From positions 124,001 through 188,000 of the forward strand of contig NZ_CP030050.1 of assembly GCF_015291705.1 (NCBI RefSeq): a stretch of DNA of 64,000 nt, written 5' to 3'. The translations under genes were made by a program, and so were the position numbers. This document shows, in pieces, positions 1 through 64,000 of the stretch; position 1 is the stretch's first letter, and each line of letters opens with the position of its first letter. This DNA comes from Bradyrhizobium arachidis (GTDB taxonomy: Bacteria; Pseudomonadota; Alphaproteobacteria; Rhizobiales; Xanthobacteraceae). The notes beneath the pieces were generated by a model. That model had not been told where the DNA came from. It ran no database searches and worked only from the letters and a program-made list of their open reading frames with translations.

Positions 1-389
1 TGGGCTTCGACGAGATCGAGCGCGTGCTCGACCGCGTCGTCAAAGGCGCCGACGGCTACCCTCCCTACAATATCGAGAGGTGCGGCAGCGCGGACGGCCA
101 GCCCGAGCGGTTGCGCATCACGCTGGCGGTCGCCGGATTCACCCGCGACCAACTCGATGTAACCATTGAGGAAAACCAGCTCGTGATCCGCGGGCGGCAG
201 CAGGACGACAAGGCCCGGCAATACATCCATCGCGGCATCGCCGCGCGCCACTTCCAGCGCACCTTCGTGCTGGCGGAGGGGATGCTGGTGCTGGGTGCGG
301 ATCTGAAGAACGGGTTGTTGTCGATCGACCTGGCCCGGCCTGAACCGGAGAGGATCGTTAAGACAATCGCTATCAATGAGCACGAATAA
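1..389 (+). CDS. Hsp20/alpha-crystallin small heat-shock protein, 5' partial
   Basis: The frame is open to the left edge of the window (GFDEIERVLD... precedes the first internal GTG), so the true start lies outside. What remains, about 129 codons, is the end of a class A rhizobial IbpA-type small heat-shock protein: the short GFDEIERVL/YPPYNIE segment, then an alpha-crystallin domain (LRITLAVAGFTRDQLDVTIEENQLVIRG) and the FVLAEGMLVLGADLKNGLLSIDLARP strands, which hold the G-x-L core. Such proteins are cytoplasmic holdases that keep heat-denatured proteins soluble for DnaK/ClpB. A DUF1150 gene follows 50 bp downstream on the same strand, and the pair ends at a strong terminator. In bradyrhizobia these genes are often under ROSE thermometer or RpoH control, but the promoter region is not in view. 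Confidence 0.9.
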   Translation, partial: GFDEIERVLDRVVKGADGYPPYNIERCGSADGQPERLRITLAVAGFTRDQLDVTIEENQLVIRGRQQDDKARQYIHRGIAARHFQRTFVLAEGMLVLGADLKNGLLSIDLARPEPERIVKTIAINEHE

Positions 390-439
390 TGGAACGAGTA
401 GCGGACTCGACCGCTTAGTTCGTTAGAGGAGTCGAGACC

Positions 440-712
440 ATGAGTGAAGGTCACGTTGCGTTCGAATACGAAGCCAAGAATGTCTCCCCGGAGACGCTGG
501 CAACCCTTGGCGAAGGCCATATCGCCTATGTGAAGCAGATCCGCTCCGAGGATGTTCCGGGCCTGTTTCCCGAGGCGCCGAAGATTGCGCCGGGCCTCAA
601 GCTGTTCGCCCTCCACGCCGCCGACGGCACGCCGATCATGCTGACCGACAGCCGCGAAGCCGCGATCGCTAACGCCTGGAGCAACGAGCTGCAAGCCGTC
701 AGCGTGCACTGA
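440..712 (+). CDS. DUF1150 family protein
   Basis: A 90-residue acidic soluble protein with the DUF1150 layout: a YVKQIRSEDV stretch near the middle, a LFALHAADGTPI strand and a DSREAAIANAWSNEL helix. No catalytic motif or membrane segment is visible. Function is unknown; the family commonly sits directly behind hsp20 genes in Rhizobiales, as here, which suggests co-expression under heat stress. An AGAGGAG Shine-Dalgarno lies about 9 bases before the ATG. The gene ends 28 bp before the hairpin terminator at 741-774, so hsp20 and this gene probably share one transcript. Confidence 0.85.
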   Translation: MSEGHVAFEYEAKNVSPETLATLGEGHIAYVKQIRSEDVPGLFPEAPKIAPGLKLFALHAADGTPIMLTDSREAAIANAWSNELQAVSVH

Positions 713-740
713 GCGCGCGTCGGACGAATAGAGATTTGGC

Positions 741-774
741 GGGCATGCCTTCGCAGGAAGGCATGCCCGTTTTC
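741..774 (+). terminator. Rho-independent terminator of the hsp20-DUF1150 unit
   Basis: A perfect 11-bp inverted repeat (GGGCATGCCTT at 741-751 and AAGGCATGCCC at 758-768) encloses a 6-base loop and is followed by GTTTTCATTT. This is a textbook intrinsic terminator just after the DUF1150 stop. Confidence 0.85.
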
Positions 775-805
775 ATTTGTGAGGTGCTGCTGCTAGACGG
801 TGGTC

Positions 806-1312
806 ATGGACCAGCACATGCCCATCCCGATTGCGATATCCGAGTTGTCATCCGGCGAAGCGCTGGCCGAGACGATGCTGTCTCTCAACAACAACCATGC
901 AGAGGAATTGTCGTGGCTTGAGCGCGAGCGGCTGCAAGACCTCGTCGCGCAAGCGTTCTACGCCTGCAGGATCGGCGACCTCGATGCTTTCCTGATCGCA
1001 CTCGATCAAGACGGGCAATACGACAGCCCGAACTTCCTGTGGTTTCGATCCGGCTACGCGCGCTTTGTCTATGTCGACCGGATCGTGGTCGCAGCATCCG
1101 CGCGCGGCATGGGATGCGCGCGCCGGCTTTACGCCGACCTGTTCGATCGCGCGGCCGAGGCCGGACACGATCGCATCGTCTGCGAGGTCAACCAGCATCC
1201 TCCGAACCCGGCGTCAGACGCTTTCCATGCCGCCCTCGGATTTACCGAGGTCGGAAGCGCGAGCATTCACGACGGAAGCAAGACGGTCCGCTATCTCTCG
1301 CGCCGGCTGTAG
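806..1312 (+). CDS. GNAT family N-acetyltransferase
   Basis: About 168 residues from the ATG at 806; a GTG at 800 and an ATG at 818 are alternatives, and none has a convincing Shine-Dalgarno. The C-terminal half carries the acetyl-CoA fold: RFVYVDRIVVAASARGMGCARRLYADLFDRA is the beta4 strand and pyrophosphate loop (the R/Q-x-x-G-x-G/A motif appears as ARGMGCA), and NPASDAFHAALGFTEVG is the usual LGF strand of GNATs. The substrate cannot be inferred. A degenerate second copy of this gene, missing about 317 bp, lies at 5045-5255. The gene is monocistronic between the terminator at 774 and the convergent autotransporter. Confidence 0.85.
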   Translation: MDQHMPIPIAISELSSGEALAETMLSLNNNHAEELSWLERERLQDLVAQAFYACRIGDLDAFLIALDQDGQYDSPNFLWFRSGYARFVYVDRIVVAASARGMGCARRLYADLFDRAAEAGHDRIVCEVNQHPPNPASDAFHAALGFTEVGSASIHDGSKTVRYLSRRL

Positions 1313-1334
1313 ACAGACGAAACGGCCGCCGCTC

Positions 1335-4300
1335 TTACCACGCGTAGCGCACCACGCCCTTGCCGGCAAAGCTGCGCGTAACGTTCGAGAATTCTCCTTC
1401 GAACGTTGCAGCAGCAGACCAGCCGTTCAGCCATGTCTTTTCGACGGACGCCGTCACGAGCGCGGAGTCGGCGGCTTGCGCCGCGCCGTTGACGACGAAG
1501 CTCGAACCGGGCAGCGCCTGGAAGGTCGCGCCGATCGCGCGGTCGGGATTGAAATCATGGGCCCAGGCGAGGCGGCCGCGCAGCGTGGCAATGCCGTCGG
1601 CCATGGCGAAGGATTTGTCGGTGCGCAGGCCGAGCTCGCTCCGGGTGTCGGTGACGCTCCTGGCGCCGTAAGTCAGAGCAAACGCGTTGTTGCCGGTGAT
1701 CGCCTGCTCCGTATAGGCCGGCAGATCGAACGTGGTGAACTGCGCGGCCGCATAGGGCGTGAAGCCGATGCCGCCGATCGCGGGCGTAACGAAGCGATAG
1801 CCACCTTCCAGCCGGCCGGAATACGCATTCGCGTTGAAACGCGCCTGGAGATGATCGAGGCCTGCAATGGTGACATTGCGATCGGTGGTGATGTCCTGCC
1901 AGCCATAGGCAAGTGCGCCCGCGACATAGGCGGCGCCTGCATTGTGGCGCACGAAGGCGCCGGCCTGGAACAGGTCGGAGCGGCCGGTGCCGCCATTCGC
2001 CACCGAGAAGCTTGTGCCACCGCCGGCGAGCGCGAAGCCAGCCACGGTGTTCGGCGAGAACCAGTAATCGGCGCCCGCGGTCGCACCCGCAATGCGGCTG
2101 GTAGCGGCGTTGGCGCCGAGCGTTGCGTTGGCATCGGTGGTTTGCGAGCCGCCGAAGCCAGCAGCCCACACATTCCAGCGCTGCTCGAAGGCCTGCACCG
2201 GAGCTTTACGATAGATCGCGGCGTAGGCGTCACGCTCGGCGCCGGTGCGCTTGCGGCCGGCGGCATAAGCGAGCGCGTCGCTGTCCTCAGCCGCATAACC
2301 CGCAGCGCCACTGGGCGAACGCGGATCGCCGCGACCGGCGACGAACGGATCGGTCAGCACGCCCATGAACATGTTCATGGCGTTGAACGTGGTCTGCTGC
2401 GTGCCGGTCGCCGTCTCGCCCGAGACCTGCGTCAGCGCATTGAGCAGAGGGGTGCCCGACAGCGCGAACAGGGCATTGAAGCTAGCCGACATCGCAGCGC
2501 CGCCGAGCAGCGCACCGTCGATTCCGGCCGCGACGCTCCTCTGATTGATGTTGGCATTGCCCGGCAGCGAGGGCGAGAGCGTGCCGGCATCAAGCGTCAG
2601 CAGCACGTCGCTGCCGACATAGCTCAGCCGCGCGTTACGGGCAAAGCTGTTGGCGGTGAGGAATTCGGCGCCGGTGAAGCTGCCGCTCACCGAGCCCGCG
2701 CTCATGATCGTGTAGGTCGTCGTCGCCGACACCCGCGTCAGCGGATCCACCACCACCTTGCCATTGATGCTGGCGACGCCCGTGACGATGGTCTTGTCGG
2801 AGGTCGCGCCGGAGACTTGCACCAGATAGGTCGAGGCCGCCGTCATGGTCAGGCTCGCCGTGGTCAGCGTGCCGATCGAATTGCCCGGCGCCAGCGTGCC
2901 GCCATTGATGGCGACGGCACCGAGAATGCCGTTGCCACCGAGCGTGCCGCCTGCATTCACCGCGAGGCTGCTGACTGAGGAGAGATCGCCGTTCACCGCC
3001 AGCGTGCCGCCGTTCACCGTCACCGGTCCGGCATAGGTCGCGGCGCCCGTGAGCGTCCAGCTCGACGACCCCGTCTTGTCGAGCAGCGCCCAACCGGTCG
3101 AGATCTGGCTGACGTCGAAACTGTTGCTCCCGCTACCCGCGAAACGGAAGGTGTCCGTGCCATGGCCGATCGCGAGGCCGACGAGCTTTGCGTTCGGACC
3201 GTCCATCACGAGAAGGTTGTTGCTGCCGGAACCGAAGCGCACCGCGGTGCCGGTGAGGCCCGTGATGCTGCCGGCATTGATGACCGTCGAGACGCCGGCC
3301 GTGAGCGTGCTGACACCAACCACGTTACCGATGATCGTGCCGCTGTTCGCGATCGTGACATTGCCCGTCGAGGAAAATGCTCCAATGCCGACACCGCCGC
3401 CACTGTTCCATGTGCGCAAGGTCGCGCCCGATCCGATCGTGACGTTGATGTCGCCGCTGCTCGACCCCACACTGATGGCGTTCGAGCCGGGAAAGTTCGA
3501 GCGGACCGTGCCGCTGGTGACGGTCACCGTATTGGTTCCGGCTTGCGTGATGGCCAATACGCCTTCGCCAGCGCTCGACGTCACGTCCCTGGAGGTGGTC
3601 ACGGTCGACGTACCCGCACCGACGACCGACGTCACGATGGCAATCCCGCCGGAGGAGATGACGCCGTCACGTGCGAACACGATGTTGCCGTTGCCGCCGG
3701 ATGCGGTCGCGTGAATGCCCTGGCCGCCCGCCGTGATGTTGCCGCTTCCGGTCACCGTCACGTCGCCGCCACCGGTTGCTCCTGCACTGATGCCGAGGCC
3801 CGACGTCACGTTGCCGCTGCCGGTGACGGTCACACCGCCGGTGCCGCTGGTCGCAGCGTCAATGCCGATGCCCCCGGCGCCGGTGGTCACACTGCCGTCG
3901 CTCGTGACAAGCACGGAGCCGCTGCCCGTATTCGAGGCACTGAGGGCCGTGCCAGCGGCCGTGTTGATGACGCTGCCGCCACCCGAATAGCTGACGGCCC
4001 CGCCGTTGCCGACAAGGCCGATTGCGGAGACGGCCGCCTGGTTCGTCGTCACGACGCCGTTGTTGGTCATCGTGATGGTCCGGCCTGAGCCGGTCGGAGC
4101 AAGCTGAAGACCGAACCCGTTGACGGTGGTGTTGGCGGTGACGGTGCCGATCATATCGGCATTGAACGATTGCACCCGGTCGTTGGTCGCGGCGTTCGGG
4201 CTGGTGCTGTTGGTCGTATTCGCGGTCGTGATCGTGCTGCCGGGCGCGTCGCACAGCACGGTGACCGGGCCGGATCCGCTGGTCGAGCAGGATTGCGCTA

Positions 4301-4451
4301 GCGCGCTCCCCGGACGGCCGACGATCATTGCGAAGAGCGCGCTCGCAAAGGCCGTGCTCGCGAGCAACGAGCCACGCCGCTTCGGCGCATCAAGATCAAT
4401 CGGCGATGAAAGGACGCGCGGCGCGCCATGCGCCGGAATCTGTTTCGACAT
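1335..4451 (-). CDS. Autotransporter outer-membrane beta-barrel protein (type Va secretion)
   Basis: A 1038-residue protein. Residues 1-54 form an extended signal peptide: about 27 charged residues (ending PKRRG), a hydrophobic stretch LLASTAFASALFAMIVG, and cleavage after SALA-Q. Residues about 55-760 are a Gly/Ser/Thr/Asn-rich passenger of repeated short beta strands typical of a beta-helix. Near residue 470 comes an autotransporter-associated beta-strand repeat (WTLTGAATYAG, then VNGGTLAVNG, GGTLGGNG, NGGTLAPGNSIGTL). The last ~280 residues are the translocator barrel, ending GVVRYAW with the terminal aromatic residue needed for BAM insertion. No protease or esterase motif is seen in the passenger, so an adhesin-like role is likeliest. 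It is convergent with the GNAT gene (22 bp apart). Its own upstream region carries a palindromic repeat. Confidence 0.9.
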   Translation of the reverse strand: MSKQIPAHGAPRVLSSPIDLDAPKRRGSLLASTAFASALFAMIVGRPGSALAQSCSTSGSGPVTVLCDAPGSTITTANTTNSTSPNAATNDRVQSFNADMIGTVTANTTVNGFGLQLAPTGSGRTITMTNNGVVTTNQAAVSAIGLVGNGGAVSYSGGGSVINTAAGTALSASNTGSGSVLVTSDGSVTTGAGGIGIDAATSGTGGVTVTGSGNVTSGLGISAGATGGGDVTVTGSGNITAGGQGIHATASGGNGNIVFARDGVISSGGIAIVTSVVGAGTSTVTTSRDVTSSAGEGVLAITQAGTNTVTVTSGTVRSNFPGSNAISVGSSSGDINVTIGSGATLRTWNSGGGVGIGAFSSTGNVTIANSGTIIGNVVGVSTLTAGVSTVINAGSITGLTGTAVRFGSGSNNLLVMDGPNAKLVGLAIGHGTDTFRFAGSGSNSFDVSQISTGWALLDKTGSSSWTLTGAATYAGPVTVNGGTLAVNGDLSSVSSLAVNAGGTLGGNGILGAVAINGGTLAPGNSIGTLTTASLTMTAASTYLVQVSGATSDKTIVTGVASINGKVVVDPLTRVSATTTYTIMSAGSVSGSFTGAEFLTANSFARNARLSYVGSDVLLTLDAGTLSPSLPGNANINQRSVAAGIDGALLGGAAMSASFNALFALSGTPLLNALTQVSGETATGTQQTTFNAMNMFMGVLTDPFVAGRGDPRSPSGAAGYAAEDSDALAYAAGRKRTGAERDAYAAIYRKAPVQAFEQRWNVWAAGFGGSQTTDANATLGANAATSRIAGATAGADYWFSPNTVAGFALAGGGTSFSVANGGTGRSDLFQAGAFVRHNAGAAYVAGALAYGWQDITTDRNVTIAGLDHLQARFNANAYSGRLEGGYRFVTPAIGGIGFTPYAAAQFTTFDLPAYTEQAITGNNAFALTYGARSVTDTRSELGLRTDKSFAMADGIATLRGRLAWAHDFNPDRAIGATFQALPGSSFVVNGAAQAADSALVTASVEKTWLNGWSAAATFEGEFSNVTRSFAGKGVVRYAW

Positions 4452-4660
4452 GCCCCCACCAACTTTTTTGCCGCCGTATCGGCTGAATATTGGAGGCCTT
4501 GCCGGCAGATCACTGGAGATTGCAGGGGGCGCATGACGCCCGCAAGGTGTGCCGCCAGCTCCGCCACCAATTCACTTTTTCTGTGTCCGACCGGACACAG
4601 TGTTACCGGCGCGGGTTCGTCCGGGGGCGGCGCATTCCAGGTGGCGGCCAGCCTTTGCCC

Positions 4661-4763
4661 TAAAGCGCGATGAGATTGGGATGAATCGTCATCGCGCTTT
4701 AGGTTGTTGTTTGCGCATGATCTTTTCGGAAAACCGCTGCGCACTTTTCCGGATCATGCTTTA
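4661..4763. repeat. Palindromic intergenic repeat (GCATGATC family, two-hairpin form)
   Basis: Two hairpins in tandem. The first has perfect 13-bp arms, TAAAGCGCGATGA at 4661-4673 and its complement at 4689-4701. The second has GCATGATC at 4714-4721 and GATCATGC at 4752-4759 around TTTTCGGAAAACCGC. The second hairpin recurs at 12481-12530, next to hpf. Elements like this are widespread in Bradyrhizobium and related genomes. Confidence 0.8.
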
Positions 4764-5064
4764 GCCTTTAGGAGATATCGCGGCGAACGCGCATATCGTT
4801 GAATACATGGTCAAACTCGAACCGGCGGCGGCGTGGACGGATTTTCTGGTCGCGGCACGGAGCAGGAAGCGTGAGGCCACCGGTCACGCGACCGTCATTC
4901 CGGGCACGCGACCCCATGCTGCCGGAGCGATCGAAGCCGGCGCACGCCGCTCTCGCGTCATTTTAAAAAACCAAGCCCTTCGCGCGCCGTCTCCACGGCC
5001 CATTTGTCGGTCGGCGGCAGCGCGAGCACGCTGTTGAAATCCGGGGCTGCTGCTAGACGGTGGT
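4764..5064. other. Gene-poor mosaic region with a duplicated TPR-gene tail
   Basis: Nothing recognisable lies between 4764 and 4955. From about 4956 to 5043 the sequence is a near-identical copy of 9853-9940, the last ~28 codons plus stop region of the TPR-protein gene on the minus strand (shared core CCACGGCCCATTTGTCGGTC and onward). At 5043/5045 this copy joins directly to a copy of the GNAT leader (TGCTGCTAGACGGTGGT, as at 788-804). The block is therefore a patchwork of local duplications and not an independent gene. Confidence 0.7.
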
Positions 5065-5255
5065 GCCGGCTTTACGCCGACCTGTTCGCTCGCGTAACCG
5101 AGGCCGGACACGATCACATCGTCTGCCAAGTGAATCGGCAGCCGGCGAACCCGGCGTCGGATGCGTTTCACGCCGCTCTGGGATTTGCCGAGGTCGGCAG
5201 CGCCAACATCCACAATGGCAGCAGGACGGTGCGCTATCTCTCGCGCGCCCTCTGA
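5045..5255 (+). pseudogene. Truncated duplicate of the GNAT acetyltransferase gene
   Basis: Positions 5045-5064 match the 20 bases upstream of the 806 GNAT start. Positions 5065-5255 then match 1122-1312 base for base in length, with scattered substitutions. About 317 bp (805-1121), including the start codon and the N-terminal two thirds, are missing. The retained 63 codons are still open (LYADLFARVTEAGHD... to the stop) with about 80 percent identity to the intact protein, and there is no internal stop. An ORF starting at 5004 would read through it, but its N-terminus would be antisense TPR sequence. It lacks the acetyl-CoA pyrophosphate loop, so it is almost certainly non-functional. Confidence 0.75.
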
Positions 5256-5358
5256 CCGCACTCAAAGAAGGCGGATGGGGCGGCCTTGGGCCGCAGTTGT
5301 GGCCGACAGTACCGAACAGGATCGCCTACGCCTCGCGCGAGGGCACGGGCAAGCCCAA

Positions 5359-6882
5359 TCAGGTCAATCGCGCACGGATGTCCGGTTTCAGGACCTTTCC
5401 GACCTTTGAGCGCGGAAGATCGTCCCAGACCTCGATCTGCTTCGGCGTCTTGACGCTGCCGATCTGTTCCTTGACAAAGGCGGCGAGCACCGCGGGGTCA
5501 ATCCGCTGGCCGGCGCGGGGCTGCACCACGGCCACGATCCGTTCGCCCCACTTCGGATCGGGCAGCCCGATCACGGCGCAATCCTGTACCGCCTCATGCG
5601 CCCGCAGCGCGTTCTCAACCTCGATCGAGTAGACGTTGAACCCGCCGGTGATGATCATGTCCTTGGCGCGATCGACGATATAGAGGTAGCCGTCGCCGTC
5701 GATGTAGCCGATGTCGCCGGTGTGGTGCCAGCCATGCGCGGAGGCCTCCGCCGTGGCCTCAGGATTCTTGTAGTAGCCCTGCATCACCAGCGAGCCGCGG
5801 ACCACGATCTCGCCGCGCGCGCCTGATGGCAGCAGGTTGCCGTCGTGATCCATGATGCCGGCCTGCACCAGCGGGCTGATCCGCCCGGCTGAAGCGAGGC
5901 GCTCCATCGCGATGGTGCCGTCGGCATTGTAATGCTCATCTGGTGCCATCATCGAAATCATCATCGGCGCTTCGGTCTGACCGAACAGCTGCGCCATCGG
6001 CCCGATACGCTGGAGCGCCTCCGCAAGCCGTGCCGCCGAGATCGGTGCCGCGCCGTACCAGAAGCATTGCAGCGATTCGAGGTTGGCGGAGCCGAGCTTG
6101 GGATGATCGAGCAGCATGTAGATCACGGTCGGCGGCAGGAAGGTGTGCGTGACGCGGTAGCGCTCGATCAGATCGAGGAATTCGGCGATGTCGGGGTGAT
6201 GCATGATCACGATGCGGCCGCCGAGCGCCATGATCGGGAAACACAGCACGCCGGCCGCGTGGGTCAAGGGCGCGAGCGCGAGATAGACCGGACGGCCCTT
6301 GAAGGGATAGCCCATCAGTGTCAGGGCCGTCATGGCCTCGATGTTGCGGCCCGACAGCATGACCCCCTTCGGCTTGCCGGTGGTGCCGCCCGTGCCGGGA
6401 ATCATCGCGAGATCGTCGACCGTCTCGCGTTGATAGGGGTCGTCGGAAAGGCCGGCGAGCCAGCCGTCGAACGATGGCGCGAAGGACAACTCGGCATCGA
6501 GGCAGACGAGGGCGCGCAGCTTCGGCAGCTCTGCACGCACCGCTTCGACCATCGGCGCGAAGCTTGAATGAAACAGCAGCAAGCTGCAGTCGAATTGGTC
6601 GAGGATGATCCGGTTTTCGGCCGCCTCGTTGCGCGGATTGATCGGGCACCAGACCGAGCCGGCGCGGGAAAGGCCGAACACGCACGCAAAGGCGACCGGA
6701 TCGTTGCCGGAGAGGATTGCGACCTTCTCGCCGGCGGCAATCCCCGAACGCGCGAGCCCGCGCGCGATGCGATAGCTGAGCTGCTGCACCTCGCCATAGC
6801 TGAGGTTGCGCCCATCCATGGTGAGGCACGGCGCATCGGGGCCGAGCGAGGCACCTTTGTCCAGGTAATCGATGAAGCGCAT
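5359..6882 (-). CDS. AMP-dependent acyl-CoA synthetase/ligase
   Basis: A 507-residue ANL-superfamily enzyme that adenylates a carboxylic acid and transfers it to CoA. Visible motifs are the P-loop-like A3 motif PGTGGTTGKPKG (about residues 154-165), GQTEAPM (A5), HTGDIGYIDGDGYLYIVDRAKDMI (A7/A8) and the catalytic lysine region RSKVGKVLKPDIR at the C-terminus. The open frame extends 169 codons further upstream, but MRFIDYLDKGASLGPDAPCL is a natural family N-terminus and the extension overlaps the preceding gene. It is third in the operon: SDR, saccharopine-like reductase (56 bp upstream), ligase. The substrate is unknown; fatty or aromatic acids are both possible. Confidence 0.9.
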   Translation of the reverse strand: MRFIDYLDKGASLGPDAPCLTMDGRNLSYGEVQQLSYRIARGLARSGIAAGEKVAILSGNDPVAFACVFGLSRAGSVWCPINPRNEAAENRIILDQFDCSLLLFHSSFAPMVEAVRAELPKLRALVCLDAELSFAPSFDGWLAGLSDDPYQRETVDDLAMIPGTGGTTGKPKGVMLSGRNIEAMTALTLMGYPFKGRPVYLALAPLTHAAGVLCFPIMALGGRIVIMHHPDIAEFLDLIERYRVTHTFLPPTVIYMLLDHPKLGSANLESLQCFWYGAAPISAARLAEALQRIGPMAQLFGQTEAPMMISMMAPDEHYNADGTIAMERLASAGRISPLVQAGIMDHDGNLLPSGARGEIVVRGSLVMQGYYKNPEATAEASAHGWHHTGDIGYIDGDGYLYIVDRAKDMIITGGFNVYSIEVENALRAHEAVQDCAVIGLPDPKWGERIVAVVQPRAGQRIDPAVLAAFVKEQIGSVKTPKQIEVWDDLPRSKVGKVLKPDIRARLT

Positions 6883-6938
6883 GGTCGCCCCCGAAGTGGC
6901 AGCGGGCGACGCGACAAGCCGCGCCCCCCGCAATTTAG

Positions 6939-8069
6939 CTAATCGTGTACGGTCAGAACAGGCTTGCTGACCAGACCAAAACTGCGCAGCTGGCCGAGCA
7001 GCTCGTGATGGCCGAACGCCTGGCAGCCGGAGGCAAAGCCGACGCGCTTGGGCGGCTGCTGCAACAGGTGCGCGGCGGCATAGGCCTGCAGCAGGCCGGT
7101 CTGCTTGTAGTTGCTGTTGCCGTTGATGACGCAGTGCGCACGCCCCAGCGGGCCGGAGGCATGCACCGAATCCAGCGACTTGTTGACGCGCGGGTTCTCG
7201 CGCGGCGGCATGGTGTTCATGACGCCGGCGGCGGTCTGCGCCAACGCGGCGTAGCGGTCGCCGGGGTTCATGTCCTTGGTCGCGTCCAGCGCAGCGGCGA
7301 CGATCTGCGGCACGCCCAGCATCAGTGCGCGGTTGAACACGCCGCCCAGCACCTTGACGTTGGCTACGCGCGGATCGCGCTTGAACCACACCGGGTGCGA
7401 GGTGCCGCCCCAGGGCAGCGCCAATGCCAACTCATGCTGGCCGGGGATGGCGAGGTTGTAGAGGCCGGCGTCGGGCTGATGCTCGACATATTTGTTCTGC
7501 TCCAGATAGTAGGCCTTGGCCATCGCGGCATTGACCAGGATGGTCTGCGTCGAGGCGATGGTCGGGCTGCCGCCCCAGAACACGGCGATATCGAGCGTAT
7601 CGAGGCCGGGCGTCTCCAGGCACAGCTGCGCGGCGATCTCGCCGGTGGTGTACATCTGTGCGATGCCGGGCGCGAGCAGCAGGCCGGCATTGGCGAACTT
7701 CGCGCCCCACTCCTGCTCGAGCGTGATCAGCCAGTCCTGCTCGCCTGTCGTGTCGGTGTAGTGGCATCGGGAAGCCCAGCACGCCTGCACCACCTCTCCG
7801 CCGAACCTCGCGAAGGGGCCCACGGTGTTGAGCACCACCGAGGCGCCGTTGAACAACTCCGACAGTGCGCCCACGGTGTGGGGCACTTCCACCACCTCGT
7901 AGTCGGCGGTCTCGATGCCGGCCACGTTCGCCTTCATCGCGGCGTTGAGTTTCCCGGCGCTGCGGCCGGCAGCGATGAAGGGAATGTTGTACTCGCGTAA
8001 GTATTCGCAGACCAGACGGCCGGTGTAGCCGGACGCGCCATAGACGATGACGGGCTTCTTCGCGCTCAT
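6939..8069 (-). CDS. Saccharopine dehydrogenase-like NAD(P)-binding protein (DUF5938 type)
   Basis: A 376-residue protein with an N-terminal Rossmann fold (VIVYGASGYTGRLVCEYLREY, the G-x-S-G-x-T-G dinucleotide motif, residues ~7-27) as in the saccharopine dehydrogenase/trans-acting enoyl reductase superfamily. VVLNTVGPFARFGGEVVQAC and CHYTDTTGEQDW are the strands that follow in that family. True saccharopine dehydrogenase is unlikely given the operon: it lies 38 bp behind an SDR oxidoreductase and 56 bp before an acyl-CoA ligase, so a reductase acting on an acyl or alicyclic intermediate is the better guess. No signal peptide or membrane segment is obvious. Confidence 0.75.
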   Translation of the reverse strand: MSAKKPVIVYGASGYTGRLVCEYLREYNIPFIAAGRSAGKLNAAMKANVAGIETADYEVVEVPHTVGALSELFNGASVVLNTVGPFARFGGEVVQACWASRCHYTDTTGEQDWLITLEQEWGAKFANAGLLLAPGIAQMYTTGEIAAQLCLETPGLDTLDIAVFWGGSPTIASTQTILVNAAMAKAYYLEQNKYVEHQPDAGLYNLAIPGQHELALALPWGGTSHPVWFKRDPRVANVKVLGGVFNRALMLGVPQIVAAALDATKDMNPGDRYAALAQTAAGVMNTMPPRENPRVNKSLDSVHASGPLGRAHCVINGNSNYKQTGLLQAYAAAHLLQQPPKRVGFASGCQAFGHHELLGQLRSFGLVSKPVLTVHD

Positions 8070-8107
8070 TGCGTTCCTCCGAAATGTTCGTTGTCAAGTT
8101 TTTTGCC

Positions 8108-8911
8108 TCACATGCCCATGCCGCCATCGACCGGCAGTCCGATGCCGGTGATGAAGCGCGCCTCGTTCGAGCACAGGAACACCGCGGCGTCGGCGATGTC
8201 GCCGACCTCGGCGAGCTTGCCGAGAGGCGTCTGCTCCACCACCGAGCCGACCGCGGCGTTGACGTCGGGCGCAAGACCGATCTTCACGATGTCGTTGGCC
8301 AGCTGCATACCCATGTCGGTCGGGATCAGGCCGGGATAGATGCAGTTGACGCGCACGCCATAACCGAGCTTGCCGGCCTCCATCGCAGCGACCTTGGTCA
8401 TGCGATCGACCGCGGATTTGGTACCGGAATAGACAGCGATGCTCGGGAAGGCGATCGTCGCCGCGACGGAGGCGATGTTGACGACCGCGCCGCCCTTCCC
8501 CGCCGCTCCGCCCGGCCGCATCGCGCGGAAGGCGTGCTTCATGCCGAGCACGGTGCCGACGATGTTGACGTCGCACATCCGCCGCGCATCCTCGGCTCTG
8601 ATTTCGCTGACCAGCGACGTGATCTCGATGCCGGCATTGTTGATGAGGATGTTGTAGCCGCCGAGGGTGGCGACAGTCTTGGCCACCGCCCGCTCCCATT
8701 GTGCGTCGTCGGTGACGTCGAGCTGGACGAAGCCCGTCGCGACATCTTCCTTCGCGATTCCCGCTGCGCTGGCGCGGCCGGCCTCCTCCAGAATGTCGGC
8801 GATCATGATCGAGGCGCCGGCGCGCGCCAGCGCCTGCGCGATGGCCGCGCCGATTCCCCGAGCACCACCGGTGACCAGGGCTTTCCTGCCTGCAAGGCTC
8901 TTCCCGCTCAT
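8108..8911 (-). CDS. SDR family NAD(P)-dependent oxidoreductase
   Basis: A classical 267-residue short-chain dehydrogenase. It has the cofactor motif TGGARGIG (residues ~14-21), the structural NNAG motif, a catalytic Ser in NIASVAATIAF, and the YSGTK (Y-x-x-x-K) active site, followed by NCIYPGLIPTDMG and the C-terminal ITGIGLPVDGGMGM. The start at 8911 (MSGKSLAGRKALVTGG) has a good GGAGTG Shine-Dalgarno (reverse of ACTCCTCC); a longer open frame upstream is excluded because it would run through the operator region. It is the first gene of the operon read toward 5359 and is divergent from the tetR gene at 9192. Confidence 0.9.
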   Translation of the reverse strand: MSGKSLAGRKALVTGGARGIGAAIAQALARAGASIMIADILEEAGRASAAGIAKEDVATGFVQLDVTDDAQWERAVAKTVATLGGYNILINNAGIEITSLVSEIRAEDARRMCDVNIVGTVLGMKHAFRAMRPGGAAGKGGAVVNIASVAATIAFPSIAVYSGTKSAVDRMTKVAAMEAGKLGYGVRVNCIYPGLIPTDMGMQLANDIVKIGLAPDVNAAVGSVVEQTPLGKLAEVGDIADAAVFLCSNEARFITGIGLPVDGGMGM

Positions 8912-9027
8912 GATGCACTCCTCCGTTGCTGGTGATTGATTCGTGCTGCGTCCATCGACGCGCACCAAGTCGATGGGCGCAGGCCTTTCGGCGGCACCCA
9001 GCGAAGCGTTCCTCCATGGCCGGACGT

Positions 9028-9108
9028 CTTGACGACTGTCCAAATTATTGGCGGGAGCCTCCGCCAGAATCTTGACACTTGTCAAGATCGAATTTGACAG
9101 TTGTCTAA
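9028..9108. promoter_or_regulatory. Three operator-like inverted repeats between the SDR operon and tetR
   Basis: Three copies of a TTGACA-N2-TGTCAA-type palindrome lie in the divergent intergenic region. They are CTTGACGACTGTCCAA (9028-9043, imperfect), CTTGACACTTGTCAAG (9071-9086, near perfect) and TTTGACAGTTGTCTAA (9093-9108, near perfect). Their starts are 43 and 22 bp apart, about four and two helical turns. They are the obvious binding sites for the adjacent TetR protein. Confidence 0.7.
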
Positions 9109-9191
9109 GGAAGTGGTTGTGAGGAGGCGGAGCTATTCCGCGGTCGACGCGGTTTAAGTCCTTGAAAAAACGGGGCTGAGGAAAGGACGAT

Positions 9192-9830
9192 ATGGCGCGG
9201 CAGGTGACAGGGGCGGCCCGGCGTGTGGCCGATGCGGCCGAGGTGCTGCGCGACGAGAAGTTCAACGCGCGGCGCATCGAGCTTGCCGAGGCTGCGCTCG
9301 AAACCCTCGGAGAGCTCGGCTTCGCCCGCACCAGCCTGCGGGAGATCGCGCAGAACTCGGCGTTCACGCACGGCGTGTTCCACTATTATTTCAGCGACAA
9401 GCTCGACCTGATCTGCTGCTGCGTGCGCCACTACAAGGCGAAGTGCGTGACGCGATATGACGAGGTCGTCGCAACGGCAACGAGCCGCGAGGAATTGACG
9501 GAGGGCTTCCTCGCCAAGCTCGCAGCAACGCTGCAGAACGAAGCCCGCATGCACCGGCTTTGGTACGATTTGCGCTCGCAGGCGATGTTCGAGGCGGCGT
9601 TCCGCAAGGACGTGCTCGAGATCGACAAGAGCCTGGAGGCGATGATCTGGCGCATCGCCTCGCGCTATGCCGAACTCGGCGGCAAGCGGCCGGCGTCGTC
9701 ACCTGCTGCGCTCTATGCGCTGTTCGACGGCCTGTTCCAGAGCGCGCTGCTCAGGCACCTCGCGGGCGACGAGACGGCGGTTGCTGAACTGCTCGACGAA
9801 GTCCGGCGCCTGCTGCCGACGGTGTGCTGA
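9192..9830 (+). CDS. TetR/AcrR family transcriptional regulator
   Basis: A 212-residue regulator. The N-terminal TetR helix-turn-helix spans about residues 30-78: RRIELAEAALETLGELGFARTSLREIAQNSAFTHGVFHYYFSDKLDLI, with the family hallmark F-x-Y-Y-F/H-x-x-K. The remaining ~130 residues form the ligand-binding and dimer domain. A GAGGAAAGGA Shine-Dalgarno precedes the ATG. It is divergent from the SDR/reductase/ligase operon and separated from it by the triple inverted repeat, so it most likely represses that operon and itself, with a CoA thioester or pathway substrate as inducer. The inducer is inference. Confidence 0.9.
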   Translation: MARQVTGAARRVADAAEVLRDEKFNARRIELAEAALETLGELGFARTSLREIAQNSAFTHGVFHYYFSDKLDLICCCVRHYKAKCVTRYDEVVATATSREELTEGFLAKLAATLQNEARMHRLWYDLRSQAMFEAAFRKDVLEIDKSLEAMIWRIASRYAELGGKRPASSPAALYALFDGLFQSALLRHLAGDETAVAELLDEVRRLLPTVC

Positions 9831-9854
9831 CGCGCAAGAGTGACGCCTTCGCCG

Positions 9855-10967
9855 TCACTTCAAAAAGCCAAGCCCTTCGCGCGCGGTGTCCACGGCCCAT
9901 TTGTCGGTCGGCGGCAGCGCGAGCACGCTGTTGAAATCCGCGCGCGCATGTTTGGCGTCGGACAGTTTCATATAGAGGATGCCCCGATTGGCCAGGGCGA
10001 TTTGGTTGTTGGGATCGAGCCGGATTGCCTCGTTGTAGTCGGCGAGCGCACGTTCGTTCTCACCCATGTCGCGAAACGCGGCGGCGCGATTGTTGTAGGC
10101 GGCCGAATTTCCCGGCTGCAGCCGAATCGCTTCGTCGAAATCGGCAATGGCACGCTTATCGTCGCCCTTTCTGTGCCAGGCGAGGGCGCGTGCGAGATAT
10201 GCCTTCTCGAAAGACGGCATGATCCTGGTGACGTCATCGAGCTCGTGGATGGCATTGTCGATGTCGTTCCTTTTCAGGAGAACGATGGCCCGGCAATAGT
10301 GGCCGCCGGCATTCCCCGGCTCCAGACGGACGGCGGTGTTGCAGTCGTCGAGAGCCGCGTCGATCTCGCCCTTGTCGAAATGGACGACGCTTCGCAGCTC
10401 GTAGGGCCATGCGGCGGCGGGATTGCGCCGCATCGCCTCGTTGTAGTCGGCGACGGCACGATCGGTGTCGCCCTTCCCTGCGTACGCTTCGCCCCTCTTG
10501 ATGAAAGCAAAATAGGCTTGCTTGGGATTGCGCTCGATGGCCTCGGTGAAACCAGTGATCGCGAGATCGAAATCGCGCTTGTTGAGATATTCGAGGGCGC
10601 GGGAGGTGTAGGACGGTCCATAGCCGGGATCGAGGCGAATGGCCTCGTTGTAATCGGCCATGGCATGATCGCGATCGCCTTTCGCCGAATAGGCGCGGCC
10701 GCGGCAGTTATAGGCGCGCCCGAAATTCGGATCGATTCGGATCGCAGCGCCGCAATCCTCGAAGGCACGAGTCCAGTCGCGCTTGAGGTAGTAAGCTTCG
10801 CCGCGCAGCTCATAGGCAACCGCATTGGTCGGATCGCCCGCGATGATCTCGGTCTTCTCGGCGATGACGCGGTCGTTGGACGCCTCGTCTGCACGGGCCA
10901 TTGCCGTGGCGCCGATGGTGACAGAACAGAGCAGACCAAAGACCCTGCCGATCGAACGGCACATCAT
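9855..10967 (-). CDS. Exported tetratricopeptide-repeat protein
   Basis: About 370 residues from the ATG at 10967, which has GAGGA nine bases upstream. Residues 1-25 look like a Sec signal (MMCRSIGRVFGLLCSVTIGATAMARAD, cleavage after ARA). The rest is about nine 34-residue TPR units with the repeated pattern A-x-A-D-Y-N-E-A-I-R-L-D-P (for example AMADYNEAIRLDPGYG, ALADYNEAIRLDPNNQ), giving an alpha-solenoid scaffold. It is probably periplasmic and protein-binding, with unknown partners. Its 3' end is duplicated at 4956-5043. It is convergent with tetR. Confidence 0.85.
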   Translation of the reverse strand: MMCRSIGRVFGLLCSVTIGATAMARADEASNDRVIAEKTEIIAGDPTNAVAYELRGEAYYLKRDWTRAFEDCGAAIRIDPNFGRAYNCRGRAYSAKGDRDHAMADYNEAIRLDPGYGPSYTSRALEYLNKRDFDLAITGFTEAIERNPKQAYFAFIKRGEAYAGKGDTDRAVADYNEAMRRNPAAAWPYELRSVVHFDKGEIDAALDDCNTAVRLEPGNAGGHYCRAIVLLKRNDIDNAIHELDDVTRIMPSFEKAYLARALAWHRKGDDKRAIADFDEAIRLQPGNSAAYNNRAAAFRDMGENERALADYNEAIRLDPNNQIALANRGILYMKLSDAKHARADFNSVLALPPTDKWAVDTAREGLGFLK

Positions 10968-11090
10968 GTCGCAAGATCCTCGCGCCAAACCCGTGCCGAG
11001 CGCAGGTGGACATGGTGGCGAAATTTCGCAGCGCCCGGCTGCGAAATAAGTCGCGGACGACGCGGCTCGGGTTCGAATGGAGGAGAGTGC

Positions 11091-11552
11091 TTACGCCGCC
11101 GTTGCCGGCGGCAGGGCCAGCACCGAATAGATCGCCTGGGCATCGCGCGAGGCGCGGAGCTTCTTGGCGATGTCCTGGTCGCGGAGCAGGCGGGCGATGC
11201 GGGCGAGAGCCTTGAGGTGATCGGCGCCGGCACCTTCGGGGGCGAGCAGCAGGAAGACGAGATCGACCGGCTGGCCATCCATCGCCTCGAAATCGATCGG
11301 GCGATCGAGCCGCGCGAACAGGCCAAAAATCTTTTCCAGCTTGGGCAGCTTGCCGTGGGGAATGGCGACGCCATAGCCGACCGCGGTGGTGCCGAGCTTC
11401 TCGCGCTGGAGCAGCACCTCGAACACGGAGCGTTCGTTCTGTCCGGTCAACTCGGCAGCCTTGGCCGCAAGTTCCTGAAGCGCCTGCTTCTTGCTGTTGA
11501 CCTTCAATGCCGGGAGAATCGCCTCGGGTGCGACCAGATCGGTAATCGGCAT
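11091..11552 (-). CDS. ptsN: PTS IIA-like nitrogen regulatory protein PtsN (EIIA-Ntr)
   Basis: A 153-residue EIIA of the fructose/mannitol fold. The phosphorylated histidine is H66 in GYGVAIPHGKLPKL. It accepts phosphate from the PtsP-NPr (nitrogen PTS) chain and regulates targets such as potassium transport and stringent response by protein contact, without sugar transport. It follows hpf and rpoN on the same strand, the classic rpoN-hpf-ptsN order, but is separated from hpf by about 250 bp (11553-11804) in which no gene is seen. It could therefore have its own promoter. Confidence 0.93.
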   Translation of the reverse strand: MPITDLVAPEAILPALKVNSKKQALQELAAKAAELTGQNERSVFEVLLQREKLGTTAVGYGVAIPHGKLPKLEKIFGLFARLDRPIDFEAMDGQPVDLVFLLLAPEGAGADHLKALARIARLLRDQDIAKKLRASRDAQAIYSVLALPPATAA

Positions 11553-11804
11553 GGAAGCTTTCCGAGGTGAATTAAACCGTCAGGTTCCGATTTGGCCAGC
11601 GTGGGGATAACCGCGCCGGGCCGGCGTCAAGAAGGTGAAGCAGGAGGGAGACTTAGCCAGTCCCTAGACCCTGATGTGGGGCGCTTCTACTCCAACGCAA
11701 TCCCGGTGCCAACTCCCGCGTAGGGCTTTGCCCCGGTCATTGTTAAGGGCTGCGGATGGTACGGGGTCCCGGGCCTGCCCCCCTTCTGGCCCCAGTTCCT
11801 GGCC

Positions 11805-12416
11805 CTAGCCACTGGCCTTGCCGTCGGCCTTTCCGCCCGGCGGGTCGATCCAGCCGACATTGCCGTCGGCCCGGCGATAGATGATGTTCACCCGGCCGCT
11901 GGAACCATGCTGGAACACCAGGCAGGGCGCCCCGGTCAGGTCCAGTTCCATGACCGCTTCGCTGACCGAGAGCTGCTTCAGGGAGGTGGTGGCCTCGGCG
12001 ATGATCACGGGGTTGTAGCCGGTGACCTCGTCGTCGTCCTCACTCTCCCCTGGGGCCTCCAGCACGTAAGCGGTGGCGTCGAGGGCAGCCAGCGCCGCAG
12101 AGGCGACATGAGCCTTGCGGGCGGAGCGGTCCTTGAGGCGGCTCTTGTAACGCTTGAGCCGCTTCTCGATCATGATCAGCGCCTGGTCGGCACTGGCATA
12201 GGCGTCCGGCGCGTTCGAATCGGCCTCCAGCGTAATTCCCGAATCGAGATGCAGCGCACAGTCGGTACGGAAGCCGAAGCCATCCTTGGACAGCGTGATG
12301 TGGCCGGAATAATTGCCATCGAAATACTTGCGCAGGACCTCTTCAGTCCGGTCGGTCACGCGGCCACGCAGGGCCTCGCCGACGCTGACGCTCTTTCCCG
12401 AAATCCGAAGAGTCAT
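11805..12416 (-). CDS. hpf: Ribosome hibernation-promoting factor, long form
   Basis: 203 residues, which fits the long HPF type. The N-terminal HPF/RaiA domain (MTLRISGKSVSVGEALRGRVTDR through IMIEKRLKRYKSRLKDR, about residues 1-105) binds the 30S decoding site. An acidic linker (GESEDDDEVTGY) leads to a C-terminal dimerisation domain (PVIIAEATTSLKQLSVSEAVMELDLTGAPCLVFQHGSSGRVNIIYRRADGNVGWIDP) that joins two ribosomes into 100S dimers. The ATG at 12416 was chosen over an upstream in-frame start at 12461 because it begins the conserved MTLRISGK. It lies behind rpoN, with a palindromic repeat in the 170-bp gap. Confidence 0.93.
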   Translation of the reverse strand: MTLRISGKSVSVGEALRGRVTDRTEEVLRKYFDGNYSGHITLSKDGFGFRTDCALHLDSGITLEADSNAPDAYASADQALIMIEKRLKRYKSRLKDRSARKAHVASAALAALDATAYVLEAPGESEDDDEVTGYNPVIIAEATTSLKQLSVSEAVMELDLTGAPCLVFQHGSSGRVNIIYRRADGNVGWIDPPGGKADGKASG

Positions 12417-12480
12417 TGTGATGCCTCGCTTGGTTTGCGCCCGGCTACGCTGACGCGTCATCGTAGCTGGGGTTGTTCCC

Positions 12481-12530
12481 TGCGCATGATCTTTTCGGAA
12501 AACCGCCGTACACTTTCCGGATCATGCGCG
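12481..12530. repeat. Palindromic intergenic repeat (GCATGATC family)
   Basis: CGCATGATC (12483-12491) and GATCATGCG (12520-12528) form a hairpin around TTTTCGGAAAACCGCC. It is the same sequence as the second hairpin of the element at 4661-4763. It sits between rpoN and hpf and could act as an RNA hairpin in that transcript. Confidence 0.75.
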
Positions 12531-12586
12531 TGCTTGGATCGGTCGCAATGGGGGGAAGAGAGTAGCGCGATTTCGCGCCAGCGCAA

Positions 12587-14215
12587 TCAGGCCGGTTCGG
12601 TGTTGCGGGAGCGGTCGGACAGTGCGTTGGAGAGGACGTTACCAAGGGCGCTCTGCTTGTCGCGGCGACGTTGCACCGAGGACGGGATGCGCATGGCTTC
12701 GCGGTACTTCGCGACCGTGCGGCGGGCAATATCAATGCCCGAGGCGCGCAAGCGTTCCACGATGGTATCATCCGACAGGATCGCCGAGGGTTCTTCCGAA
12801 TCGATCAGCTGCTTGATGTGGTGACGCACCGCTTCAGCGGAGTGCGCTTCGCCGCCGTCGGCCGAAGCGATCGACGCCGTGAAGAAATATTTCAATTCGA
12901 ATGTGCCGCGATTTGTCGCCATGTATTTGTTGGCGGTGACGCGCGACACCGTGGATTCATGCATCTGGATGGCGTCGGCGACGGCCTTCAGATTCAGCGG
13001 CCGCAGATGCGCGACGCCATGGGTGAAGAAGCCGTCCTGCTGGCGCACGATCTCGGTCGCAACCTTGAGGATGGTGCGGGCGCGCTGGTCGAGCGCGCGC
13101 ACCAGCCAGGTCGCATTCTGCAGCGCGTCGGTGAAATAGGACTTGTCGCCGTCCTTACCGATCTTCTTCGATAGCTCGGAATAGTAGGTCTGGTTGACAA
13201 GCACGCGCGGCAAGGTGTCGCTGTTGAGCTCGACATGCCAGCCGCCATCGGGACCCGGACGGACATAGACGTCGGGCACCATGGTCTGCAAACGGGCCGA
13301 GCCGAATTTCATGCCGGGCTTGGGATTGAGCCGGCGGATCTCGCCGATCATGTCGGCGATGTCCTCGTCGTCGACGCCGCAGAGCTTGCGCAAGCTCGCG
13401 ATGTCGCGCTTGGCCAGCAGATCGAGATGCTCGACCAGGGCCTGCATCGCGGGATCGTAGCGGTCGAGCTCGCGGAGCTGGATCGCGAGGCATTCGCTCA
13501 GATTGCGCGCGCAGACGCCCGGCGGATCGAATTTTTGCAGCACGGCAAGGACGTCCTCGACGTCCTTTTGCGATGCGCCAAGACGCTCGGCAGCCTGGCC
13601 GAGATCGGGTGGCAGATAGCCGGCCTCGTCGACGAGGTCGATCAGGTACTGGCCGATCATCCGCTGCGCCGGCGCGGTGAAGGCGACCGAGAGCTGCTCG
13701 GCGAGATGGTCCGACAGCGTCATCTCGGCGGCGACGAAGGCTTCGAGATTGTAGTCCTCGTCACCGGAGGCGCCGCCGCCCCACTCGGTGTAGACGCTCG
13801 GCGCGGCGTCCTGCGCGTTGCGCGCGGCGGCCTCGGCCGGCTCCTCGGAGAAGACGTTGTCGAGGCCCGTGTCCAGGGTCTGCTCGATCTCGGCGCGGGT
13901 GCCGAGATCCTTGCTCATCCATTCTTCCTGGCCGGGCTCGAAAGCGTCGCCGCTGCCACCAAAGCCGTCACTATCGCCCTGGCTGCCTGAATCTTCGCCA
14001 TCGTGGTCGCTGAACTGGCCGGCCTCGGCCGGGGTCTCGCCGCCGGGGGCCTCGTCATTGGCCCGCTCCAGCAGGGGGTTACGCTCGAGTTCCTCCTCCA
14101 CGAAGGTCGTGAGATCGAGATTGGACAATTGCAGCAGCTTGATCGCCTGCATCAGCTGCGGCGTCATGACCAGCGACTGCGATTGCCGGAACTCTAATCT
14201 CTGCGTAAGCGCCAT
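12587..14215 (-). CDS. rpoN: RNA polymerase sigma-54 factor RpoN
   Basis: A 542-residue sigma-54. Region I (residues 1-50) is Gln/Leu-rich (LTQRLEFRQSQSLVMTPQLMQAIKLLQLSNLDL) and contacts activators. Region II (about 52-150) is strongly acidic (GEDSGSQGDSDGFGGSGD). Next come the core-binding and cross-linking regions, and the RpoN box ARRTVAKYRE at residues 497-506, which reads the -24 element. It directs enhancer-dependent transcription of nitrogen assimilation and fixation genes in rhizobia. Its place downstream of lptB and upstream of hpf-ptsN is the standard one. A 90-bp gap separates it from lptB. Confidence 0.96.
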   Translation of the reverse strand: MALTQRLEFRQSQSLVMTPQLMQAIKLLQLSNLDLTTFVEEELERNPLLERANDEAPGGETPAEAGQFSDHDGEDSGSQGDSDGFGGSGDAFEPGQEEWMSKDLGTRAEIEQTLDTGLDNVFSEEPAEAAARNAQDAAPSVYTEWGGGASGDEDYNLEAFVAAEMTLSDHLAEQLSVAFTAPAQRMIGQYLIDLVDEAGYLPPDLGQAAERLGASQKDVEDVLAVLQKFDPPGVCARNLSECLAIQLRELDRYDPAMQALVEHLDLLAKRDIASLRKLCGVDDEDIADMIGEIRRLNPKPGMKFGSARLQTMVPDVYVRPGPDGGWHVELNSDTLPRVLVNQTYYSELSKKIGKDGDKSYFTDALQNATWLVRALDQRARTILKVATEIVRQQDGFFTHGVAHLRPLNLKAVADAIQMHESTVSRVTANKYMATNRGTFELKYFFTASIASADGGEAHSAEAVRHHIKQLIDSEEPSAILSDDTIVERLRASGIDIARRTVAKYREAMRIPSSVQRRRDKQSALGNVLSNALSDRSRNTEPA

Positions 14216-14304
14216 GAAGCAAGAACCGATCCAAAAGTTGGTCCGATTTTTGCTTATCCTAGTCCGAGCCCGATGTACACGTCTTGACGAATGGGAAAAA
14301 CGGG

Positions 14305-15306
14305 CTAGAGGCGGAATTCCTCGCCGAGGTAAAGCCGGCGAACGTCGGGGTCGGCGACGATCTCGTCCGGGCTCCCCTCCGTCAGGATCTCACCGGCATA
14401 GACGATATAGGCGCGGTCGGTGAGGCCGAGCGTTTCGCGGACATTGTGGTCGGTGATCAGCACGCCGATGCCGCGATTGGTGAGATGGCGCACGAGGTCC
14501 TGAATGTCGCCGACCGCGATCGGATCGATGCCGGCGAAGGGCTCGTCGAGCAGCATGTAGTTCGGGCGCGTCGCCAGCGCGCGCGCGATCTCGACTCGGC
14601 GGCGCTCACCGCCTGACAGCGCGATCGACGGCGATTTGCGCAGCCGCGTGATGTTGAACTCGTCGAGCAGCGAATCGAGCTGCTGCTCGCGCTTCTTGCG
14701 CGAGGGCTCGACCACTTCGAGCACGGCGCGAATGTTCTGCTCGACGGTGAGGCCGCGGAAGATCGAGGCTTCCTGCGGCAGATAGCCGATGCCGAGCCGC
14801 GCGCGCTGATACATCGGGAGTTGCGTGACGTCGTGGCCGTCGAGCTCGATCGCGCCGCGATCGGCCTTGATCAGGCCGGTGATCATGTAGAACACGGTGG
14901 TCTTGCCGGCGCCGTTCGGGCCGAGCAGGCCGACCGCTTCGCCGCGGCGCACATAGATGCTGACGCCGCGCACCACCTGGCGGCTGCCGAACGCCTTTTC
15001 CACGCTATGCACAGCCAGGAAGCCCGGACGGCGCAGCAGCTGCGGTCCGCCGGTGCCGTTCGGCTTGGCAGCGCTCCTGACGGGGTGAACCGCACGCGGC
15101 GGCTCAGGCTGGTAGTCGGCCTGATAGTCGCCTTGATAATGGTCGGGTGCGTGCATCGGCTGGTCACGGGCGATCGGCGGGGCGTCCCGCACCGGGCTGG
15201 TCACGAGGCCCCCGACGCTGTCCCCGAGCGCGGTGATGTCGCGCGCAAATCCTGGCCGGCCGCGTTTGGCGGGGCGCCGACGGAACATGCTGAATAGATC
15301 GACCAT
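14305..15306 (-). CDS. lptB: LPS export ABC transporter ATP-binding protein LptB
   Basis: 333 residues from the ATG at 15306. The ABC domain starts near residue 80 ([17 protein letters not shown]) with Walker [10 protein letters not shown], the Q-loop YLPQEASIF, signature LSGGERRR, Walker [13 protein letters not shown] and the H-loop ITDHNVRE. The last two are the LptB consensus. It powers extraction of LPS from the inner membrane with LptFG. The protein is about 90 residues longer than the usual ~240 because of a low-complexity N-terminal extension ([21 protein letters not shown]...). lptA lies about 240 bp upstream. Confidence 0.93.
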
Positions 15307-15549
15307 CCCCGCCTTCCAGCCTTTCGCGGTTCTTGCGCGGTGTTTGCGCAGCGTTCGCGCGATCTGCCGCGCCGGCCTTTCGATTCGCCGGAGCAGCATG
15401 AATGAAGGGATGTCTCATGCCCAGTGAAACACGCCCGAAAAGCGGCGGATCCCGCTTCGAAGCCCTGCGCGTAGATACAGTCTCGCCACGCAAGCTTCAA
15501 CCTCGGATCGGCGACATCCGACCCAAGTCCATGAATTTACTTTCAGAAT

Positions 15550-16284
15550 TTACTTTTTGCCAACGCCGGGCAACACCGAGGGCGGGGCCGCGCCGGGCTT
15601 GGCCGGAGCGCCCGAACCGCAATCACTGCCGGCGCCCTGCGGCAGCAGGACCTGAACGCCCCGGCCGCTGTCGGATTCCACGCGGGACACGCCGGTGGTC
15701 ATGTCGACCGTCAGCCGGTCGCCGCGCATCACGTTCTTGCACTGGGTCATGACCACCTGGCCTGCACCGCCGCCAAACATGGTGATGAGGTTGGTCTTGG
15801 TGTCGAACACGGCGGTCTCGCCTGTCACCACCTGGTCCTTCTGGGTGACCACGACATTCCCGCGCGCCTCCAGCCGCTTGATCGAGGAGCTGCCGCCCGG
15901 GCCCGGCGTCGCCGACTGCATCGGCGCACCCTTGGCGCCTTTCGCTGCGGGTTGCGGCGTGGCCGGCTTGTCGCCGCCGCCGGATTCGTAAAACACCACC
16001 AGCGTCTTCGAGGTCATGGTGGTGTCGCCCTGGATGACCTTTACATTGCCGGAGAAGGTCGCCTCCTTCTTCTTGTCGCGCATCTCGAGCGAGGCGGCCT
16101 CGATCTGGATCGGCTGATCGCGATTCTGCGAAAAGCCCTGCAAGGCGTTGGGCTGGCCCTGTATCGTGCTCTGCGCGATCGCGCTACCCGCCGTCAGCGC
16201 GATGCCGAGGGCAAGCGCGGCCGCGCCGAGGATGGCGCACACTTTGACTTCGCTGCGCGGAAAAAACCTGATCATCAAAATCAT
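15550..16284 (-). CDS. lptA: LPS transport periplasmic protein LptA (OstA-like)
   Basis: 244 residues. An N-terminal signal peptide (FFPRSEVKVCAILGAAALALGIALTAGSAIAQS, cleavage after AIAQ or AIA) leads to an OstA beta-jellyroll domain: PIQIEAASLEMRDKKKEATFSGNVKVIQGDTTMTSKTLVVFY, then IKRLEARGNVVVTQKDQVVTGE and MRGDRLTVDMTTGVSRV. These are repeated strands of the LPS-bridging filament. The Pro/Gly/Ala-rich linker and tail are common in rhizobia. The start overlaps the lptC stop as ATGA (16281-16284), so the two are translationally coupled; an internal ATG at 16275 is also possible. Confidence 0.9.
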   Translation of the reverse strand: MILMIRFFPRSEVKVCAILGAAALALGIALTAGSAIAQSTIQGQPNALQGFSQNRDQPIQIEAASLEMRDKKKEATFSGNVKVIQGDTTMTSKTLVVFYESGGGDKPATPQPAAKGAKGAPMQSATPGPGGSSSIKRLEARGNVVVTQKDQVVTGETAVFDTKTNLITMFGGGAGQVVMTQCKNVMRGDRLTVDMTTGVSRVESDSGRGVQVLLPQGAGSDCGSGAPAKPGAAPPSVLPGVGKK

Positions 16285-17000
16285 CTTGAATTAGCGGACT
16301 TGCTCTTTGACTTCGCCGGCGGCGGCGCCGGCTGCTCGACGGGGGCGGCGACATCATCCGTGCTGATCTTGTCCAGATGCATCACGACATTGCCCTCGAA
16401 GCGGATGACGTCGCCACCTTCCGTAATTCGTAAGCGATCGGCGGTCAGCGTGCCGTTGGTCAGCTTGACGTCGACGTGCTCGTCCGAGGAGACCGTGCCT
16501 TTGCCCATGTCGACGAAGGCCGAGTTCAGCCGCGCCTCATAGCCGGTCGAGGTGCGCAGGAAGATGTCCTTGTGCAGGTCGAGCTGCTGCTGCTTGTTGT
16601 CGAAGCGGCCGGTGCGGGCATCGAGGAACAGGGTGGATTGATCCTCCATCAGCACCTTGGCGCGCAGATCGGCGAGATCGACGTGATCGGGGTCAGTGAT
16701 GTCCTGCGTCGCGGTCTTGGCCCAGAGCTCGTAGGGCCGCTGGTCCGGCGTGAAGCCGGACATATGCGGCGATTCCATCGTGATCTTGGTTCCCGTCACC
16801 ACGAGATTTCCGGAGTCGAGCTTGATCGGGATCTGGAACGGATTGAGGAAGGTCGAGACGGCGACGATCGCGGCCAGGGACACGATCACCGTCACCGGCA
16901 CCGCGATGCGCAGAATCCGCACCAGGCGGCTGTGGCGCGCCGCGCTGGCAAACTTCGCCGCAAGCGCGGCGTCGTAGGTGGGAATCTGGGCCGAATTCAC
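16281..17000 (-). CDS. lptC: LPS export protein LptC
   Basis: About 239 residues from a GTG at 17000, chosen because GGAG lies five bases before it; an in-frame ATG at 17048 lacks a ribosome site. One N-terminal membrane anchor (LVRILRIAVPVTVIVSLAAIVAVSTFL) leads to a periplasmic LptC jellyroll (LVVTGTKITMESPHMSGFTPDQRPYELWAKTATQD, FDNKQQQLDLHKDIFL, GTLTADRLRI, IRFEGNVVMHL). It hands LPS from LptBFG to LptA. The tail is Pro/Lys/Ser-rich (APPPAKSKSKSANSR). It is first in the coupled lptC-lptA pair, about 145 bp behind the RNase D gene. Confidence 0.9.
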   Translation of the reverse strand: MNSAQIPTYDAALAAKFASAARHSRLVRILRIAVPVTVIVSLAAIVAVSTFLNPFQIPIKLDSGNLVVTGTKITMESPHMSGFTPDQRPYELWAKTATQDITDPDHVDLADLRAKVLMEDQSTLFLDARTGRFDNKQQQLDLHKDIFLRTSTGYEARLNSAFVDMGKGTVSSDEHVDVKLTNGTLTADRLRITEGGDVIRFEGNVVMHLDKISTDDVAAPVEQPAPPPAKSKSKSANSR

Positions 17001-17145
17001 TGCTGCTCCAGAGTGTCGCTCGCTCTGTCCGGTTGAAAAGCGCCCCATTGTACCCGGTGCCGCCACGATATGCAGCCGGCGACAGGCCGTTACGAAAGTG
17101 TCCGAAACGGGGCGGCGGCCATGAGGCTAGCCGCCGCGCGCGGGC

Positions 17146-17760
17146 TCAGGAATGCGCAAAAATGTCCTCTTCGGCCCAGCCCTGGAGGTCGAGCAGGGCG
17201 CGGGTCGGCAGGAAGTCGAAACAGGCCTTGGCCAGCGCTGTGCGGCCTTCCCGCACCAGCATGGCATCGAGCCGCTCGCGCAGGGCATGCAGATGCAGCA
17301 CGTCGGACGCGGCATAGGCGAGTTGCGGCTCGGACAGGCTGTCGGAACCCCAGTCGCTGGACTGCTGCTGCTTGGAGAGATCGACATTGAGCACCTCGCG
17401 CACGAGGTCCTTCAGGCCATGGCGGTCGGTATAGGTACGGGACAGGCGGGAGGCGATCTTGGTGCAGTAGATCGGCCCGGTCATGACGCCAAAGGTCTGG
17501 TACAGCACCGCGACGTCGAACCGCGCAAAGTGGAAGATCTTGGTGATGGCGGGATTGGCCAGCAGGGCCTTCAGGTTCGGCGCGTCGGTATGACCCTTGG
17601 GGATCTGCACCACGTCGGCGCTGCCGTCGCCGGGCGAGAGCTGTACCACGCAGAGCCGGTCGCGGTGCGGGTTCAGCCCCATGGTCTCGGTGTCGATCGC
17701 CACCGCTCCGGTGTAGCGGGACAGGTCGGGCAGGTCGCCGCGGTGCAGGCGTACGGTCAT
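17146..17760 (-). CDS. Ribonuclease D-type 3'-5' exonuclease
   Basis: A 204-residue DEDDy exonuclease. Exo I is AIDTETMGL (D and E metal ligands), Exo II is FHFARFDVAVLYQ, and Exo III is LAYAASDVLHLHAL, with the Y-x-x-x-D pattern. It lacks the two C-terminal HRDC domains of E. coli RNase D, a shortened form common in alphaproteobacteria. Its likely role is 3' trimming of tRNA and other stable RNA precursors. It lies upstream of lptC on the same strand, a frequent arrangement. Confidence 0.88.
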   Translation of the reverse strand: MTVRLHRGDLPDLSRYTGAVAIDTETMGLNPHRDRLCVVQLSPGDGSADVVQIPKGHTDAPNLKALLANPAITKIFHFARFDVAVLYQTFGVMTGPIYCTKIASRLSRTYTDRHGLKDLVREVLNVDLSKQQQSSDWGSDSLSEPQLAYAASDVLHLHALRERLDAMLVREGRTALAKACFDFLPTRALLDLQGWAEEDIFAHS

Positions 17761-17858
17761 GGCGGGTCAAAACCTCAATCGAATCGGTTTGTCGACATCA
17801 TAGGCTAATCGGATGGCCCGCGATGTAGCCACTGGGGGCGGGCCGCGCAAGCGCCCGT

Positions 17859-19178
17859 TCAGATCGCGGCCAGCATGATGCAGATCATCGCCGCGACCGT
17901 GATGCGGCTGGGGCCGTCGCGGAACGCGTAGAGAATAGGATCATCAGGCATCTCGCGGCGGTGCGCCATCATCAAGGCGCGGCCGAACCAGTACAGCAGC
18001 AGCGGGTTGAGCAGCCACAGCATCCAGGGACGGCCGTACAGCGGCGTCACCGCCGTTGACGACACATAGAGCGAGAACACCGTCACCGCATTCATCGCGC
18101 TTGCCGCCGCCATCGCGGCGATGACATGAAGGTCGGTGATCCTGTAGTCGCGGTTGGAGGGATCGGCGAGCCCTGCGCTCTCGCGCATGCTGAGCTCGCT
18201 GAAGCGCTTGATCAGCGCCAGCGAGGTGAACACGAACAGCGAGAAGATCAGCAGCCATTCCGACAGCACCACGCCGACGCCGACCGCGCCGGCGACGATG
18301 CGCAGGCTATAGAGCCCGGCAAGCGTGACGACATCGACCAGCATCTTGCGCTTGAGCACGAGCGAATAGGCGATGGTGGTGGCGAGATAGGCGCCGAGCA
18401 CGCCGAGGAACAGCGGCGAGATGCAGAGGGAGGCTGCGACCGCGAACAGCCACAGGGCAGGGATCGCAAGCAGCGCGGAGGAGATTGGCAGCTCACCTGA
18501 CGCAAGCGCGCGATGGCGCTTGGTCGGATGCTGGCGGTCGGCGCCAAGATCCAAGAGATCGTTCATCAGATAGGCGCCCGACGCACAGGCCGAGAACGCC
18601 ATGAACGCCAGCAGGGCATAGCCGAGCGTGGCGAGATTCATCTGATGCGCGGTGATCGCAGGCACGAACACCAGCGTGTTCTTGGCGTATTGATAGACGC
18701 GCAGCGCGTTGGCCCAGGTCTTGAAGCTCGCGCGCGCGTGGGCGCGGCTCTCGATGCGCTCGATGGAGCCGCGATCGAACGGCAGCTTGTCGCCCGCAGC
18801 AAGATCGGCCGGCGTCACGACGCCATCAAAGCCGAGATGCGCGGCGATGCCCGCGGCATGACGGGCGAAGCGGCTCGCTGCCAGATAAATCTTCTCGCCC
18901 CGCGCCCGCGCCGCCAGCGCCTGGTTCAGCACCCCGGAATCGTAGGGCAGGTGGGCGTAGTCGATGTCGGCCTGCGCGAGGACATCCGTGAGCGCCGCCA
19001 TGCCTGGGCGCCCGCCCGCGCCGAAGCGAGCCAGCAGACGGCCGGGGCTGGAGAACAGCGCCTCCATCAGCAGCTCGGACCGCAGCAGCGCGCCTTCGAG
19101 GTCGATGACGAGCGTCCGCGCCGCCGCGGCCGACGGCTCGGGCGTGCCAAAATCATGCTGCCGGGCGGGCTGCTCCAT
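17859..19178 (-). CDS. UbiA family polyprenyl-phosphate phosphoribosyltransferase-like protein with N-terminal HAD-like domain
   Basis: 439 residues in two parts. Residues 1-~150 resemble a HAD phosphatase domain (TLVIDLEGALLRSELL in place of D-x-D-G-T, KIYLAASRFARHAAGIAAHLG, GDKLPFDRGSIER). From ~150 on is a nine-helix UbiA prenyltransferase. NDLLDLGADRQHPTKRHRALASGELP and YSLVLKRKMLVDVVTLAGLYSLRIVAGA closely follow the signature of decaprenyl-phosphate phosphoribose synthase (Rv3806c type) rather than quinone UbiA. It would join phosphoribosyl diphosphate to a C50/C55 lipid phosphate at the inner membrane. DprE1- and DprE2-like genes lie 4-6 kb away. The second HAD aspartate is glutamate, so phosphatase activity is uncertain. 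Confidence 0.85.
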   Translation of the reverse strand: MEQPARQHDFGTPEPSAAAARTLVIDLEGALLRSELLMEALFSSPGRLLARFGAGGRPGMAALTDVLAQADIDYAHLPYDSGVLNQALAARARGEKIYLAASRFARHAAGIAAHLGFDGVVTPADLAAGDKLPFDRGSIERIESRAHARASFKTWANALRVYQYAKNTLVFVPAITAHQMNLATLGYALLAFMAFSACASGAYLMNDLLDLGADRQHPTKRHRALASGELPISSALLAIPALWLFAVAASLCISPLFLGVLGAYLATTIAYSLVLKRKMLVDVVTLAGLYSLRIVAGAVGVGVVLSEWLLIFSLFVFTSLALIKRFSELSMRESAGLADPSNRDYRITDLHVIAAMAAASAMNAVTVFSLYVSSTAVTPLYGRPWMLWLLNPLLLYWFGRALMMAHRREMPDDPILYAFRDGPSRITVAAMICIMLAAI

Positions 19179-19483
19179 CCGAAAAAGCTCTGAATTGCCG
19201 TAAAACTGACCGGCGCTCAGGCCGGGGAGCAGGGAAATGGACGCCAGCGAGCCTAGGGGGCATTCGCTAAGGGCGGCTTAATTTGGCCGGACAAGGCCAG
19301 CGGCCCCGGCGGGACGATCAAGTCACATCGGTGTGTCAGGCTGTTGCAGGGATCCCACAACCCGGCGTGAGCTTCGTGTTCCGACACAGCCTTTGCCGTG
19401 TGCCCCGTGGAAATCCTCACCATTCACCCTATCTGCCAGTTTCGCGCGGCGCCCTGTCGCGCCCACCCGCGAACCAGGTGCCC
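19179..19483. other. Divergent intergenic region, no gene seen
   Basis: About 305 bp between the UbiA and MFS genes, which face away from each other. Reading frames upstream of the MFS start have no conserved sequence. A CCCGGC/GGCCCCGGCGGG-rich stretch near 19300 gives only weak hairpins. The region presumably holds both promoters, but no clear -35/-10 pair could be chosen. Confidence 0.4.
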
Positions 19484-20755
19484 ATGACCGAACAGACGTT
19501 AGCTGCGCCGATCGACGATCAACCGGAACGGCAGCGCGGCTTTTCGCGCTACCAGTCGCTCCTGATCGCGCTGCTCGCCTTTACGCAATTCACGATCATC
19601 CTCGACTTCATCATCATGTCGCCGCTCGGCGCCATCCTGATGCCCGCGCTCAATATCACGGCCACCCAATTCGGCATCGCGGTGTCAGCCTATGCGTTCA
19701 GCGCGGGAATTTCCGGCGTGCTGGCCGCCGGCTTCGCCGATCGCTTCGATCGCAAGCGGCTCCTGCTGTTCTTCTATGTCGGCTTCACGCTCGGCACCCT
19801 GCTCTGCGCCGCCGCGCAGAATTACCACGTGCTGCTGCTCGGCCGGATCGTGACCGGGTTGTTCGGCGGCGTGATCGGCTCGGTCGTGCTTGCCATCATC
19901 ACCGATCTGTTCCCGCTGCATCTGCGCGGCCGCGTCATGGGCTTCGTCCAGACCGCGTTCGCCGCGAGCCAGGTGCTCGGCATTCCCGCAGGGCTGTTTC
20001 TCGCCAATCACTGGAACTGGCACATCTGTTTCGTAGCGATCGTCGGCCTGTCGATCGCGGCGATCGCGGTCATCGTCTTCGCGATGGAGCCGGTCGACGC
20101 GCATCTGAAGCTGAAGCAGGACCGAAACCCGTTCCGCCATCTGGTCGCGACGGTCTTCGAGCCGCGCTACACGCTGGCCTTCGGCGTCACCACCTTGCTG
20201 GCGACCGGCGGCTACATGCTGATGCCGTTCTCAAGCGCCTTCACCGTGCACAATCTCGGCATCGACATCACGCATCTGCCGACGATCTATCTCGTCTCCG
20301 GCCTGTTCAGCATCGTCACCGGGCCGCTGGTCGGCCGTGCCAGCGACAGGTTCGGCAAATACCCGACCTTCGTGTTCGGCAGCGTGGTGTCTGTCATCAT
20401 GGTGCTGATCTACACCCATCTCGGCCACGTCACGCTGACGACCGCGATTCTCGTCAACGTCCTGATGTTCGTCGGCATCTTCTCGCGCATGATCCCGTCG
20501 CAGGCGCTGATGTCGGCGATCCCCGATCAGAGCCAGCGCGGCTCCTTCAGCGCGATCAGTGCCTCGCTCCAGCAGCTCTCCGGCGGCCTCGGCTCTGTGC
20601 TCGCCGGCGCCATCATCGCACAGGCACCTGATGGCTCGCTGCTCCATTTCGACCGGATCGGCTACGTCGTCTGCGCGTCGGCGGCGATCGCGCTGGTTGC
20701 GATGTATTTCGTGCAGAAGGCGGTGGCGGAGCGGGCGGGCAAGCGGGTGGTCTAA
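19484..20755 (+). CDS. MFS transporter
   Basis: A 423-residue 12-helix major facilitator. The first helix is SLLIALLAFTQFTIILDFIIMSPLG. The loop 2-3 signature appears as GFADRFDRKRLLLF (G-x-x-x-D-R-x-G/D-R-[RK]) and recurs in the second half as GRASDRFGKYPTFVFG. A central cytoplasmic loop (AMEPVDAHLKLKQDRNPFRHL) divides the halves. It resembles AraJ/YdhP-type efflux permeases; the substrate is unknown. ATG 19484 (MTEQTLAAPI) is preferred to the upstream GTG-rich frame, which has no conserved features. It is followed by a toxin-antitoxin module about 100 bp on. Confidence 0.87.
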   Translation: MTEQTLAAPIDDQPERQRGFSRYQSLLIALLAFTQFTIILDFIIMSPLGAILMPALNITATQFGIAVSAYAFSAGISGVLAAGFADRFDRKRLLLFFYVGFTLGTLLCAAAQNYHVLLLGRIVTGLFGGVIGSVVLAIITDLFPLHLRGRVMGFVQTAFAASQVLGIPAGLFLANHWNWHICFVAIVGLSIAAIAVIVFAMEPVDAHLKLKQDRNPFRHLVATVFEPRYTLAFGVTTLLATGGYMLMPFSSAFTVHNLGIDITHLPTIYLVSGLFSIVTGPLVGRASDRFGKYPTFVFGSVVSVIMVLIYTHLGHVTLTTAILVNVLMFVGIFSRMIPSQALMSAIPDQSQRGSFSAISASLQQLSGGLGSVLAGAIIAQAPDGSLLHFDRIGYVVCASAAIALVAMYFVQKAVAERAGKRVV

Positions 20756-20781
20756 TGAGGGGCGGCCGGTTTGGTCCGGAG

Positions 20782-20830
20782 GGCCCAATACCGCTTGATG
20801 AAAGTGCCATCCAATAATAGTTATTGGGCC
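20782..20830. promoter_or_regulatory. Probable parDE operator/promoter palindromes
   Basis: A perfect interrupted palindrome CCAATAATAGTTATTGG (20811-20827, 7-bp arms around TAG) lies 27 bp before the parD start. A second, larger inverted repeat shares its right half: GGCCCAATA at 20782-20790 and TATTGGGCC at 20822-20830. AT-rich palindromes of this kind are the usual ParD ribbon-helix-helix sites, overlapping the -10 region for autorepression. Confidence 0.6.
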
Positions 20831-20853
20831 GAACATCCACGGAGAAGCGCGGC

Positions 20854-21111
20854 ATGGCAGTCAGTGCAGATCTGGGCGAAGCCCTTGAAAACTTTATAAC
20901 AAAATTGGTCGCCTCGGGCCGTTACCACTCCAAGAGCGAGGTGCTGCGGGAGGGCGTGCGGCTCATTCAGGAGCGCGAAGCGAGGCTCGCGGTATTGGAC
21001 GCTGCGATCGCACGCGGGCTTGATGATGCCGATGCAGGTCGGACCAAGCCAAGCTCCGAAGTCTTCGACCGGCTAGAAGCCAGACTAACGAGTAAAGCGG
21101 ACCGCACGTGA
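20854..21111 (+). CDS. parD: Type II antitoxin, ParD family
   Basis: 85 residues. The N-terminal ribbon-helix-helix is MAVSADLGEALENFITKLVASGRYHSKSEVLREGVRLIQERE (residues 1-42), the standard ParD/CC2985 form with S-x-S-E-V-x-R-x-x-L/V-R. The C-terminal arm (DAAIARGLDDADAGRTKPSSEVFDRLEARL) would wrap the toxin. ATG 20854 was chosen because the RHH motif begins there. Its stop overlaps the parE GTG start (GTGA, 21108-21111), giving translational coupling. Confidence 0.92.
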   Translation: MAVSADLGEALENFITKLVASGRYHSKSEVLREGVRLIQEREARLAVLDAAIARGLDDADAGRTKPSSEVFDRLEARLTSKADRT

Positions 21112-21407
21112 TTGTCGTCATCACCGCGGAGGCCGAAGCTGATCTTGAGGACATCACGTCGTATGTCGCCGAGCAAAGCACGCGGAGTGCGCTCACGCTT
21201 TTGCGTGGGCTACGTGAGAAGTGCGAATCCCTTGCTGATGCACCGCGCGGCTATCCCTTGGTCCCACGCTACGAACACAAAGGCATTCGTCGGCGCCCGT
21301 TGGGCAATTATTTGATCTTCTATCGGGTTGACCACGATGCGATCAAAGTGATCCACATCCTTCACGGCGCGCGAGACTACGAGCGGCTGCTTTTCCCGGA
21401 GGACTAA
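21108..21407 (+). CDS. parE: Type II toxin, RelE/ParE family
   Basis: 99 residues with the ParE fold: VVITAEAEADLEDITSYVAEQ (strand-helix start), LREKCESLADAPRGYPLVPRYEHKGIRRRPLGNYLIFYRVDHDAIKVIHILHGARDYERLLF. The R-x-x-P-x-G-x-Y-x-I-F-Y-R core and the I-H-I-L-H-G-x-R-D end are the family signature. ParE members poison DNA gyrase; that target is inferred here. GTG start, coupled to parD. The gene ends 48 bp before the 3' end of the convergent tRNA-Leu. Confidence 0.92.
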   Translation: MIVVITAEAEADLEDITSYVAEQSTRSALTLLRGLREKCESLADAPRGYPLVPRYEHKGIRRRPLGNYLIFYRVDHDAIKVIHILHGARDYERLLFPED

Positions 21408-21454
21408 GTTTCTCGCGGAGGCGCCCGCTGAATAACGGTCGCACCAACCTAAAA

Positions 21455-21541
<87 letters not shown>

Positions 21542-21565
21542 ATGCCGTTTGGGGCACGGAGGCGG

Positions 21566-21594
21566 TTACTACGGTTCGGTGACGCCGTTGTCAA
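21566..21594 (-). promoter_or_regulatory. Candidate sigma-70 promoter of tRNA-Leu
   Basis: On the minus strand, TTGACA (21589-21594) is followed after 17 bp by TAGTAA (21566-21571), about 25 bp before the tRNA 5' end. The -35 box is perfect and the -10 box weak. Placement and spacing are right for a housekeeping tRNA promoter. Confidence 0.5.
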
Positions 21595-21690
21595 TTCATG
21601 CTTGCCCGGTTTTGGCGATGCGGATTGCGCATCGCAAACCGGCCCGATACAAGCCTGATAATACGCACTCTTCCTGCAGGATTGGACCCC

Positions 21691-22656
21691 ATGGCATCGA
21701 ATCTGGACACGCTGGTCACGGTTTTCGGCGGATCGGGATTTTTGGGCCGGAATGTCGTCCGGGCGCTGTGCCGGCGCGATTACCGGGTCCGTGTTGCGGT
21801 GCGGCGGCCGGAACTGGCCGGATACCTCCAGCCCTCCGGCAGGGTCGGGCAGGTCCACGTCGTCCAGGCCAATCTGCGCTACGCGGCCTCGGTCGAGGCG
21901 GCGCTGCGTGATTCGCATGTCGTGATCAATCTCGTGGGCGTGCTGGCCGAAAGCGGCGCGCAGACTTTCGACGCCGTCCAGGCCAAGGGCGCCGAGACCG
22001 TCGCCAAGGCGGCCGCGGCAGCCGGCGCGAGCCTGATCCATGTCTCCGCCATCGGCGCCGATGCCGAATCGCCCTCGCGCTATGCCAAGGCCAAGGCGGC
22101 CGGCGAGGCGGCGGTGCTGGCCGCGGTGCCATCGGCGACGATCTTCCGCCCCTCCGTGATGTTTGGCCCCGAGGACCAGTTCACCAACCGCTTTGCGGCG
22201 CTGGCGCGGATGTCGCCGGTGCTGCCGCTGATCGGCGCCGAGACGAAGATGCAGCCGGTCTATGTCGGCGACGTCGCCACCGCGATCGCGGATGCGGTCG
22301 ACGGCAAGGCCAAGGCGGGCGCGACCTACGAGCTCGGCGGGCCCGAGGTGCTGACCATGCGCGAGATCATCGAGGCCATTCTGGCCATCGCCAACCGCAA
22401 GCCGGCGCTGATCCCGCTGTCGTTCGGGCTCGCCCGCTTCCAGTCCAACTTCCTGCAATTCGCGCCTGGCGCGTTCAAGCTGACGCCGGACCAGGTCACG
22501 CTGCTCGAGCGCGACAATATCGTGTCGGAAGCCGCGAAGGCTGCCGGCCTGACGCTGGAAGGGCTCGGCATCACGGCCGATTCGCTGGAGGCAATCGCCC
22601 CGCAATATCTCTGGCGCTTCCGCGCCGCCGGGCAATTCCAGCGCATGAGCGTGTGA
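21691..22656 (+). CDS. NAD(P)-binding protein of the complex I NDUFA9 / atypical SDR family
   Basis: 321 residues. The N-terminal Rossmann fold is VTVFGGSGFLGRNVVRALCRRDYRVRVAVRRPE (G-x-x-G-x-x-G at residues ~12-18). It continues with VVINLVGVLAESGAQTFDAVQAKGAETVAKAA and FRPSVMFGPEDQFTNRFAALARMSPVLPLIGAETKMQPVYVGDVATAI, which match the NDUFA9-like atypical SDRs that accompany respiratory complex I or act as quinone-pathway/UDP-sugar epimerase relatives. The canonical Y-x-x-x-K is RYAKAKAAGE. ATG 21691 starts MASNLDTLVTVFGG; the upstream in-frame GTG/TTG codons overlap the tRNA promoter. Precise function is unknown. Confidence 0.85.
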   Translation: MASNLDTLVTVFGGSGFLGRNVVRALCRRDYRVRVAVRRPELAGYLQPSGRVGQVHVVQANLRYAASVEAALRDSHVVINLVGVLAESGAQTFDAVQAKGAETVAKAAAAAGASLIHVSAIGADAESPSRYAKAKAAGEAAVLAAVPSATIFRPSVMFGPEDQFTNRFAALARMSPVLPLIGAETKMQPVYVGDVATAIADAVDGKAKAGATYELGGPEVLTMREIIEAILAIANRKPALIPLSFGLARFQSNFLQFAPGAFKLTPDQVTLLERDNIVSEAAKAAGLTLEGLGITADSLEAIAPQYLWRFRAAGQFQRMSV

Positions 22657-22672
22657 GACGCCCTCTCTCCGT

Positions 22673-22758
22673 CGTCATGGCCGGGCTTGACCCGGCCATC
22701 CACGCGCTTCCGCATTTGCAGCAAGACGTGGATGCCCGGGTCAAGCCCGGGCATGACG
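22673..22758. repeat. Long palindromic intergenic repeat
   Basis: Arms of about 32 bp (CGTCATGGCCGGGCTTGACC... and its near-complement ...GGTCAAGCCCGGGCATGACG) surround a ~20-bp centre. This is the well-known rhizobial GTCATGGCCGGGCTTGACCC-type palindrome. It lies between the convergent NDUFA9-like and DprE2-like genes. Confidence 0.8.
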
Positions 22759-22824
22759 AGTTTGTGGGACGAACGGGGCGAGGGGGCGCACCGCGGCTGC
22801 GGCTACAGCGTAGTTCCTGCAGCC

Positions 22825-23565
22825 TCAAAACTTCAGCTTCTTGAACACCGCCTCCGGCAGCGTCTTGATGATCAGCATCACGAGGCGCCATTTGCCGCTG
22901 ACATAGACGACGTCGGTCTTCTTCTCGACGGCCTGAAGGATCGCATCGCCCACGACAGGTGCTTCGACCGTGAGCGGCCCGATCAGCTTCATGCCTTCAG
23001 TCATCTTCGTACGAACGAAGCCGGGTTTCACAGTGACGACATGCACGCCGCCGCGGCTGGCGCGGGCGCGCAGGCCCGAGAGGAAGGCGGAGAGGCCGGC
23101 CTTGGCCGAGCCGTAGACATAGTTCGAGGCCCGGCCGCGATCGCCGGCGACCGATGACACGCCGACAAGCGTACCATTGCCGCGGCCCAAGAATTTTTCC
23201 GCGAACAGGCCGAGGATCAGCGACGGGCCTTCGTAGTTGGAGCGCATGATCGTGGTGGCATGGGCAAGATCGCTCTCGGCATCCTGCTGCACGCCGAGCA
23301 GGCCGACGATCGAGATCACGACGTCAGGCAGCGCGGGAAGGGCGGCGACAAAGCCATCGAACGAAGCGGTGTCGAGCACATCGAACTTATAGAGATTGGC
23401 CTCGACATTGTAACGCGCGCGCAGATCGGCCGCATCAGGCTCCAGCACAGCGACGTCACGGCCAGCGAGGCCGACATCGTATCCGGCTTTGGCAAAGGCG
23501 CGCGCCGCGGCGCGGCCGATATCGGAGGAGCCACCGAGCACCAGAACGGTCTTGCGTGACGTCAC
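22825..23565 (-). CDS. SDR oxidoreductase, DprE2-like (decaprenylphosphoryl-2-keto-ribose reductase family)
   Basis: 246 residues. It has the cofactor motif VLVLGGSSDIGRAAARAFAKAG and the active site SSVAGDRGRASNYVYGSAKAGLSAFLSGLRARA (Ser, Y-x-x-x-K), then VVTVKPGFVRTKMTEGM and the C-terminal RLVMLIIKTLPEAVFKKLKF. This tail and the SSVAGDRGR-x-S-N-x-V-Y-G-S-x-K string match M. tuberculosis DprE2 (Rv3791) as recalled. It would reduce the 2-keto intermediate made by DprE1 to a polyprenylphosphoryl arabinose-type sugar. The start lies 3 bp after the stop of the DprE1-like gene, so the two form an operon. Confidence 0.85.
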   Translation of the reverse strand: MTSRKTVLVLGGSSDIGRAAARAFAKAGYDVGLAGRDVAVLEPDAADLRARYNVEANLYKFDVLDTASFDGFVAALPALPDVVISIVGLLGVQQDAESDLAHATTIMRSNYEGPSLILGLFAEKFLGRGNGTLVGVSSVAGDRGRASNYVYGSAKAGLSAFLSGLRARASRGGVHVVTVKPGFVRTKMTEGMKLIGPLTVEAPVVGDAILQAVEKKTDVVYVSGKWRLVMLIIKTLPEAVFKKLKF

Positions 23566-23568
23566 GGC

Positions 23569-24894
23569 TTACACCTCATCGAACAGGCGTTGCGAAAGCT
23601 TTGAGCGGATTGTCCCGGCGGGATCGAGCGATTTTCGGATCGCGTTGAAGCGCGACAAGGCGGGATAGCCGGCCTCGAACGTCTCGCGCGACTGCCGCGC
23701 GTCTTTTGCCAGATAAAGCCGGCCGCCGGCCGCGACGACGAGACGATCGATCTCGTCGAGGAAATTCAGGATGTCGCCCTTCACCGGGAAATCCAGCGCC
23801 AGCGTGTAGCCCGGCAGCGGAAAGGACAAAATGCCGTCGCCCTGTCCGAGCTTCTTGAGCACCGCGAGGAAGGAGGCATCGCCACGTCTTGCGACGCGGT
23901 CGAGGATCTCGCCGAGCACGGCGCGCGCATTCCGTTCCGGGATCACACATTGGTGCTGGAGGAAGCCGCGCTTGCCATAGATGCGATTCCAGTCGGCGAT
24001 CGCGTCGAGCGGAAAGAAATAGGGATAGAGCGAGACCACATGGCTGCCGCCGGCGCGCCGTGCGCCCATGCGGTAGTAGAGCTCGTTGAAGGCGCGGATG
24101 CTGAAGCGGTTCAGCGTCATCGACGGCAGGTCGATGGGCACGGCGAGGCCGGGATTCTTGCCGGCGGGAAATGCATGGGCGCCGTCGGCGAGCTCGTCGC
24201 GGCGCGCGTGCTCGCCGAGATAGATCAGCGAGCGGCCGAGATCGCGCCCGCGCGCGGCGCAATCGATCCACGCCACCGAATAGGTCGAGGCATCGCCCGC
24301 ATCCAGCGCGCGCATCGCGGCGTCCAGATCGGATGCGGAGATCACGCGTTCGCGGATCCAGCCCGTTTCAACCGGCCGCAGCCGCATCGTCGCTTCGAGG
24401 ATGATTCCGGTGAGGCCCATGCCGCCGATGGTCGCGAAGAAGGCATCGGAATTTTCTTCGCGTGAGACCTCGATGGTCTGGCTCTGTCCGGTGCGCAGCA
24501 GGATGCTGTCGACATAGCGGCCGAAGCCGCCCTCGCAATGGTGGTTCTTGCCGTGCACGTCGGCGGCGATCGCGCCGCCGACCGAGACGAAGCGCGTGCC
24601 GGGCACGACGAAAGGCAGGAAGCCACGCGGACCAAACGTGTCGATCAGATCCGCGAGCTGCACGCCGGCTTCGAGACGGATGCGCCCGGTCGCGGGATCG
24701 AACGACCTGACCCGGTCGAACCCGGCCATCCCGATCGTCCTGACCGCGCCGATCGCGGCATCGCCATAGGCGCGGCCGTTGCCCCGCGCCACGGAGCCAG
24801 TCACCACGGCTTCGCCCAGCGCCGCGAACGAGCGCGGCCGCAGCATTTCGCTATCGACGACCGGGAAGCGCCCCCAGCCGCTGACGAGGGTCAT
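23569..24894 (-). CDS. FAD-dependent oxidoreductase, DprE1-like (decaprenylphosphoryl-ribose oxidase family)
   Basis: 441 residues. The start SGWGRFPVVDSEMLRP, the FAD-binding RGNGRAYGDAAIG, the covalent-type PGTRFVSVGGAIAADVHGKNHH segment, GGMGLTGIILEA, FFPLDAIADWNRIYGKRGFLQHQCVIP and LYLAKDARQSRETFEAGYP line up with DprE1 (Rv3790). The catalytic lysine (Mtb Lys418) is the K of AKDAR. The benzothiazinone-target cysteine (Mtb Cys387) is replaced by Ala in TLALDFP. It would oxidise C2 of a polyprenylphosphoryl ribose. It precedes the DprE2-like gene by 3 bp, and uppP lies about 95 bp upstream on the same strand. Confidence 0.88.
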   Translation of the reverse strand: MTLVSGWGRFPVVDSEMLRPRSFAALGEAVVTGSVARGNGRAYGDAAIGAVRTIGMAGFDRVRSFDPATGRIRLEAGVQLADLIDTFGPRGFLPFVVPGTRFVSVGGAIAADVHGKNHHCEGGFGRYVDSILLRTGQSQTIEVSREENSDAFFATIGGMGLTGIILEATMRLRPVETGWIRERVISASDLDAAMRALDAGDASTYSVAWIDCAARGRDLGRSLIYLGEHARRDELADGAHAFPAGKNPGLAVPIDLPSMTLNRFSIRAFNELYYRMGARRAGGSHVVSLYPYFFPLDAIADWNRIYGKRGFLQHQCVIPERNARAVLGEILDRVARRGDASFLAVLKKLGQGDGILSFPLPGYTLALDFPVKGDILNFLDEIDRLVVAAGGRLYLAKDARQSRETFEAGYPALSRFNAIRKSLDPAGTIRSKLSQRLFDEV

Positions 24895-24989
24895 CGTTCA
24901 GCTCCGCCCGCGGGCCACCCCGCTCCGGAAACTGCCTACCGGTCAAAAGCTGATATTGCGTTGAGGCGTATCGGCTAGTTTTTGAGAAG

Positions 24990-25796
24990 TTAACGTCCCA
25001 GCGCCAGCGCGATCAGGCCGAGCGTGCCGACGATGACGCGCCACCAAGCGAACACCACGAAACCGTGGCGGGTGACGTAGCCGAGGAACGCCTTCACCAC
25101 GATGATCGCGGTGATGAACGACACCACGAAGCCGATCGCGACGATGCCCATGTGGTCCATCGTCATCTCGGAGCGGTTCTTGTAGAAGTCGTAGGCGAAT
25201 GCGCCGATCATGGTGGGGATGGCGAGGAAGAACGAGAACTCCGCCGCGGCGCGCTTGTCGGCGCCCAGGAACATCGCGGCGACGATGCTGGCGCCGGAGC
25301 GCGACACGCCCGGGATCATGGCGACGCACTGCGCGATGCCGATATAGAGGTACATCAGTAGCGGAAATTTGGTTGCGTCATGCTCACGCGGCTTGAGATC
25401 GAGCTTGTCGACCCAGAGCAGGATGGCGCCGCCGACGATCAGCGTGAAGCACACGACCCAGGGATTGAACAGCACGCTCTTGATGTATTTGCCGGCGACG
25501 AGGCCGACCACGACGGCCGGCAGGAACGCCACCAGCACGCCGATCACGAAACGGCGTGCATAGGCATCGCCCGTGAACAGGCCGATCGCGACATCCCAGA
25601 GCTTCCTGAAGTAGAGCCCGACGATCGCGAGGATCGCACCCAGCTGGATCAGAACCGTAAACGAATCCCAGAAGGCGCCTTCGCCGAGGCCGAAGAAGCG
25701 CTCCGCGAGCAGCAGGTGGCCGGTCGAGGACACGGGAAGGAACTCGGTCACACCCTCGATGATGCCGAGGATCACTGCCCGTATTGCATCTGACAT
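24990..25796 (-). CDS. uppP: Undecaprenyl-diphosphate phosphatase
   Basis: A 268-residue BacA/UppP membrane enzyme. The two signature regions are EGVTEFLPVSSTGHLLL (residues ~15-31, E/S/H catalytic set) and MIPGVSRSGASIVAAMFLG (about 160-178, P-G-x-S-R-S-G). About eight hydrophobic helices are seen. It regenerates undecaprenyl phosphate on the periplasmic side for peptidoglycan and O-antigen synthesis and gives bacitracin tolerance. It sits directly upstream of the DprE1/DprE2-like pair, which would use the same lipid carrier class. It is divergent from the GST gene. Confidence 0.95.
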   Translation of the reverse strand: MSDAIRAVILGIIEGVTEFLPVSSTGHLLLAERFFGLGEGAFWDSFTVLIQLGAILAIVGLYFRKLWDVAIGLFTGDAYARRFVIGVLVAFLPAVVVGLVAGKYIKSVLFNPWVVCFTLIVGGAILLWVDKLDLKPREHDATKFPLLMYLYIGIAQCVAMIPGVSRSGASIVAAMFLGADKRAAAEFSFFLAIPTMIGAFAYDFYKNRSEMTMDHMGIVAIGFVVSFITAIIVVKAFLGYVTRHGFVVFAWWRVIVGTLGLIALALGR

Positions 25797-25965
25797 ATTT
25801 ACGGTCCATTTCGGCTGGAAAAGCGGGGCTCTTCTCGCCTATTCCCCTAAATGCTGCAATCGCAAAATGCGGCGTCTCGCACTTGCTTCGCAGTTTTGAG
25901 GAACTAGTGTGGCGCCGCACAAACATTGATGGATTCTTAAGCACCATCAAATAGTCAAAGGCTTC

Positions 25966-26658
25966 ATGTTTACGCTGTTTCATCATCCGTTCTGTCCGCA
26001 TTCGCGCTTCATCCGCCTGATCGCGGGCGAATACGGGCTCGATCTGAAGCTGATCGAGGAGCGCAGCTGGGAACGGCGCGAGGCATTTCTGCTGCTCAAT
26101 GCGGCCGGCACGACGCCCGTACTGGTGGACGACGAGCAGCCGCCGATCCCGGGCGCGGCCATCATCGCCGAATATGTCGACGAGGCCTATGGCGCCGGGA
26201 TGGGACCCAAGCGCCTGATGCCGGAGACGACCTTCGAGCGCGTCGAGGTGCGCCGACTGATGGCCTGGTTCAACGAGAAGTTCTTCGAGGAGGTCTCGCA
26301 CCCGCTCGTCACCGAGCGCATCTACAAGCGCTTCATGAGCGAGGAGAATGGCGGCGGTCCGCCTTCGGCCGACGTGATGCGCGCGGCCAAGGCCAACGTG
26401 CGCTATCATCTGGCCTATATCGGCTGGCTGGCGCAGACGCGCAACTTCCTCGCCGGCGACCGGCTCACCTACGCGGATCTCGCCGCCGCGGCGCATCTTT
26501 CGGCGATCGACTATCTGGGCGACGTGCCATGGAGCGAGGACGACGCAGCGAAGGCGTGGTACGCGCGGGTGAAATCCCGCCCGTCGTTCCGTCCACTGCT
26601 GAGCGAATGGCTGGCCGGCGTGCCGGCGTCGCGGACCTACGTGGACCTGGATTTCTGA
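25966..26658 (+). CDS. Glutathione S-transferase family protein
   Basis: 230 residues. The N-terminal thioredoxin-like domain is [73 protein letters not shown], with the cis-Pro in T-T-P-V-L and the E-S/A-x-x-I-x-x-Y-x glutathione-binding turn. The C-terminal all-helical domain includes [28 protein letters not shown] (N-capping box with Asp). A CPHS sequence stands where the catalytic Ser/Cys is in several bacterial GSTs. The last ~50 bp overlap the candidate ATG of queG, and the stop overlaps a CTG that may be its true start, so the two are co-transcribed. Confidence 0.88.
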
Positions 26659-27782
26659 ACTCCGACCCGACTGAACTGAAGACGGCGCTCGCGCGCGAGG
26701 CGCGGGCGCTCGGCTTCGACTGCATCGGCATCACCGAGCCCGGCACGATCGAAAAGGCCGGCGCGCATTTCCTCGAATTCATCGCCTCGGGCGGCCATGG
26801 CGACATGGACTGGCTCGCGAACCAGCCGGAGCGCCGCGTCGATCCGCGCGGGCTGTGGGCCGACGTGCGCAGCGTCATCATGCTCGGCGTCAATTACGGC
26901 CCCGATTCCGATCCGCTCGCGATCCTGAACGAGCGCACGCGCGCGGCGATCTCGGTCTATGCGCAGGGCGACGACTACCACGATCTCATCAAGAAACGTC
27001 TGAAGGCATTGGCGCGCTGGCTGGTCGCGACCGCGCCGTCCGAAGTGAAGGTGTTCGTCGACACCGCCGCAGTGATGGAGAAGCCGCTCGCGCAGGCCGC
27101 ACATCTGGGCTGGCAGGGCAAGCACACCAATCTGGTCTCGCGCGAGTTCGGCTCGTGGCTATTCCTCGGCGCGATCTACACCACGCTGGAGCTGCCGCGC
27201 GATGTTGCCGAGATCGATCATTGCGGCTCGTGCCGGGCCTGCCTCGACATCTGCCCGACCTCTGCATTTCCCGCGCCGTACCAGCTCGATGCGCGGCGCT
27301 GCATCTCCTATCTCACCATCGAGAACAAGGGCCCGATCCCGCACGAGTTTCGTAAAGCGATGGGCAACCGCATCTATGGCTGCGATGATTGCCTCGCGGC
27401 GTGTCCCTGGAACAAGTTCGCGCAGGAGGGACGAGAAGCCAAGCTCGCCGCGCGTGATGAATTGCGCGCGCCTGGTCTTGCTGAGCTTTCACGGCTCGAT
27501 GACGCAGCGTTCCGCGCGCTGTTCACGAAGTCGCCGGTCAAGCGCATCGGCCGCGATCGATTCTTGCGGAATGTGCTGATTGCGATTGGCAACTCCGGCG
27601 AGGCGGCGCTGGCGGATGAGGCGCGGCGATTGCTTGACGATGCGAGTCCGCTGGTGCGCGGGGCGGCGGTGTGGGCGCTGGGGCAGTTGGCGTCGCGGGA
27701 AGAGCTTGAGGCGCTGAAGGCAGCGGCAATAAGCAACGAGCGCGACGAGAGCGTTCGTGAGGAATGGCGCGCCGCTCTCTGA
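26607..27782 (+). CDS. queG: Epoxyqueuosine reductase QueG
   Basis: About 390 residues. The cobalamin-dependent reductase domain begins at [26 protein letters not shown] and includes [10 protein letters not shown] and [30 protein letters not shown]. Two [4Fe-4S] motifs follow: [16 protein letters not shown] and [10 protein letters not shown]. The C-terminal ~70 residues are HEAT/PBS-like repeats ([24 protein letters not shown]). It catalyses the last step of queuosine synthesis in tRNA. The start is uncertain: ATG 26607 lies inside the GST gene, while conservation begins at a CTG (26655) that overlaps the GST stop as CTGA. Confidence 0.92.
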
Positions 27783-27842
27783 CCCTCATCCTGAGGAGCA
27801 GAGACTTGATTTCCCCGCGCATTCCCTCAAGATTCGCGCACC

Positions 27843-28643
27843 ATGACAACAAACATGCCTTTCTTCATCCGCAACGGCGATACTTTCCATCCGACGGAAG
27901 TGGCCAATGGCCCGTGGGATCCGAAATCGCTGCACGGGCGCGTCATCATCGGCCTGCTCGGCTTCGCCATCGAGGAGCGCCATTCAGGGCCTGAATTCGT
28001 GCCGGCGCGGCTCACCGTCGACATGTTCCGGCTGCCGACCATCGACAAGCCGATCGAGGTAACGACGCGGCTCGTGCGCGACGGCCTGCGCATCCGCGTG
28101 GTGGAAGCGGAATTCTTTTCCGGCGGGGTCAGCATGGCGCGCGCCTCGTGCCAGCTGTTGCGCAAGACGCAAAATCCCGACGGCAATGTCTGGTCGCCTC
28201 CGAACTGGGACGTGCCGAAACCATCAGACATTCCAAAGCCAACCGATCCGAGGCTCGGCATGAACGGTAAATGGACGACGCGCCCCATTGTCGGCCACAT
28301 GGGCTCGCTCGGCCCGCGCCGGCTGTGGATGAGCGAGGTGCGCGAGCTCGTCGCCGGCGTGCCGATGACGCCGTTCGTGCATGTCGCTGTTGGTGCCGAT
28401 TTCGCCAGCCCCTTTGCCAATGCCGGCGACAAGGGGCTCGGCTACATCAACAGCGACGTCACGATCTATCTGCACCGGCTGCCGGTGACGAACTGGATCG
28501 GCTTCGACGTGGTGAACCACCATGCGACCGAAGGCGTCGCGATCGGCGAATGCTGGCTCTATGACGAACAGGGCCCGATCGGCACCGCGACGGTCGCCGC
28601 ACTGGCGCAGCGCAAGCCGATGGCGAAGCCACCGCCGCCGTAA
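27843..28643 (+). CDS. Acyl-CoA thioesterase-like (hotdog-fold) family protein
   Basis: 266 residues, with two tandem hotdog-like halves typical of the TesB-like thioesterase family: LHGRVIIGLLGFAIEERHSGPEFVPARLTVDMFRLPTIDKPIEVTTRLVRDGLRIRVVEAEFFSGGVSMARASCQLL and ...SPFANAGDKGLGYINSDVTIYLHRLPVTNWIGFDVVNHHATEGVAIGECWLYDEQGPIGTATVAAL. The pattern of a first half that binds and a second half with GxxWLYD and a final Q is seen in this group. It probably hydrolyses or binds acyl-CoA; no substrate is evident. It starts 60 bp after queG on the same strand. Confidence 0.75.
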   Translation: MTTNMPFFIRNGDTFHPTEVANGPWDPKSLHGRVIIGLLGFAIEERHSGPEFVPARLTVDMFRLPTIDKPIEVTTRLVRDGLRIRVVEAEFFSGGVSMARASCQLLRKTQNPDGNVWSPPNWDVPKPSDIPKPTDPRLGMNGKWTTRPIVGHMGSLGPRRLWMSEVRELVAGVPMTPFVHVAVGADFASPFANAGDKGLGYINSDVTIYLHRLPVTNWIGFDVVNHHATEGVAIGECWLYDEQGPIGTATVAALAQRKPMAKPPPP

Positions 28644-28744
28644 CCGTCATTCCGGGGCGTGCGAAGCACGAGCCCGGAATCCATACTCCCGATCGTGGTT
28701 ATGGATTCCGGGCTCGCGCCAAGTGGCGCGCCCCGGAATGACGG
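28644..28744. repeat. Palindromic repeat, CCGTCATTCCGGGG family
   Basis: An interrupted palindrome: CCGTCATTCCGGGGCG at the left end and CGCCCCGGAATGACGG at the right, with a second inner pair CCCGGAATCCATA/TATGGATTCCGGG. Related elements are at 47345-47428, 51414-51514 and 59534-59575. It lies between the convergent thioesterase and NTF2-like genes. Confidence 0.8.
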
Positions 28745-28754
28745 GAGGAGAGAG

Positions 28755-29222
28755 CTACACCAAATGCCGCTTCATCTCCGGCCGCGCCTTCAGCTCGGCG
28801 CCCTGCTTGGCGACGATCTTCGCAATTCTTTCAGGCGCGAACTTCAGATCGACAAACGCCGGTGCGGTGTTGGCGACCTCGTGATAGTTCACGATCTTGC
28901 CGTCACGCAGCGTCATGATCGCGACGCCCTCGAACATCGCCCGCGCGCCGTTCGCTTCCGGCAGGGTGGAGCGATAGCTGAAGGTGTAGCGGGCATAGAG
29001 CGTGGTGCCGTCGGTGACGGGGTCATGCATGTTCCAGCGGAAATCGGTCGCCGTGCGATAGAACCAGTCGTCGATCATCGCCGCGATCTTCTCGCGGCCG
29101 GCGAAGGCGCCGTAAAAGACGTCGTGATAGACGCCGCCCTCGGTGAACAATTCAGCGAAGGCCCGGCCATTGCGCTGCTCGACGGCGTCGCAGAAGGCGC
29201 GCAGCATGGCGGTGGTGGTCAT
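28755..29222 (-). CDS. NTF2-like / SnoaL-like family protein
   Basis: 155 residues with an N-terminal helix-rich MTTTAMLRAFCDAVEQRNGRAFAELFTEGGVYHDVFYGAFAGREKIAAMIDDWFYR and later strands GTTLYARYTFSYRSTLPEANGARAMFEGVAIMTLRDGKIVNYHEVAN. This is the cone-shaped alpha+beta fold of SnoaL/limonene-epoxide hydrolase/ketosteroid isomerase relatives. Asp/His residues in the cavity are consistent with an enzyme or a small-ligand binder, but no function can be assigned. It is flanked by palindromic repeats on both sides. Confidence 0.8.
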   Translation of the reverse strand: MTTTAMLRAFCDAVEQRNGRAFAELFTEGGVYHDVFYGAFAGREKIAAMIDDWFYRTATDFRWNMHDPVTDGTTLYARYTFSYRSTLPEANGARAMFEGVAIMTLRDGKIVNYHEVANTAPAFVDLKFAPERIAKIVAKQGAELKARPEMKRHLV

Positions 29223-29246
29223 TGGCGTTGCCTCCCAACCTCTTGG

Positions 29247-29345
29247 TCATGCCCCGCGAAAGCGGGGCATCCAGTACGCCGCGGCTTCTCGGCTAGATCA
29301 CCACGGCCGCGGCGTACTGGATCGTCCGCCTTCGCGGACGATGAC
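29247..29345. repeat. Palindromic repeat, ATCCAGTACGCCGCGG family
   Basis: Composite hairpins: CCCCGCGAAAGCGGGGC near the left end, arms ATCCAGTACGCCGCGG/CCGCGGCGTACTGGAT in the centre, and GTCCGCCTTCGCGGAC at the right end, bounded by TCATG and its complement-like ATGA. It fills the gap between the NTF2-like and hydrolase genes. Confidence 0.75.
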
Positions 29346-29365
29346 ACCGGATGTTTGGAGACACT

Positions 29366-30154
29366 TCACCCGATCTCGGCCACCGCGGCAAGAATGCGCG
29401 CGATGTCCTGCGGGCGGGAGAGGCGGTGGTCGCCGTCCTGGATCATGGTCAGCACGACGTCGTCGGCCGGCAGGCGATGCGTCAGCGCGAAGGCGTGCTG
29501 CCACGGCACATCGGGATCCTGCGCGCCTTGCAGAATGCGCACGGGACAGCCGAGATCGATGGCGCTGCCGAGCACGAGATGGTTGCGGCCCTCCTCGATC
29601 AGGTTCCGCGTGATCGGATAGGGCGAGCCGTCGCCATAGTCCGACGGTCGCAACCAGAAGCCCTTGGTCTCGATCTCCTTCTTCACCGCGGACGAAAAGT
29701 TCTTCCACATCAGTTCCTCAGTGAAATCGGGCGCCGGTGCGATCAGCACGAGGCCCGCCAGCGAGGCTTTGCCGGAACGCTTCCTGATCTCGCGCGCGAG
29801 CAGCAGCGCCATCCAGCCGCCCATGGAGGAGCCGATCAGGATCTGCGGTCCCTCGCAGAACCGCTCGAACACTGCGACGCTGTCCTCGAGCCAGCTGCCG
29901 ATGGTTCCATCGGCAAAATTGCCGCTGGATTCACCATGACCGGAATAGTCGAACCGGACCGCGGCACGGCCGTGCTCCCCAGCCCAGGCATCCAGCGCCT
30001 GGGCCTTGCCGCCCTGCATGTCCGATTTGAAGCCGCCGAGCCAGACCAGCCCGGGTCCTTGACCGCGCCGGCTGCGCACCGCGATTTTGCGCGCGGATGG
30101 ACCCTCGCCCACATCGATGAAGTCGAGCATGGCATCAGGAATTGTTTCGGTCAT
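29366..30154 (-). CDS. Alpha/beta hydrolase
   Basis: A 262-residue serine hydrolase. The nucleophile elbow is ILIGSSMGGWMALLLAREI (G-x-S-x-G, Ser near residue 110). The acid is probably Asp in LQGAQDPDVPW and the base His in MIQDGDHRLSRPQD. The oxyanion region is GLVWLGGFKSDMQGGKAQALDAW. RFDYSGHGESSG is the standard strand 4 motif. It resembles the ABHD10/palmitoyl thioesterase-like and BioH-like clans; substrate is unknown. Monocistronic, divergent from infC with a 250-bp gap. Confidence 0.85.
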   Translation of the reverse strand: MTETIPDAMLDFIDVGEGPSARKIAVRSRRGQGPGLVWLGGFKSDMQGGKAQALDAWAGEHGRAAVRFDYSGHGESSGNFADGTIGSWLEDSVAVFERFCEGPQILIGSSMGGWMALLLAREIRKRSGKASLAGLVLIAPAPDFTEELMWKNFSSAVKKEIETKGFWLRPSDYGDGSPYPITRNLIEEGRNHLVLGSAIDLGCPVRILQGAQDPDVPWQHAFALTHRLPADDVVLTMIQDGDHRLSRPQDIARILAAVAEIG

Positions 30155-30294
30155 GGAACGTTTACTCTGGCTGTGCGGTTTCAGCAGTTCTAGGCGCGTG
30201 CGATTGAGTAACCGCTGCCGGCATTGTCCCTTTGGGACGCTTGCGGAACAGAAGCAAGGTGTCTATGTCGGTCAGCGTGCCGACAGGCGTGGCC

Positions 30295-30320
30295 CAAATG
30301 CCTCGCATTTGAGGGTTTTT
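30295..30320 (+). terminator. Terminator-like hairpin in the infC leader (possible attenuator)
   Basis: A perfect 7-bp stem CAAATGC (30295-30301) / GCATTTG (30305-30311) with CTC loop, followed by AGGG and TTTTT at 30316-30320. There is no upstream plus-strand gene to terminate (the neighbour at 30154 runs the other way). If infC is transcribed from a promoter above this point, the hairpin sits in its leader about 85 nt before the start. Confidence 0.5.
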
Positions 30321-30405
30321 CGCCTCTCGCACACGCGACTTGCTTGCCGGCAAACGCTTCTTCCTTCAAAATAGCCGCTTCTTTCACAACTTTGGAGAAC
30401 CACCC

Positions 30406-30945
30406 ATTCGCCGTCCTAATAAAGCTCCGCCCGCTGCCAGCAAAGACGGGCCGCGCATCAATGATGATATTCGCAATGCGCAGATCCAGCTGATCGATCA
30501 GACCGGTGATAATAAAGGCACGGTCGAGACCGTCGTCGCCATCCGGATGGCCCAGGAAGCTGGCATGGATCTGGTCGAGATTTCGCCGAATACCAGCCCT
30601 CCCGTCTGCAAGATCATGGACTACGGGAAGTACAAGTATTCCGCTCAGAAGAAAGCCGCGGAAGCCCGCAAGCGGCAGAAGACCGTCGAGATCAAGGAGA
30701 TCAAGCTCCGCCCGATGATCGACGATCACGATTACGACGTGAAGATGCGCGCGATGCAGCGGTTCTTCGAAGAGGGCGACAAGGTCAAGATCACGCTGCG
30801 CTATCGTGGCCGCGAAATGGCGCATCAGGAGATCGGCACCAAGCTTCTGGACAAGATCAAGACCGACGTCGCCGAGCTCGCCAAGGTCGAGCAGGACGCA
30901 CGGTTCGAAGGTCGCCAGGTCGTCATGGTGCTGGCGCCGCGCTGA
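30406..30945 (+). CDS. infC: Translation initiation factor IF-3, with AUU start codon
   Basis: 179 residues. The N-domain is [78 protein letters not shown]; the linker and C-domain are [53 protein letters not shown]. Conservation begins exactly at ATT CGC CGT CCT (30406), with TTTGGAG eight bases upstream, and the family length fits. The nearest ATG/GTG/TTG is 66 bp upstream and has no ribosome site. AUU is the autoregulated infC start known from E. coli, which IF-3 itself discriminates against. A terminator follows at 30976. Confidence 0.93.
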
Positions 30946-30975
30946 GGCGAGCTTTTCAGGGGACTTGAGAATTCA

Positions 30976-31008
30976 ACGGCCCGTCCGGATCTCCGGCGGG
31001 CCGTTTTG
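30976..31008 (+). terminator. Rho-independent terminator of infC
   Basis: ACGGCCCG (30976-30983) pairs with CGGGCCGT (30997-31004) and TCCGG with CCGG inside it. The stem is followed by TTTGCTTTGG. It lies 30 bp after the infC stop, so infC does not read into rpmI-rplT. Confidence 0.75.
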
Positions 31009-31054
31009 CTTTGGTCGCGGTACAAGCCACGAATTCGGCTCGAATGCTCGGCCA

Positions 31055-31459
31055 CTACGTCCGCGTCGCCTGCCAGGTGCCGCTGCACTGGTCGCCGGAG
31101 ATGATGCCTTTCCAAGAGCCTGCGCCGTTCACGCCGGCGAGGCGGCCGCCGCCGCTCGCATGGGACGCGCCGACCGAGACCTCGACCGCGACCGCGCCGG
31201 AGCGGTTGATCCGGCCCGAGACCCGGCCGCCGCCGGCGGACGACACCCGGCTGCCTGCCACGGTGAAGGGGACGCTGTAGCCGGAGCTGCAATTGCCCCG
31301 GGTGGTGGCGAAGGTGACGTTCCAGATGCCGTCATAGCCGCCGACACGGGCGTCGGCAGTCGACGGCAGCGCCGCAGTGGCGAGCACGGCGAACAGCACC
31401 AGATGGCGCGGGCGGGCGAAATTGGTCAGCGACGAAAGAAATTGCGGGAAATGGGCCAT
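31055..31459 (-). CDS. Small exported protein of unknown function
   Basis: 134 residues. The N-terminus carries a long n-region then a hydrophobic core and likely cleavage (PRHLVLFAVLATAALPSTADARV, after ADA). The mature part is Gly/Ser-rich with two cysteines that could pair (NCSSGYSVPF and GDQCSGTWQATRT), in a repeated beta pattern (YDGIWNVTFATTRGNC, GRVSGRINRSGAVAVEVSVGASHASGGGRLAG, GSWKGIISGDQCSGTW). Small secreted Rhizobiales proteins with a YDG-x-W...C...G-x-W layout are common, and their function is not known. It is on the opposite strand to infC and rpmI. Confidence 0.7.
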   Translation of the reverse strand: MAHFPQFLSSLTNFARPRHLVLFAVLATAALPSTADARVGGYDGIWNVTFATTRGNCSSGYSVPFTVAGSRVSSAGGGRVSGRINRSGAVAVEVSVGASHASGGGRLAGVNGAGSWKGIISGDQCSGTWQATRT

Positions 31460-31685
31460 TTTGGTCCTGCTCCGAGCGACACGGCTGGGATATGAGGGGT
31501 GACAACCTGCAATAGTCGGCGAGCCGGTTCCGGCGGTTCATCGTTGCCAATCGGCCTGTCCTCTGGCATAAGCCCAGCCTTCATCGCCCGGCTGATTTAA
31601 GGGCTGCCGTGGCGGTGTTCGTGCGGGTGTCGCGCTTGTTCGCGAAAACCTGAGCACAATCAACGCTCTAACGAGCATTTTTGAC

Positions 31686-31719
31686 GGCCAGCCGCCTTCG
31701 CGGGCGGATCTCTGTGGCC
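31686..31719 (+). promoter_or_regulatory. Two-tier hairpin directly upstream of the rpmI ribosome site
   Basis: Outer pair GGCCA (31686-31690)/TGGCC (31715-31719) encloses inner pair CCGCC (31692-31696)/GGCGG (31703-31707) with a TTCGCG loop. The rpmI Shine-Dalgarno AGGAG starts four bases after the structure. It may be the operator for autoregulation by ribosomal protein L20 or L35; that is inference from position and from the known feedback control of this operon in other bacteria. Confidence 0.45.
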
Positions 31720-31733
31720 ATTAGGAGAGCCAA

Positions 31734-31934
31734 ATGCCCAAGCTGAAGACCAAATCGGGCGCTAAAAAGCGCTTCAAGGTGACTGCCACCGGCAAAGTGA
31801 TGCACGCCCAGCGCGGCAAGCGTCACGGCATGATCAAGCGGACGAAGAAGCAGATCCGTCAGCTCCGCGGCACCCGCGTGCTGTTCAAGACCGACGGCGA
31901 CAACGTCAAGAAGTACTTCTTGCCGAACGCCTGA
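31734..31934 (+). CDS. rpmI: 50S ribosomal protein L35
   Basis: 66 residues, [51 protein letters not shown], an unmistakable bL35. Very basic, binds 23S rRNA late in 50S assembly. Shine-Dalgarno TTAGGAGAG precedes ATG by 5-6 bases. It is followed 80 bp later by rplT on the same strand. Confidence 0.97.
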
Positions 31935-32014
31935 TCGCGTCCACGATCACTGCCATCCGTGCCGCGCATCCCGCGGCAATCCGATAACCGAAGTCATCTC
32001 TGAAGGATTTTGTC

Positions 32015-32374
32015 ATGTCTCGCGTCAAACGCGGTGTGACCGCCCACGCCAAGCACAAGAAAGTCTACAAGGCCGCCAAGGGCTTCTACGGCCGCCGCAA
32101 GAACACCATCCGCGCCGCCAAGCCGGCCGTGGAGAAGGCCCAGCAATACGCCTTCCGCGACCGCAAGCGTAAGAAGCGCACCTTCCGCGCGCTCTGGATC
32201 CAGCGCATCAACGCCGCCGTCCGTCCGTTCGGCCTGACCTACAGCCGATTTATCGACGGCATGGCCAAGTCCGGGATCACCGTGGACCGCAAGGTGCTGT
32301 CGGATCTCGCGATCACCGAGCCCGCCGCGTTCCAGGCGATCGCCGAGAAGGCCAAAGCCGCGCTCGCGGCCTGA
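32015..32374 (+). CDS. rplT: 50S ribosomal protein L20
   Basis: 119 residues, with [68 protein letters not shown], the full bL20 sequence. It binds 23S rRNA early in 50S assembly and, in E. coli and Bacillus, represses its own operon. Shine-Dalgarno GAAGGA lies upstream of the ATG. Its 3' end meets a small convergent gene 8 bp away. Confidence 0.97.
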
Positions 32375-32382
32375 GGCTTGCG

Positions 32383-32796
32383 CTAGCGGGCCTTCTGGCC
32401 CGCAGCCTTCAGCGCGCGTTGCGAGTGACGCTGGGCGACCTCCGCCCGGCAAAAAGCTGCGAACGAGAGATACATGGTGCCGGACTTGTTCCGGTACTTG
32501 AGGTCGCATGCGCGCATCTCGCGTTTGTAAGCCTGATGCTGCGCCGTGCTGAGGCCGGGCATGAAGTCCGCCTCGCATTTCTTCTCGACGGCGGCGCCGA
32601 GCTGGACATCGCCGCTCGCGGTCAATTGGCAATCCTGAAACAGCTTCATCGCGCTCGCGCAGCTCTTCTGGGTGCTGATGGCGTCGGCCACCTCGTCCAG
32701 CGTCATGGATTTATCCATGCAGACCATGGCGCGCGCAGGGGTGCCTGCGACCGACAGAACGACGGCCAGAACAGCCAGGCAGGATTTCGAAAGCAT
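32383..32796 (-). CDS. Small exported cysteine-containing protein of unknown function
   Basis: 137 residues from the ATG at 32796, which has GGAGACA upstream. Signal peptide MLSKSCLAVLAVVLSVAGTPARAMV, cleavage after ARA. The mature region is helical with conserved-looking cysteines (MVCMDKSMTLDEVADAI, QKSCASAMKLFQDCQ, VEKKCEADFMPG, MRACDLKYR, FAAFCRAEVAQRH), six or more Cys suggesting disulfides in the periplasm. No family is recognised. It is convergent with rplT; a 7-bp GCGGGCC/GGCCCGC hairpin (32386-32403) at its end may serve as terminator for both. Confidence 0.7.
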   Translation of the reverse strand: MLSKSCLAVLAVVLSVAGTPARAMVCMDKSMTLDEVADAISTQKSCASAMKLFQDCQLTASGDVQLGAAVEKKCEADFMPGLSTAQHQAYKREMRACDLKYRNKSGTMYLSFAAFCRAEVAQRHSQRALKAAGQKAR

Positions 32797-32948
32797 CGCA
32801 AATGTCTCCTCGTATCCCCGTTGGTGCCGGGCCCCCGCGTGAGGTTCAACCCTGCCGTCCGTCAGCCCGAAATGACCGGCTTTTTGCTTGACGTTACGGC
32901 CTTCGGGCGGCGACAACCCAGCCGAATTTTTGCAGCAAGGATTTGACA

Positions 32949-34031
32949 GTGTCCGACCTCGCAACGCTCGAAACATCCATCCTCGACCAGATCGCCGCAG
33001 CCGGCGACGAAGCCGCGCTCGAAGCGGTGCGCGTCGCCGCGCTCGGCAAGAAGGGCTCGATCTCCGCGCTTCTGGCCACGCTCGGCAAGATGTCGCCGGA
33101 CGAGCGCAAGACGCAGGGCGCCGCGATCAACCAGGCCAAGGACAAGGTCACCGAGGCGCTCACAGCCCGGCGCGACGTCTTGAAGTCGGCCGCGCTCGAT
33201 GCGCGGCTCGCCTCCGAAACCATCGACGTCACCCTGCCGCTGCGCGATCCGCCGGCCGAGGCCGGCCGCATCCATCCGCTGAGCCAGGTCTGGGACGAGC
33301 TCACCACGATCTTCGCCGACATGGGCTTCTCGGTCGCCGAAGGTCCCGATATCGAGACCGACGACTACAACTTCACAAAACTGAATTTTCCGGTCGGCCA
33401 TCCCGCCCGCGAGATGCACGACACCTTCTTCTTCCATCCGAAGGAGGACGGCTCGCGCATGCTGCTGCGGACCCACACCTCGCCGGTGCAGGTGCGCACC
33501 ATGCTGACCCAGAAGCCGCCGATCCGCGTGATCTGCCCGGGCCGCACCTATCGCATCGATTCGGATGCGACCCACACGCCGCAATTCCACCAGGTCGAAG
33601 GCCTCGTCATCGACAAGCACTCGCATCTCGGCCACCTCAAATGGATCCTGCACGAGTTCTGCAAGGCGTTCTTCGAGGTCGACCACATCAACATGCGCTT
33701 CCGCCCGTCGTTCTTCCCGTTCACCGAGCCGTCGCTGGAAGTCGACATCCAGTGCCGCCGCGACAAGGGCGAGATTCGCTTCGGCGAAGGCGAGGACTGG
33801 CTCGAGATTCTCGGCTGCGGCATGGTGCATCCGAACGTGCTGCGCGCCTGCGGCATCGATCCCGACGAGTACCAGGGTTTTGCCTGGGGCATGGGCATCG
33901 ACCGCATCGCCATGCTGAAATACGGCATCGCCGATCTCCGCCAGCTGTTTGACAGCGACGTCCGCTGGCTGTCCCATTACGGCTTCAAGCCGCTCGAAGT
34001 GCCAACGCTTGCCGGAGGGCTGAGCTCGTGA
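32949..34031 (+). CDS. pheS: Phenylalanyl-tRNA synthetase alpha subunit
   Basis: 360 residues from GTG 32949 (AGGA seven bases upstream); a TTG at 32943 is too close to the ribosome site. The N-terminal coiled coil ([44 protein letters not shown]) binds tRNA. The class II catalytic core has [75 protein letters not shown] (motif 2) and EFLGCGM-like [13 protein letters not shown] with [18 protein letters not shown] (motif 3). It charges tRNA-Phe as an alpha2beta2 enzyme. The stop overlaps the GTG of pheT by 4 bp. Confidence 0.97.
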
Positions 34032-36436
34032 AATTCACCCTCTCCTGGCTGAAGGACCATCTCGATACCGACGAGCCCTTGGACAAGCTCGCCGACAAGC
34101 TCACCATGATCGGGCTTGAGGTCGAGAACATCGAGGACAAGGCGAAGGCGCTCAAGCCCTTCACCATCGCGAAGGTGATCTCGGCCGAGCAGCATCCGAA
34201 TGCGGATCGCCTGCGCGTCTGCATGGTCGACACCGGTGACGGTGGCGCGCCCGTGCAGGTCGTGTGCGGCGCGCCGAATGCGCGTGCGGGGCTCGTCAGT
34301 GTGTTCTCGCCGCCCGGGACCTACATTCCCGGCAAGGACATCACGCTCGGCGTCGGCACTATCCGAGGCGTCGAGAGCCGCGGCATGCTGTGCTCGGCGG
34401 CGGAATTGCAGATCTCCAACGACCATGACGGCATCATGGAATTGCCGGCGGACGCGCCTGTTGGTGCTGGCTACGCCGAATGGGCCGCGCTCGGCGATCC
34501 CGTGGTCGAGATCAACCTGACGCCAAACCGGCAGGACTGCACCGGCGTGCACGGCATCGCGCGCGATCTCGCCGCTGCCGATATGGGCAAGTTCAAGGAC
34601 CCGACGATCAAGCCGATCAAGGGCGAATTTCCGTGCCCGGTTAAGGTGACGGTGGAGGACGCGACGCTCTGCCCGGGCTTCGCGCTGCGCCTCGTGCGCG
34701 GAGTCAAGAACGGGCCGTCGCCGGAATGGCTGCAGAAGCGGCTGACCGCGATCGGGCTGCGTCCGATCAACGCGCTGGTCGACATCACCAACTTCATGAC
34801 CTACGACCGCGCGCGTCCGCTGCACGTGTTCGACGCCAAGAAGGTGAGAGGCAATCTCGTGGTGCGCCGCGCCCGCGACGGCGAGGCGCTGCTGGCGCTC
34901 GACGGCCGCACCTACAATCTCGATCCTTCGATTTGCGTGATCGCGGATGAGCACGGCGTCGAATCGCTCGCCGGCATCATGGGCGGCGAAGCCTCGGGCT
35001 GCGACGAGAACACGACCGACGTGCTGATCGAATCGGCGCTGTGGAACGAGATCAACATCGCGCAGACCGGCCGCAAGCTCGGCATCAATTCCGATGCGCG
35101 CTACCGCTTCGAGCGCGGCGTCGATCCGGCCTTCATGGTGCCCGGTCTGGAGCTTGCGACCAAGCTGGTGATGGAGATGTGTGGCGGCACGCCGTCCGAG
35201 AACGTCGTGGTCGGCAAGGCCTTCGGCGACGACCGCGTGATCGATTTCCCGATCACCGAAGTGAAGCGCCTCTCCGGCATCGAGGTGCCGCAGCCGGAGA
35301 TGAAGCGCATCCTGACCCATCTCGGCTTCATGATGGCGGGTCCCGGCCCGGTGGTGAAGGTCGCGGTGCCGTCCTGGCGCTCCGACGTGCACGGCAAGGC
35401 CGATATCGTCGAGGAGATCGTCCGCATCTTCGGCGTCGACAAGGTGCCGATGACGCCGTTCGAGCGCGGCGACGACGCGCGCAAGCCCGTGCTGACCCCG
35501 CTGCAGCTCCGCACCCGCCGCGCCCGGCGCGCACTGGCGAGCCGCGGCATCGTCGAAGCTGTGACGTGGTCGTTCATCACCAAGACTGCGGCAAAATTGT
35601 TCGGCGGTGGCCAGCGCGAGCTCGAAGTGGCCAACCCGATCGCGTCTGATCTCTCCGACATGCGCCCGACCTTGCTGGCGGGACTCATCTCCGCAGCGCA
35701 GGCGAACGCCGATCGCGGTTATGGCGACGTCGCGCTGTTCGAGGTCGGCCAGGTCTTCAAGGGCGATCGCCCGCAGGATCAGTTCATGGCTGCGAGCGGC
35801 GTGCGGCGCGGCCTGGCTTCGTCCGAAGGTCTCGGACGGCACTGGACAAGCTCGGCGCAGGCCGATGTGTTCGACGCGAAAGCCGATGCACTGGCGGTGC
35901 TGGCGGCGGCCGGCGCGCCGATGCAGGCGCTTCAGATCGTGGCCGGTGGACCGGCCTGGCTGCATCCGGGCCGCTCCGGCACGATCCAGATCGGCCCGCA
36001 GAACGTGCTCGGCTATTTCGGCGAGGTGCACCCGCGCGCGCTCGAGGCGCTTGGCGCCGACGGCCCGCTTGTCGTGTTCGAGGTGATCCTCGACCGCATC
36101 CCCGAGGCCAAGAAGAAGCCGACCCGCGCCAAGCCGCTGATCGAGCTCTCGGCGTTCCAGCCTGTGTCGCGCGACTTCGCGTTCATCGTCGACCGCGCCG
36201 TGAAGGCCGGCGACATCGTGCGCGCGGCGCAGGGCGTCGACAAGAAGCTGATCACCGGTGTCAACGTCTTCGACGTCTATGAGGGCAAGGGCATCGAGGA
36301 CGGCAAGAAGTCGATCGCAATCGCGGTGACGCTCCAGCCGCGCGAGAAGACGTTGACCGATCAGGAGATCGATGCCGTCGCCGCGAAGATCGTGGCGGAG
36401 GTCACGAAGAAGACCGGCGGCACGCTGCGCGCATGA
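34028..36436 (+). CDS. pheT: Phenylalanyl-tRNA synthetase beta subunit
   Basis: 802 residues, full length. N-terminal B1 ([14 protein letters not shown]), EMAP-type tRNA-binding domain (about 39-150, [26 protein letters not shown]), B3/B4 editing domain ([54 protein letters not shown]), B5 ([28 protein letters not shown]), and C-terminal FDX-ACB anticodon-binding domain ([22 protein letters not shown] to the end). It pairs with pheS in one operon. The GTG start lies in GTGA overlap with the pheS stop, so translation is coupled. Confidence 0.97.
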
Positions 36437-36455
36437 TGCTCTGGAATAGCAGGGC

Positions 36456-37226
36456 ATGAGTATCGCCGACTTCCTTCCGAAGGACGTCAGCCTCACCATT
36501 GCGATGGCGCTCTGCGCCGTCGCTTTTGTTTCCGGCACCGCTCGCGGCTTCTCCGGCTTCGGCTCGGCGCTGATCTTCATGCCGCTGGCGAGTAGCATCG
36601 CCGCGCCGCGGCTTGTCGCAGCGCTGCTGCTCGTGATCGATTTCGTCGCCGCCGCGCCGCTGCTGCCGGATGCGTGGCGGAAGGCGGACCGAAGAGCGAC
36701 CGCCGTGATCGTGCTGGGCGCGCTGATCGGCGTTCCCGTCGGCACCTATTTCCTCAGCGTGCTCGAACCCGTCACCACGCGCTGGATCATCTCCTGCTTC
36801 GTCGCGGCGCTGCTGCTTCTGCTGCTGTCGGGCTGGCGCTATCGCGGCAAGGACCACGCCTGGCTCTCGGTCGGCATCGGTGGCCTCTCCGGCTTCTGCA
36901 GCGGCCTGGCGCAAACCGGCGGGCCGCCGATCGTCGGTTACTGGCTCGGGCGCCCGATCGCGCCGATCGTCGCGCGCGCCAACATCGTGCTGTTCTTCGG
37001 CGCGTCGGATTTCTTCTCGATGGTGAGCTATGCGACGACGGGATTGATCTCGCGCGAGTCGCTCGTGCTCTCGCTGATCGTTGGCCCGGTCTATGCGCTC
37101 GGCGTCGCGTTTGGTGCGTCATTGTTCGGGCGTGCGAGTGAAAAGGTCTTTCGCGGGATCTGCTACGGGCTGATCGCCATGGCGGTGATTTTCGGACTGC
37201 CCGCGCTTGACGGGGTTTTGCGTTAG
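36456..37226 (+). CDS. Sulfite exporter TauE/SafE family membrane protein
   Basis: 256 residues, about eight transmembrane helices in two repeats. It has the family signature GFSGFGSALIFMPLASSIAAPRLVAALLLVIDF and, in the second half, GGLSGFCSGLAQTGGPPIVGYWLG, the paired G-x-G-x-x-x motifs of TauE/DUF81. Such proteins export sulfite, sulfoacetate or related anions; the substrate here is unknown. It starts 20 bp after pheT on the same strand and may be transcribed with it, although this linkage has no obvious functional logic. Confidence 0.85.
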   Translation: MSIADFLPKDVSLTIAMALCAVAFVSGTARGFSGFGSALIFMPLASSIAAPRLVAALLLVIDFVAAAPLLPDAWRKADRRATAVIVLGALIGVPVGTYFLSVLEPVTTRWIISCFVAALLLLLLSGWRYRGKDHAWLSVGIGGLSGFCSGLAQTGGPPIVGYWLGRPIAPIVARANIVLFFGASDFFSMVSYATTGLISRESLVLSLIVGPVYALGVAFGASLFGRASEKVFRGICYGLIAMAVIFGLPALDGVLR

Positions 37227-37233
37227 CCACCGC

Positions 37234-37379
37234 TGTCGTCCCTGCGAACGCAGGGACCCATAACCACAGGAAGCGGTTATGGGGCGAACTGATAACTCCG
37301 AATCTTCGTCAAACCTCTCCCTGTGGTTATGGGTCCCGGATCGGCGCTCCGCTTCGCTGCGCTTGTCCGGGACGACAGC
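37234..37379. repeat. MITE-like palindromic element, GTCGTCCCTGCG/GGTTATGGGTCCC family (copy 1)
   Basis: An approximately 146-bp element beginning TGTCGTCCCTGCGAACGCAGGGACCCATAACC and ending GGTTATGGGTCCCGGATCGGCGCTCCGCTTCGCTGCGCTTGTCCGGGACGACA. Ends are inverted copies (TGTCGTCC.../...GGACGACA) with inner hairpins at each tip. Related copies are at 39980-40131 and 58536-58682, which share the middle (CAAACCTCTCCCTGTGGTTATGGGTCCC). Confidence 0.8.
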
Positions 37380-37402
37380 GGAGTTCGTTGCGGCTTATTG
37401 CC

Positions 37403-38800
37403 CTATCCTCGCGGCGCCCTGCGCTTCTTCGTCGACTGCGTTGGCACTTCCTGCTCGTCCCTGATCGCGCCGATCTTGCGCAGGGCGGCATCCGCGGCGC
37501 GCTCGCCGCTTTCCCAGGCGCCATCGACGGTGCCCCACAGCGTCTCGTGGGTGGCTTCGCCGGCGAGGAACATGCAGCCGACCGGCTCGGCCAGGACCTT
37601 GCGCGAGAGCTGGCCGCCGGGCGAGGCCGCCGACATCGCACCCATGACGTAAGGCGAAGCATTCCAGCGCGTCGCGCTGATCTTCTGCACGGCGGACGCG
37701 GCCTCGCTGCCGAACAGCTTCGTGACCCATTCCTTCGCGAAGGCGGCCATCGCCTTCTCGCCCTGCTCGGAGAGATCGCGGCCGAACGAGCCGCCGACGT
37801 CGATCGAGCACAACGAGGAGCCGCCGATATTGGCGTACAGCAGTGCCGTGCGCGTTGAGTTGCTCTGCTCGATCAGGATGTCGTCGCGCGACAGTCCGAG
37901 CGGGTTGCCGGGCAGCTGCAGCACGATGTGATCGTAGCTGCCGAGAGAGAGTTTTGATGCCGCGTCCAGCGTCCGCTTGGGAAGATCGGGCCCGAACTTG
38001 ATCGCGCCCGAGGTCAGCACGTTGGTCGAGACCGTGATGATGGCCGCGCGCGCGGCGATCTTGCCGCTTTGCGTCTCGACGCTGACGTCGCGATTGCTCC
38101 AGACGATCCGGCTCGCCGGCGTCGACAGCGCCACCGGCGCCTGCTCGCCGAGCCTGGTGATGAGCGTGCCGAGGCCCTGCCGGCAGGCGATCGGAGCGTT
38201 GCGGTCCTGCGCGCGGGCCTTGTCGATCGCGGACAGCTCCTTCAAATCCTTGCCGGCAAAGCTGGCGCCCAGCATGAATTCGGCCGCACCGGCCCAGTCG
38301 CCGAGATCCTTCGGCAGCGCGGATGCGCAGGAGGTATCGAGCTTGCCGCGCGCGGCTTCGTCGATGGCGCGGTTGGCGCGCACCAGCGCCGCCAGAAATT
38401 CCTCGGTCTCGCCCGCCCGCGCATTGCGGCGGCCGATGCGCATCTTCTGCCCCGCCGGCGCCTGCACCACGTCGAGCCCGGCGGCGCGCGCAAGGCGGAT
38501 CATCGGATTGGTTTCGGGATTGTGCATCCAGCGCGCGCCGCGGTCGAACGGCGTGTCGAAGGTGGTGGCATCCGTGATGCAGCGGCCGCCGATCTGCGAT
38601 GCCGCCTCCACCACCACGACCTTGCGGTTGGCCGCCATGATGCGTCGCGCCGCAGCGATCCCGGCCGCACCAGCCCCGATCACGACAATGTCCGCCTCGC
38701 GCGGCAGCGGCGCGGCGGTGGCCCGCAAGACCGGCATCAAGACCGGCATCGCAGCGAAGGCCGCCGACGCCGAAAGGAAACCGCGGCGCGTGATTGTCAT
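37403..38800 (-). CDS. Tat-exported flavin monoamine oxidase family protein
   Basis: 465 residues. A twin-arginine signal peptide (MTITRRGFLSASAAFAAMPVLMPVLRATAAPLP) directs export of the folded, FAD-bearing protein. FAD-binding Rossmann motif DIVVIGAGAAGIAAARRIMAANRKVVVVEA, then the amine-oxidase GG-R-x-x-T/C pattern IGGRCITDATTFDTPFDRGARWMH. Near the end GCMFLAGEATHETLWGTVDGAWESGERAA is the classic flavin amine oxidase motif for the isoalloxazine ring. The substrate is unknown. The start at 38800 was chosen at the RR motif; upstream codons are not conserved in type. It is flanked by repeats. Confidence 0.88.
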   Translation of the reverse strand: MTITRRGFLSASAAFAAMPVLMPVLRATAAPLPREADIVVIGAGAAGIAAARRIMAANRKVVVVEAASQIGGRCITDATTFDTPFDRGARWMHNPETNPMIRLARAAGLDVVQAPAGQKMRIGRRNARAGETEEFLAALVRANRAIDEAARGKLDTSCASALPKDLGDWAGAAEFMLGASFAGKDLKELSAIDKARAQDRNAPIACRQGLGTLITRLGEQAPVALSTPASRIVWSNRDVSVETQSGKIAARAAIITVSTNVLTSGAIKFGPDLPKRTLDAASKLSLGSYDHIVLQLPGNPLGLSRDDILIEQSNSTRTALLYANIGGSSLCSIDVGGSFGRDLSEQGEKAMAAFAKEWVTKLFGSEAASAVQKISATRWNASPYVMGAMSAASPGGQLSRKVLAEPVGCMFLAGEATHETLWGTVDGAWESGERAADAALRKIGAIRDEQEVPTQSTKKRRAPRG

Positions 38801-38992
38801 GTCATGGTTTCCGGGGACTTGCGGCGAACGGGAACAGCCCGCGAACCTTGCCGTATCTGGTGTTGCGCGGCAACCATCATGGTGAATCAATCGTGCTTGA
38901 TCTCACAGACTGATGAACCGAATTGCAACACGTTTCGACCATGATACAGATGGGAAAAAGGTGGCCGGAAAAGGCCGCGGGGGGAGTGGAAG

Positions 38993-39976
38993 ATGGGGAC
39001 GGTTCTGGACTCAGTCGGCAAGCTGATTGCCGCGTACCTCTCGAAGGAGGTGCCGGGCTATGAGCCGTTCACTCCGAGCGACCCGGAGCACTTGCGCGGC
39101 GTCGTCGAGCCCGGCGACGTGCTGCTGGTCGAGGGCAACAATCGCATCTCCGGCATCATCAAATATCTGACGCAGTCGACCTGGTCGCATGCCGCGCTCT
39201 ATGTCGGCCCGATCGAAGGTGCGGAAGAGCCTAACGGCGAGCCGCATGTGCTGATCGAGGCCAATATCGGCGAGGGCGTCACCTCGGCGCCGCTATCAAA
39301 ATACTTCCCGTATCACACCCGCGTCTGCCGCCCGGTCGGGCTGTCCTACGAGGACCGCACCACGGTCTGCCGTTATGCGATCAACCGTATCGGCTTCGGC
39401 TACGACACCAAGAACATCGTCGATCTGATGCGCTTCCTGTTCCCGCTGCCGATACCGCAGCGCTGGCGGCGGCGCATGATCGCAATCGGATCGGGCGACC
39501 CGACCAAGATCATCTGCTCGGCACTGATCGCGCAGGCGTTCGACGCCGTGCGCTACCCGATCCTGCCCAAGATCACCAAGGCCGGCAGCCGCGCCGCCCG
39601 CCGCGAGATCCTGCACATCCGCGATTCCTCGCTCTACATGCCCCGCGACTTCGACATCTCGCCCTATTTCGAAGTCGTCAAACCCACCATCGTGCACGGG
39701 TTCGACTACACCGCCCTGCACTGGGCCGACAAGCAGAAGCCGCTCGAGGAGGTAGCGGGCACGTTCAGTGTGTTTCCAGAAACGCTCCGTGCGCCGCCGC
39801 TCGTTCCTGAAGCGATTGACGAAGAGACGCCGGCTGAAGTTCCGGCTGAAGAAGTGAGCGCGCAGCCGGCGGAGACGGCCGGGCGTGTCACCGTCTCCAG
39901 GCATTTTCCGCTGCTGAAGAAGCTGACGATGTACCGCTCGCAGCGGCGCCGACGCGCGCCGGAGATTGCGGCATAA
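38993..39976 (+). CDS. YiiX/YebB-like permuted papain-fold cysteine hydrolase
   Basis: 327 residues. The family triad can be placed: His66 in [10 protein letters not shown], Glu89 in VLIEANIG, and Cys175 in [12 protein letters not shown], the circularly permuted NlpC/P60-like order. [24 protein letters not shown] is the usual GD-I/V-L strand. Related proteins are peptidases, amidases or lipid hydrolases of the cell envelope. No signal peptide is evident. The C-terminal ~80 residues are Pro/Glu-rich then strongly basic ([17 protein letters not shown]), which may be membrane-associated. Shine-Dalgarno GGGGGGAG precedes the ATG. It is monocistronic. Confidence 0.82.
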
Positions 39977-39979
39977 CCG

Positions 39980-40131
39980 ACTGTCGTCCCTGCCTAGTGC
40001 GCAATTGCGCACGGGCGCAGGGACCTATACCGTGTGATCTGTCAATCGCAATTCGGTCGCAGTCCGAACAGCCAGCCTTCGCCAAACTCCTCCCTGGGGT
40101 TATGGGTCCCTGCGTTCGCAGGGACGACGCC
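39980..40131. repeat. MITE-like palindromic element (copy 2)
   Basis: Starts CTGTCGTCCCTGCC, ends GGGTCCCTGCGTTCGCAGGGACGAC. It shares the AACTCCTCCCTGGGGTTATGGGTCCC core with the elements at 37234 and 58536, but its right end uses the TGCGTTCGCAGGGACGAC tip instead of the CGGATCGGCG...GTCCGGGACGAC tip. This is a modular variant of the same family. Confidence 0.75.
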
Positions 40132-40161
40132 GGTGAGGGTGGCGCGATCTTGCCTCAACGC

Positions 40162-40250
40162 CCGTCATTGCGAGCGCAGCGAAGCAATCCAGACTGTTAC
40201 CGCAGTGACAGTCTGGATTGCTTCGTCGCAAGAGCTCTTCGCAATGACGG
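40162..40250. repeat. Palindromic repeat, CGTCATTGCGAGCGCAGCGAAGCAATCCAG family
   Basis: Arms CCCGTCATTGCGAGCGCAGCGAAGCAATCCAGACTGT and the reverse (ACAGTCTGGATTGCTTCG...CGCAATGACGG) form one long hairpin. This sequence is one of the commonest rhizobial intergenic repeats. It lies at the 3' end of the csoR gene. Confidence 0.85.
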
Positions 40251-40263
40251 TGGAGAGAGCGCC

Positions 40264-40539
40264 CTACCGCTCCGCCCGTCCGATCACCGCCATCAGCTCC
40301 GCGATCTTCTCGCGCTGGTCGGCCTTGTCGCCGCTGGCGATGGCGTGCTCGACGCAATGGGCGACGTGGTCCTTCAAAACCTCTTCCTCGACCCGGCGCA
40401 GCGCGGCGCGCACCGCCGAGATCTGCGTCACGATGTCGATACAATAACGGTCCTCATCGACCATTTTCGAGAGGCCGCGAACCTGGCCCTCGATCCGGCC
40501 GAGACGTTTTCCGACGGATGCCTTGATGTCTTTGCGCAT
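40264..40539 (-). CDS. csoR: Copper-sensing repressor, CsoR/FrmR family
   Basis: A 91-residue all-helical repressor. The Cu(I) site residues are Cys33 (RYCIDIV), His58 and Cys62 ([10 protein letters not shown]), the C-x-H-x-x-x-C fingerprint of CsoR rather than RcnR/FrmR, which differ at the first position and N-terminus. Cu(I) binding would release DNA. It is divergent from the copper ATPase; the 51-bp gap holds a palindrome with C/G-rich tips suited to CsoR (40548-40566). Its 3' end is followed by a palindromic repeat. Confidence 0.88.
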
Positions 40540-40547
40540 GAGGTCTA

Positions 40548-40566
40548 TATACCCCTACCGGGTATA
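40548..40566. promoter_or_regulatory. CsoR-type operator between csoR and the copper ATPase gene
   Basis: TATACCCCTACCGGGTATA: 7-bp arms TATACCC (40548-40554) and GGGTATA (40560-40566) around CTACC. This matches the type-2 CsoR/RcnR operator form (TA-rich flanks, C3-4/G3-4 core). It sits between the two divergent starts and would control both. Confidence 0.8.
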
Positions 40567-40590
40567 GGTTACAAGGGCCGGAGTGCGGAA

Positions 40591-43050
<2,460 letters not shown>

Positions 43051-43107
43051 TGGTCACGAAATCGGTGTAGAACAGGTCCATTCGGCGGTACCCGCGGAGA
43101 GGACCTC

Positions 43108-43554
43108 ATGCAGCGAATTACCATCACGATCGAGGACGATCTCCTGGCCGAGATCGACGCCGCGGCCGAGGCGCGCGGCTATCAGAACCGCTCCGAGATC
43201 ATCCGCGACCTCGCCCGCGCCGGGCTGCAACAGAGCACCGAGGACACCGCGCAGACCGGCCAATGCGTCGCCGGTCTCGTCTATGTCTACGACCACGCCG
43301 CGCGCGATCTGTCGAAACGCCTAGTGCAGGAATTCCATGGCCACCACGACCTCGCGCTCGCGACGCTGCACGTCCATCTCGACCACGACAATTGCATGGA
43401 GATGACCGCGCTGCGCGGCGACGCCGCCGAGGTCAGGCATTTCGCCGACCACATCATCGCCGAACGCGGCGTGCGCTACGGCCGGGTGATGATGATCCCG
43501 ACGGGGGAGGGCAAGCCGGCGAAAGCGCGGAAGCATGGGCACCGGCACGAGTAG
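43108..43554 (+). CDS. nikR: Nickel-responsive regulator NikR
   Basis: 148 residues. The N-terminal ribbon-helix-helix is MQRITITIEDDLLAEIDAAAEARGYQNRSEIIRDLARAG. The C-terminal ACT-like metal domain contains His77, His88, His90 and Cys96 (EFHGHHDLALATLHVHLDHDNCMEM), the square-planar Ni(II) set. The tail KARKHGHRHE adds extra histidines. In E. coli NikR represses the nik importer; no nickel transporter is in this window. It is 57 bp downstream of the copper ATPase on the same strand, so it may be read from the same promoter or control something elsewhere. Confidence 0.92.
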   Translation: MQRITITIEDDLLAEIDAAAEARGYQNRSEIIRDLARAGLQQSTEDTAQTGQCVAGLVYVYDHAARDLSKRLVQEFHGHHDLALATLHVHLDHDNCMEMTALRGDAAEVRHFADHIIAERGVRYGRVMMIPTGEGKPAKARKHGHRHE

Positions 43555-43607
43555 GCGTAGCTCTCCCTCCCCGTGTAGGTGAGGAGGTCTATCCGCTCGC
43601 TCAAAAT

Positions 43608-43701
43608 CGTAGGGTGGGCAAAGACGCACTTGCGCCGTGCCCACCATCAATCCAACACGGCAACAGAAGCGGTGGGCACGCTTCGCTTTGCCCACCCTAC
43701 G
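43608..43701. repeat. Palindromic repeat, CGTAGGGTGGGCAAAG family (copy 1)
   Basis: Left end CGTAGGGTGGGCAAAGACGCACTTGCGCCGTGCCCACC, right end GGTGGGCACGCTTCGCTTTGCCCACCCTACG: nearly perfect inverted ends around a short centre. Copy 2 is at 49758-49849. It lies in the 250-bp gap between nikR and the EI24 protein gene, which has no other feature. Confidence 0.85.
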
Positions 43702-43804
43702 ATACTGCGGTCGTGGGGAGGGGAAACAGGCCGCAGCCGCCCGCCCTTGCCGAAGCCGCATTCGGTGTCTACCTCTCGCGAGGTGTTTACCTGAGAGGTC
43801 CCCT

Positions 43805-44545
43805 ATGCTGGATGCCGCCGCAAAGGCGCTGTCGCAAATGCTGTCGCCGCCGATGCGCTCGATCCTGTGGCGATCGATCGGGCTTGCGCTGGTGCTGATC
43901 ACCGTGCTGGCGATCGGCCTGCAGCGGCTGCTCAGCTGGTTTGCGACCTCGGGCGAGGTCTGGCTGGAAGGTCTGCTCGGACCGGGCTGGCATTCGTCGC
44001 TCGAAGTCCTGGCCTGGATCGTCTCGATCGCGGCCGGCCTCGGCGTTGTATTCGGCGGCGTGTTCCTGATGCCCGCGATCACCTCGCTGGTGGCGAGCCT
44101 GTTCGTCGACGACGTCGCCGACATCGTCGAGCGCGAGCATTATCCGGCCGAGCGGCCGGGCGTGGCGTTGCCGTTCAATCAGGCGATCTTTGAAGGCATC
44201 AAGACCGCGCTGCTGACGATCTTGGTGTATCTCGTCGCCCTGCCGCTGGTGCTGTTCGCCGGCGCCGGCTTCCTGATCTTCTTCCTCGCCGCCGCCTGGC
44301 TTTTGGGCCGCGAATATTTCGAGCTCGCCGCGATGCGCTTCCGCTCGCCCGAGGAGGCCAAGGCGATGCGGCGCGACAACGCCGCGATCATCTTCACCGC
44401 GGGCCTGTTCATCGCCGCCTTCGTCTCGATCCCGATCGTCAACCTGGCGACGCCGATCTTCGGCATGGCCTTCATGGTCCACATGCACAAGCGCCTGTCA
44501 GGCTCGCGGCCCGAGCTGATCGAGCCGGCGCGGCAGATGCGCTGA
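43805..44545 (+). CDS. EI24 domain-containing integral membrane protein
   Basis: 246 residues. An amphipathic N-terminus (LDAAAKALSQMLSPPMRSILWRSIGLALVLITVLAIGLQRLL) leads to four or five hydrophobic helices: EVLAWIVSIAAGLGVVFGGVFLMPAITSLVASLFVDDVADIVEREHYP, KTALLTILVYLVALPLVLFAGAGFLIFFLAAAWLLGREYFELAAMRF, and NAAIIFTAGLFIAAFVSIPIVNLATPIFGMAFMVHMHKRL. The P-x-x-x-L-V-x-x-x-D-x-V-A-x-x-V-E loop is the EI24/CysZ family pattern. Related CysZ proteins carry sulfate; the role in alphaproteobacteria is not known. ATG 43805 is preceded by a GAGAGG ribosome site. Confidence 0.82.
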   Translation: MLDAAAKALSQMLSPPMRSILWRSIGLALVLITVLAIGLQRLLSWFATSGEVWLEGLLGPGWHSSLEVLAWIVSIAAGLGVVFGGVFLMPAITSLVASLFVDDVADIVEREHYPAERPGVALPFNQAIFEGIKTALLTILVYLVALPLVLFAGAGFLIFFLAAAWLLGREYFELAAMRFRSPEEAKAMRRDNAAIIFTAGLFIAAFVSIPIVNLATPIFGMAFMVHMHKRLSGSRPELIEPARQMR

Positions 44546-44551
44546 CCTCGA

Positions 44552-46180
44552 TCAGGTCACCTTCACCCCGCACTTGTGCAGCACCGTCTTGGCAAAGCCG
44601 AACGGTTCGGGGGTGAACGGGCCCGGCCGGGCGCGAGTGACCAGCGCGATGACGCCGAGCCCGGCGATCGCCAGCCAGAAGCACAGCCAGAAGCCGTCGA
44701 TATAGGCCAGCACATTGGCCTCGCGCTGCACGAAGCCTGCGAGCGTGCCGATCGCGCGTGCCTGCGCCGAACCCGTTCCGTGGGCCGCGAAATAATCGGT
44801 CAGCTGCTTCAGTGCCTGCGTCACGTCGATGTCGCCGTTCAGCACGTGCTGTCCGATATAGAAGGAATGCACCTGCTCGCGGACACGTAGCCAGGTTCCC
44901 ATCAGCGCCACGCCGATCTCGGCGCCGCCGAGCCGCATGATCTGGATATAGGCCGCAAAGGACGTGGCGCGGCTCGGATCGGCGTTGGACAGTAGCGTGA
45001 TGATGAGCGGCAACAAGCTCAGCGACTGCCCGATCGACTGCAGCAGCACGATGCCGATGAAATCCTCTCGCGCCCAGTCGTGGGTCAGCTGGGTCCCCCA
45101 GAGATTGGCGGCAGCAAAACAGGCAAATCCGACCACCACCACCGTGCGCGTATCGAAATGCCGCAGCAGCCAGATCGAGATCGGCACCAGCACGAACATC
45201 GGTAGCGCACCATAGGTGAGCAACAGCCGGCCGCTCTGCTCCGGCCTTAGCAGAGCGACATTGCCGAGGAAATTCGGCACCAGCGACGAATTGGAGAGGC
45301 TGGTCAGCGTGTAAAGCAGGATCAAGACCAGACCCAGTCCGATGTTGCGCGAGAACAGCACATCGACATGGGCCCAGGGCTGGCGCACCAGCGATTCGTT
45401 GATCAGGAAGCCCGCAAACAACACGGCTCCGCCAACGAGCAGCGCCATCACCGTCCCGTTGCCGAGCCAATCGAGACGATTGCCCTGGTCGAGGCCGGCA
45501 TAGATCATCGAAACCGATGTGCCGAGCAAAAGCATGCCGCCCCAATCGGCCTCGCGCAGCAGCGCGCGGTTCACTGGCTCGCTCGGCGTGCCCAGATAGA
45601 CCATCAGGCCCATCAGCGGCGCGATGATCACGCTCTGCCAGTAAACCCATTCCCAGCCGAGATGGTCGACATAGAAGCCGACCAGCGAGCTCGACGTGTC
45701 AAACGCAAAGCCGACGCGGATCGAATAGAGCGCGATCGCCGGCAACCACCAGCGCATCGGCAAGTTTCGAAAAATGATCATCAGCGTCGCCGGCACGAAA
45801 GTGCCGAGCAGCAGGCCATGGACGACGCTGAGCGCCATCAGCGTCTGAAAATCGTGCACGAAGGGAACGACCAGCGAGATCACGGCATAGATCAGGCTCG
45901 GGATGCCGAGCACGCGGCGCAGCCCGAACACGGTCGCAAGCCACGGCACCGCGGGCGCGATCAGGATCTGCGATCCGATGCCGGCGGTGGAGAGCCAGGC
46001 GCCCTCGTCGAATGAGAGCGAGAACGCGCCGCGCAGATCCGGCAAGCCGACCGTGGTCAGGCGGCTGTCGACATTGGTGAGGAACGAGCCGAGCAGCACC
46101 GCCGCCACGGCAAACAGCGGCTGGGGCGCGATGCCGCCGAGCGAGATCGGTCCGCGGCGGGCATCGTCATTTTCTGCCAT
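44552..46180 (-). CDS. DHA2-family MFS multidrug efflux transporter (EmrB type)
   Basis: A 542-residue 14-helix major facilitator. Opening MAENDDARRGPISLGG then AVAAVLLGSFLTNVDSRLTTVGLPDLRGAFSLSFDEGAWLSTA (motif D1: N-V-D-x-x-x-x-x-V/L-x-L-P-D, with EmrB's D-x-x-x-V-x-V-A-x-P replaced). Many helices and the large periplasmic loop region TQALKQLTDYFAAHGTGSAQARAIGTLAGFVQREANVLAYIDGFW, plus a C-terminal cytoplasmic tail. It pumps toxic compounds with the EmrA-like fusion protein encoded upstream, whose stop overlaps its start by 14 bp (46167-46180). Confidence 0.9.
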   Translation of the reverse strand: MAENDDARRGPISLGGIAPQPLFAVAAVLLGSFLTNVDSRLTTVGLPDLRGAFSLSFDEGAWLSTAGIGSQILIAPAVPWLATVFGLRRVLGIPSLIYAVISLVVPFVHDFQTLMALSVVHGLLLGTFVPATLMIIFRNLPMRWWLPAIALYSIRVGFAFDTSSSLVGFYVDHLGWEWVYWQSVIIAPLMGLMVYLGTPSEPVNRALLREADWGGMLLLGTSVSMIYAGLDQGNRLDWLGNGTVMALLVGGAVLFAGFLINESLVRQPWAHVDVLFSRNIGLGLVLILLYTLTSLSNSSLVPNFLGNVALLRPEQSGRLLLTYGALPMFVLVPISIWLLRHFDTRTVVVVGFACFAAANLWGTQLTHDWAREDFIGIVLLQSIGQSLSLLPLIITLLSNADPSRATSFAAYIQIMRLGGAEIGVALMGTWLRVREQVHSFYIGQHVLNGDIDVTQALKQLTDYFAAHGTGSAQARAIGTLAGFVQREANVLAYIDGFWLCFWLAIAGLGVIALVTRARPGPFTPEPFGFAKTVLHKCGVKVT

Positions 46181-47303
46181 TGCCGCTCTTCGTGTCGATG
46201 CTTGTGACGACCGACATGCCCGGCACCAGCCGCGCCAGCAGCGGCTGGTTGTCGTCGAACTGGATGCGGACGGGAATGCGCTGCACCACCTTGGTGAAAT
46301 TGCCCGTGGCGTTGTCCGGCGGCAGCAGCGCGACCTGCGCGCCCGTTGCCGGCGCGATGCGCTCGACCTTGCCGCGCAATTTCTCGCGCGGAAAGCTGTC
46401 GACGGTGATCTCGACCGGCTGGCCCGGCGCAACATGCGTCAGCTGGGTCTCCTTGTAGTTCGCGATCACGTAGACTTTCGGCAGCGGCACCACGTTGATG
46501 AGGTTGGTTCCGATGTTGACGTAGTCGCCGGGCTGCACCTGGCGCTCGCCGACGACGCCGTCGAACGGCGCAGTGATCTTGGTGTATCCAAGCTTCAGCT
46601 TCGCGCTGGCCAGCGTTGCCTTGGTGGCGTTGAGATCGGCCGCGCGCTGCTTCTTGGTGCCCTGCAAGACTTCGAGCTGATGCTGCTGGGCCGCGATCAC
46701 GGCGCGACTCGCGCGGACGTCGGCCTGCGCCTTGGCAAGACCCGCAACCGCCTGCTCGAGCCGTTGCCGCGTACCGGCTTCGGTCTGCGACAGCGATTGC
46801 TGGCGCACCTGCTCCTGCTTTGCCTCGACCTCGATCGCCTCTGCCGACAGCCGCGCGGCCTCGGCCTGCGCGATCGTCGCATATTGCAGCTCGATCTGGT
46901 TGGCGAGATTGTCGAGCACGGCCTGCGCAGCGGCGACCGCGGCCTCGGATTGCGCGACCTGGGCCTCGTAATCGGCGGGATCGATCTGGATCAGGAGGTC
47001 GCCGGCCTTGACGCGCTGGAAGTCGGTCACCGCAACGGTCAGCACCTCGCCGGAGACGCGGCTCGAAAGTCGCGTCAGATCGGAGCGCACATAGGCGTCA
47101 TTGGTGGTCTGGACCACGGCATCGCCGACCCATTCGTCGAAGCGCTGCGTCGCCAGCGCGACGAAGGCGAGCGCAACGATCACGGCAAACAGCGGGATCA
47201 CGAGCCGGCTCCAGAGCGAGACGGCTGGAGCCTGCGTGGGCTTGGGCGGCGCGGTCGGGGTGGCGGGAGGTGCCGACGGTGCGATCTGTTCCTGTTGACT
47301 CAC
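46167..47303 (-). CDS. HlyD/EmrA-type membrane fusion protein
   Basis: 378 residues, GTG start. Cytoplasmic Pro/Ala-rich N-terminus (APSAPPATPTAPPKPTQAP), one anchor helix (LVIPLFAVIVALAFVALATQ), then the biotinyl-lipoyl-like and hairpin domains: QTTNDAYVRSDLTRLSSRVSGEVLTVAVTDFQRVKAGDLLIQIDPADYEAQVAQSEAAVAAAQ, a long coiled-coil (ANQIELQYATIAQAEAARLSAEAIEVEAKQEQVRQQSLSQTEA...), and TKITAPFDGVVGERQVQPGDYVNIGTNLINVVPL. It bridges the EmrB-like pump to a TolC outer-membrane channel. It is first in the two-gene operon. Confidence 0.9.
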   Translation of the reverse strand: MSQQEQIAPSAPPATPTAPPKPTQAPAVSLWSRLVIPLFAVIVALAFVALATQRFDEWVGDAVVQTTNDAYVRSDLTRLSSRVSGEVLTVAVTDFQRVKAGDLLIQIDPADYEAQVAQSEAAVAAAQAVLDNLANQIELQYATIAQAEAARLSAEAIEVEAKQEQVRQQSLSQTEAGTRQRLEQAVAGLAKAQADVRASRAVIAAQQHQLEVLQGTKKQRAADLNATKATLASAKLKLGYTKITAPFDGVVGERQVQPGDYVNIGTNLINVVPLPKVYVIANYKETQLTHVAPGQPVEITVDSFPREKLRGKVERIAPATGAQVALLPPDNATGNFTKVVQRIPVRIQFDDNQPLLARLVPGMSVVTSIDTKSGNGRK

Positions 47304-47344
47304 GACATGACCCTAAACCATTTGCCCGCACGCGAATCTCACGA

Positions 47345-47428
47345 TCGTCATTCCGGGATGGTCCGAAGGACCAGACCCGGAATCTCGAGATTCCGGGTTC
47401 GATGCTGCGCATCGTCCCGGAATGACGG
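47345..47428. repeat. Palindromic repeat, CGTCATTCCGGG family
   Basis: Arms CGTCATTCCGGGATG and (CATC)GTCCCGGAATGACGGG, inner pair CCCGGAATCTCGAGATTCCGGG (palindromic). It fills the 135-bp space between the efflux operon and nth. Confidence 0.8.
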
Positions 47429-47439
47429 GAGCCTCCAGC

Positions 47440-48228
47440 TTACACCGTCTTCTCCGGCCACCGGCAGAGATCGTTGATCAGGCACACCTCGCAGCGCGGC
47501 TTGCGCGCGAGGCAAGTATAACGGCCGTGCAGGATCAGCCAATGATGGGCATGCAGCATGAACTCGGCCGGGATCACCTTTTCGAGACCCAGCTCGACGT
47601 CGAGCGGCGTCTTGCCGGGTGCTATCCCGGTACGGTTGCCGACGCGGAAGACATGCGTGTCCACCGCCATGGTGTGCTCGCCGAACGCCATGTTGAGCAC
47701 GACATTGGCGGTCTTGCGCCCGGCGCCGGGCAGCGATTCGATCTCGGCGCGCGTGCGCGGCACCTCGCCGCCGAAATCACTGAGCACCTTCGCCGACAGC
47801 GCGATGACGTTCTTCGCCTTGGTACGATAGAGGCCGATGGTCTTGATATACTCGCGCAGGCGCTCTTCGCCGAGATCGAGCATCTTTTGCGGCGTGTCGG
47901 CGATCTCGAACAAGGCCCGCGTCGCCTTGTTGACCCCGGCATCGGTCGCCTGCGCCGACAGCACCACGGCGACCAGCAACGTGAACGGATTGACGTGCTC
48001 GAGCTCGCCCTTGGGCTCGGGATTGGCCTTGCGGAAACGGCTGAAGACCTCGTGGATCTCGGCCGGCGTCCACGGCCTTGTGGCTTTGAGCGATTTCTTG
48101 GCGGGCGCCGATGTCTTGGCGGAGGCCCCTTTCTTAGAAGAGGCCTTGGGCTTCGCGACGGCCGGCTTTGCCTTCTTCTTCGGCACCGCGGCTTTGCGCG
48201 GGGCCGGCTTGCGGGTGATTTTCGCCAT
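47440..48228 (-). CDS. nth: Endonuclease III with a histone-like N-terminal tail
   Basis: 262 residues. Residues 1-~46 are Lys/Ala/Pro-rich (RKPAPRKAAVPKKKAKPAVAK..., an H1-like tail). The Nth core follows: FRKANPEPKGELEHVNPFTLLVAVVLSAQATDAGVNKATRALF, the HhH motif LPGAGRKTANVVLNMAFGEHTMAVDTHVFRV with catalytic Lys (K of GRKTA) and Asp (VDTH), and the [4Fe-4S] cluster CLARKPRCEVCLINDLC at the C-terminus. It removes oxidised pyrimidines from DNA and nicks abasic sites. ATG 48228 was chosen; the codons upstream overlap the divergent DUF2244 gene. Confidence 0.93.
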   Translation of the reverse strand: MAKITRKPAPRKAAVPKKKAKPAVAKPKASSKKGASAKTSAPAKKSLKATRPWTPAEIHEVFSRFRKANPEPKGELEHVNPFTLLVAVVLSAQATDAGVNKATRALFEIADTPQKMLDLGEERLREYIKTIGLYRTKAKNVIALSAKVLSDFGGEVPRTRAEIESLPGAGRKTANVVLNMAFGEHTMAVDTHVFRVGNRTGIAPGKTPLDVELGLEKVIPAEFMLHAHHWLILHGRYTCLARKPRCEVCLINDLCRWPEKTV

Positions 48229-48250
48229 GATCGGGATATACTGAGGGACG

Positions 48251-48784
48251 ATGAGCACAGGCAACGAAATTGAGCGCAAGAGCTCTGAAGATCCGCGCGA
48301 GGTGCAGATCTTCTCCGCGCTGCTGACGCCGCACCGCTCGCTGAACCGCACCGGCTTCCTCGCCGTCATGCTGTTCCTGAGCGTCGTCAGTTTTGCGACC
48401 GGCCTTGCCTTCCTGATGAAGGGCGCCTGGCCGGTGCTGGGCTTCTTTGGCCTCGACGTGCTCGTGGTCTGGTGGGCCTTCAAGGTCAATTTCCGCACCG
48501 CACGGGCGAGCGAGGAGATCGTGGTCACGCCGTCGGAGCTGCGGGTGCGGCGCGTCAGTCATCGGGGCGCGATCGCCGAATGGACCTTCAATCCGCTCTG
48601 GGTCCGCCTCGACATGGAGGTCGACGAGGATTTTGGCATCGAGCATCTCTATCTGATCTCGCGCGGCCATCAGATCCAGATCGCAAGGTTCCTGGGGCCG
48701 GATGAAAAAGCTAGTTTCTACAAAGGCTTGGTCGAAGCGCTGAACGCCGCCAAGCGCGGCCCGACCTACAATCCGGTGACCTGA
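48251..48784 (+). CDS. DUF2244 family membrane protein
   Basis: 177 residues. Two transmembrane helices (FLAVMLFLSVVSFATGLAFLMKGAWPVLGFFGLDVLVVWWAFKVNFRTAR) between a cytoplasmic N-terminus with PHRSLNRTGF and a soluble C-terminal domain (ASEEIVVTPSELRVRRVSHRGAIAEWTFNPLWVRLDMEVDEDFGIEHLYLISRGHQIQIARFLGPDEKASFYKGLVEAL). This is the exact DUF2244 architecture, found beside nth in many alphaproteobacteria. Function unknown. It is 22 bp from nth, in divergent orientation. Confidence 0.88.
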   Translation: MSTGNEIERKSSEDPREVQIFSALLTPHRSLNRTGFLAVMLFLSVVSFATGLAFLMKGAWPVLGFFGLDVLVVWWAFKVNFRTARASEEIVVTPSELRVRRVSHRGAIAEWTFNPLWVRLDMEVDEDFGIEHLYLISRGHQIQIARFLGPDEKASFYKGLVEALNAAKRGPTYNPVT

Positions 48785-48838
48785 ACGCAGTCAGAAATCG
48801 GGTGGTTTCATGGCCTCCGTCCTCCTACATTTCCGGTC

Positions 48839-49735
48839 ATGATGACACTCGCCATACATGACCAGCGCCTGGCCAAGCCGGGCCCCCAGAACGCCGCGCT
48901 GCGCGACTATGATTCCGTGCGCCGGGCGATCGCGTTCATCTCGGAGAACTGGCGCGCGCAGCCGACCATCGAGGCGATGGCGGATGCCGCCGGCGTCACG
49001 CCGGATGAACTGCACCATCTGTTCCGCCGCTGGGCCTCGATCACCCCGAAGGCTTTCATGCAGGCGCTCACCCTGGACCATGCGAAGGGCCTGCTGCGGG
49101 ACTCCGCAAGCATCCTCGACGCCGCGCTCGACTCGGGGCTATCGGGACCGGGCCGGCTGCACGATCTCTTCGTCACCCACGAAGCGATGTCGCCGGGTGA
49201 ATGGAAGAACGGCGGCGCGGGCCTCACCCTGCGCTACGGCTTCCATCCCTCGCCGTTCGGCACCGCGATCGTGATCGCGACCGATCGCGGCCTGTCGGGC
49301 CTCGCCTTTGCGGATCACGGCGAAGAGAAGATCGCACTCGCGGACATGACGCGGCGCTGGCCGAACGCGAGCTATGTGGAAGATCACGAAGGCACCGCGC
49401 CGCTCGCCCAGCGCATCTTCGACCCCAAGATGTGGGGGCCGGACCAGCCGCTGCGCGTGGTCCTGATCGGCACCGATTTCGAGGTGCGGGTGTGGGAGAC
49501 GCTGCTCAAGATCCCGATGGGGCGCGCGGTGTCGTATTCGGACATCGCCTGCAACATCAACAGCCCGAAGGCCTCGCGTGCCGTTGGTGCGGCCGTCGGC
49601 AAGAACCCGGTGTCCTTCGTCGTGCCCTGCCACCGCGCCCTCGGCAAGAGCGGCAAGCTCACCGGCTACCACTGGGGCGTCACCCGCAAGCAGGCGATGC
49701 TGGGCTGGGAAGCCGGGCGGCTCGGAGTGCAGTAG
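48839..49735 (+). CDS. Ada-like protein: AraC-type HTH fused to O6-methylguanine-DNA methyltransferase
   Basis: 298 residues. The N-terminal AraC-like region (DYDSVRRAIAFISENWRAQPTIEAMADAAGVTPDELHHLFRRWASITPKAFMQALTLDHAKGLL) is followed by a C-terminal MGMT domain: FEVRVWETLLKIPMGRAVSYSDIACNINSPKASRAVGAAVGKNPVSFVVPCHRALGKSGKLTGYHWGVTRKQAML, with the active-site PCHR. It repairs alkylated guanine by transferring the methyl group to that Cys. The Cys-rich N-terminal phosphotriester domain of E. coli Ada is absent, so it probably does not sense damage as Ada does. Confidence 0.9.
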   Translation: MMTLAIHDQRLAKPGPQNAALRDYDSVRRAIAFISENWRAQPTIEAMADAAGVTPDELHHLFRRWASITPKAFMQALTLDHAKGLLRDSASILDAALDSGLSGPGRLHDLFVTHEAMSPGEWKNGGAGLTLRYGFHPSPFGTAIVIATDRGLSGLAFADHGEEKIALADMTRRWPNASYVEDHEGTAPLAQRIFDPKMWGPDQPLRVVLIGTDFEVRVWETLLKIPMGRAVSYSDIACNINSPKASRAVGAAVGKNPVSFVVPCHRALGKSGKLTGYHWGVTRKQAMLGWEAGRLGVQ

Positions 49736-49757
49736 ATCGTCGTTCCGGCGAAGATGC

Positions 49758-49849
49758 CGTAGGGTGGGCAAAGGCGCAACGCGCCGTGCTCACCATCTTT
49801 CTCAGATCGCTGACGCTGCGTGGGCACGCTGCGCTTTGCCCACCCTGCG
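49758..49849. repeat. Palindromic repeat, CGTAGGGTGGGCAAAG family (copy 2)
   Basis: CGTAGGGTGGGCAAAGGCGCAACGCGCCGTGCTCACC at the left and GTGGGCACGCTGCGCTTTGCCCACCCTGCG at the right, inverted. Same family as 43608-43701. It lies between the convergent Ada-like and gpmA genes. Confidence 0.85.
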
Positions 49850-49871
49850 GCAGCGGGCTTGCGGCAAAAGC

Positions 49872-50495
49872 CTAGCCTGCCAGATCCAGCTTCGAGGCCA
49901 CGGTCGAATCGGCATTGAGCCGGTAGATGATCGGCACGCCTGTCGCGAGCTCGCGCTTCAAAATGCCTTCGGGCGAGAGCTTTTCCAGCACCATGATCAG
50001 CGCGCGCAGCGAGTTGCCGTGGGCGGCGACCAGCGTGCGCTTGCCGTTGAGCACGCCGGGCAGAATTTCCTGCACATAATAAGGCAATGCGCGCGCGAGC
50101 GTATCCTTCAGGCTTTCGCCGCCGGGCGGCGGCACGTCGTAGGAGCGGCGCCAGATCAGCACCTGATCTTCGCCCCACTTCTTGCGCGCGTCGTCCTTGT
50201 TGAGGCCGGAGAGATCGCCATAGTCGCGCTCGTTCAGCGCGAGGTCCTTCGAGGTCGGCAGACCTTCTTGCCCGAGCTCGCCGAGGATGAGGTCGAGCGT
50301 ATGCTGCGCGCGCGTCAGCACCGAGGTGAAGGCGACGTCGAACACGAGACCCTGCGCCTTCAGCTTGCGGCCGGCTTCGGTGGCTTCCTTCACGCCGAGC
50401 TCGGTGAGGTCAGGGTCCTTCCAGCCGGTGAACAGGTTTTTCAGATTCCATTCGCTCTGGCCATGCCGTACCAGCACGAGAAGACGTTCGCTCAT
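49872..50495 (-). CDS. gpmA: 2,3-bisphosphoglycerate-dependent phosphoglycerate mutase
   Basis: 207 residues. [45 protein letters not shown] carries the phospho-His motif RHGQSEWN; the second His is in [19 protein letters not shown], with arginines in [15 protein letters not shown] and [16 protein letters not shown]. It interconverts 3- and 2-phosphoglycerate in glycolysis. The length fits the alphaproteobacterial short form (~205) rather than the ~250 of enterics. It is 25 bp downstream of dapB on the same strand; a longer upstream open frame is ignored because the conserved N-terminus starts at 50495. Confidence 0.94.
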
Positions 50496-50520
50496 TGACT
50501 GTTTCCGTTGCTTGCTTTGT

Positions 50521-51339
50521 TCAGATGTCGGCGAGACCGAGCACGTCGGCCATGGAGTAGTGCCCCGGCTTCTTGCCATGCGCCCACAGCGCCGCTTTGA
50601 GGGCGCCGTGCGCGAACAACATGCGGTCTTCGGCCAGATGCGACAGCGTGAGCCGCTCGAACGGGCCGAGGAAGGTCACGCTGTGCTCGCCGGCGACGGT
50701 GCCGCCGCGCAAGGAGGCGAAGCCGATCGCACCCGGCTTGCGCGCGCCGGTGATGCCGTCGCGACCACGTTCCGAATGCGCCGCGTCGAGCGGGATGCCG
50801 CGACCGGCCGCTGCCGCCTCGCCCAGCATCAGCGCAGTCCCGGAGGGCGCATCGACTTTCATGCGGTGATGGGATTCGACGATCTCGATGTCAAAGCTCT
50901 CATCGAGCGCCTTGGCGACGCGCTTGACCACCGCTGCGAGCAGATTGACGCCGAGGCTCATATTGCCGGATTGCACCACGACGGCGCGGTTGGTGACGCT
51001 TTTGATCACCGCGTTGTCGGAACCCGACAGCCCGGTGGTGCCGATGACATGGACGAGGCCGCGCTCGGCGGCGATCGCGACATTGGCAATGGTGGCCGCC
51101 GGCACGGTGAAATCGAGGATGCCGTCGGCCTCCTTCGACATCGCCCAGAGATCGGCGGAAAGCTTGATGCCGTTGGCGGGGAGCCCTGCGAGCACGCCGG
51201 CATCCTTGCCGAGCAGCTCCGAGCCCGGCGCCTCCAGGGCGCCCGCCAGCACCGCGCCTTTGCTCTCGGCAATCACCCGCGTCAGCGTCCGGCCCATCCG
51301 GCCGCCAGCTCCAGCAACAATCAAGCGCATGTCGGACAT
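50521..51339 (-). CDS. dapB: 4-hydroxy-tetrahydrodipicolinate reductase
   Basis: 272 residues. N-terminal Rossmann [33 protein letters not shown] (G-x-G-G-R-M-G). The C-terminal domain has the family signature [27 protein letters not shown] (E-x-H-H-x-x-K-x-D-x-P-S-G-T-A). It makes tetrahydrodipicolinate for lysine and meso-diaminopimelate. Its SD GAGAGGATC lies before ATG 51339; an ATG three codons further in is possible. It is upstream of gpmA. Confidence 0.95.
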
Positions 51340-51413
51340 GGTGTGATCCTCTCTCGGGCCGTTGTAGCGGGGGGATGCAGTTCCGGCAACCGAGGCGGAT
51401 CGGGATCACAGTC

Positions 51414-51514
51414 CGTCATTCCGGGGCGATGCGCAGCATCGAACCCGGAATCTCGAGATTCTCAGGTGCGCAATTGCGCACCGGAGTTCGCCCTTCGGGC
51501 GCCCCGGAATGGCA
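51414..51514. repeat. Palindromic repeat, CGTCATTCCGGGG family with inserted AT/GC hairpin
   Basis: CGTCATTCCGGGGCGATGCGCAGCATCGAACCCGGAATCTCGAGATT on the left, GAGTTCGCCCTTCGGGCGCCCCGGAATGGC on the right. In the centre is an extra palindrome GGTGCGCAATTGCGCACC, which also occurs (GTGCGCAATTGCGCAC) inside the element at 39980. It lies between dapB and the DUF1330 gene. Confidence 0.75.
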
Positions 51515-51521
51515 GCATGCC

Positions 51522-51833
51522 TCAGCCGTCCTGCGGCTGCGGGCCGTCATAGCCCTCGATGATGATGAGGTCGGCGATCGAGTGCGGCCGGCGCACCTTG
51601 ATGTTGGCCTGGTATTCCGGCGAGTTGTAGCAGGCGATCGCGGTCTCGTAGTCGGGGAATTCGATCACGACGTTGCGGGTGCGGCTGGCGCCTTCGACGG
51701 TGGTGAACTTGCCGGCGCGGACGGCGAAGCGGCCGCCCCATTTCTTGAAGATCGGACCGTTGGCGACGGCATAGGGCTTGTAGCCCTCGTCATTGCTCAC
51801 GTCGACGCGTCCGATCCAGTAGCCCTTTGCCAT
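51522..51833 (-). CDS. DUF1330 family protein
   Basis: 103 residues, a dimeric alpha/beta (ferredoxin-like) barrel: MAKGYWIGRVDVSNDEGYKPYAVANGPIFKKWGGRFAVRAGKFTTVEGASRTRNVVIEFPDYETAIACYNSPEYQANIKVRRPHSIADLIIIEGYDG. The Y/F..GG-x-x-x-x-R-G-x-x-x-x-x-E-G pattern is the DUF1330 signature. Function unknown. ATG 51833 has AAGGAGAA upstream (reverse of TTCTCCTT). It is 22 bp downstream of pyrF on the same strand, so probably co-transcribed. Confidence 0.9.
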   Translation of the reverse strand: MAKGYWIGRVDVSNDEGYKPYAVANGPIFKKWGGRFAVRAGKFTTVEGASRTRNVVIEFPDYETAIACYNSPEYQANIKVRRPHSIADLIIIEGYDGPQPQDG

Positions 51834-51855
51834 TGTTCTTCTCCTTGCTTGTTCG

Positions 51856-52566
51856 TTAGCCAAGCGCTTGCGCGATCTCGGTCTGGATAGCTTCAGCAAC
51901 CGCCTTGGGATCGGCGGCTTCCACCACCGGCCGCCCGACGACGAGATAATCCGCGCCCGCGACAATCGCGCGACCGGGCGTCATGATGCGCTTCTGGTCA
52001 CCTGTTGCCGAGCCCGCCGGGCGGATGCCGGGCGTGACGAGATGCATCTGGTGACCGACGATCTTGCGAAGGCTGCCGACTTCCTCGGGCGAGGACACGA
52101 GGCCGTCGACGCCGAGCACCTGCGCCTGCTGCGCGCGCGCCTCGACCAGCTCGGAGACACCGAGCCGGTAGCCGGCCGCGTGCAGATCGTCCTCATTGTA
52201 GGAGGTCAGCACCGTGACGGCGAGGATCTTCAGCTTCGAAGAGCCGCGGCCTTCGACAGCGCCCTTCATGGTCTGCGGGTAGGCGTGCACGGTGAGAAAG
52301 GTCGCACCCAGCTTCGTGATGCTCTCGACGCCCTGCGTCACGGTGTTGCCGATGTCGTGCAGCTTGAGATCGAGAAAGACCTTCTTGCCCTTGTCGGCAA
52401 GCTTGGCGACGAGCGGCAGGCCGCCGGCATAAGCGAGGCGGTAGCCGATCTTGTAGAAGCTGACGCTGTCGCCGAGCCGAGCGATCATCGCCTCCGCGGC
52501 ATCGACGCTGGGCAGATCGAGCGCGACGATCAGGCGGTCTTTCGGGACGATCTCGGCTGGCGTCAT
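51856..52566 (-). CDS. pyrF: Orotidine 5'-phosphate decarboxylase
   Basis: 236 residues. [18 protein letters not shown] (first Asp), [14 protein letters not shown], the D-x-K-x-x-D catalytic lysine and aspartate set, then VTVLTSYN, and [11 protein letters not shown] with [17 protein letters not shown] at the phosphate loop. It converts OMP to UMP. The first codons are [11 protein letters not shown]; a gap of 6 bp separates it from the upstream FMN-reductase stop. Confidence 0.96.
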
Positions 52567-52572
52567 GTCACC

Positions 52573-53151
52573 TCACATCATGCGTTGGGAAATGTCGATC
52601 AACTGCGCGACCAGCTGCTTCAACGCGGCGATATCGCCCTCGTTCTTCAGCCTGTCCATATCGTCATAGGCCTGGTCGGCAAAGGCGAGCGTGAGTTGGC
52701 TGGCAATCACGTTGGCGTGGCAGGAGGTCAGGATCAGCCTGAGCGCCTGGAGCGCGCGCGCGGCACCTAACCGGCTCTGCGATGCGCCGGCAAGCGCGAA
52801 GGGACGGTTGCGGAACACGTCGCCGCGCGCCTCTTGCAGCTCCTGCACGCGGCTGACCCAGTCGATCGCGTTCTTCAGCAGCGGCGGCACCGAGGCGTTG
52901 TATTCGGGCGTGACGAGCAAGACGCCATGATGCGCGCCGATCATGCGCTTGAGATTGATGGCGTGCTTAGGAATGCCTGACTTGGCCTGGAGATCGCCGT
53001 CGTAGATCGGCAGCGGGAAATCGGCGAGCGAGATGCGGGTGACGTCGACGCCGGCCTGGGCGAATTCATAAGCGGCTACCGCCGCCAGCTTCGCATTGTG
53101 CGAGCCGGTGCGCAGCGAGCCGGGAATGACCAGGATTTTGGGTGCGGGCAT
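52573..53151 (-). CDS. NAD(P)H-dependent FMN reductase (flavodoxin-like)
   Basis: 192 residues. ILVIPGSLRTGSHNAKLAAVAA is the FMN-phosphate P-loop, LVTPEYNASVPPLLKNAIDWVSR the ring-binding loop of the NADPH-dependent FMN reductase/ArsH-like family (T-P-E-Y-N-x-S-x-P-x-x-L-K-N-A-I-D). It would reduce FMN, quinones or chromate-like acceptors. ATG 53151 begins MPAPKILVIPGSL; the frame continues upstream without conserved content. It lies 6 bp before pyrF, suggesting one transcript. Confidence 0.88.
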   Translation of the reverse strand: MPAPKILVIPGSLRTGSHNAKLAAVAAYEFAQAGVDVTRISLADFPLPIYDGDLQAKSGIPKHAINLKRMIGAHHGVLLVTPEYNASVPPLLKNAIDWVSRVQELQEARGDVFRNRPFALAGASQSRLGAARALQALRLILTSCHANVIASQLTLAFADQAYDDMDRLKNEGDIAALKQLVAQLIDISQRMM

Positions 53152-53208
53152 CCGATCCAATGCGTGCGGCGAAACGAGCCCGCCGCGCAAAGGGAAATGC
53201 CGGCGGAA

Positions 53209-53808
53209 TTAGTCTTTGCGATACACCCAGACGCGGGCCGGCGGAAGGTTCATCCAGATCCGTTCCGAGGCCTCTGTGGACACGCCGGGCAGCGATTTCG
53301 GGATCGGCGGGACCACTGCATAGGTGAATTGGACGAAGGGCGCGCCGGGCGCCAGCGCCGTGAAGGCATCGCGGATCAGCCGCAGCCGCGTCAGCATCGG
53401 TTTTGTCACCAGCGGCAGGCCCGAGACGACGGCGCTCGCCGGCGCGCTCAGCACGTTCCAGAGCGTGTCGCGCAGGCGGTAGGCATCGCCCTGCACCACC
53501 TTGGCTTGCGGGTAGCGGTCGCGCAGCAGCGCGCAGAAGCCGGGATTGTATTCGACGAGGACAAGACGCTTCTGGTCGACGCCGCGCTCGACCAGAGCCG
53601 AGGTGATGGCGCCGGTGCCGGGCCCGAGCTCGACCACCGGGGCGTCCGAATCGATATCGACGTAATGCGCCATGGTCCGGGCCAGGAGCTTGCCCGACGG
53701 CATCACCGCGCCCATATGCAGCGGTTTTTCGATCCACGACCTGAGAAAACGCACCTCGTCGTCGAGACGAGGCTTCTTCAACGCACGCGCGGACGATGGC
53801 AAGGGCAT
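53209..53808 (-). CDS. Class I SAM-dependent methyltransferase, PmtA-like (phosphatidylethanolamine N-methyltransferase family)
   Basis: 199 residues. Motif I is PVVELGPGTGAITSALVERG, motif II in LVLVEYNPGFCALLRDRYP, and the surrounding RFLRSWIEKPLHMGAVMPSGKLLARTMAHYVD is the PmtA-type amphipathic N-terminus used for membrane binding. It would use SAM to methylate phosphatidylethanolamine, the first step of phosphatidylcholine synthesis, which bradyrhizobia need for symbiosis. Which of three methylations it does is unknown. It is 57 bp upstream of the FMN-reductase gene. Confidence 0.8.
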   Translation of the reverse strand: MPLPSSARALKKPRLDDEVRFLRSWIEKPLHMGAVMPSGKLLARTMAHYVDIDSDAPVVELGPGTGAITSALVERGVDQKRLVLVEYNPGFCALLRDRYPQAKVVQGDAYRLRDTLWNVLSAPASAVVSGLPLVTKPMLTRLRLIRDAFTALAPGAPFVQFTYAVVPPIPKSLPGVSTEASERIWMNLPPARVWVYRKD

Positions 53809-53896
53809 GTCTGGACCGGACGGGACCGCGTGACCGCGGCGTGTCAGAAAATGGTCATAAACAGGTATAGGCCGAAGGCGGCACGGTCAAGACGAG

Positions 53897-55027
53897 TCAG
53901 TTCGCCCGATTACTGAAGAGATCCTTGACCTTGGCGAAGAAGCCGACCGACTCCGGCTGGGTATTGCCGGAGGACAGTTTCTCGAATTCGGCCAGCAATT
54001 CCTGCTGCTTCTTGGTGAGATTCTGCGGGGTCTCGACCGCGACCTGAACGTACATGTCGCCGGTCTGGCGCGAGCGCAGCACCGGCATGCCCTTTGATGC
54101 GATGCGGAATCGGCGGCCCGACTGGGTTCCGGCCGGCACCTTCACCTTGGTTTTCCCGCCCTCGATGGTCGGCACCTCGAATTCGCCGCCCAAGGCGGCC
54201 GTCACCATCGAGATCGGGACCCGGCAGTGCAGGTCGGCGCCATCGCGCTGGAACAGCTGGTGCAGCGCCAGCGACAGGAAGATGTAGAGGTCGCCGGGCG
54301 GACCGCCGCGGACGCCGGCTTCGCCTTCGCCGGCGAGCCTGATCCTGGTGCCGTCCTCGACGCCCTGGGGAATGTTGACCGAGAGCGTACGCTCGCGAGT
54401 GACCCGGCCCTGGCCCGCGCAGGACGGGCAGGCGTCCTCGATCATCTGGCCGCGGCCCTGGCAACCGTGACAGGTCCGCTCCAGCGTGAAGAAGCCCTGT
54501 GACTGCCGCACACGGCCGGCGCCGCCGCAGGTCGAACAGGTCTTCGGCTTGGTGCCGGCCTTGGCGCCGATGCCCGAGCAGGCCTCGCAGGTCACCGAGA
54601 CCGGAATCTCGATCTGCGCGGTCTTGCCGCCGAAGGCTTCCTCGAGCGTGATCTCCATGTTGTAGCGCAGGTCCGCCCCGCGCTCGCGGCCGCCGCGGCC
54701 GCGCTGCCCGGCCATGCCGAACAGGTCTTCGAAGATGTCGGAGAAGGAGGAGGCGAAGCCCGCGCCGAAACCGGCGCCGCCGCCAAAGCCGCCGCCCTGC
54801 TCGAAAGCTGCATGGCCGAAGCGGTCGTAGGCGGCCCGCTTGTCCTTGTCCTTGAGGACCTCGTAGGCCTCGTTGATTTCCTTGAACTTGACCTCGCTGC
54901 TGTCGTCACCGGGATTGCGATCCGGGTGGAATTTCATCGCAAGCTTGCGAAAGGACGATTTCAAGACGGAATCGTCAGCGGTGCGTTCGACTTCGAGGGT
55001 TTCGTAATAGCAGCGCTTGGTGGACAT
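53897..55027 (-). CDS. dnaJ: Chaperone DnaJ
   Basis: 376 residues, type I. J-domain ([38 protein letters not shown], with HPD), G/F-rich linker ([20 protein letters not shown]), four zinc-finger repeats C-x-x-C-x-G-x-G ([32 protein letters not shown]), and the C-terminal substrate-binding domain. It stimulates DnaK. It lies 244 bp downstream of dnaK; a hairpin in the gap (55199-55223) may separate or attenuate the two. Confidence 0.97.
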
Positions 55028-55198
55028 GGCAGGCTCGGTCTATCCAATCGCGAGTCAAGTCGGAGCGAAACAACGTCGCCACGCGACGATATAGGCAGCC
55101 TTCTGATTTGCGGCAGAGGGCTGCATGGCAGCGTTGAGCATAGATGCTGGGATTTGATTGATCGTAACGGGCATCCCGCCCGCCCGTCCCGACACGAC

Positions 55199-55223
55199 GG
55201 CCTCCCCCTTGAGGGGGGAGGCC
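55199..55223. repeat. Perfect GC hairpin between dnaK and dnaJ
   Basis: GGCCTCCCCC (55199-55208) and GGGGGAGGCC (55214-55223), a 10-bp stem with a 5-base loop. There is no T-run, so it is not a standard terminator, but it would form in the dnaK-dnaJ transcript. Similar CTCCCCC-TTGA-GGGGGAG hairpins are common between rhizobial genes. Confidence 0.55.
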
Positions 55224-55271
55224 AGTTTAGCGTGTGGGGTCCAAGCCGTCCGCATCACACCCTCTCGGGGT

Positions 55272-57173
<1,902 letters not shown>

Positions 57174-57278
57174 GGTCCTGATATCCTTCTTTTTGCGGCA
57201 GGTTGGCTGGGCCCAGAAGGCACCCGAACCGAAACCCCCTAAGATCAAACATCCGCGATATTGCGATGATTGAGGCTC

Positions 57279-57306
57279 ATATAGGAGGGGGGGAGGGGGC
57301 CGCAAG
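57279..57306 (-). promoter_or_regulatory. RpoH (sigma-32)-type promoter of dnaK
   Basis: On the minus strand CTTG (57303-57306) is followed by 17 bp and CCTATAT (57279-57285). This matches the alphaproteobacterial sigma-32 consensus CTTG-N17-CYTATNT. The start of transcription would fall near 57272, giving a ~100-nt leader before dnaK. Confidence 0.7.
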
Positions 57307-57570
57307 GACCGAACGCAAGTTTCGGCCGTGAAAACATTGGGTTTTGGAAGAACATATCCGGGCTCAACCGCCCTTGCGGGTGAGGAAATATTAACAGGTC
57401 CGGCGGTCCGCCAGCCCCCGCCACCGTGATCCGCCCCGCCCTGTTACCGGCAGGCCAAACCCGCTACAAGGCGGACCGGCCGGACAGCCTCGCCACCGGG
57501 CTGCTTCGCGCGACAAAGGGCCCGATCGCCGACCATCGAACGGCCTCAATGTGAACCAATCAGAGTGCCC

Positions 57571-58512
57571 ATGAAGCTGATTCGCCCCCTCGCTGCGCTC
57601 GCCCTCCTCGTTGCCTCGGCGCTGCCGGCCCTTGCTGCCGACGCCATTTACCCGCCCGGACTTCGTCTCGGCATGGTGCCGTTGGTCGGGCTGAACACGG
57701 CCAAAACCTTTCCGGGCTTCGAGAGCGAGGACGGCAGCGTCAAGGTGCTGATCACCGAGCTGCCGCCGGCGGCCTATGGCGAGGTCGTCAGCGCCTTCAA
57801 TTCCAATCCGGCTGGCACTGGCGGCGTCAAGCAGGACAAGATCGAGACCCCCGCGGGTCTTGCCTATTTCACCACCGAAAGCGGCAAGGCGGGCGACACC
57901 CCGGTGAAGCGCTATTCGATGATCGTGCCGGGCGCCGGCTTCTCCGGCTATGTCGCGGTCCAGATTCCGGAGAACGCGACCAAGATCTACACCGACGAGG
58001 CGGTGCGGCAGATGTTTGCCAGCGCCACCACCCGCAAGCAGGTCTCGGCCGAAGAGCAAATCGCGTTGATGCCGTTCAAGATCACTGATCTGGCCGACTT
58101 CAAGGACATCCGCACGCTGGCGCCGGGCTCCAGCATCATCCTCGCCGACGGCAACGAGAGCACCGGCTATGAGCAGAAGCCGTTCATGATCCTCGGCCTG
58201 ATCGGCGCCACCCCGCAAGCCGCCGACGACCGCGCCCGCTTCGCCCAGGAGGCGGCGCTCCAGATCCCCGGCGTGCGCGAGTCGCGCGTCACCATGTCGG
58301 AGCCGATCCGCATCAACGGCCAGCAGGGCTTTGAGACCCGGATCGACGGCGTCAGCGGCAAGGACAAGGTCCCGGTGACCGTGGTGCAGTGGATCCGCTT
58401 CTCGACCGGCGGCGCCTCGCTGCGCATCATCGCCAGCGCCCCGCGCGACCAGTGGCAGGCCGCCTTCACCCGCTTCCGCGCGGTGCGCGACGGGATTCAG
58501 CCGAAGGGGTAG
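57571..58512 (+). CDS. Exported protein of unknown function
   Basis: 313 residues. Sec signal MKLIRPLAALALLVASALPALAADA, cleavage after ALA-AD. The mature protein is soluble, mixed alpha/beta, with repeated YFTTESG, GYVAVQIPENA, and KVPVTVVQWIRFSTGGASLRIIASAPRDQWQAAFTRFRAVRDGI at the end. No cysteines or catalytic motif stand out. A GTG two codons upstream (57565) is an alternative start. It is divergent from dnaK, with ~400 bp that contains the dnaK promoter and nothing else clear. Bradyrhizobial periplasmic proteins of this shape have no known role. Confidence 0.8.
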   Translation: MKLIRPLAALALLVASALPALAADAIYPPGLRLGMVPLVGLNTAKTFPGFESEDGSVKVLITELPPAAYGEVVSAFNSNPAGTGGVKQDKIETPAGLAYFTTESGKAGDTPVKRYSMIVPGAGFSGYVAVQIPENATKIYTDEAVRQMFASATTRKQVSAEEQIALMPFKITDLADFKDIRTLAPGSSIILADGNESTGYEQKPFMILGLIGATPQAADDRARFAQEAALQIPGVRESRVTMSEPIRINGQQGFETRIDGVSGKDKVPVTVVQWIRFSTGGASLRIIASAPRDQWQAAFTRFRAVRDGIQPKG

Positions 58513-58535
58513 TTGCGAGCGGTCCAACACACTCG

Positions 58536-58682
58536 GTGTCGTCCGGGCGAACGCCGGGACCCATACCGCGTGATCTGGCGGTAGTGGCCGGTCGCAGTAC
58601 CAAGCGTCTTCGCCAAACATCTCCCTGTGGTTATGGATCCCGGATCGGCGCGCGCCTGAGGGCGCGCTTGTCCGGGACGACA
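58536..58682. repeat. MITE-like palindromic element (copy 3)
   Basis: Begins GTGTCGTCCGGGCGAACGCCGGGACCCATACC and ends GGTTATGGATCCCGGATCGGCGCGCGCCTGAGGGCGCGCTTGTCCGGGACGACAG. It shares the CGCCAAACATCTCCCTGTGGTTATGGATCCCGGATCGGCG core with copy 1 (37234) and the left-half CGTGTGATCT/CGCAGT stretch with copy 2 (39980). It fills most of the 288-bp gap before the nicotinamidase gene. Confidence 0.8.
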
Positions 58683-58800
58683 GTGATGTTGGGGCTGGCA
58701 AGCCCACCCCCTCACCAAAGCCGGCTGCATTTTCGGGCTTCAGTTCGCTCGCGCGCGGAACTAGGCTTCGCCTTCATTGGCTCACAAGGGGAGGCGAACG

Positions 58801-59523
58801 ATGCTGGCTCGGCGACAAATCCTGGCGGCGCTTGGAACGACGGCGCTCGCGGCCCTTACTCCGACCGCACTCTTCGCAGCGGCATCGATCAAGCCGGACG
58901 ACACCTCGGCGCTGCTCGTGATCGACGTGCAAAACTGCTTCCTGCCCGGCGGCAGCCTCGCGGTGAAGGAGGGCGAGCAGGTGGTGCCCGTCATCAACAA
59001 GATCGCGAAAGGTTTTGCGAATGTGGTGATGACGCAGGACTGGCACACGCCCGGCCACATCTCGTTCGCCTCGGTGCATTCCGGCAAGAAGCCGTTCGAG
59101 ACCGTCGATTTGCCCTACGGCAAGCAGGTGCTGTGGCCCGACCATTGCGTGCAGGGTACCGACGGCGCGTCGCTGTCGAAGGACCTCGCGATCCCGCACG
59201 CCGAGCTCATCATCCGCAAGGGCTTTCACAAGGACGTCGACAGCTATTCGGCGTTCCTCGAAGCCGACGGCAAGACCTCCACGGGCCTCGCCGGTTATCT
59301 CAAGGGCCGCAAGATCAAGCGCGTCTTCGTTGCGGGATTGGCGACGGATTTCTGCGTCGCCTGGACCGCGCTCGACGCGCGCAAGGCTGGCTTCGAGGTC
59401 TATGTCGTGGAAGACGCCTGCCGCGGCATCGACACGCAGGGCTCGCTCGCCAAGGCCTGGGCCGATATGGCCAAGGCCGGGGTGAAGCGGATCCAGTCGG
59501 CGGATATCGCGGTGAGTGCGTAG
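58801..59523 (+). CDS. pncA: Nicotinamidase/isochorismatase-like hydrolase with an export signal
   Basis: 240 residues. Residues 1-28 are MLARRQILAALGTTALAALTPTALFAAAS, which reads as a signal peptide with a twin-Arg (R-R-Q-I-L) and AxA cleavage; ordinary PncA lacks this. The PncA core has catalytic Asp (LLVIDVQNCFLPGGSL), metal ligands in TQDWHTPGHISF and WPDHCVQGTDGA, Lys in RKGFHKDVDSYSAF, and Cys nucleophile in VAGLATDFCVAWTA. It deamidates nicotinamide to nicotinate. The signal implies a periplasmic or Tat-exported enzyme. ATG 58801 follows AGGGGAGGCG. Confidence 0.88.
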   Translation: MLARRQILAALGTTALAALTPTALFAAASIKPDDTSALLVIDVQNCFLPGGSLAVKEGEQVVPVINKIAKGFANVVMTQDWHTPGHISFASVHSGKKPFETVDLPYGKQVLWPDHCVQGTDGASLSKDLAIPHAELIIRKGFHKDVDSYSAFLEADGKTSTGLAGYLKGRKIKRVFVAGLATDFCVAWTALDARKAGFEVYVVEDACRGIDTQGSLAKAWADMAKAGVKRIQSADIAVSA

Positions 59524-59533
59524 GCTCTCACAC

Positions 59534-59575
59534 AGTCGTTCCGGGGCGGCTCGCAGAGCCGAACCCGGAATGACG
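59534..59575. repeat. Short palindromic repeat, CGTTCCGGGG half-element
   Basis: GTCGTTCCGGGGCGGCTCGCAGAGCCGAACCCGGAATGACGC, a single hairpin of the CGTCATTCCGGGG family, between pncA and grpE (convergent). It may act as a bidirectional terminator. Confidence 0.6.
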
Positions 59576-59582
59576 CCCGAAC

Positions 59583-60182
59583 TCAGTTCACTTCGTTGCT
59601 GTTGGCCGCCGCCTTCGCGCCGCCCTTGGCGACACCGACCAGGGCCGGGCGCAGCACGCGCTCGCCGATGGTGTAGCCGGCCTGCACGACCTGCACCACG
59701 GTGCCCGACGGCACCGACGCATCGGGAACTTCGAACATCGCCTGCTGGAAGTTCGGATCGAACTTCTGGCCCTGCGGGTCGAACTTCTTCACGCCGTGCT
59801 TTTCCAGCGCGTTGAGCAGCGAGCGCTCGGTGAGCTCGACGCCCTCGATCAGGGAGATCAGGCCGGGATCGGCCGCGGCCCGCGCCTCGGCCGGAACGGC
59901 ATCGAGCGCGCGCTGCAGATTGTCGGCGATGTCGAGCACGTCGCGGGCAAAGCCGGTGATGCCGTAGAGGCGGGCGTCGGCGACCTCCTTGGTGGTGCGC
60001 TTGCGCAAGTTCTCCATCTCGGCCAGCGTCCGCAGCATGCGGTCGCGCGCCTCGGCGGCTTCCTTCTGCAAGGTTTCGACCGAACCCGGCTCGGGATCGT
60101 CGGGCATGATGTAGGGTTTTGACACCACGGGCTCGCCGGTCGGTGCGGTCGTGTCTTCGGGTTGCCGGTCTCGATCGGTCAT
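59583..60182 (-). CDS. grpE: Nucleotide exchange factor GrpE
   Basis: 199 residues. Disordered acidic/Pro start ([19 protein letters not shown]), a long coiled coil ([42 protein letters not shown]), and the beta domain [48 protein letters not shown] (F-D-P-x-F/N-Q-A-M-F). It releases ADP from DnaK and acts as thermosensor. It follows hrcA by ~96 bp on the same strand, the standard hrcA-grpE order. Confidence 0.96.
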
Positions 60183-60278
60183 CGGCTCAAATCTCGAACT
60201 CGTTTCCAGGGATTGTTGGCCCGGATATCGTGCCTAAGCGGGCGAAAATCAAGCGCCCGTGATCGGCGCAAATGCCGG

Positions 60279-61367
60279 TCAGCCCCCCAGGAGCCGGCTG
60301 ACGATGCGGGCGGCGTAGTCCACGGTCGGGATCACGCGGGCATAATTCAGCCGCGTCGGCCCGATCACGCCCAAAACGCCGACGATATGACCGGCGGCAT
60401 CCCGATACGGCGAGATGATCGTCGAGGAGCCGGACAAGGAAAACAGCTTGTTCTCCGAACCGATGAAAATGCGCACGCCCTCGGCGGTCTCGGCGCGGCC
60501 CAAGAGGTCGATCACGCCGCGCTTGGTCTCGAGATCGTCGAACAACAGGCGAACCCGCTCCAGATCCTCCAGCGCGTGCAGATCCTCGAGCAGATTAGCG
60601 TGGCCGCGGACGATGAGCTGGCGATCCTCGTTCTCGCCGCCGGACCAGCTCGCGATCCCGGCGGAAATCACCTTCTGCGTCAGCTGATCGAGCTCGGCGC
60701 GGGCTTCGCCCAGCGCGGTTTCGAGCTCGAGCCGCGCTTCGGCGAGCGTGCGGCCGCGAATGCGCGCATTGAGGAAATTGCCGGCCTCGGTGATCGCCGA
60801 GGAGGGAACTCCGGGCGGTAGCGTCAGCACGCGGTTTTCGACCTGGCCGTCTTCGCCGACCAGGATCACCAGCGCCTTCTCGGGTTCCAGGCGGACGAAC
60901 TCGATATGCTTCAGCCGCGCATTGGATTTCGGCGTCAGCACCACCGCGGCCGCGCGGGTCAGGCCCGACAGCCGCGTCAACGCCTGGTCCAGCGCGGCCT
61001 CGACCGACTGCGCCTGGCCGACGCTGGCAAGCTGGCTCTGGATCGACTGCCGCTCGGCCTCGTTGAGGTCGCCGACCTGCATCAGGGCGTCGACGAAGAA
61101 GCGCAGGCCGAGTTCCGTCGGCAGCCGGCCGGCGGAGGTGTGCGGAGCATAGATCAGGCCGAGCTGTTCCAGATCGGCCATGACGTTGCGGACCGAGGCC
61201 GGCGACAGCGGCAGGGCGATCAGCCGCGAAATATTGCGCGAGCCGACCGGCTCGCCGGTCGCGAGATAGCTTTCGACAATTTGACGAAAGATGTCGCGGG
61301 AACGCTCGTTGAGCTGGGCGAGGCCTGCGCGCGGCGCGATCAGATGGATCGGATCGTGTTGGGCCAC
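60279..61367 (-). CDS. hrcA: Heat-inducible transcription repressor HrcA
   Basis: 362 residues. Winged-helix start [74 protein letters not shown], which is the HrcA HTH with S-A-G-R-x-P-T-x-x-G, then the GAF-like and dimerisation domains ([81 protein letters not shown]). It represses chaperone genes through CIRCE elements; none is seen in this window upstream of dnaK, so its targets (groESL) are elsewhere. It is divergent from rph. Confidence 0.96.
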
Positions 61368-61536
61368 AGACGGTAACTCCTCTCAGATGCTCATAATTTG
61401 TCCATCCCCGATGCGTCTGACAAGCGTGGTGTTTGCGGGCCTGGAATCAGGGGACGAAAAGGCCTTGCCGCCCACCCTCACCCCACCTACAAGCACCGCG
61501 AACAGCCCTTTTCAGTGAGTTTTTGGAGGATTTTCC

Positions 61537-62250
61537 ATGCGGCCAAGCCGCCGTGCGCCCGACGAATTGCGCCCCGTGACGCTGGAGCGTGGCGTGGTCA
61601 AATATGCGGAAGGCTCCTGCCTCGTGAAATTCGGCGACACCCATGTGCTGGTCACGGCCACTCTGGAAGACCGGCTGCCGCCATGGCTGAAGGGCCAGGG
61701 CCGCGGCTGGGTCACCGCCGAATACGGCATGCTGCCGCGCGCGACCTCGGAACGCACCCGCCGCGAAGCCTCCGCCGGGAAACAAAGCGGCCGCACGGTC
61801 GAGATCCAGCGCCTGATCGGCCGCTCGCTTCGCACCATCGTCGATCTCGAAGCGCTCGGCGAGCGCCAGATCACGGTCGATTGCGACGTGCTCCAGGCCG
61901 ACGGCGGCACCCGCACGGCCTCGATCACCGGCGCCTGGGTCGCGCTCGCCGATTGCATCAACTGGATGAAGGCGCGCAACATGATCAAGACCAACGTCAT
62001 GCGCGACAACGTCGCCGCGATCTCCTGCGGCATCTACAACGGCACGCCCGTGCTCGACCTCGACTATGCCGAGGATTCCGAAGCCGAGACCGACGCCAAT
62101 TTCGTCATGACCGGCGATGGCCGGATCATCGAGGTGCAGGGCACCGCGGAACGCGAACCGTTCACGCAGGACGAGTTCCTGAAGCTGATCGCCCTGGCGC
62201 AGAAAGGCATCGCGCGCCTGGTGGACTTGCAGAAACTGGCCGTGGCGTAG
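61537..62250 (+). CDS. rph: Ribonuclease PH
   Basis: 237 residues. [99 protein letters not shown] is the RNase PH core with the phosphate-binding and RNA-contact Arg residues; [23 protein letters not shown] and [20 protein letters not shown] complete it. It trims tRNA 3' ends by phosphorolysis. Good SD TTTGGAGGAT precedes ATG 61537. It starts the rph-rdgB-hemW unit. Confidence 0.97.
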
Positions 62251-62260
62251 TCAATAAGCC

Positions 62261-62896
62261 ATGCACCGCCGAATCACCGGAAAGCTCGTCATCGCGACCC
62301 ATAATCCCGGCAAGCTCGCCGAGATGAAGGAATTGCTCGCGCCTTACGGCATCGAGGCGGTGTCGGCCGGTGAGCTCGGCTTGGGCGAGCCGGAGGAAAC
62401 CGGCAACGACTTCCGCAGCAATGCCGCGATCAAGGCGATCGCGGCGGCAAAGGCGACCAACCTTCCCTCTTTCGCCGATGATTCCGGCATCGTGGTCGAC
62501 GCGCTCGACGGCGCGCCCGGCATTTTCTCTGCGCGCTGGGCGGGCCCGAGCAAGGACTTCGCCGCGGCGATGGCCCAGATCGAGCGCCTGCTCCAGGAAC
62601 GTGGCGCAACCACGCCAGCGAAGCGCACCGCGCATTTCGTTTCTGCGCTCTGCGTCGCGTGGCCTGACGATCATCTCGAAGAGGTCGAGGCGCGCGTCGC
62701 CGGCACGCTGATCTGGCCGCCGCGCGGGAATGCCGGTTTTGGTTACGATCCGATGTTCCTGCCTGACGGATACGACCGCACCTTCGGCGAGATGACCAGC
62801 ATCGAGAAGCACGGCCTGCCGCCGCTCGGCCTTGCCCTGTCACATCGCGCCCGCGCCTTCGTGAAACTGGCGGAGATCTGCCTTGAGCCGCGATAG
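62261..62896 (+). CDS. rdgB: RdgB/HAM1 family non-canonical purine NTP pyrophosphatase
   Basis: 211 residues. [34 protein letters not shown] (T-x-N-x-x-K substrate motif), [25 protein letters not shown] (S-D/E-D-S-G-L motif with metal Asp), and [44 protein letters not shown] at the active site. It hydrolyses ITP, dITP and XTP to protect DNA. It begins 10 bp after rph and its stop overlaps the candidate start of hemW by 14 bp. Confidence 0.96.
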
Positions 62897-64000
62897 AGCG
62901 TTTTCGAGCGAAGTGGTTACCGGTTCGCGCCAGGAAAACGCGTCAAAACAAGAATCTGAAGCCTTTGGCGTCTACGTGCACTGGCCGTTCTGCCTGTCGA
63001 AGTGCCCGTATTGCGACTTCAACAGCCATGTCCGCCATGCCGCGATCGACGAGGCACGCTTTGCCTCCGCCTTCGCGCGGGAGATCGCGACGACAGCGCA
63101 GCGCGCGCCCGGCCGCAAGGTCACCTCGATCTTCCTCGGCGGCGGCACGCCGTCATTGATGCAGCCCGCAACCGTCGGCGCCGTGCTCGACGCCATCGGC
63201 AAGCACTGGACCGTCGCGAGCGACGTCGAGGTCACGCTGGAAGCGAACCCGACCAGCGTCGAAGCCACGCGCTTTGCCGGCTATCGCGCCGCCGGCGTCA
63301 ACCGCGTCTCGCTCGGCGTGCAGGCGCTCGACGATGCCTCGCTGAAGGCGCTCGGCCGCCTGCACAGCGCACGCGAGGCGCTCGATGCCGTCGCCATCGC
63401 GCGCCGCTCGTTCGACCGCTATTCGTTCGACCTGATCTACGCCCGCCCCGACCAGACGCCGGCGATGTGGGCCGATGAGCTGCGGCACGCCATCGATGAA
63501 GCCGCCGAGCATCTGTCGCTCTATCAGCTCACCATCGAGGAAGGCACGCCGTTCTTCGGCCTGCACCAGGCCGGCAAGTTGAAGACGCCGGACGAGGCGG
63601 TCGCCCGCGCGCTCTACGACGTGACGCAGGAGACCTGCGACAAGCTGGGGCTGCCCGCCTACGAGATCTCCAATCACGCGCGCCGCGGCGCCGAGTGCCG
63701 GCACAATCTGGTGTACTGGCGCGGCGAGGAATATGCCGGCATCGGCCCGGGCGCACATGGCCGCCTCGATATCGACGGCGTGCGCCATGCCACCGCCACC
63801 GAGAAGCGTCCCGAAGCCTGGCTGCTCCGGGTCGAGACCAACGGCCATGGCGTCGTCACCGACGATCTCCTCAACAGCGAAGAACGCGCCGACGAATTTT
63901 TGCTGATGGGATTGCGCCTCGCCGAGGGCATCGACCCCGCGCGCTACAAGGCGCTCTCCGGCCGTCCGCTCGATGCCGGCCGCATCGCGCTGCTGCGCGA
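62883..64000 (+). CDS. hemW: HemW (coproporphyrinogen III oxidase-like, radical SAM), 3' partial
   Basis: The frame runs off the right edge; 372 codons are visible. The radical SAM cluster motif is [11 protein letters not shown] (C-x3-C-x2-C) within [20 protein letters not shown], followed by [21 protein letters not shown], and [23 protein letters not shown]. It is the haem chaperone HemW, formerly HemN-like; it inserts haem into respiratory enzymes. The start is uncertain: TTG 62883 overlaps rdgB, and the first 30 codons would be a translated palindromic repeat (62897-62952). A GTG at 62911 is inside the repeat, and a GTG at 62976 would cut into the conserved YVHWPF. Confidence 0.92.
62897..62952. 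repeat. Palindromic repeat inside the hemW 5' end (GAGCGTTTTCGAGCGAAGTGG family)
   Basis: AGCGTTTTC (62897-62905) and GAAAACGC (62934-62941) form a hairpin around GAGCGAAGTGGTTACCGGTTCGCGCCAG, followed by GTCAAAACAAGAATC. This is a familiar Bradyrhizobium repeat. It lies just after the rdgB stop, in the open hemW frame. Confidence 0.8.

Follow-up and report, generated by a model that had tools for sequence, protein, structure and literature searches.

The window is the 64,000-nt stretch of DNA analysed here (bases 124001-188000 of a single-contig genome of 9.87 Mb). The initial annotation described a UbiA-HAD, a DprE1-like and a DprE2-like gene within 7 kb as a candidate pathway to a lipid-linked D-arabinose donor (Table 1). 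The ORF positions agree with this distance, but UbiA is a separate unit, with MFS and NAD-binding genes on the opposite strand intervening before DprE2. We take the NAD-binding gene to be NDUFA9-like. The 3 bp reported between the DprE1-like and DprE2-like genes are borne out by the ORF coordinates, as is the position of uppP just upstream of DprE1, on the same strand with a 95-bp gap. Right of uppP, the scanned neighbour proteins include GST, queG and infC homologues. The scanned neighbours of the pathway genes are core envelope and housekeeping genes.

Table 1. Features in and around the pathway locus (window positions), with examples from relatives in the last row.
Feature	Position	Strand	Details
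rpoN	12587-14215		
ABC ATPase at lptB position	14305-15399		name lptB from position only
lptA-like	15550-16284		
lptC-like	16281-17066		
3'-5' exonuclease, here called RNase D	17146-17760		followed by UbiA
HAD-UbiA protein, predicted PRPP:polyprenyl-phosphate phosphoribosyltransferase	17859..19178	-	439 aa
UbiA-fold phosphoribosyltransferase half, residues 152-439	17862..18725	-	PF01040 70.9 bits
PRPP/Mg site segment Y203-R223 of UbiA	18510..18572	-	alignment with Rv3806c residues
HAD half, degenerate (phosphoribose phosphatase), residues 20-143	18750..19121	-	motif I D-x-E; motifs III and IV deleted
MFS transporter gene between UbiA and DprE2	19481..20755	+	PF07690
NAD-binding gene between UbiA and DprE2	21598..22656	+	Pfam scan; core neighbour
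DprE2-like short-chain reductase, 246 aa	22825..23565	-	NF005489 323 bits; NF053786 189.8 bits; PDB 21gq_C 4.4e-33
DprE1-like FAD oxidase, 441 aa	23569..24894	-	NF053785 412.5 bits; PDB 4aut 1.9e-85
uppP, undecaprenyl-diphosphate phosphatase	24990..25796	-	PF02673, 270 bits
Tandem proteins beside the relatives' operon, probably GT-C (examples)	L117:12104-16958, L136:12066-15278, L127:13697-15277		

The 439-aa ORF carries the UbiA motif of the Rv3806c type that had been described (NDLLDLGADRQHPTK). Its sole matches among PDB sequences at E 0.001 were to DPPR synthase (8j8j/8j8k, best 5.4e-25), and the fold of the predicted UbiA model was likewise nearest to DPPR synthase. In the alignment 12 of 13 Rv3806c residues are identical in the window protein. 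The PRPP, Mg and pyrophosphate residues, with roles as given in PMC10994848, are identical in 9 of 9 cases (R22, K28, Y70, N73, D77, K87, R90, Y138 and K143). Six phosphoribosyltransferase residues were checked more widely and were kept in 80/80 UbiA rows. The two other UbiA proteins of the genome, both over the Pfam cut-off, have other residues or gaps at the places of R160, K166, Y203 and K220. The window UbiA stayed under the NCBIfam equivalog cut-off (141 of 207 bits at best) and passed that of the generic PRK08238 model with 432.8 bits; the open-access literature yielded no paper on UbiA with PRK08238. The closest named relatives of UbiA and DprE1 were Bradyrhizobium proteins, with identities of up to 94% and 93%, respectively.

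The segments noted earlier in the other two ORFs were also found, GKNHH and AKDAR in the DprE1-like and SSVAGDR and YGSAK in the DprE2-like protein. DprE1 matched the solved DprE1 in the PDB (4aut) with an E-value of 1.9e-85, and its HGKNHH and AKD segments align with those of the solved enzyme and are invariant in the six rows aligned. We take HGKNHH to be the FAD-site segment and the Lys of AKD to be catalytic in DprE1. In the same alignment the window DprE1 (23569-24894) has Ala366 at the place of Cys C387, presumably the Cys attacked by benzothiazinones. For DprE2, the solved DprE2 21gq_C was the best of 359 PDB sequences (4.4e-33 vs. 1.6e-20 for the runner-up), and the Ser-Tyr-Lys sites of the two align. 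The profile search against the mycobacterial families thus gave matches to all three proteins, but none over the curated NCBIfam equivalog cut-off (DprE1, 412.5 of 500 bits over residues 4-437, NF053785; DprE2, 189.8 of 250 bits), and we therefore infer the identity of the reactions. dN/dS is low in UbiA, DprE1 and DprE2. Two records, of B. barranii subsp. apii and B. glycinis (L112, L113), have DprE1 in two frames, by sequencing error or decay.

In order to assess the distribution of the genes we searched 146 genomes of the genus with thresholds of E 1e-40 for DprE1 and 1e-30 for UbiA. DprE1 matches were found in 72 genomes and UbiA matches in 74; counting any type, 68 genomes had both genes, 4 had DprE1 alone and 6 UbiA alone. 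We set types A and B by eye from identity, type A, that of the window, being defined by at least 77% for DprE1 and at least 74% for UbiA. Type-A DprE1 was present in 57 genomes, type-A UbiA in 56 and both in 56. The sole type-A DprE1 genome without UbiA is G276 (380 contigs). The UbiA of G271 (71% over residues 139-439, no DprE1) falls just outside type A; its inclusion would add one genome with UbiA alone. The DprE1 of G325 and the UbiA of G263, each in two pieces, were scored as present, and the broken UbiA of G301 was not. Co-occurrence was significant by Fisher's test (5e-40, kinship ignored). A tree built from four flanking genes (46 rows) requires 7 presence changes, at least 5 of them on supported branches. 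The independent pairs on supported branches all point in the same direction (p 0.125), a weak test because there are only 4 pairs and because the absences of both parts were found beforehand: 12 of the 13 'absent' rows were already known to lack both, the thirteenth having remnants.

The flanks were inspected in 13 genomes lacking DprE1. The DprE site is empty in 12 of these, where the NAD-binding gene adjoins uppP with nothing recognised between them. UbiA is absent in 10/10 empty-DprE loci whose RNase D gene lay in the stretch (the UbiA side of L163 and L168 is outside the fetched stretch; in L165 and L171 the flanks lie farther apart). The thirteenth genome, G301 (L166), carries broken remnants of UbiA and DprE2 at the two sites. 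The NAD-binding gene was found in 13/13 loci without DprE1, and so was uppP, a core gene that is present without the pathway too. As the distance between UbiA and DprE1 differs between genomes, the two need not move as one block.

These data bear on another reading, in which an ordinary aromatic or quinone prenyltransferase of the UbiA family, a sugar-lactone oxidase and a generic SDR lie near each other by chance. Generic UbiA, lactone-oxidase and SDR models do match, and some sources label such proteins 4-hydroxybenzoate polyprenyltransferase. However, the best lactone-oxidase model reached 56 bits against 412 for DprE1, the other two UbiA proteins of the genome differ at the PRPP residues, and UbiA and DprE co-occur and share losses. 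For none of the proteins was the best match a 4-hydroxybenzoate prenyltransferase or a lactone oxidase, the outcomes that the initial annotation had named as counter-evidence. We find this reading hardly credible.

While the UbiA part of the proposed UbiA-HAD protein stood, the HAD part is degenerate and has lost its catalytic motifs. Pfam found no HAD domain in it at E 0.001. The window protein does not match HAD motifs I-IV: the second Asp of motif I is Glu, motifs III and IV are deleted, and at the place of motif II a Ser (S102) is present, but in only 7/121 rows. The Glu replaces the second motif-I Asp in 120 of these 121 rows (the window and 120 close homologues). By our own criterion, HAD motifs were retained in 41/80 UbiA rows. 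They were intact in 0/22 type-A rows (including L070 and L099, whose flanks are identical and which are probably one genome) and in 0/10 type-B Bradyrhizobium rows; the remaining 7 failures include two rows truncated by contig ends (L066, L115). The motifs are intact in Bradyrhizobium rows L058, L063 and L064. A second UbiA match lies elsewhere in genomes G255, G282, G289, G316, G353, G382 and G386; in the three such loci fetched, HAD motifs were intact in L063 and L064 and lost in L062. Over 18 rows the HAD remnant (residues 20-126) has a median dN/dS of 0.177, like the active half (0.169), and the linker after it has 0.627. The remnant is therefore kept for some function, which is probably not that of a phosphatase.

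With no working phosphatase half, DprE1 and DprE2 could act on a changed substrate, the product being a different pentose donor (a 5-phosphorylated arabinose lipid or polyprenyl-P-ribose). The lack of intact HAD motifs in the type-A and type-B rows fits such a donor, as do the scores of DprE1 and DprE2 under the mycobacterial equivalog cut-offs and the fact that no such phosphatase was recognised among the scanned neighbours. Against it, genomes keep DprE1 and DprE2 and inherit them together with UbiA, so epimerisation seems needed. Moreover, PMC11127046 states that the HAD half of such a HAD-UbiA protein removes the 5'-phosphate and that the phosphatase mutant D18A still formed some dephosphorylated product; thus other phosphatases may do this step. 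We consider a different donor unlikely.

As known users, the initial annotation named mycobacteria and Azorhizobium noeCHOP. This list proved too short, as the genes were found in many alphaproteobacteria. Like the mycobacterial DPA pathway (Rv3806c, Rv3807c, DprE1 Rv3790, DprE2 Rv3791), the window encodes a phosphoribosyltransferase, an oxidase and a reductase with conserved catalytic residues. It differs in the fused HAD remnant, in Ala366 at the benzothiazinone-target Cys place of DprE1, and in that no Rv3807c-type phosphatase or arabinosyltransferase was recognised nearby. PMC11127046 describes three-component pentofuranose systems of the Citrobacter type as well as a proposed system for Pseudomonas pilin, and reports DprE1/E2 homologs in cases of Araf-containing glycans. 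The Citrobacter youngae O1/O2 systems described there share the HAD-UbiA polyprenyl phosphoribose synthase, whereas the window genes have lost the HAD motifs, occupy two chromosomal places and have no recognised MATE flippase or GT-C gene adjoining. For noeC, noeH and noeO, PMC2443382 proposes a role in forming a D-arabinose precursor. The three enzyme classes are the same, and the window genes could likewise form a set for Nod-factor arabinosylation. However, noeCHOP sits in a nod operon and the window genes in a core envelope neighbourhood, where the scanned neighbours are lptC/lptA, rpoN, uppP, queG and infC homologues with no nod gene among them. As the site is also conserved in genomes without the pathway, a Nod-factor role is very improbable.

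In line with the earlier statement that the window holds no glycosyltransferase, neither a GT-C gene nor a flippase (MATE included) was recognised among the scanned neighbours of the pathway genes. Searches of the own genome for a partner covered the families PMT_2, GT87, GtrA, GTC533 and A3. The whole-genome search for GT-C enzymes that had been suggested found eight PMT_2 proteins and one GT87 protein, but none tracks the pathway, for PMT_2 as far as score classes show. The GT87 gene is a core gene in 118/146 genomes, with or without the pathway, and its product had no BLASTP match (E 1e-3) to four GT87 proteins adjoining the pathway elsewhere. About eight PMT_2 classes, told apart visually by score and frame length and not by trees, were alike in 8 pathway-bearing and 8 pathway-less genomes; nearest to the pattern came a class of ~557 aa (6/8 with the pathway, 4/8 without). 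The single GtrA match was rejected as a partner, being fused to a GT2-like domain (GT2 is our own reading). This fusion (L013:6086-8797, at 6.57 Mb in the own genome) adjoins a PMT_2 gene, and the two probably form a separate lipid-linked sugar system. GTC533 and A3, two families of membrane proteins that adjoin the pathway in other genomes, had no match in the own genome in a search run without a positive control. The MFS gene was rejected as a coupled flippase, being absent in pathway-bearing stretches L105 and L108 and present in the pathway-less L164, L167, L172, L173 and L175. That no flippase or transferase was located was counted against the donor-pathway reading.

Among relatives, 36/49 loci have UbiA-GtrA-DprE1-DprE2 on one strand, with HAD motifs intact in 33/35 rows scored. 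This alphaproteobacterial operon encodes the same three enzymes as the window and differs in its GtrA-type gene, its mostly intact HAD and the GT-C-like genes downstream. The latter encode tandem unannotated proteins, probably of GT-C fold, at 16/49 loci and are candidate arabinofuranosyltransferases. In Bradyrhizobium of other types (L056, L058, L061, L062, L123, L124, L126, L128, L130) UbiA lies beside a GT87 gene, mostly with DprE1-DprE2 and in some cases also with GTC533, another unannotated membrane protein; of the rows scored here, L058 alone has kept its HAD motifs. Searches of the open-access literature for DprE1 with Alphaproteobacteria and arabinose, or with Bradyrhizobium, found no paper, and those for Bradyrhizobium with arabinose, lipopolysaccharide and arabinofuranosyl nothing beyond PMC2443382.

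Taken together, sequence, active-site residues, the predicted UbiA structure, co-occurrence and the operon structure of relatives support the proposed lipid-linked D-arabinose donor pathway. The donor enzymes as such belong to a known kind. From homology, residues and co-inheritance we infer with good confidence that the three enzymes build a pentofuranose on polyprenyl phosphate, to be used in sugar transfer beyond the inner membrane; the most likely product is undecaprenyl-phosphoryl-beta-D-arabinofuranose. The UbiA half would move phosphoribose from PRPP to polyprenyl phosphate, a well-supported step. As the fused HAD half is without catalytic motifs, a postulated phosphatase would remove the 5'-phosphate in trans. 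DprE1 would then oxidise C2 and DprE2 reduce it, turning ribose into arabinose, which is well supported by homology. Finally, a putative flippase and GT-C glycosyltransferase may carry the sugar to a periplasmic acceptor, e.g., an LPS-type glycan. Thus, this is a real and probably working donor pathway, in a variant whose genes are dispersed and whose phosphatase half is dead.

More tentatively, and at less than even odds, the pathway may have been broken out of the operon and rewired in one Bradyrhizobium lineage, where the dead HAD, under purifying selection, may serve as a structural or regulatory half. The donor might there be passed to a flippase and a GT-C enzyme from the shared core that arabinosylate an envelope glycan, and operon-bearing relatives might use an unannotated family of GT-C arabinofuranosyltransferases.

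D-arabinofuranose is best known from mycobacteria and related bacteria, where DprE1 serves as a target of drugs against tuberculosis. Since Bradyrhizobium species either have the whole gene set or lack it, they offer a natural comparison for finding the surface glycan that bears D-arabinose and its role in soil or symbiosis. A further prediction is that a phosphoribosyltransferase carries a fused pseudo-phosphatase. In Rhizobium, Microvirga and Paracoccus, the unannotated proteins next to the operon, probably GT-C enzymes, are testable as arabinosyltransferases.
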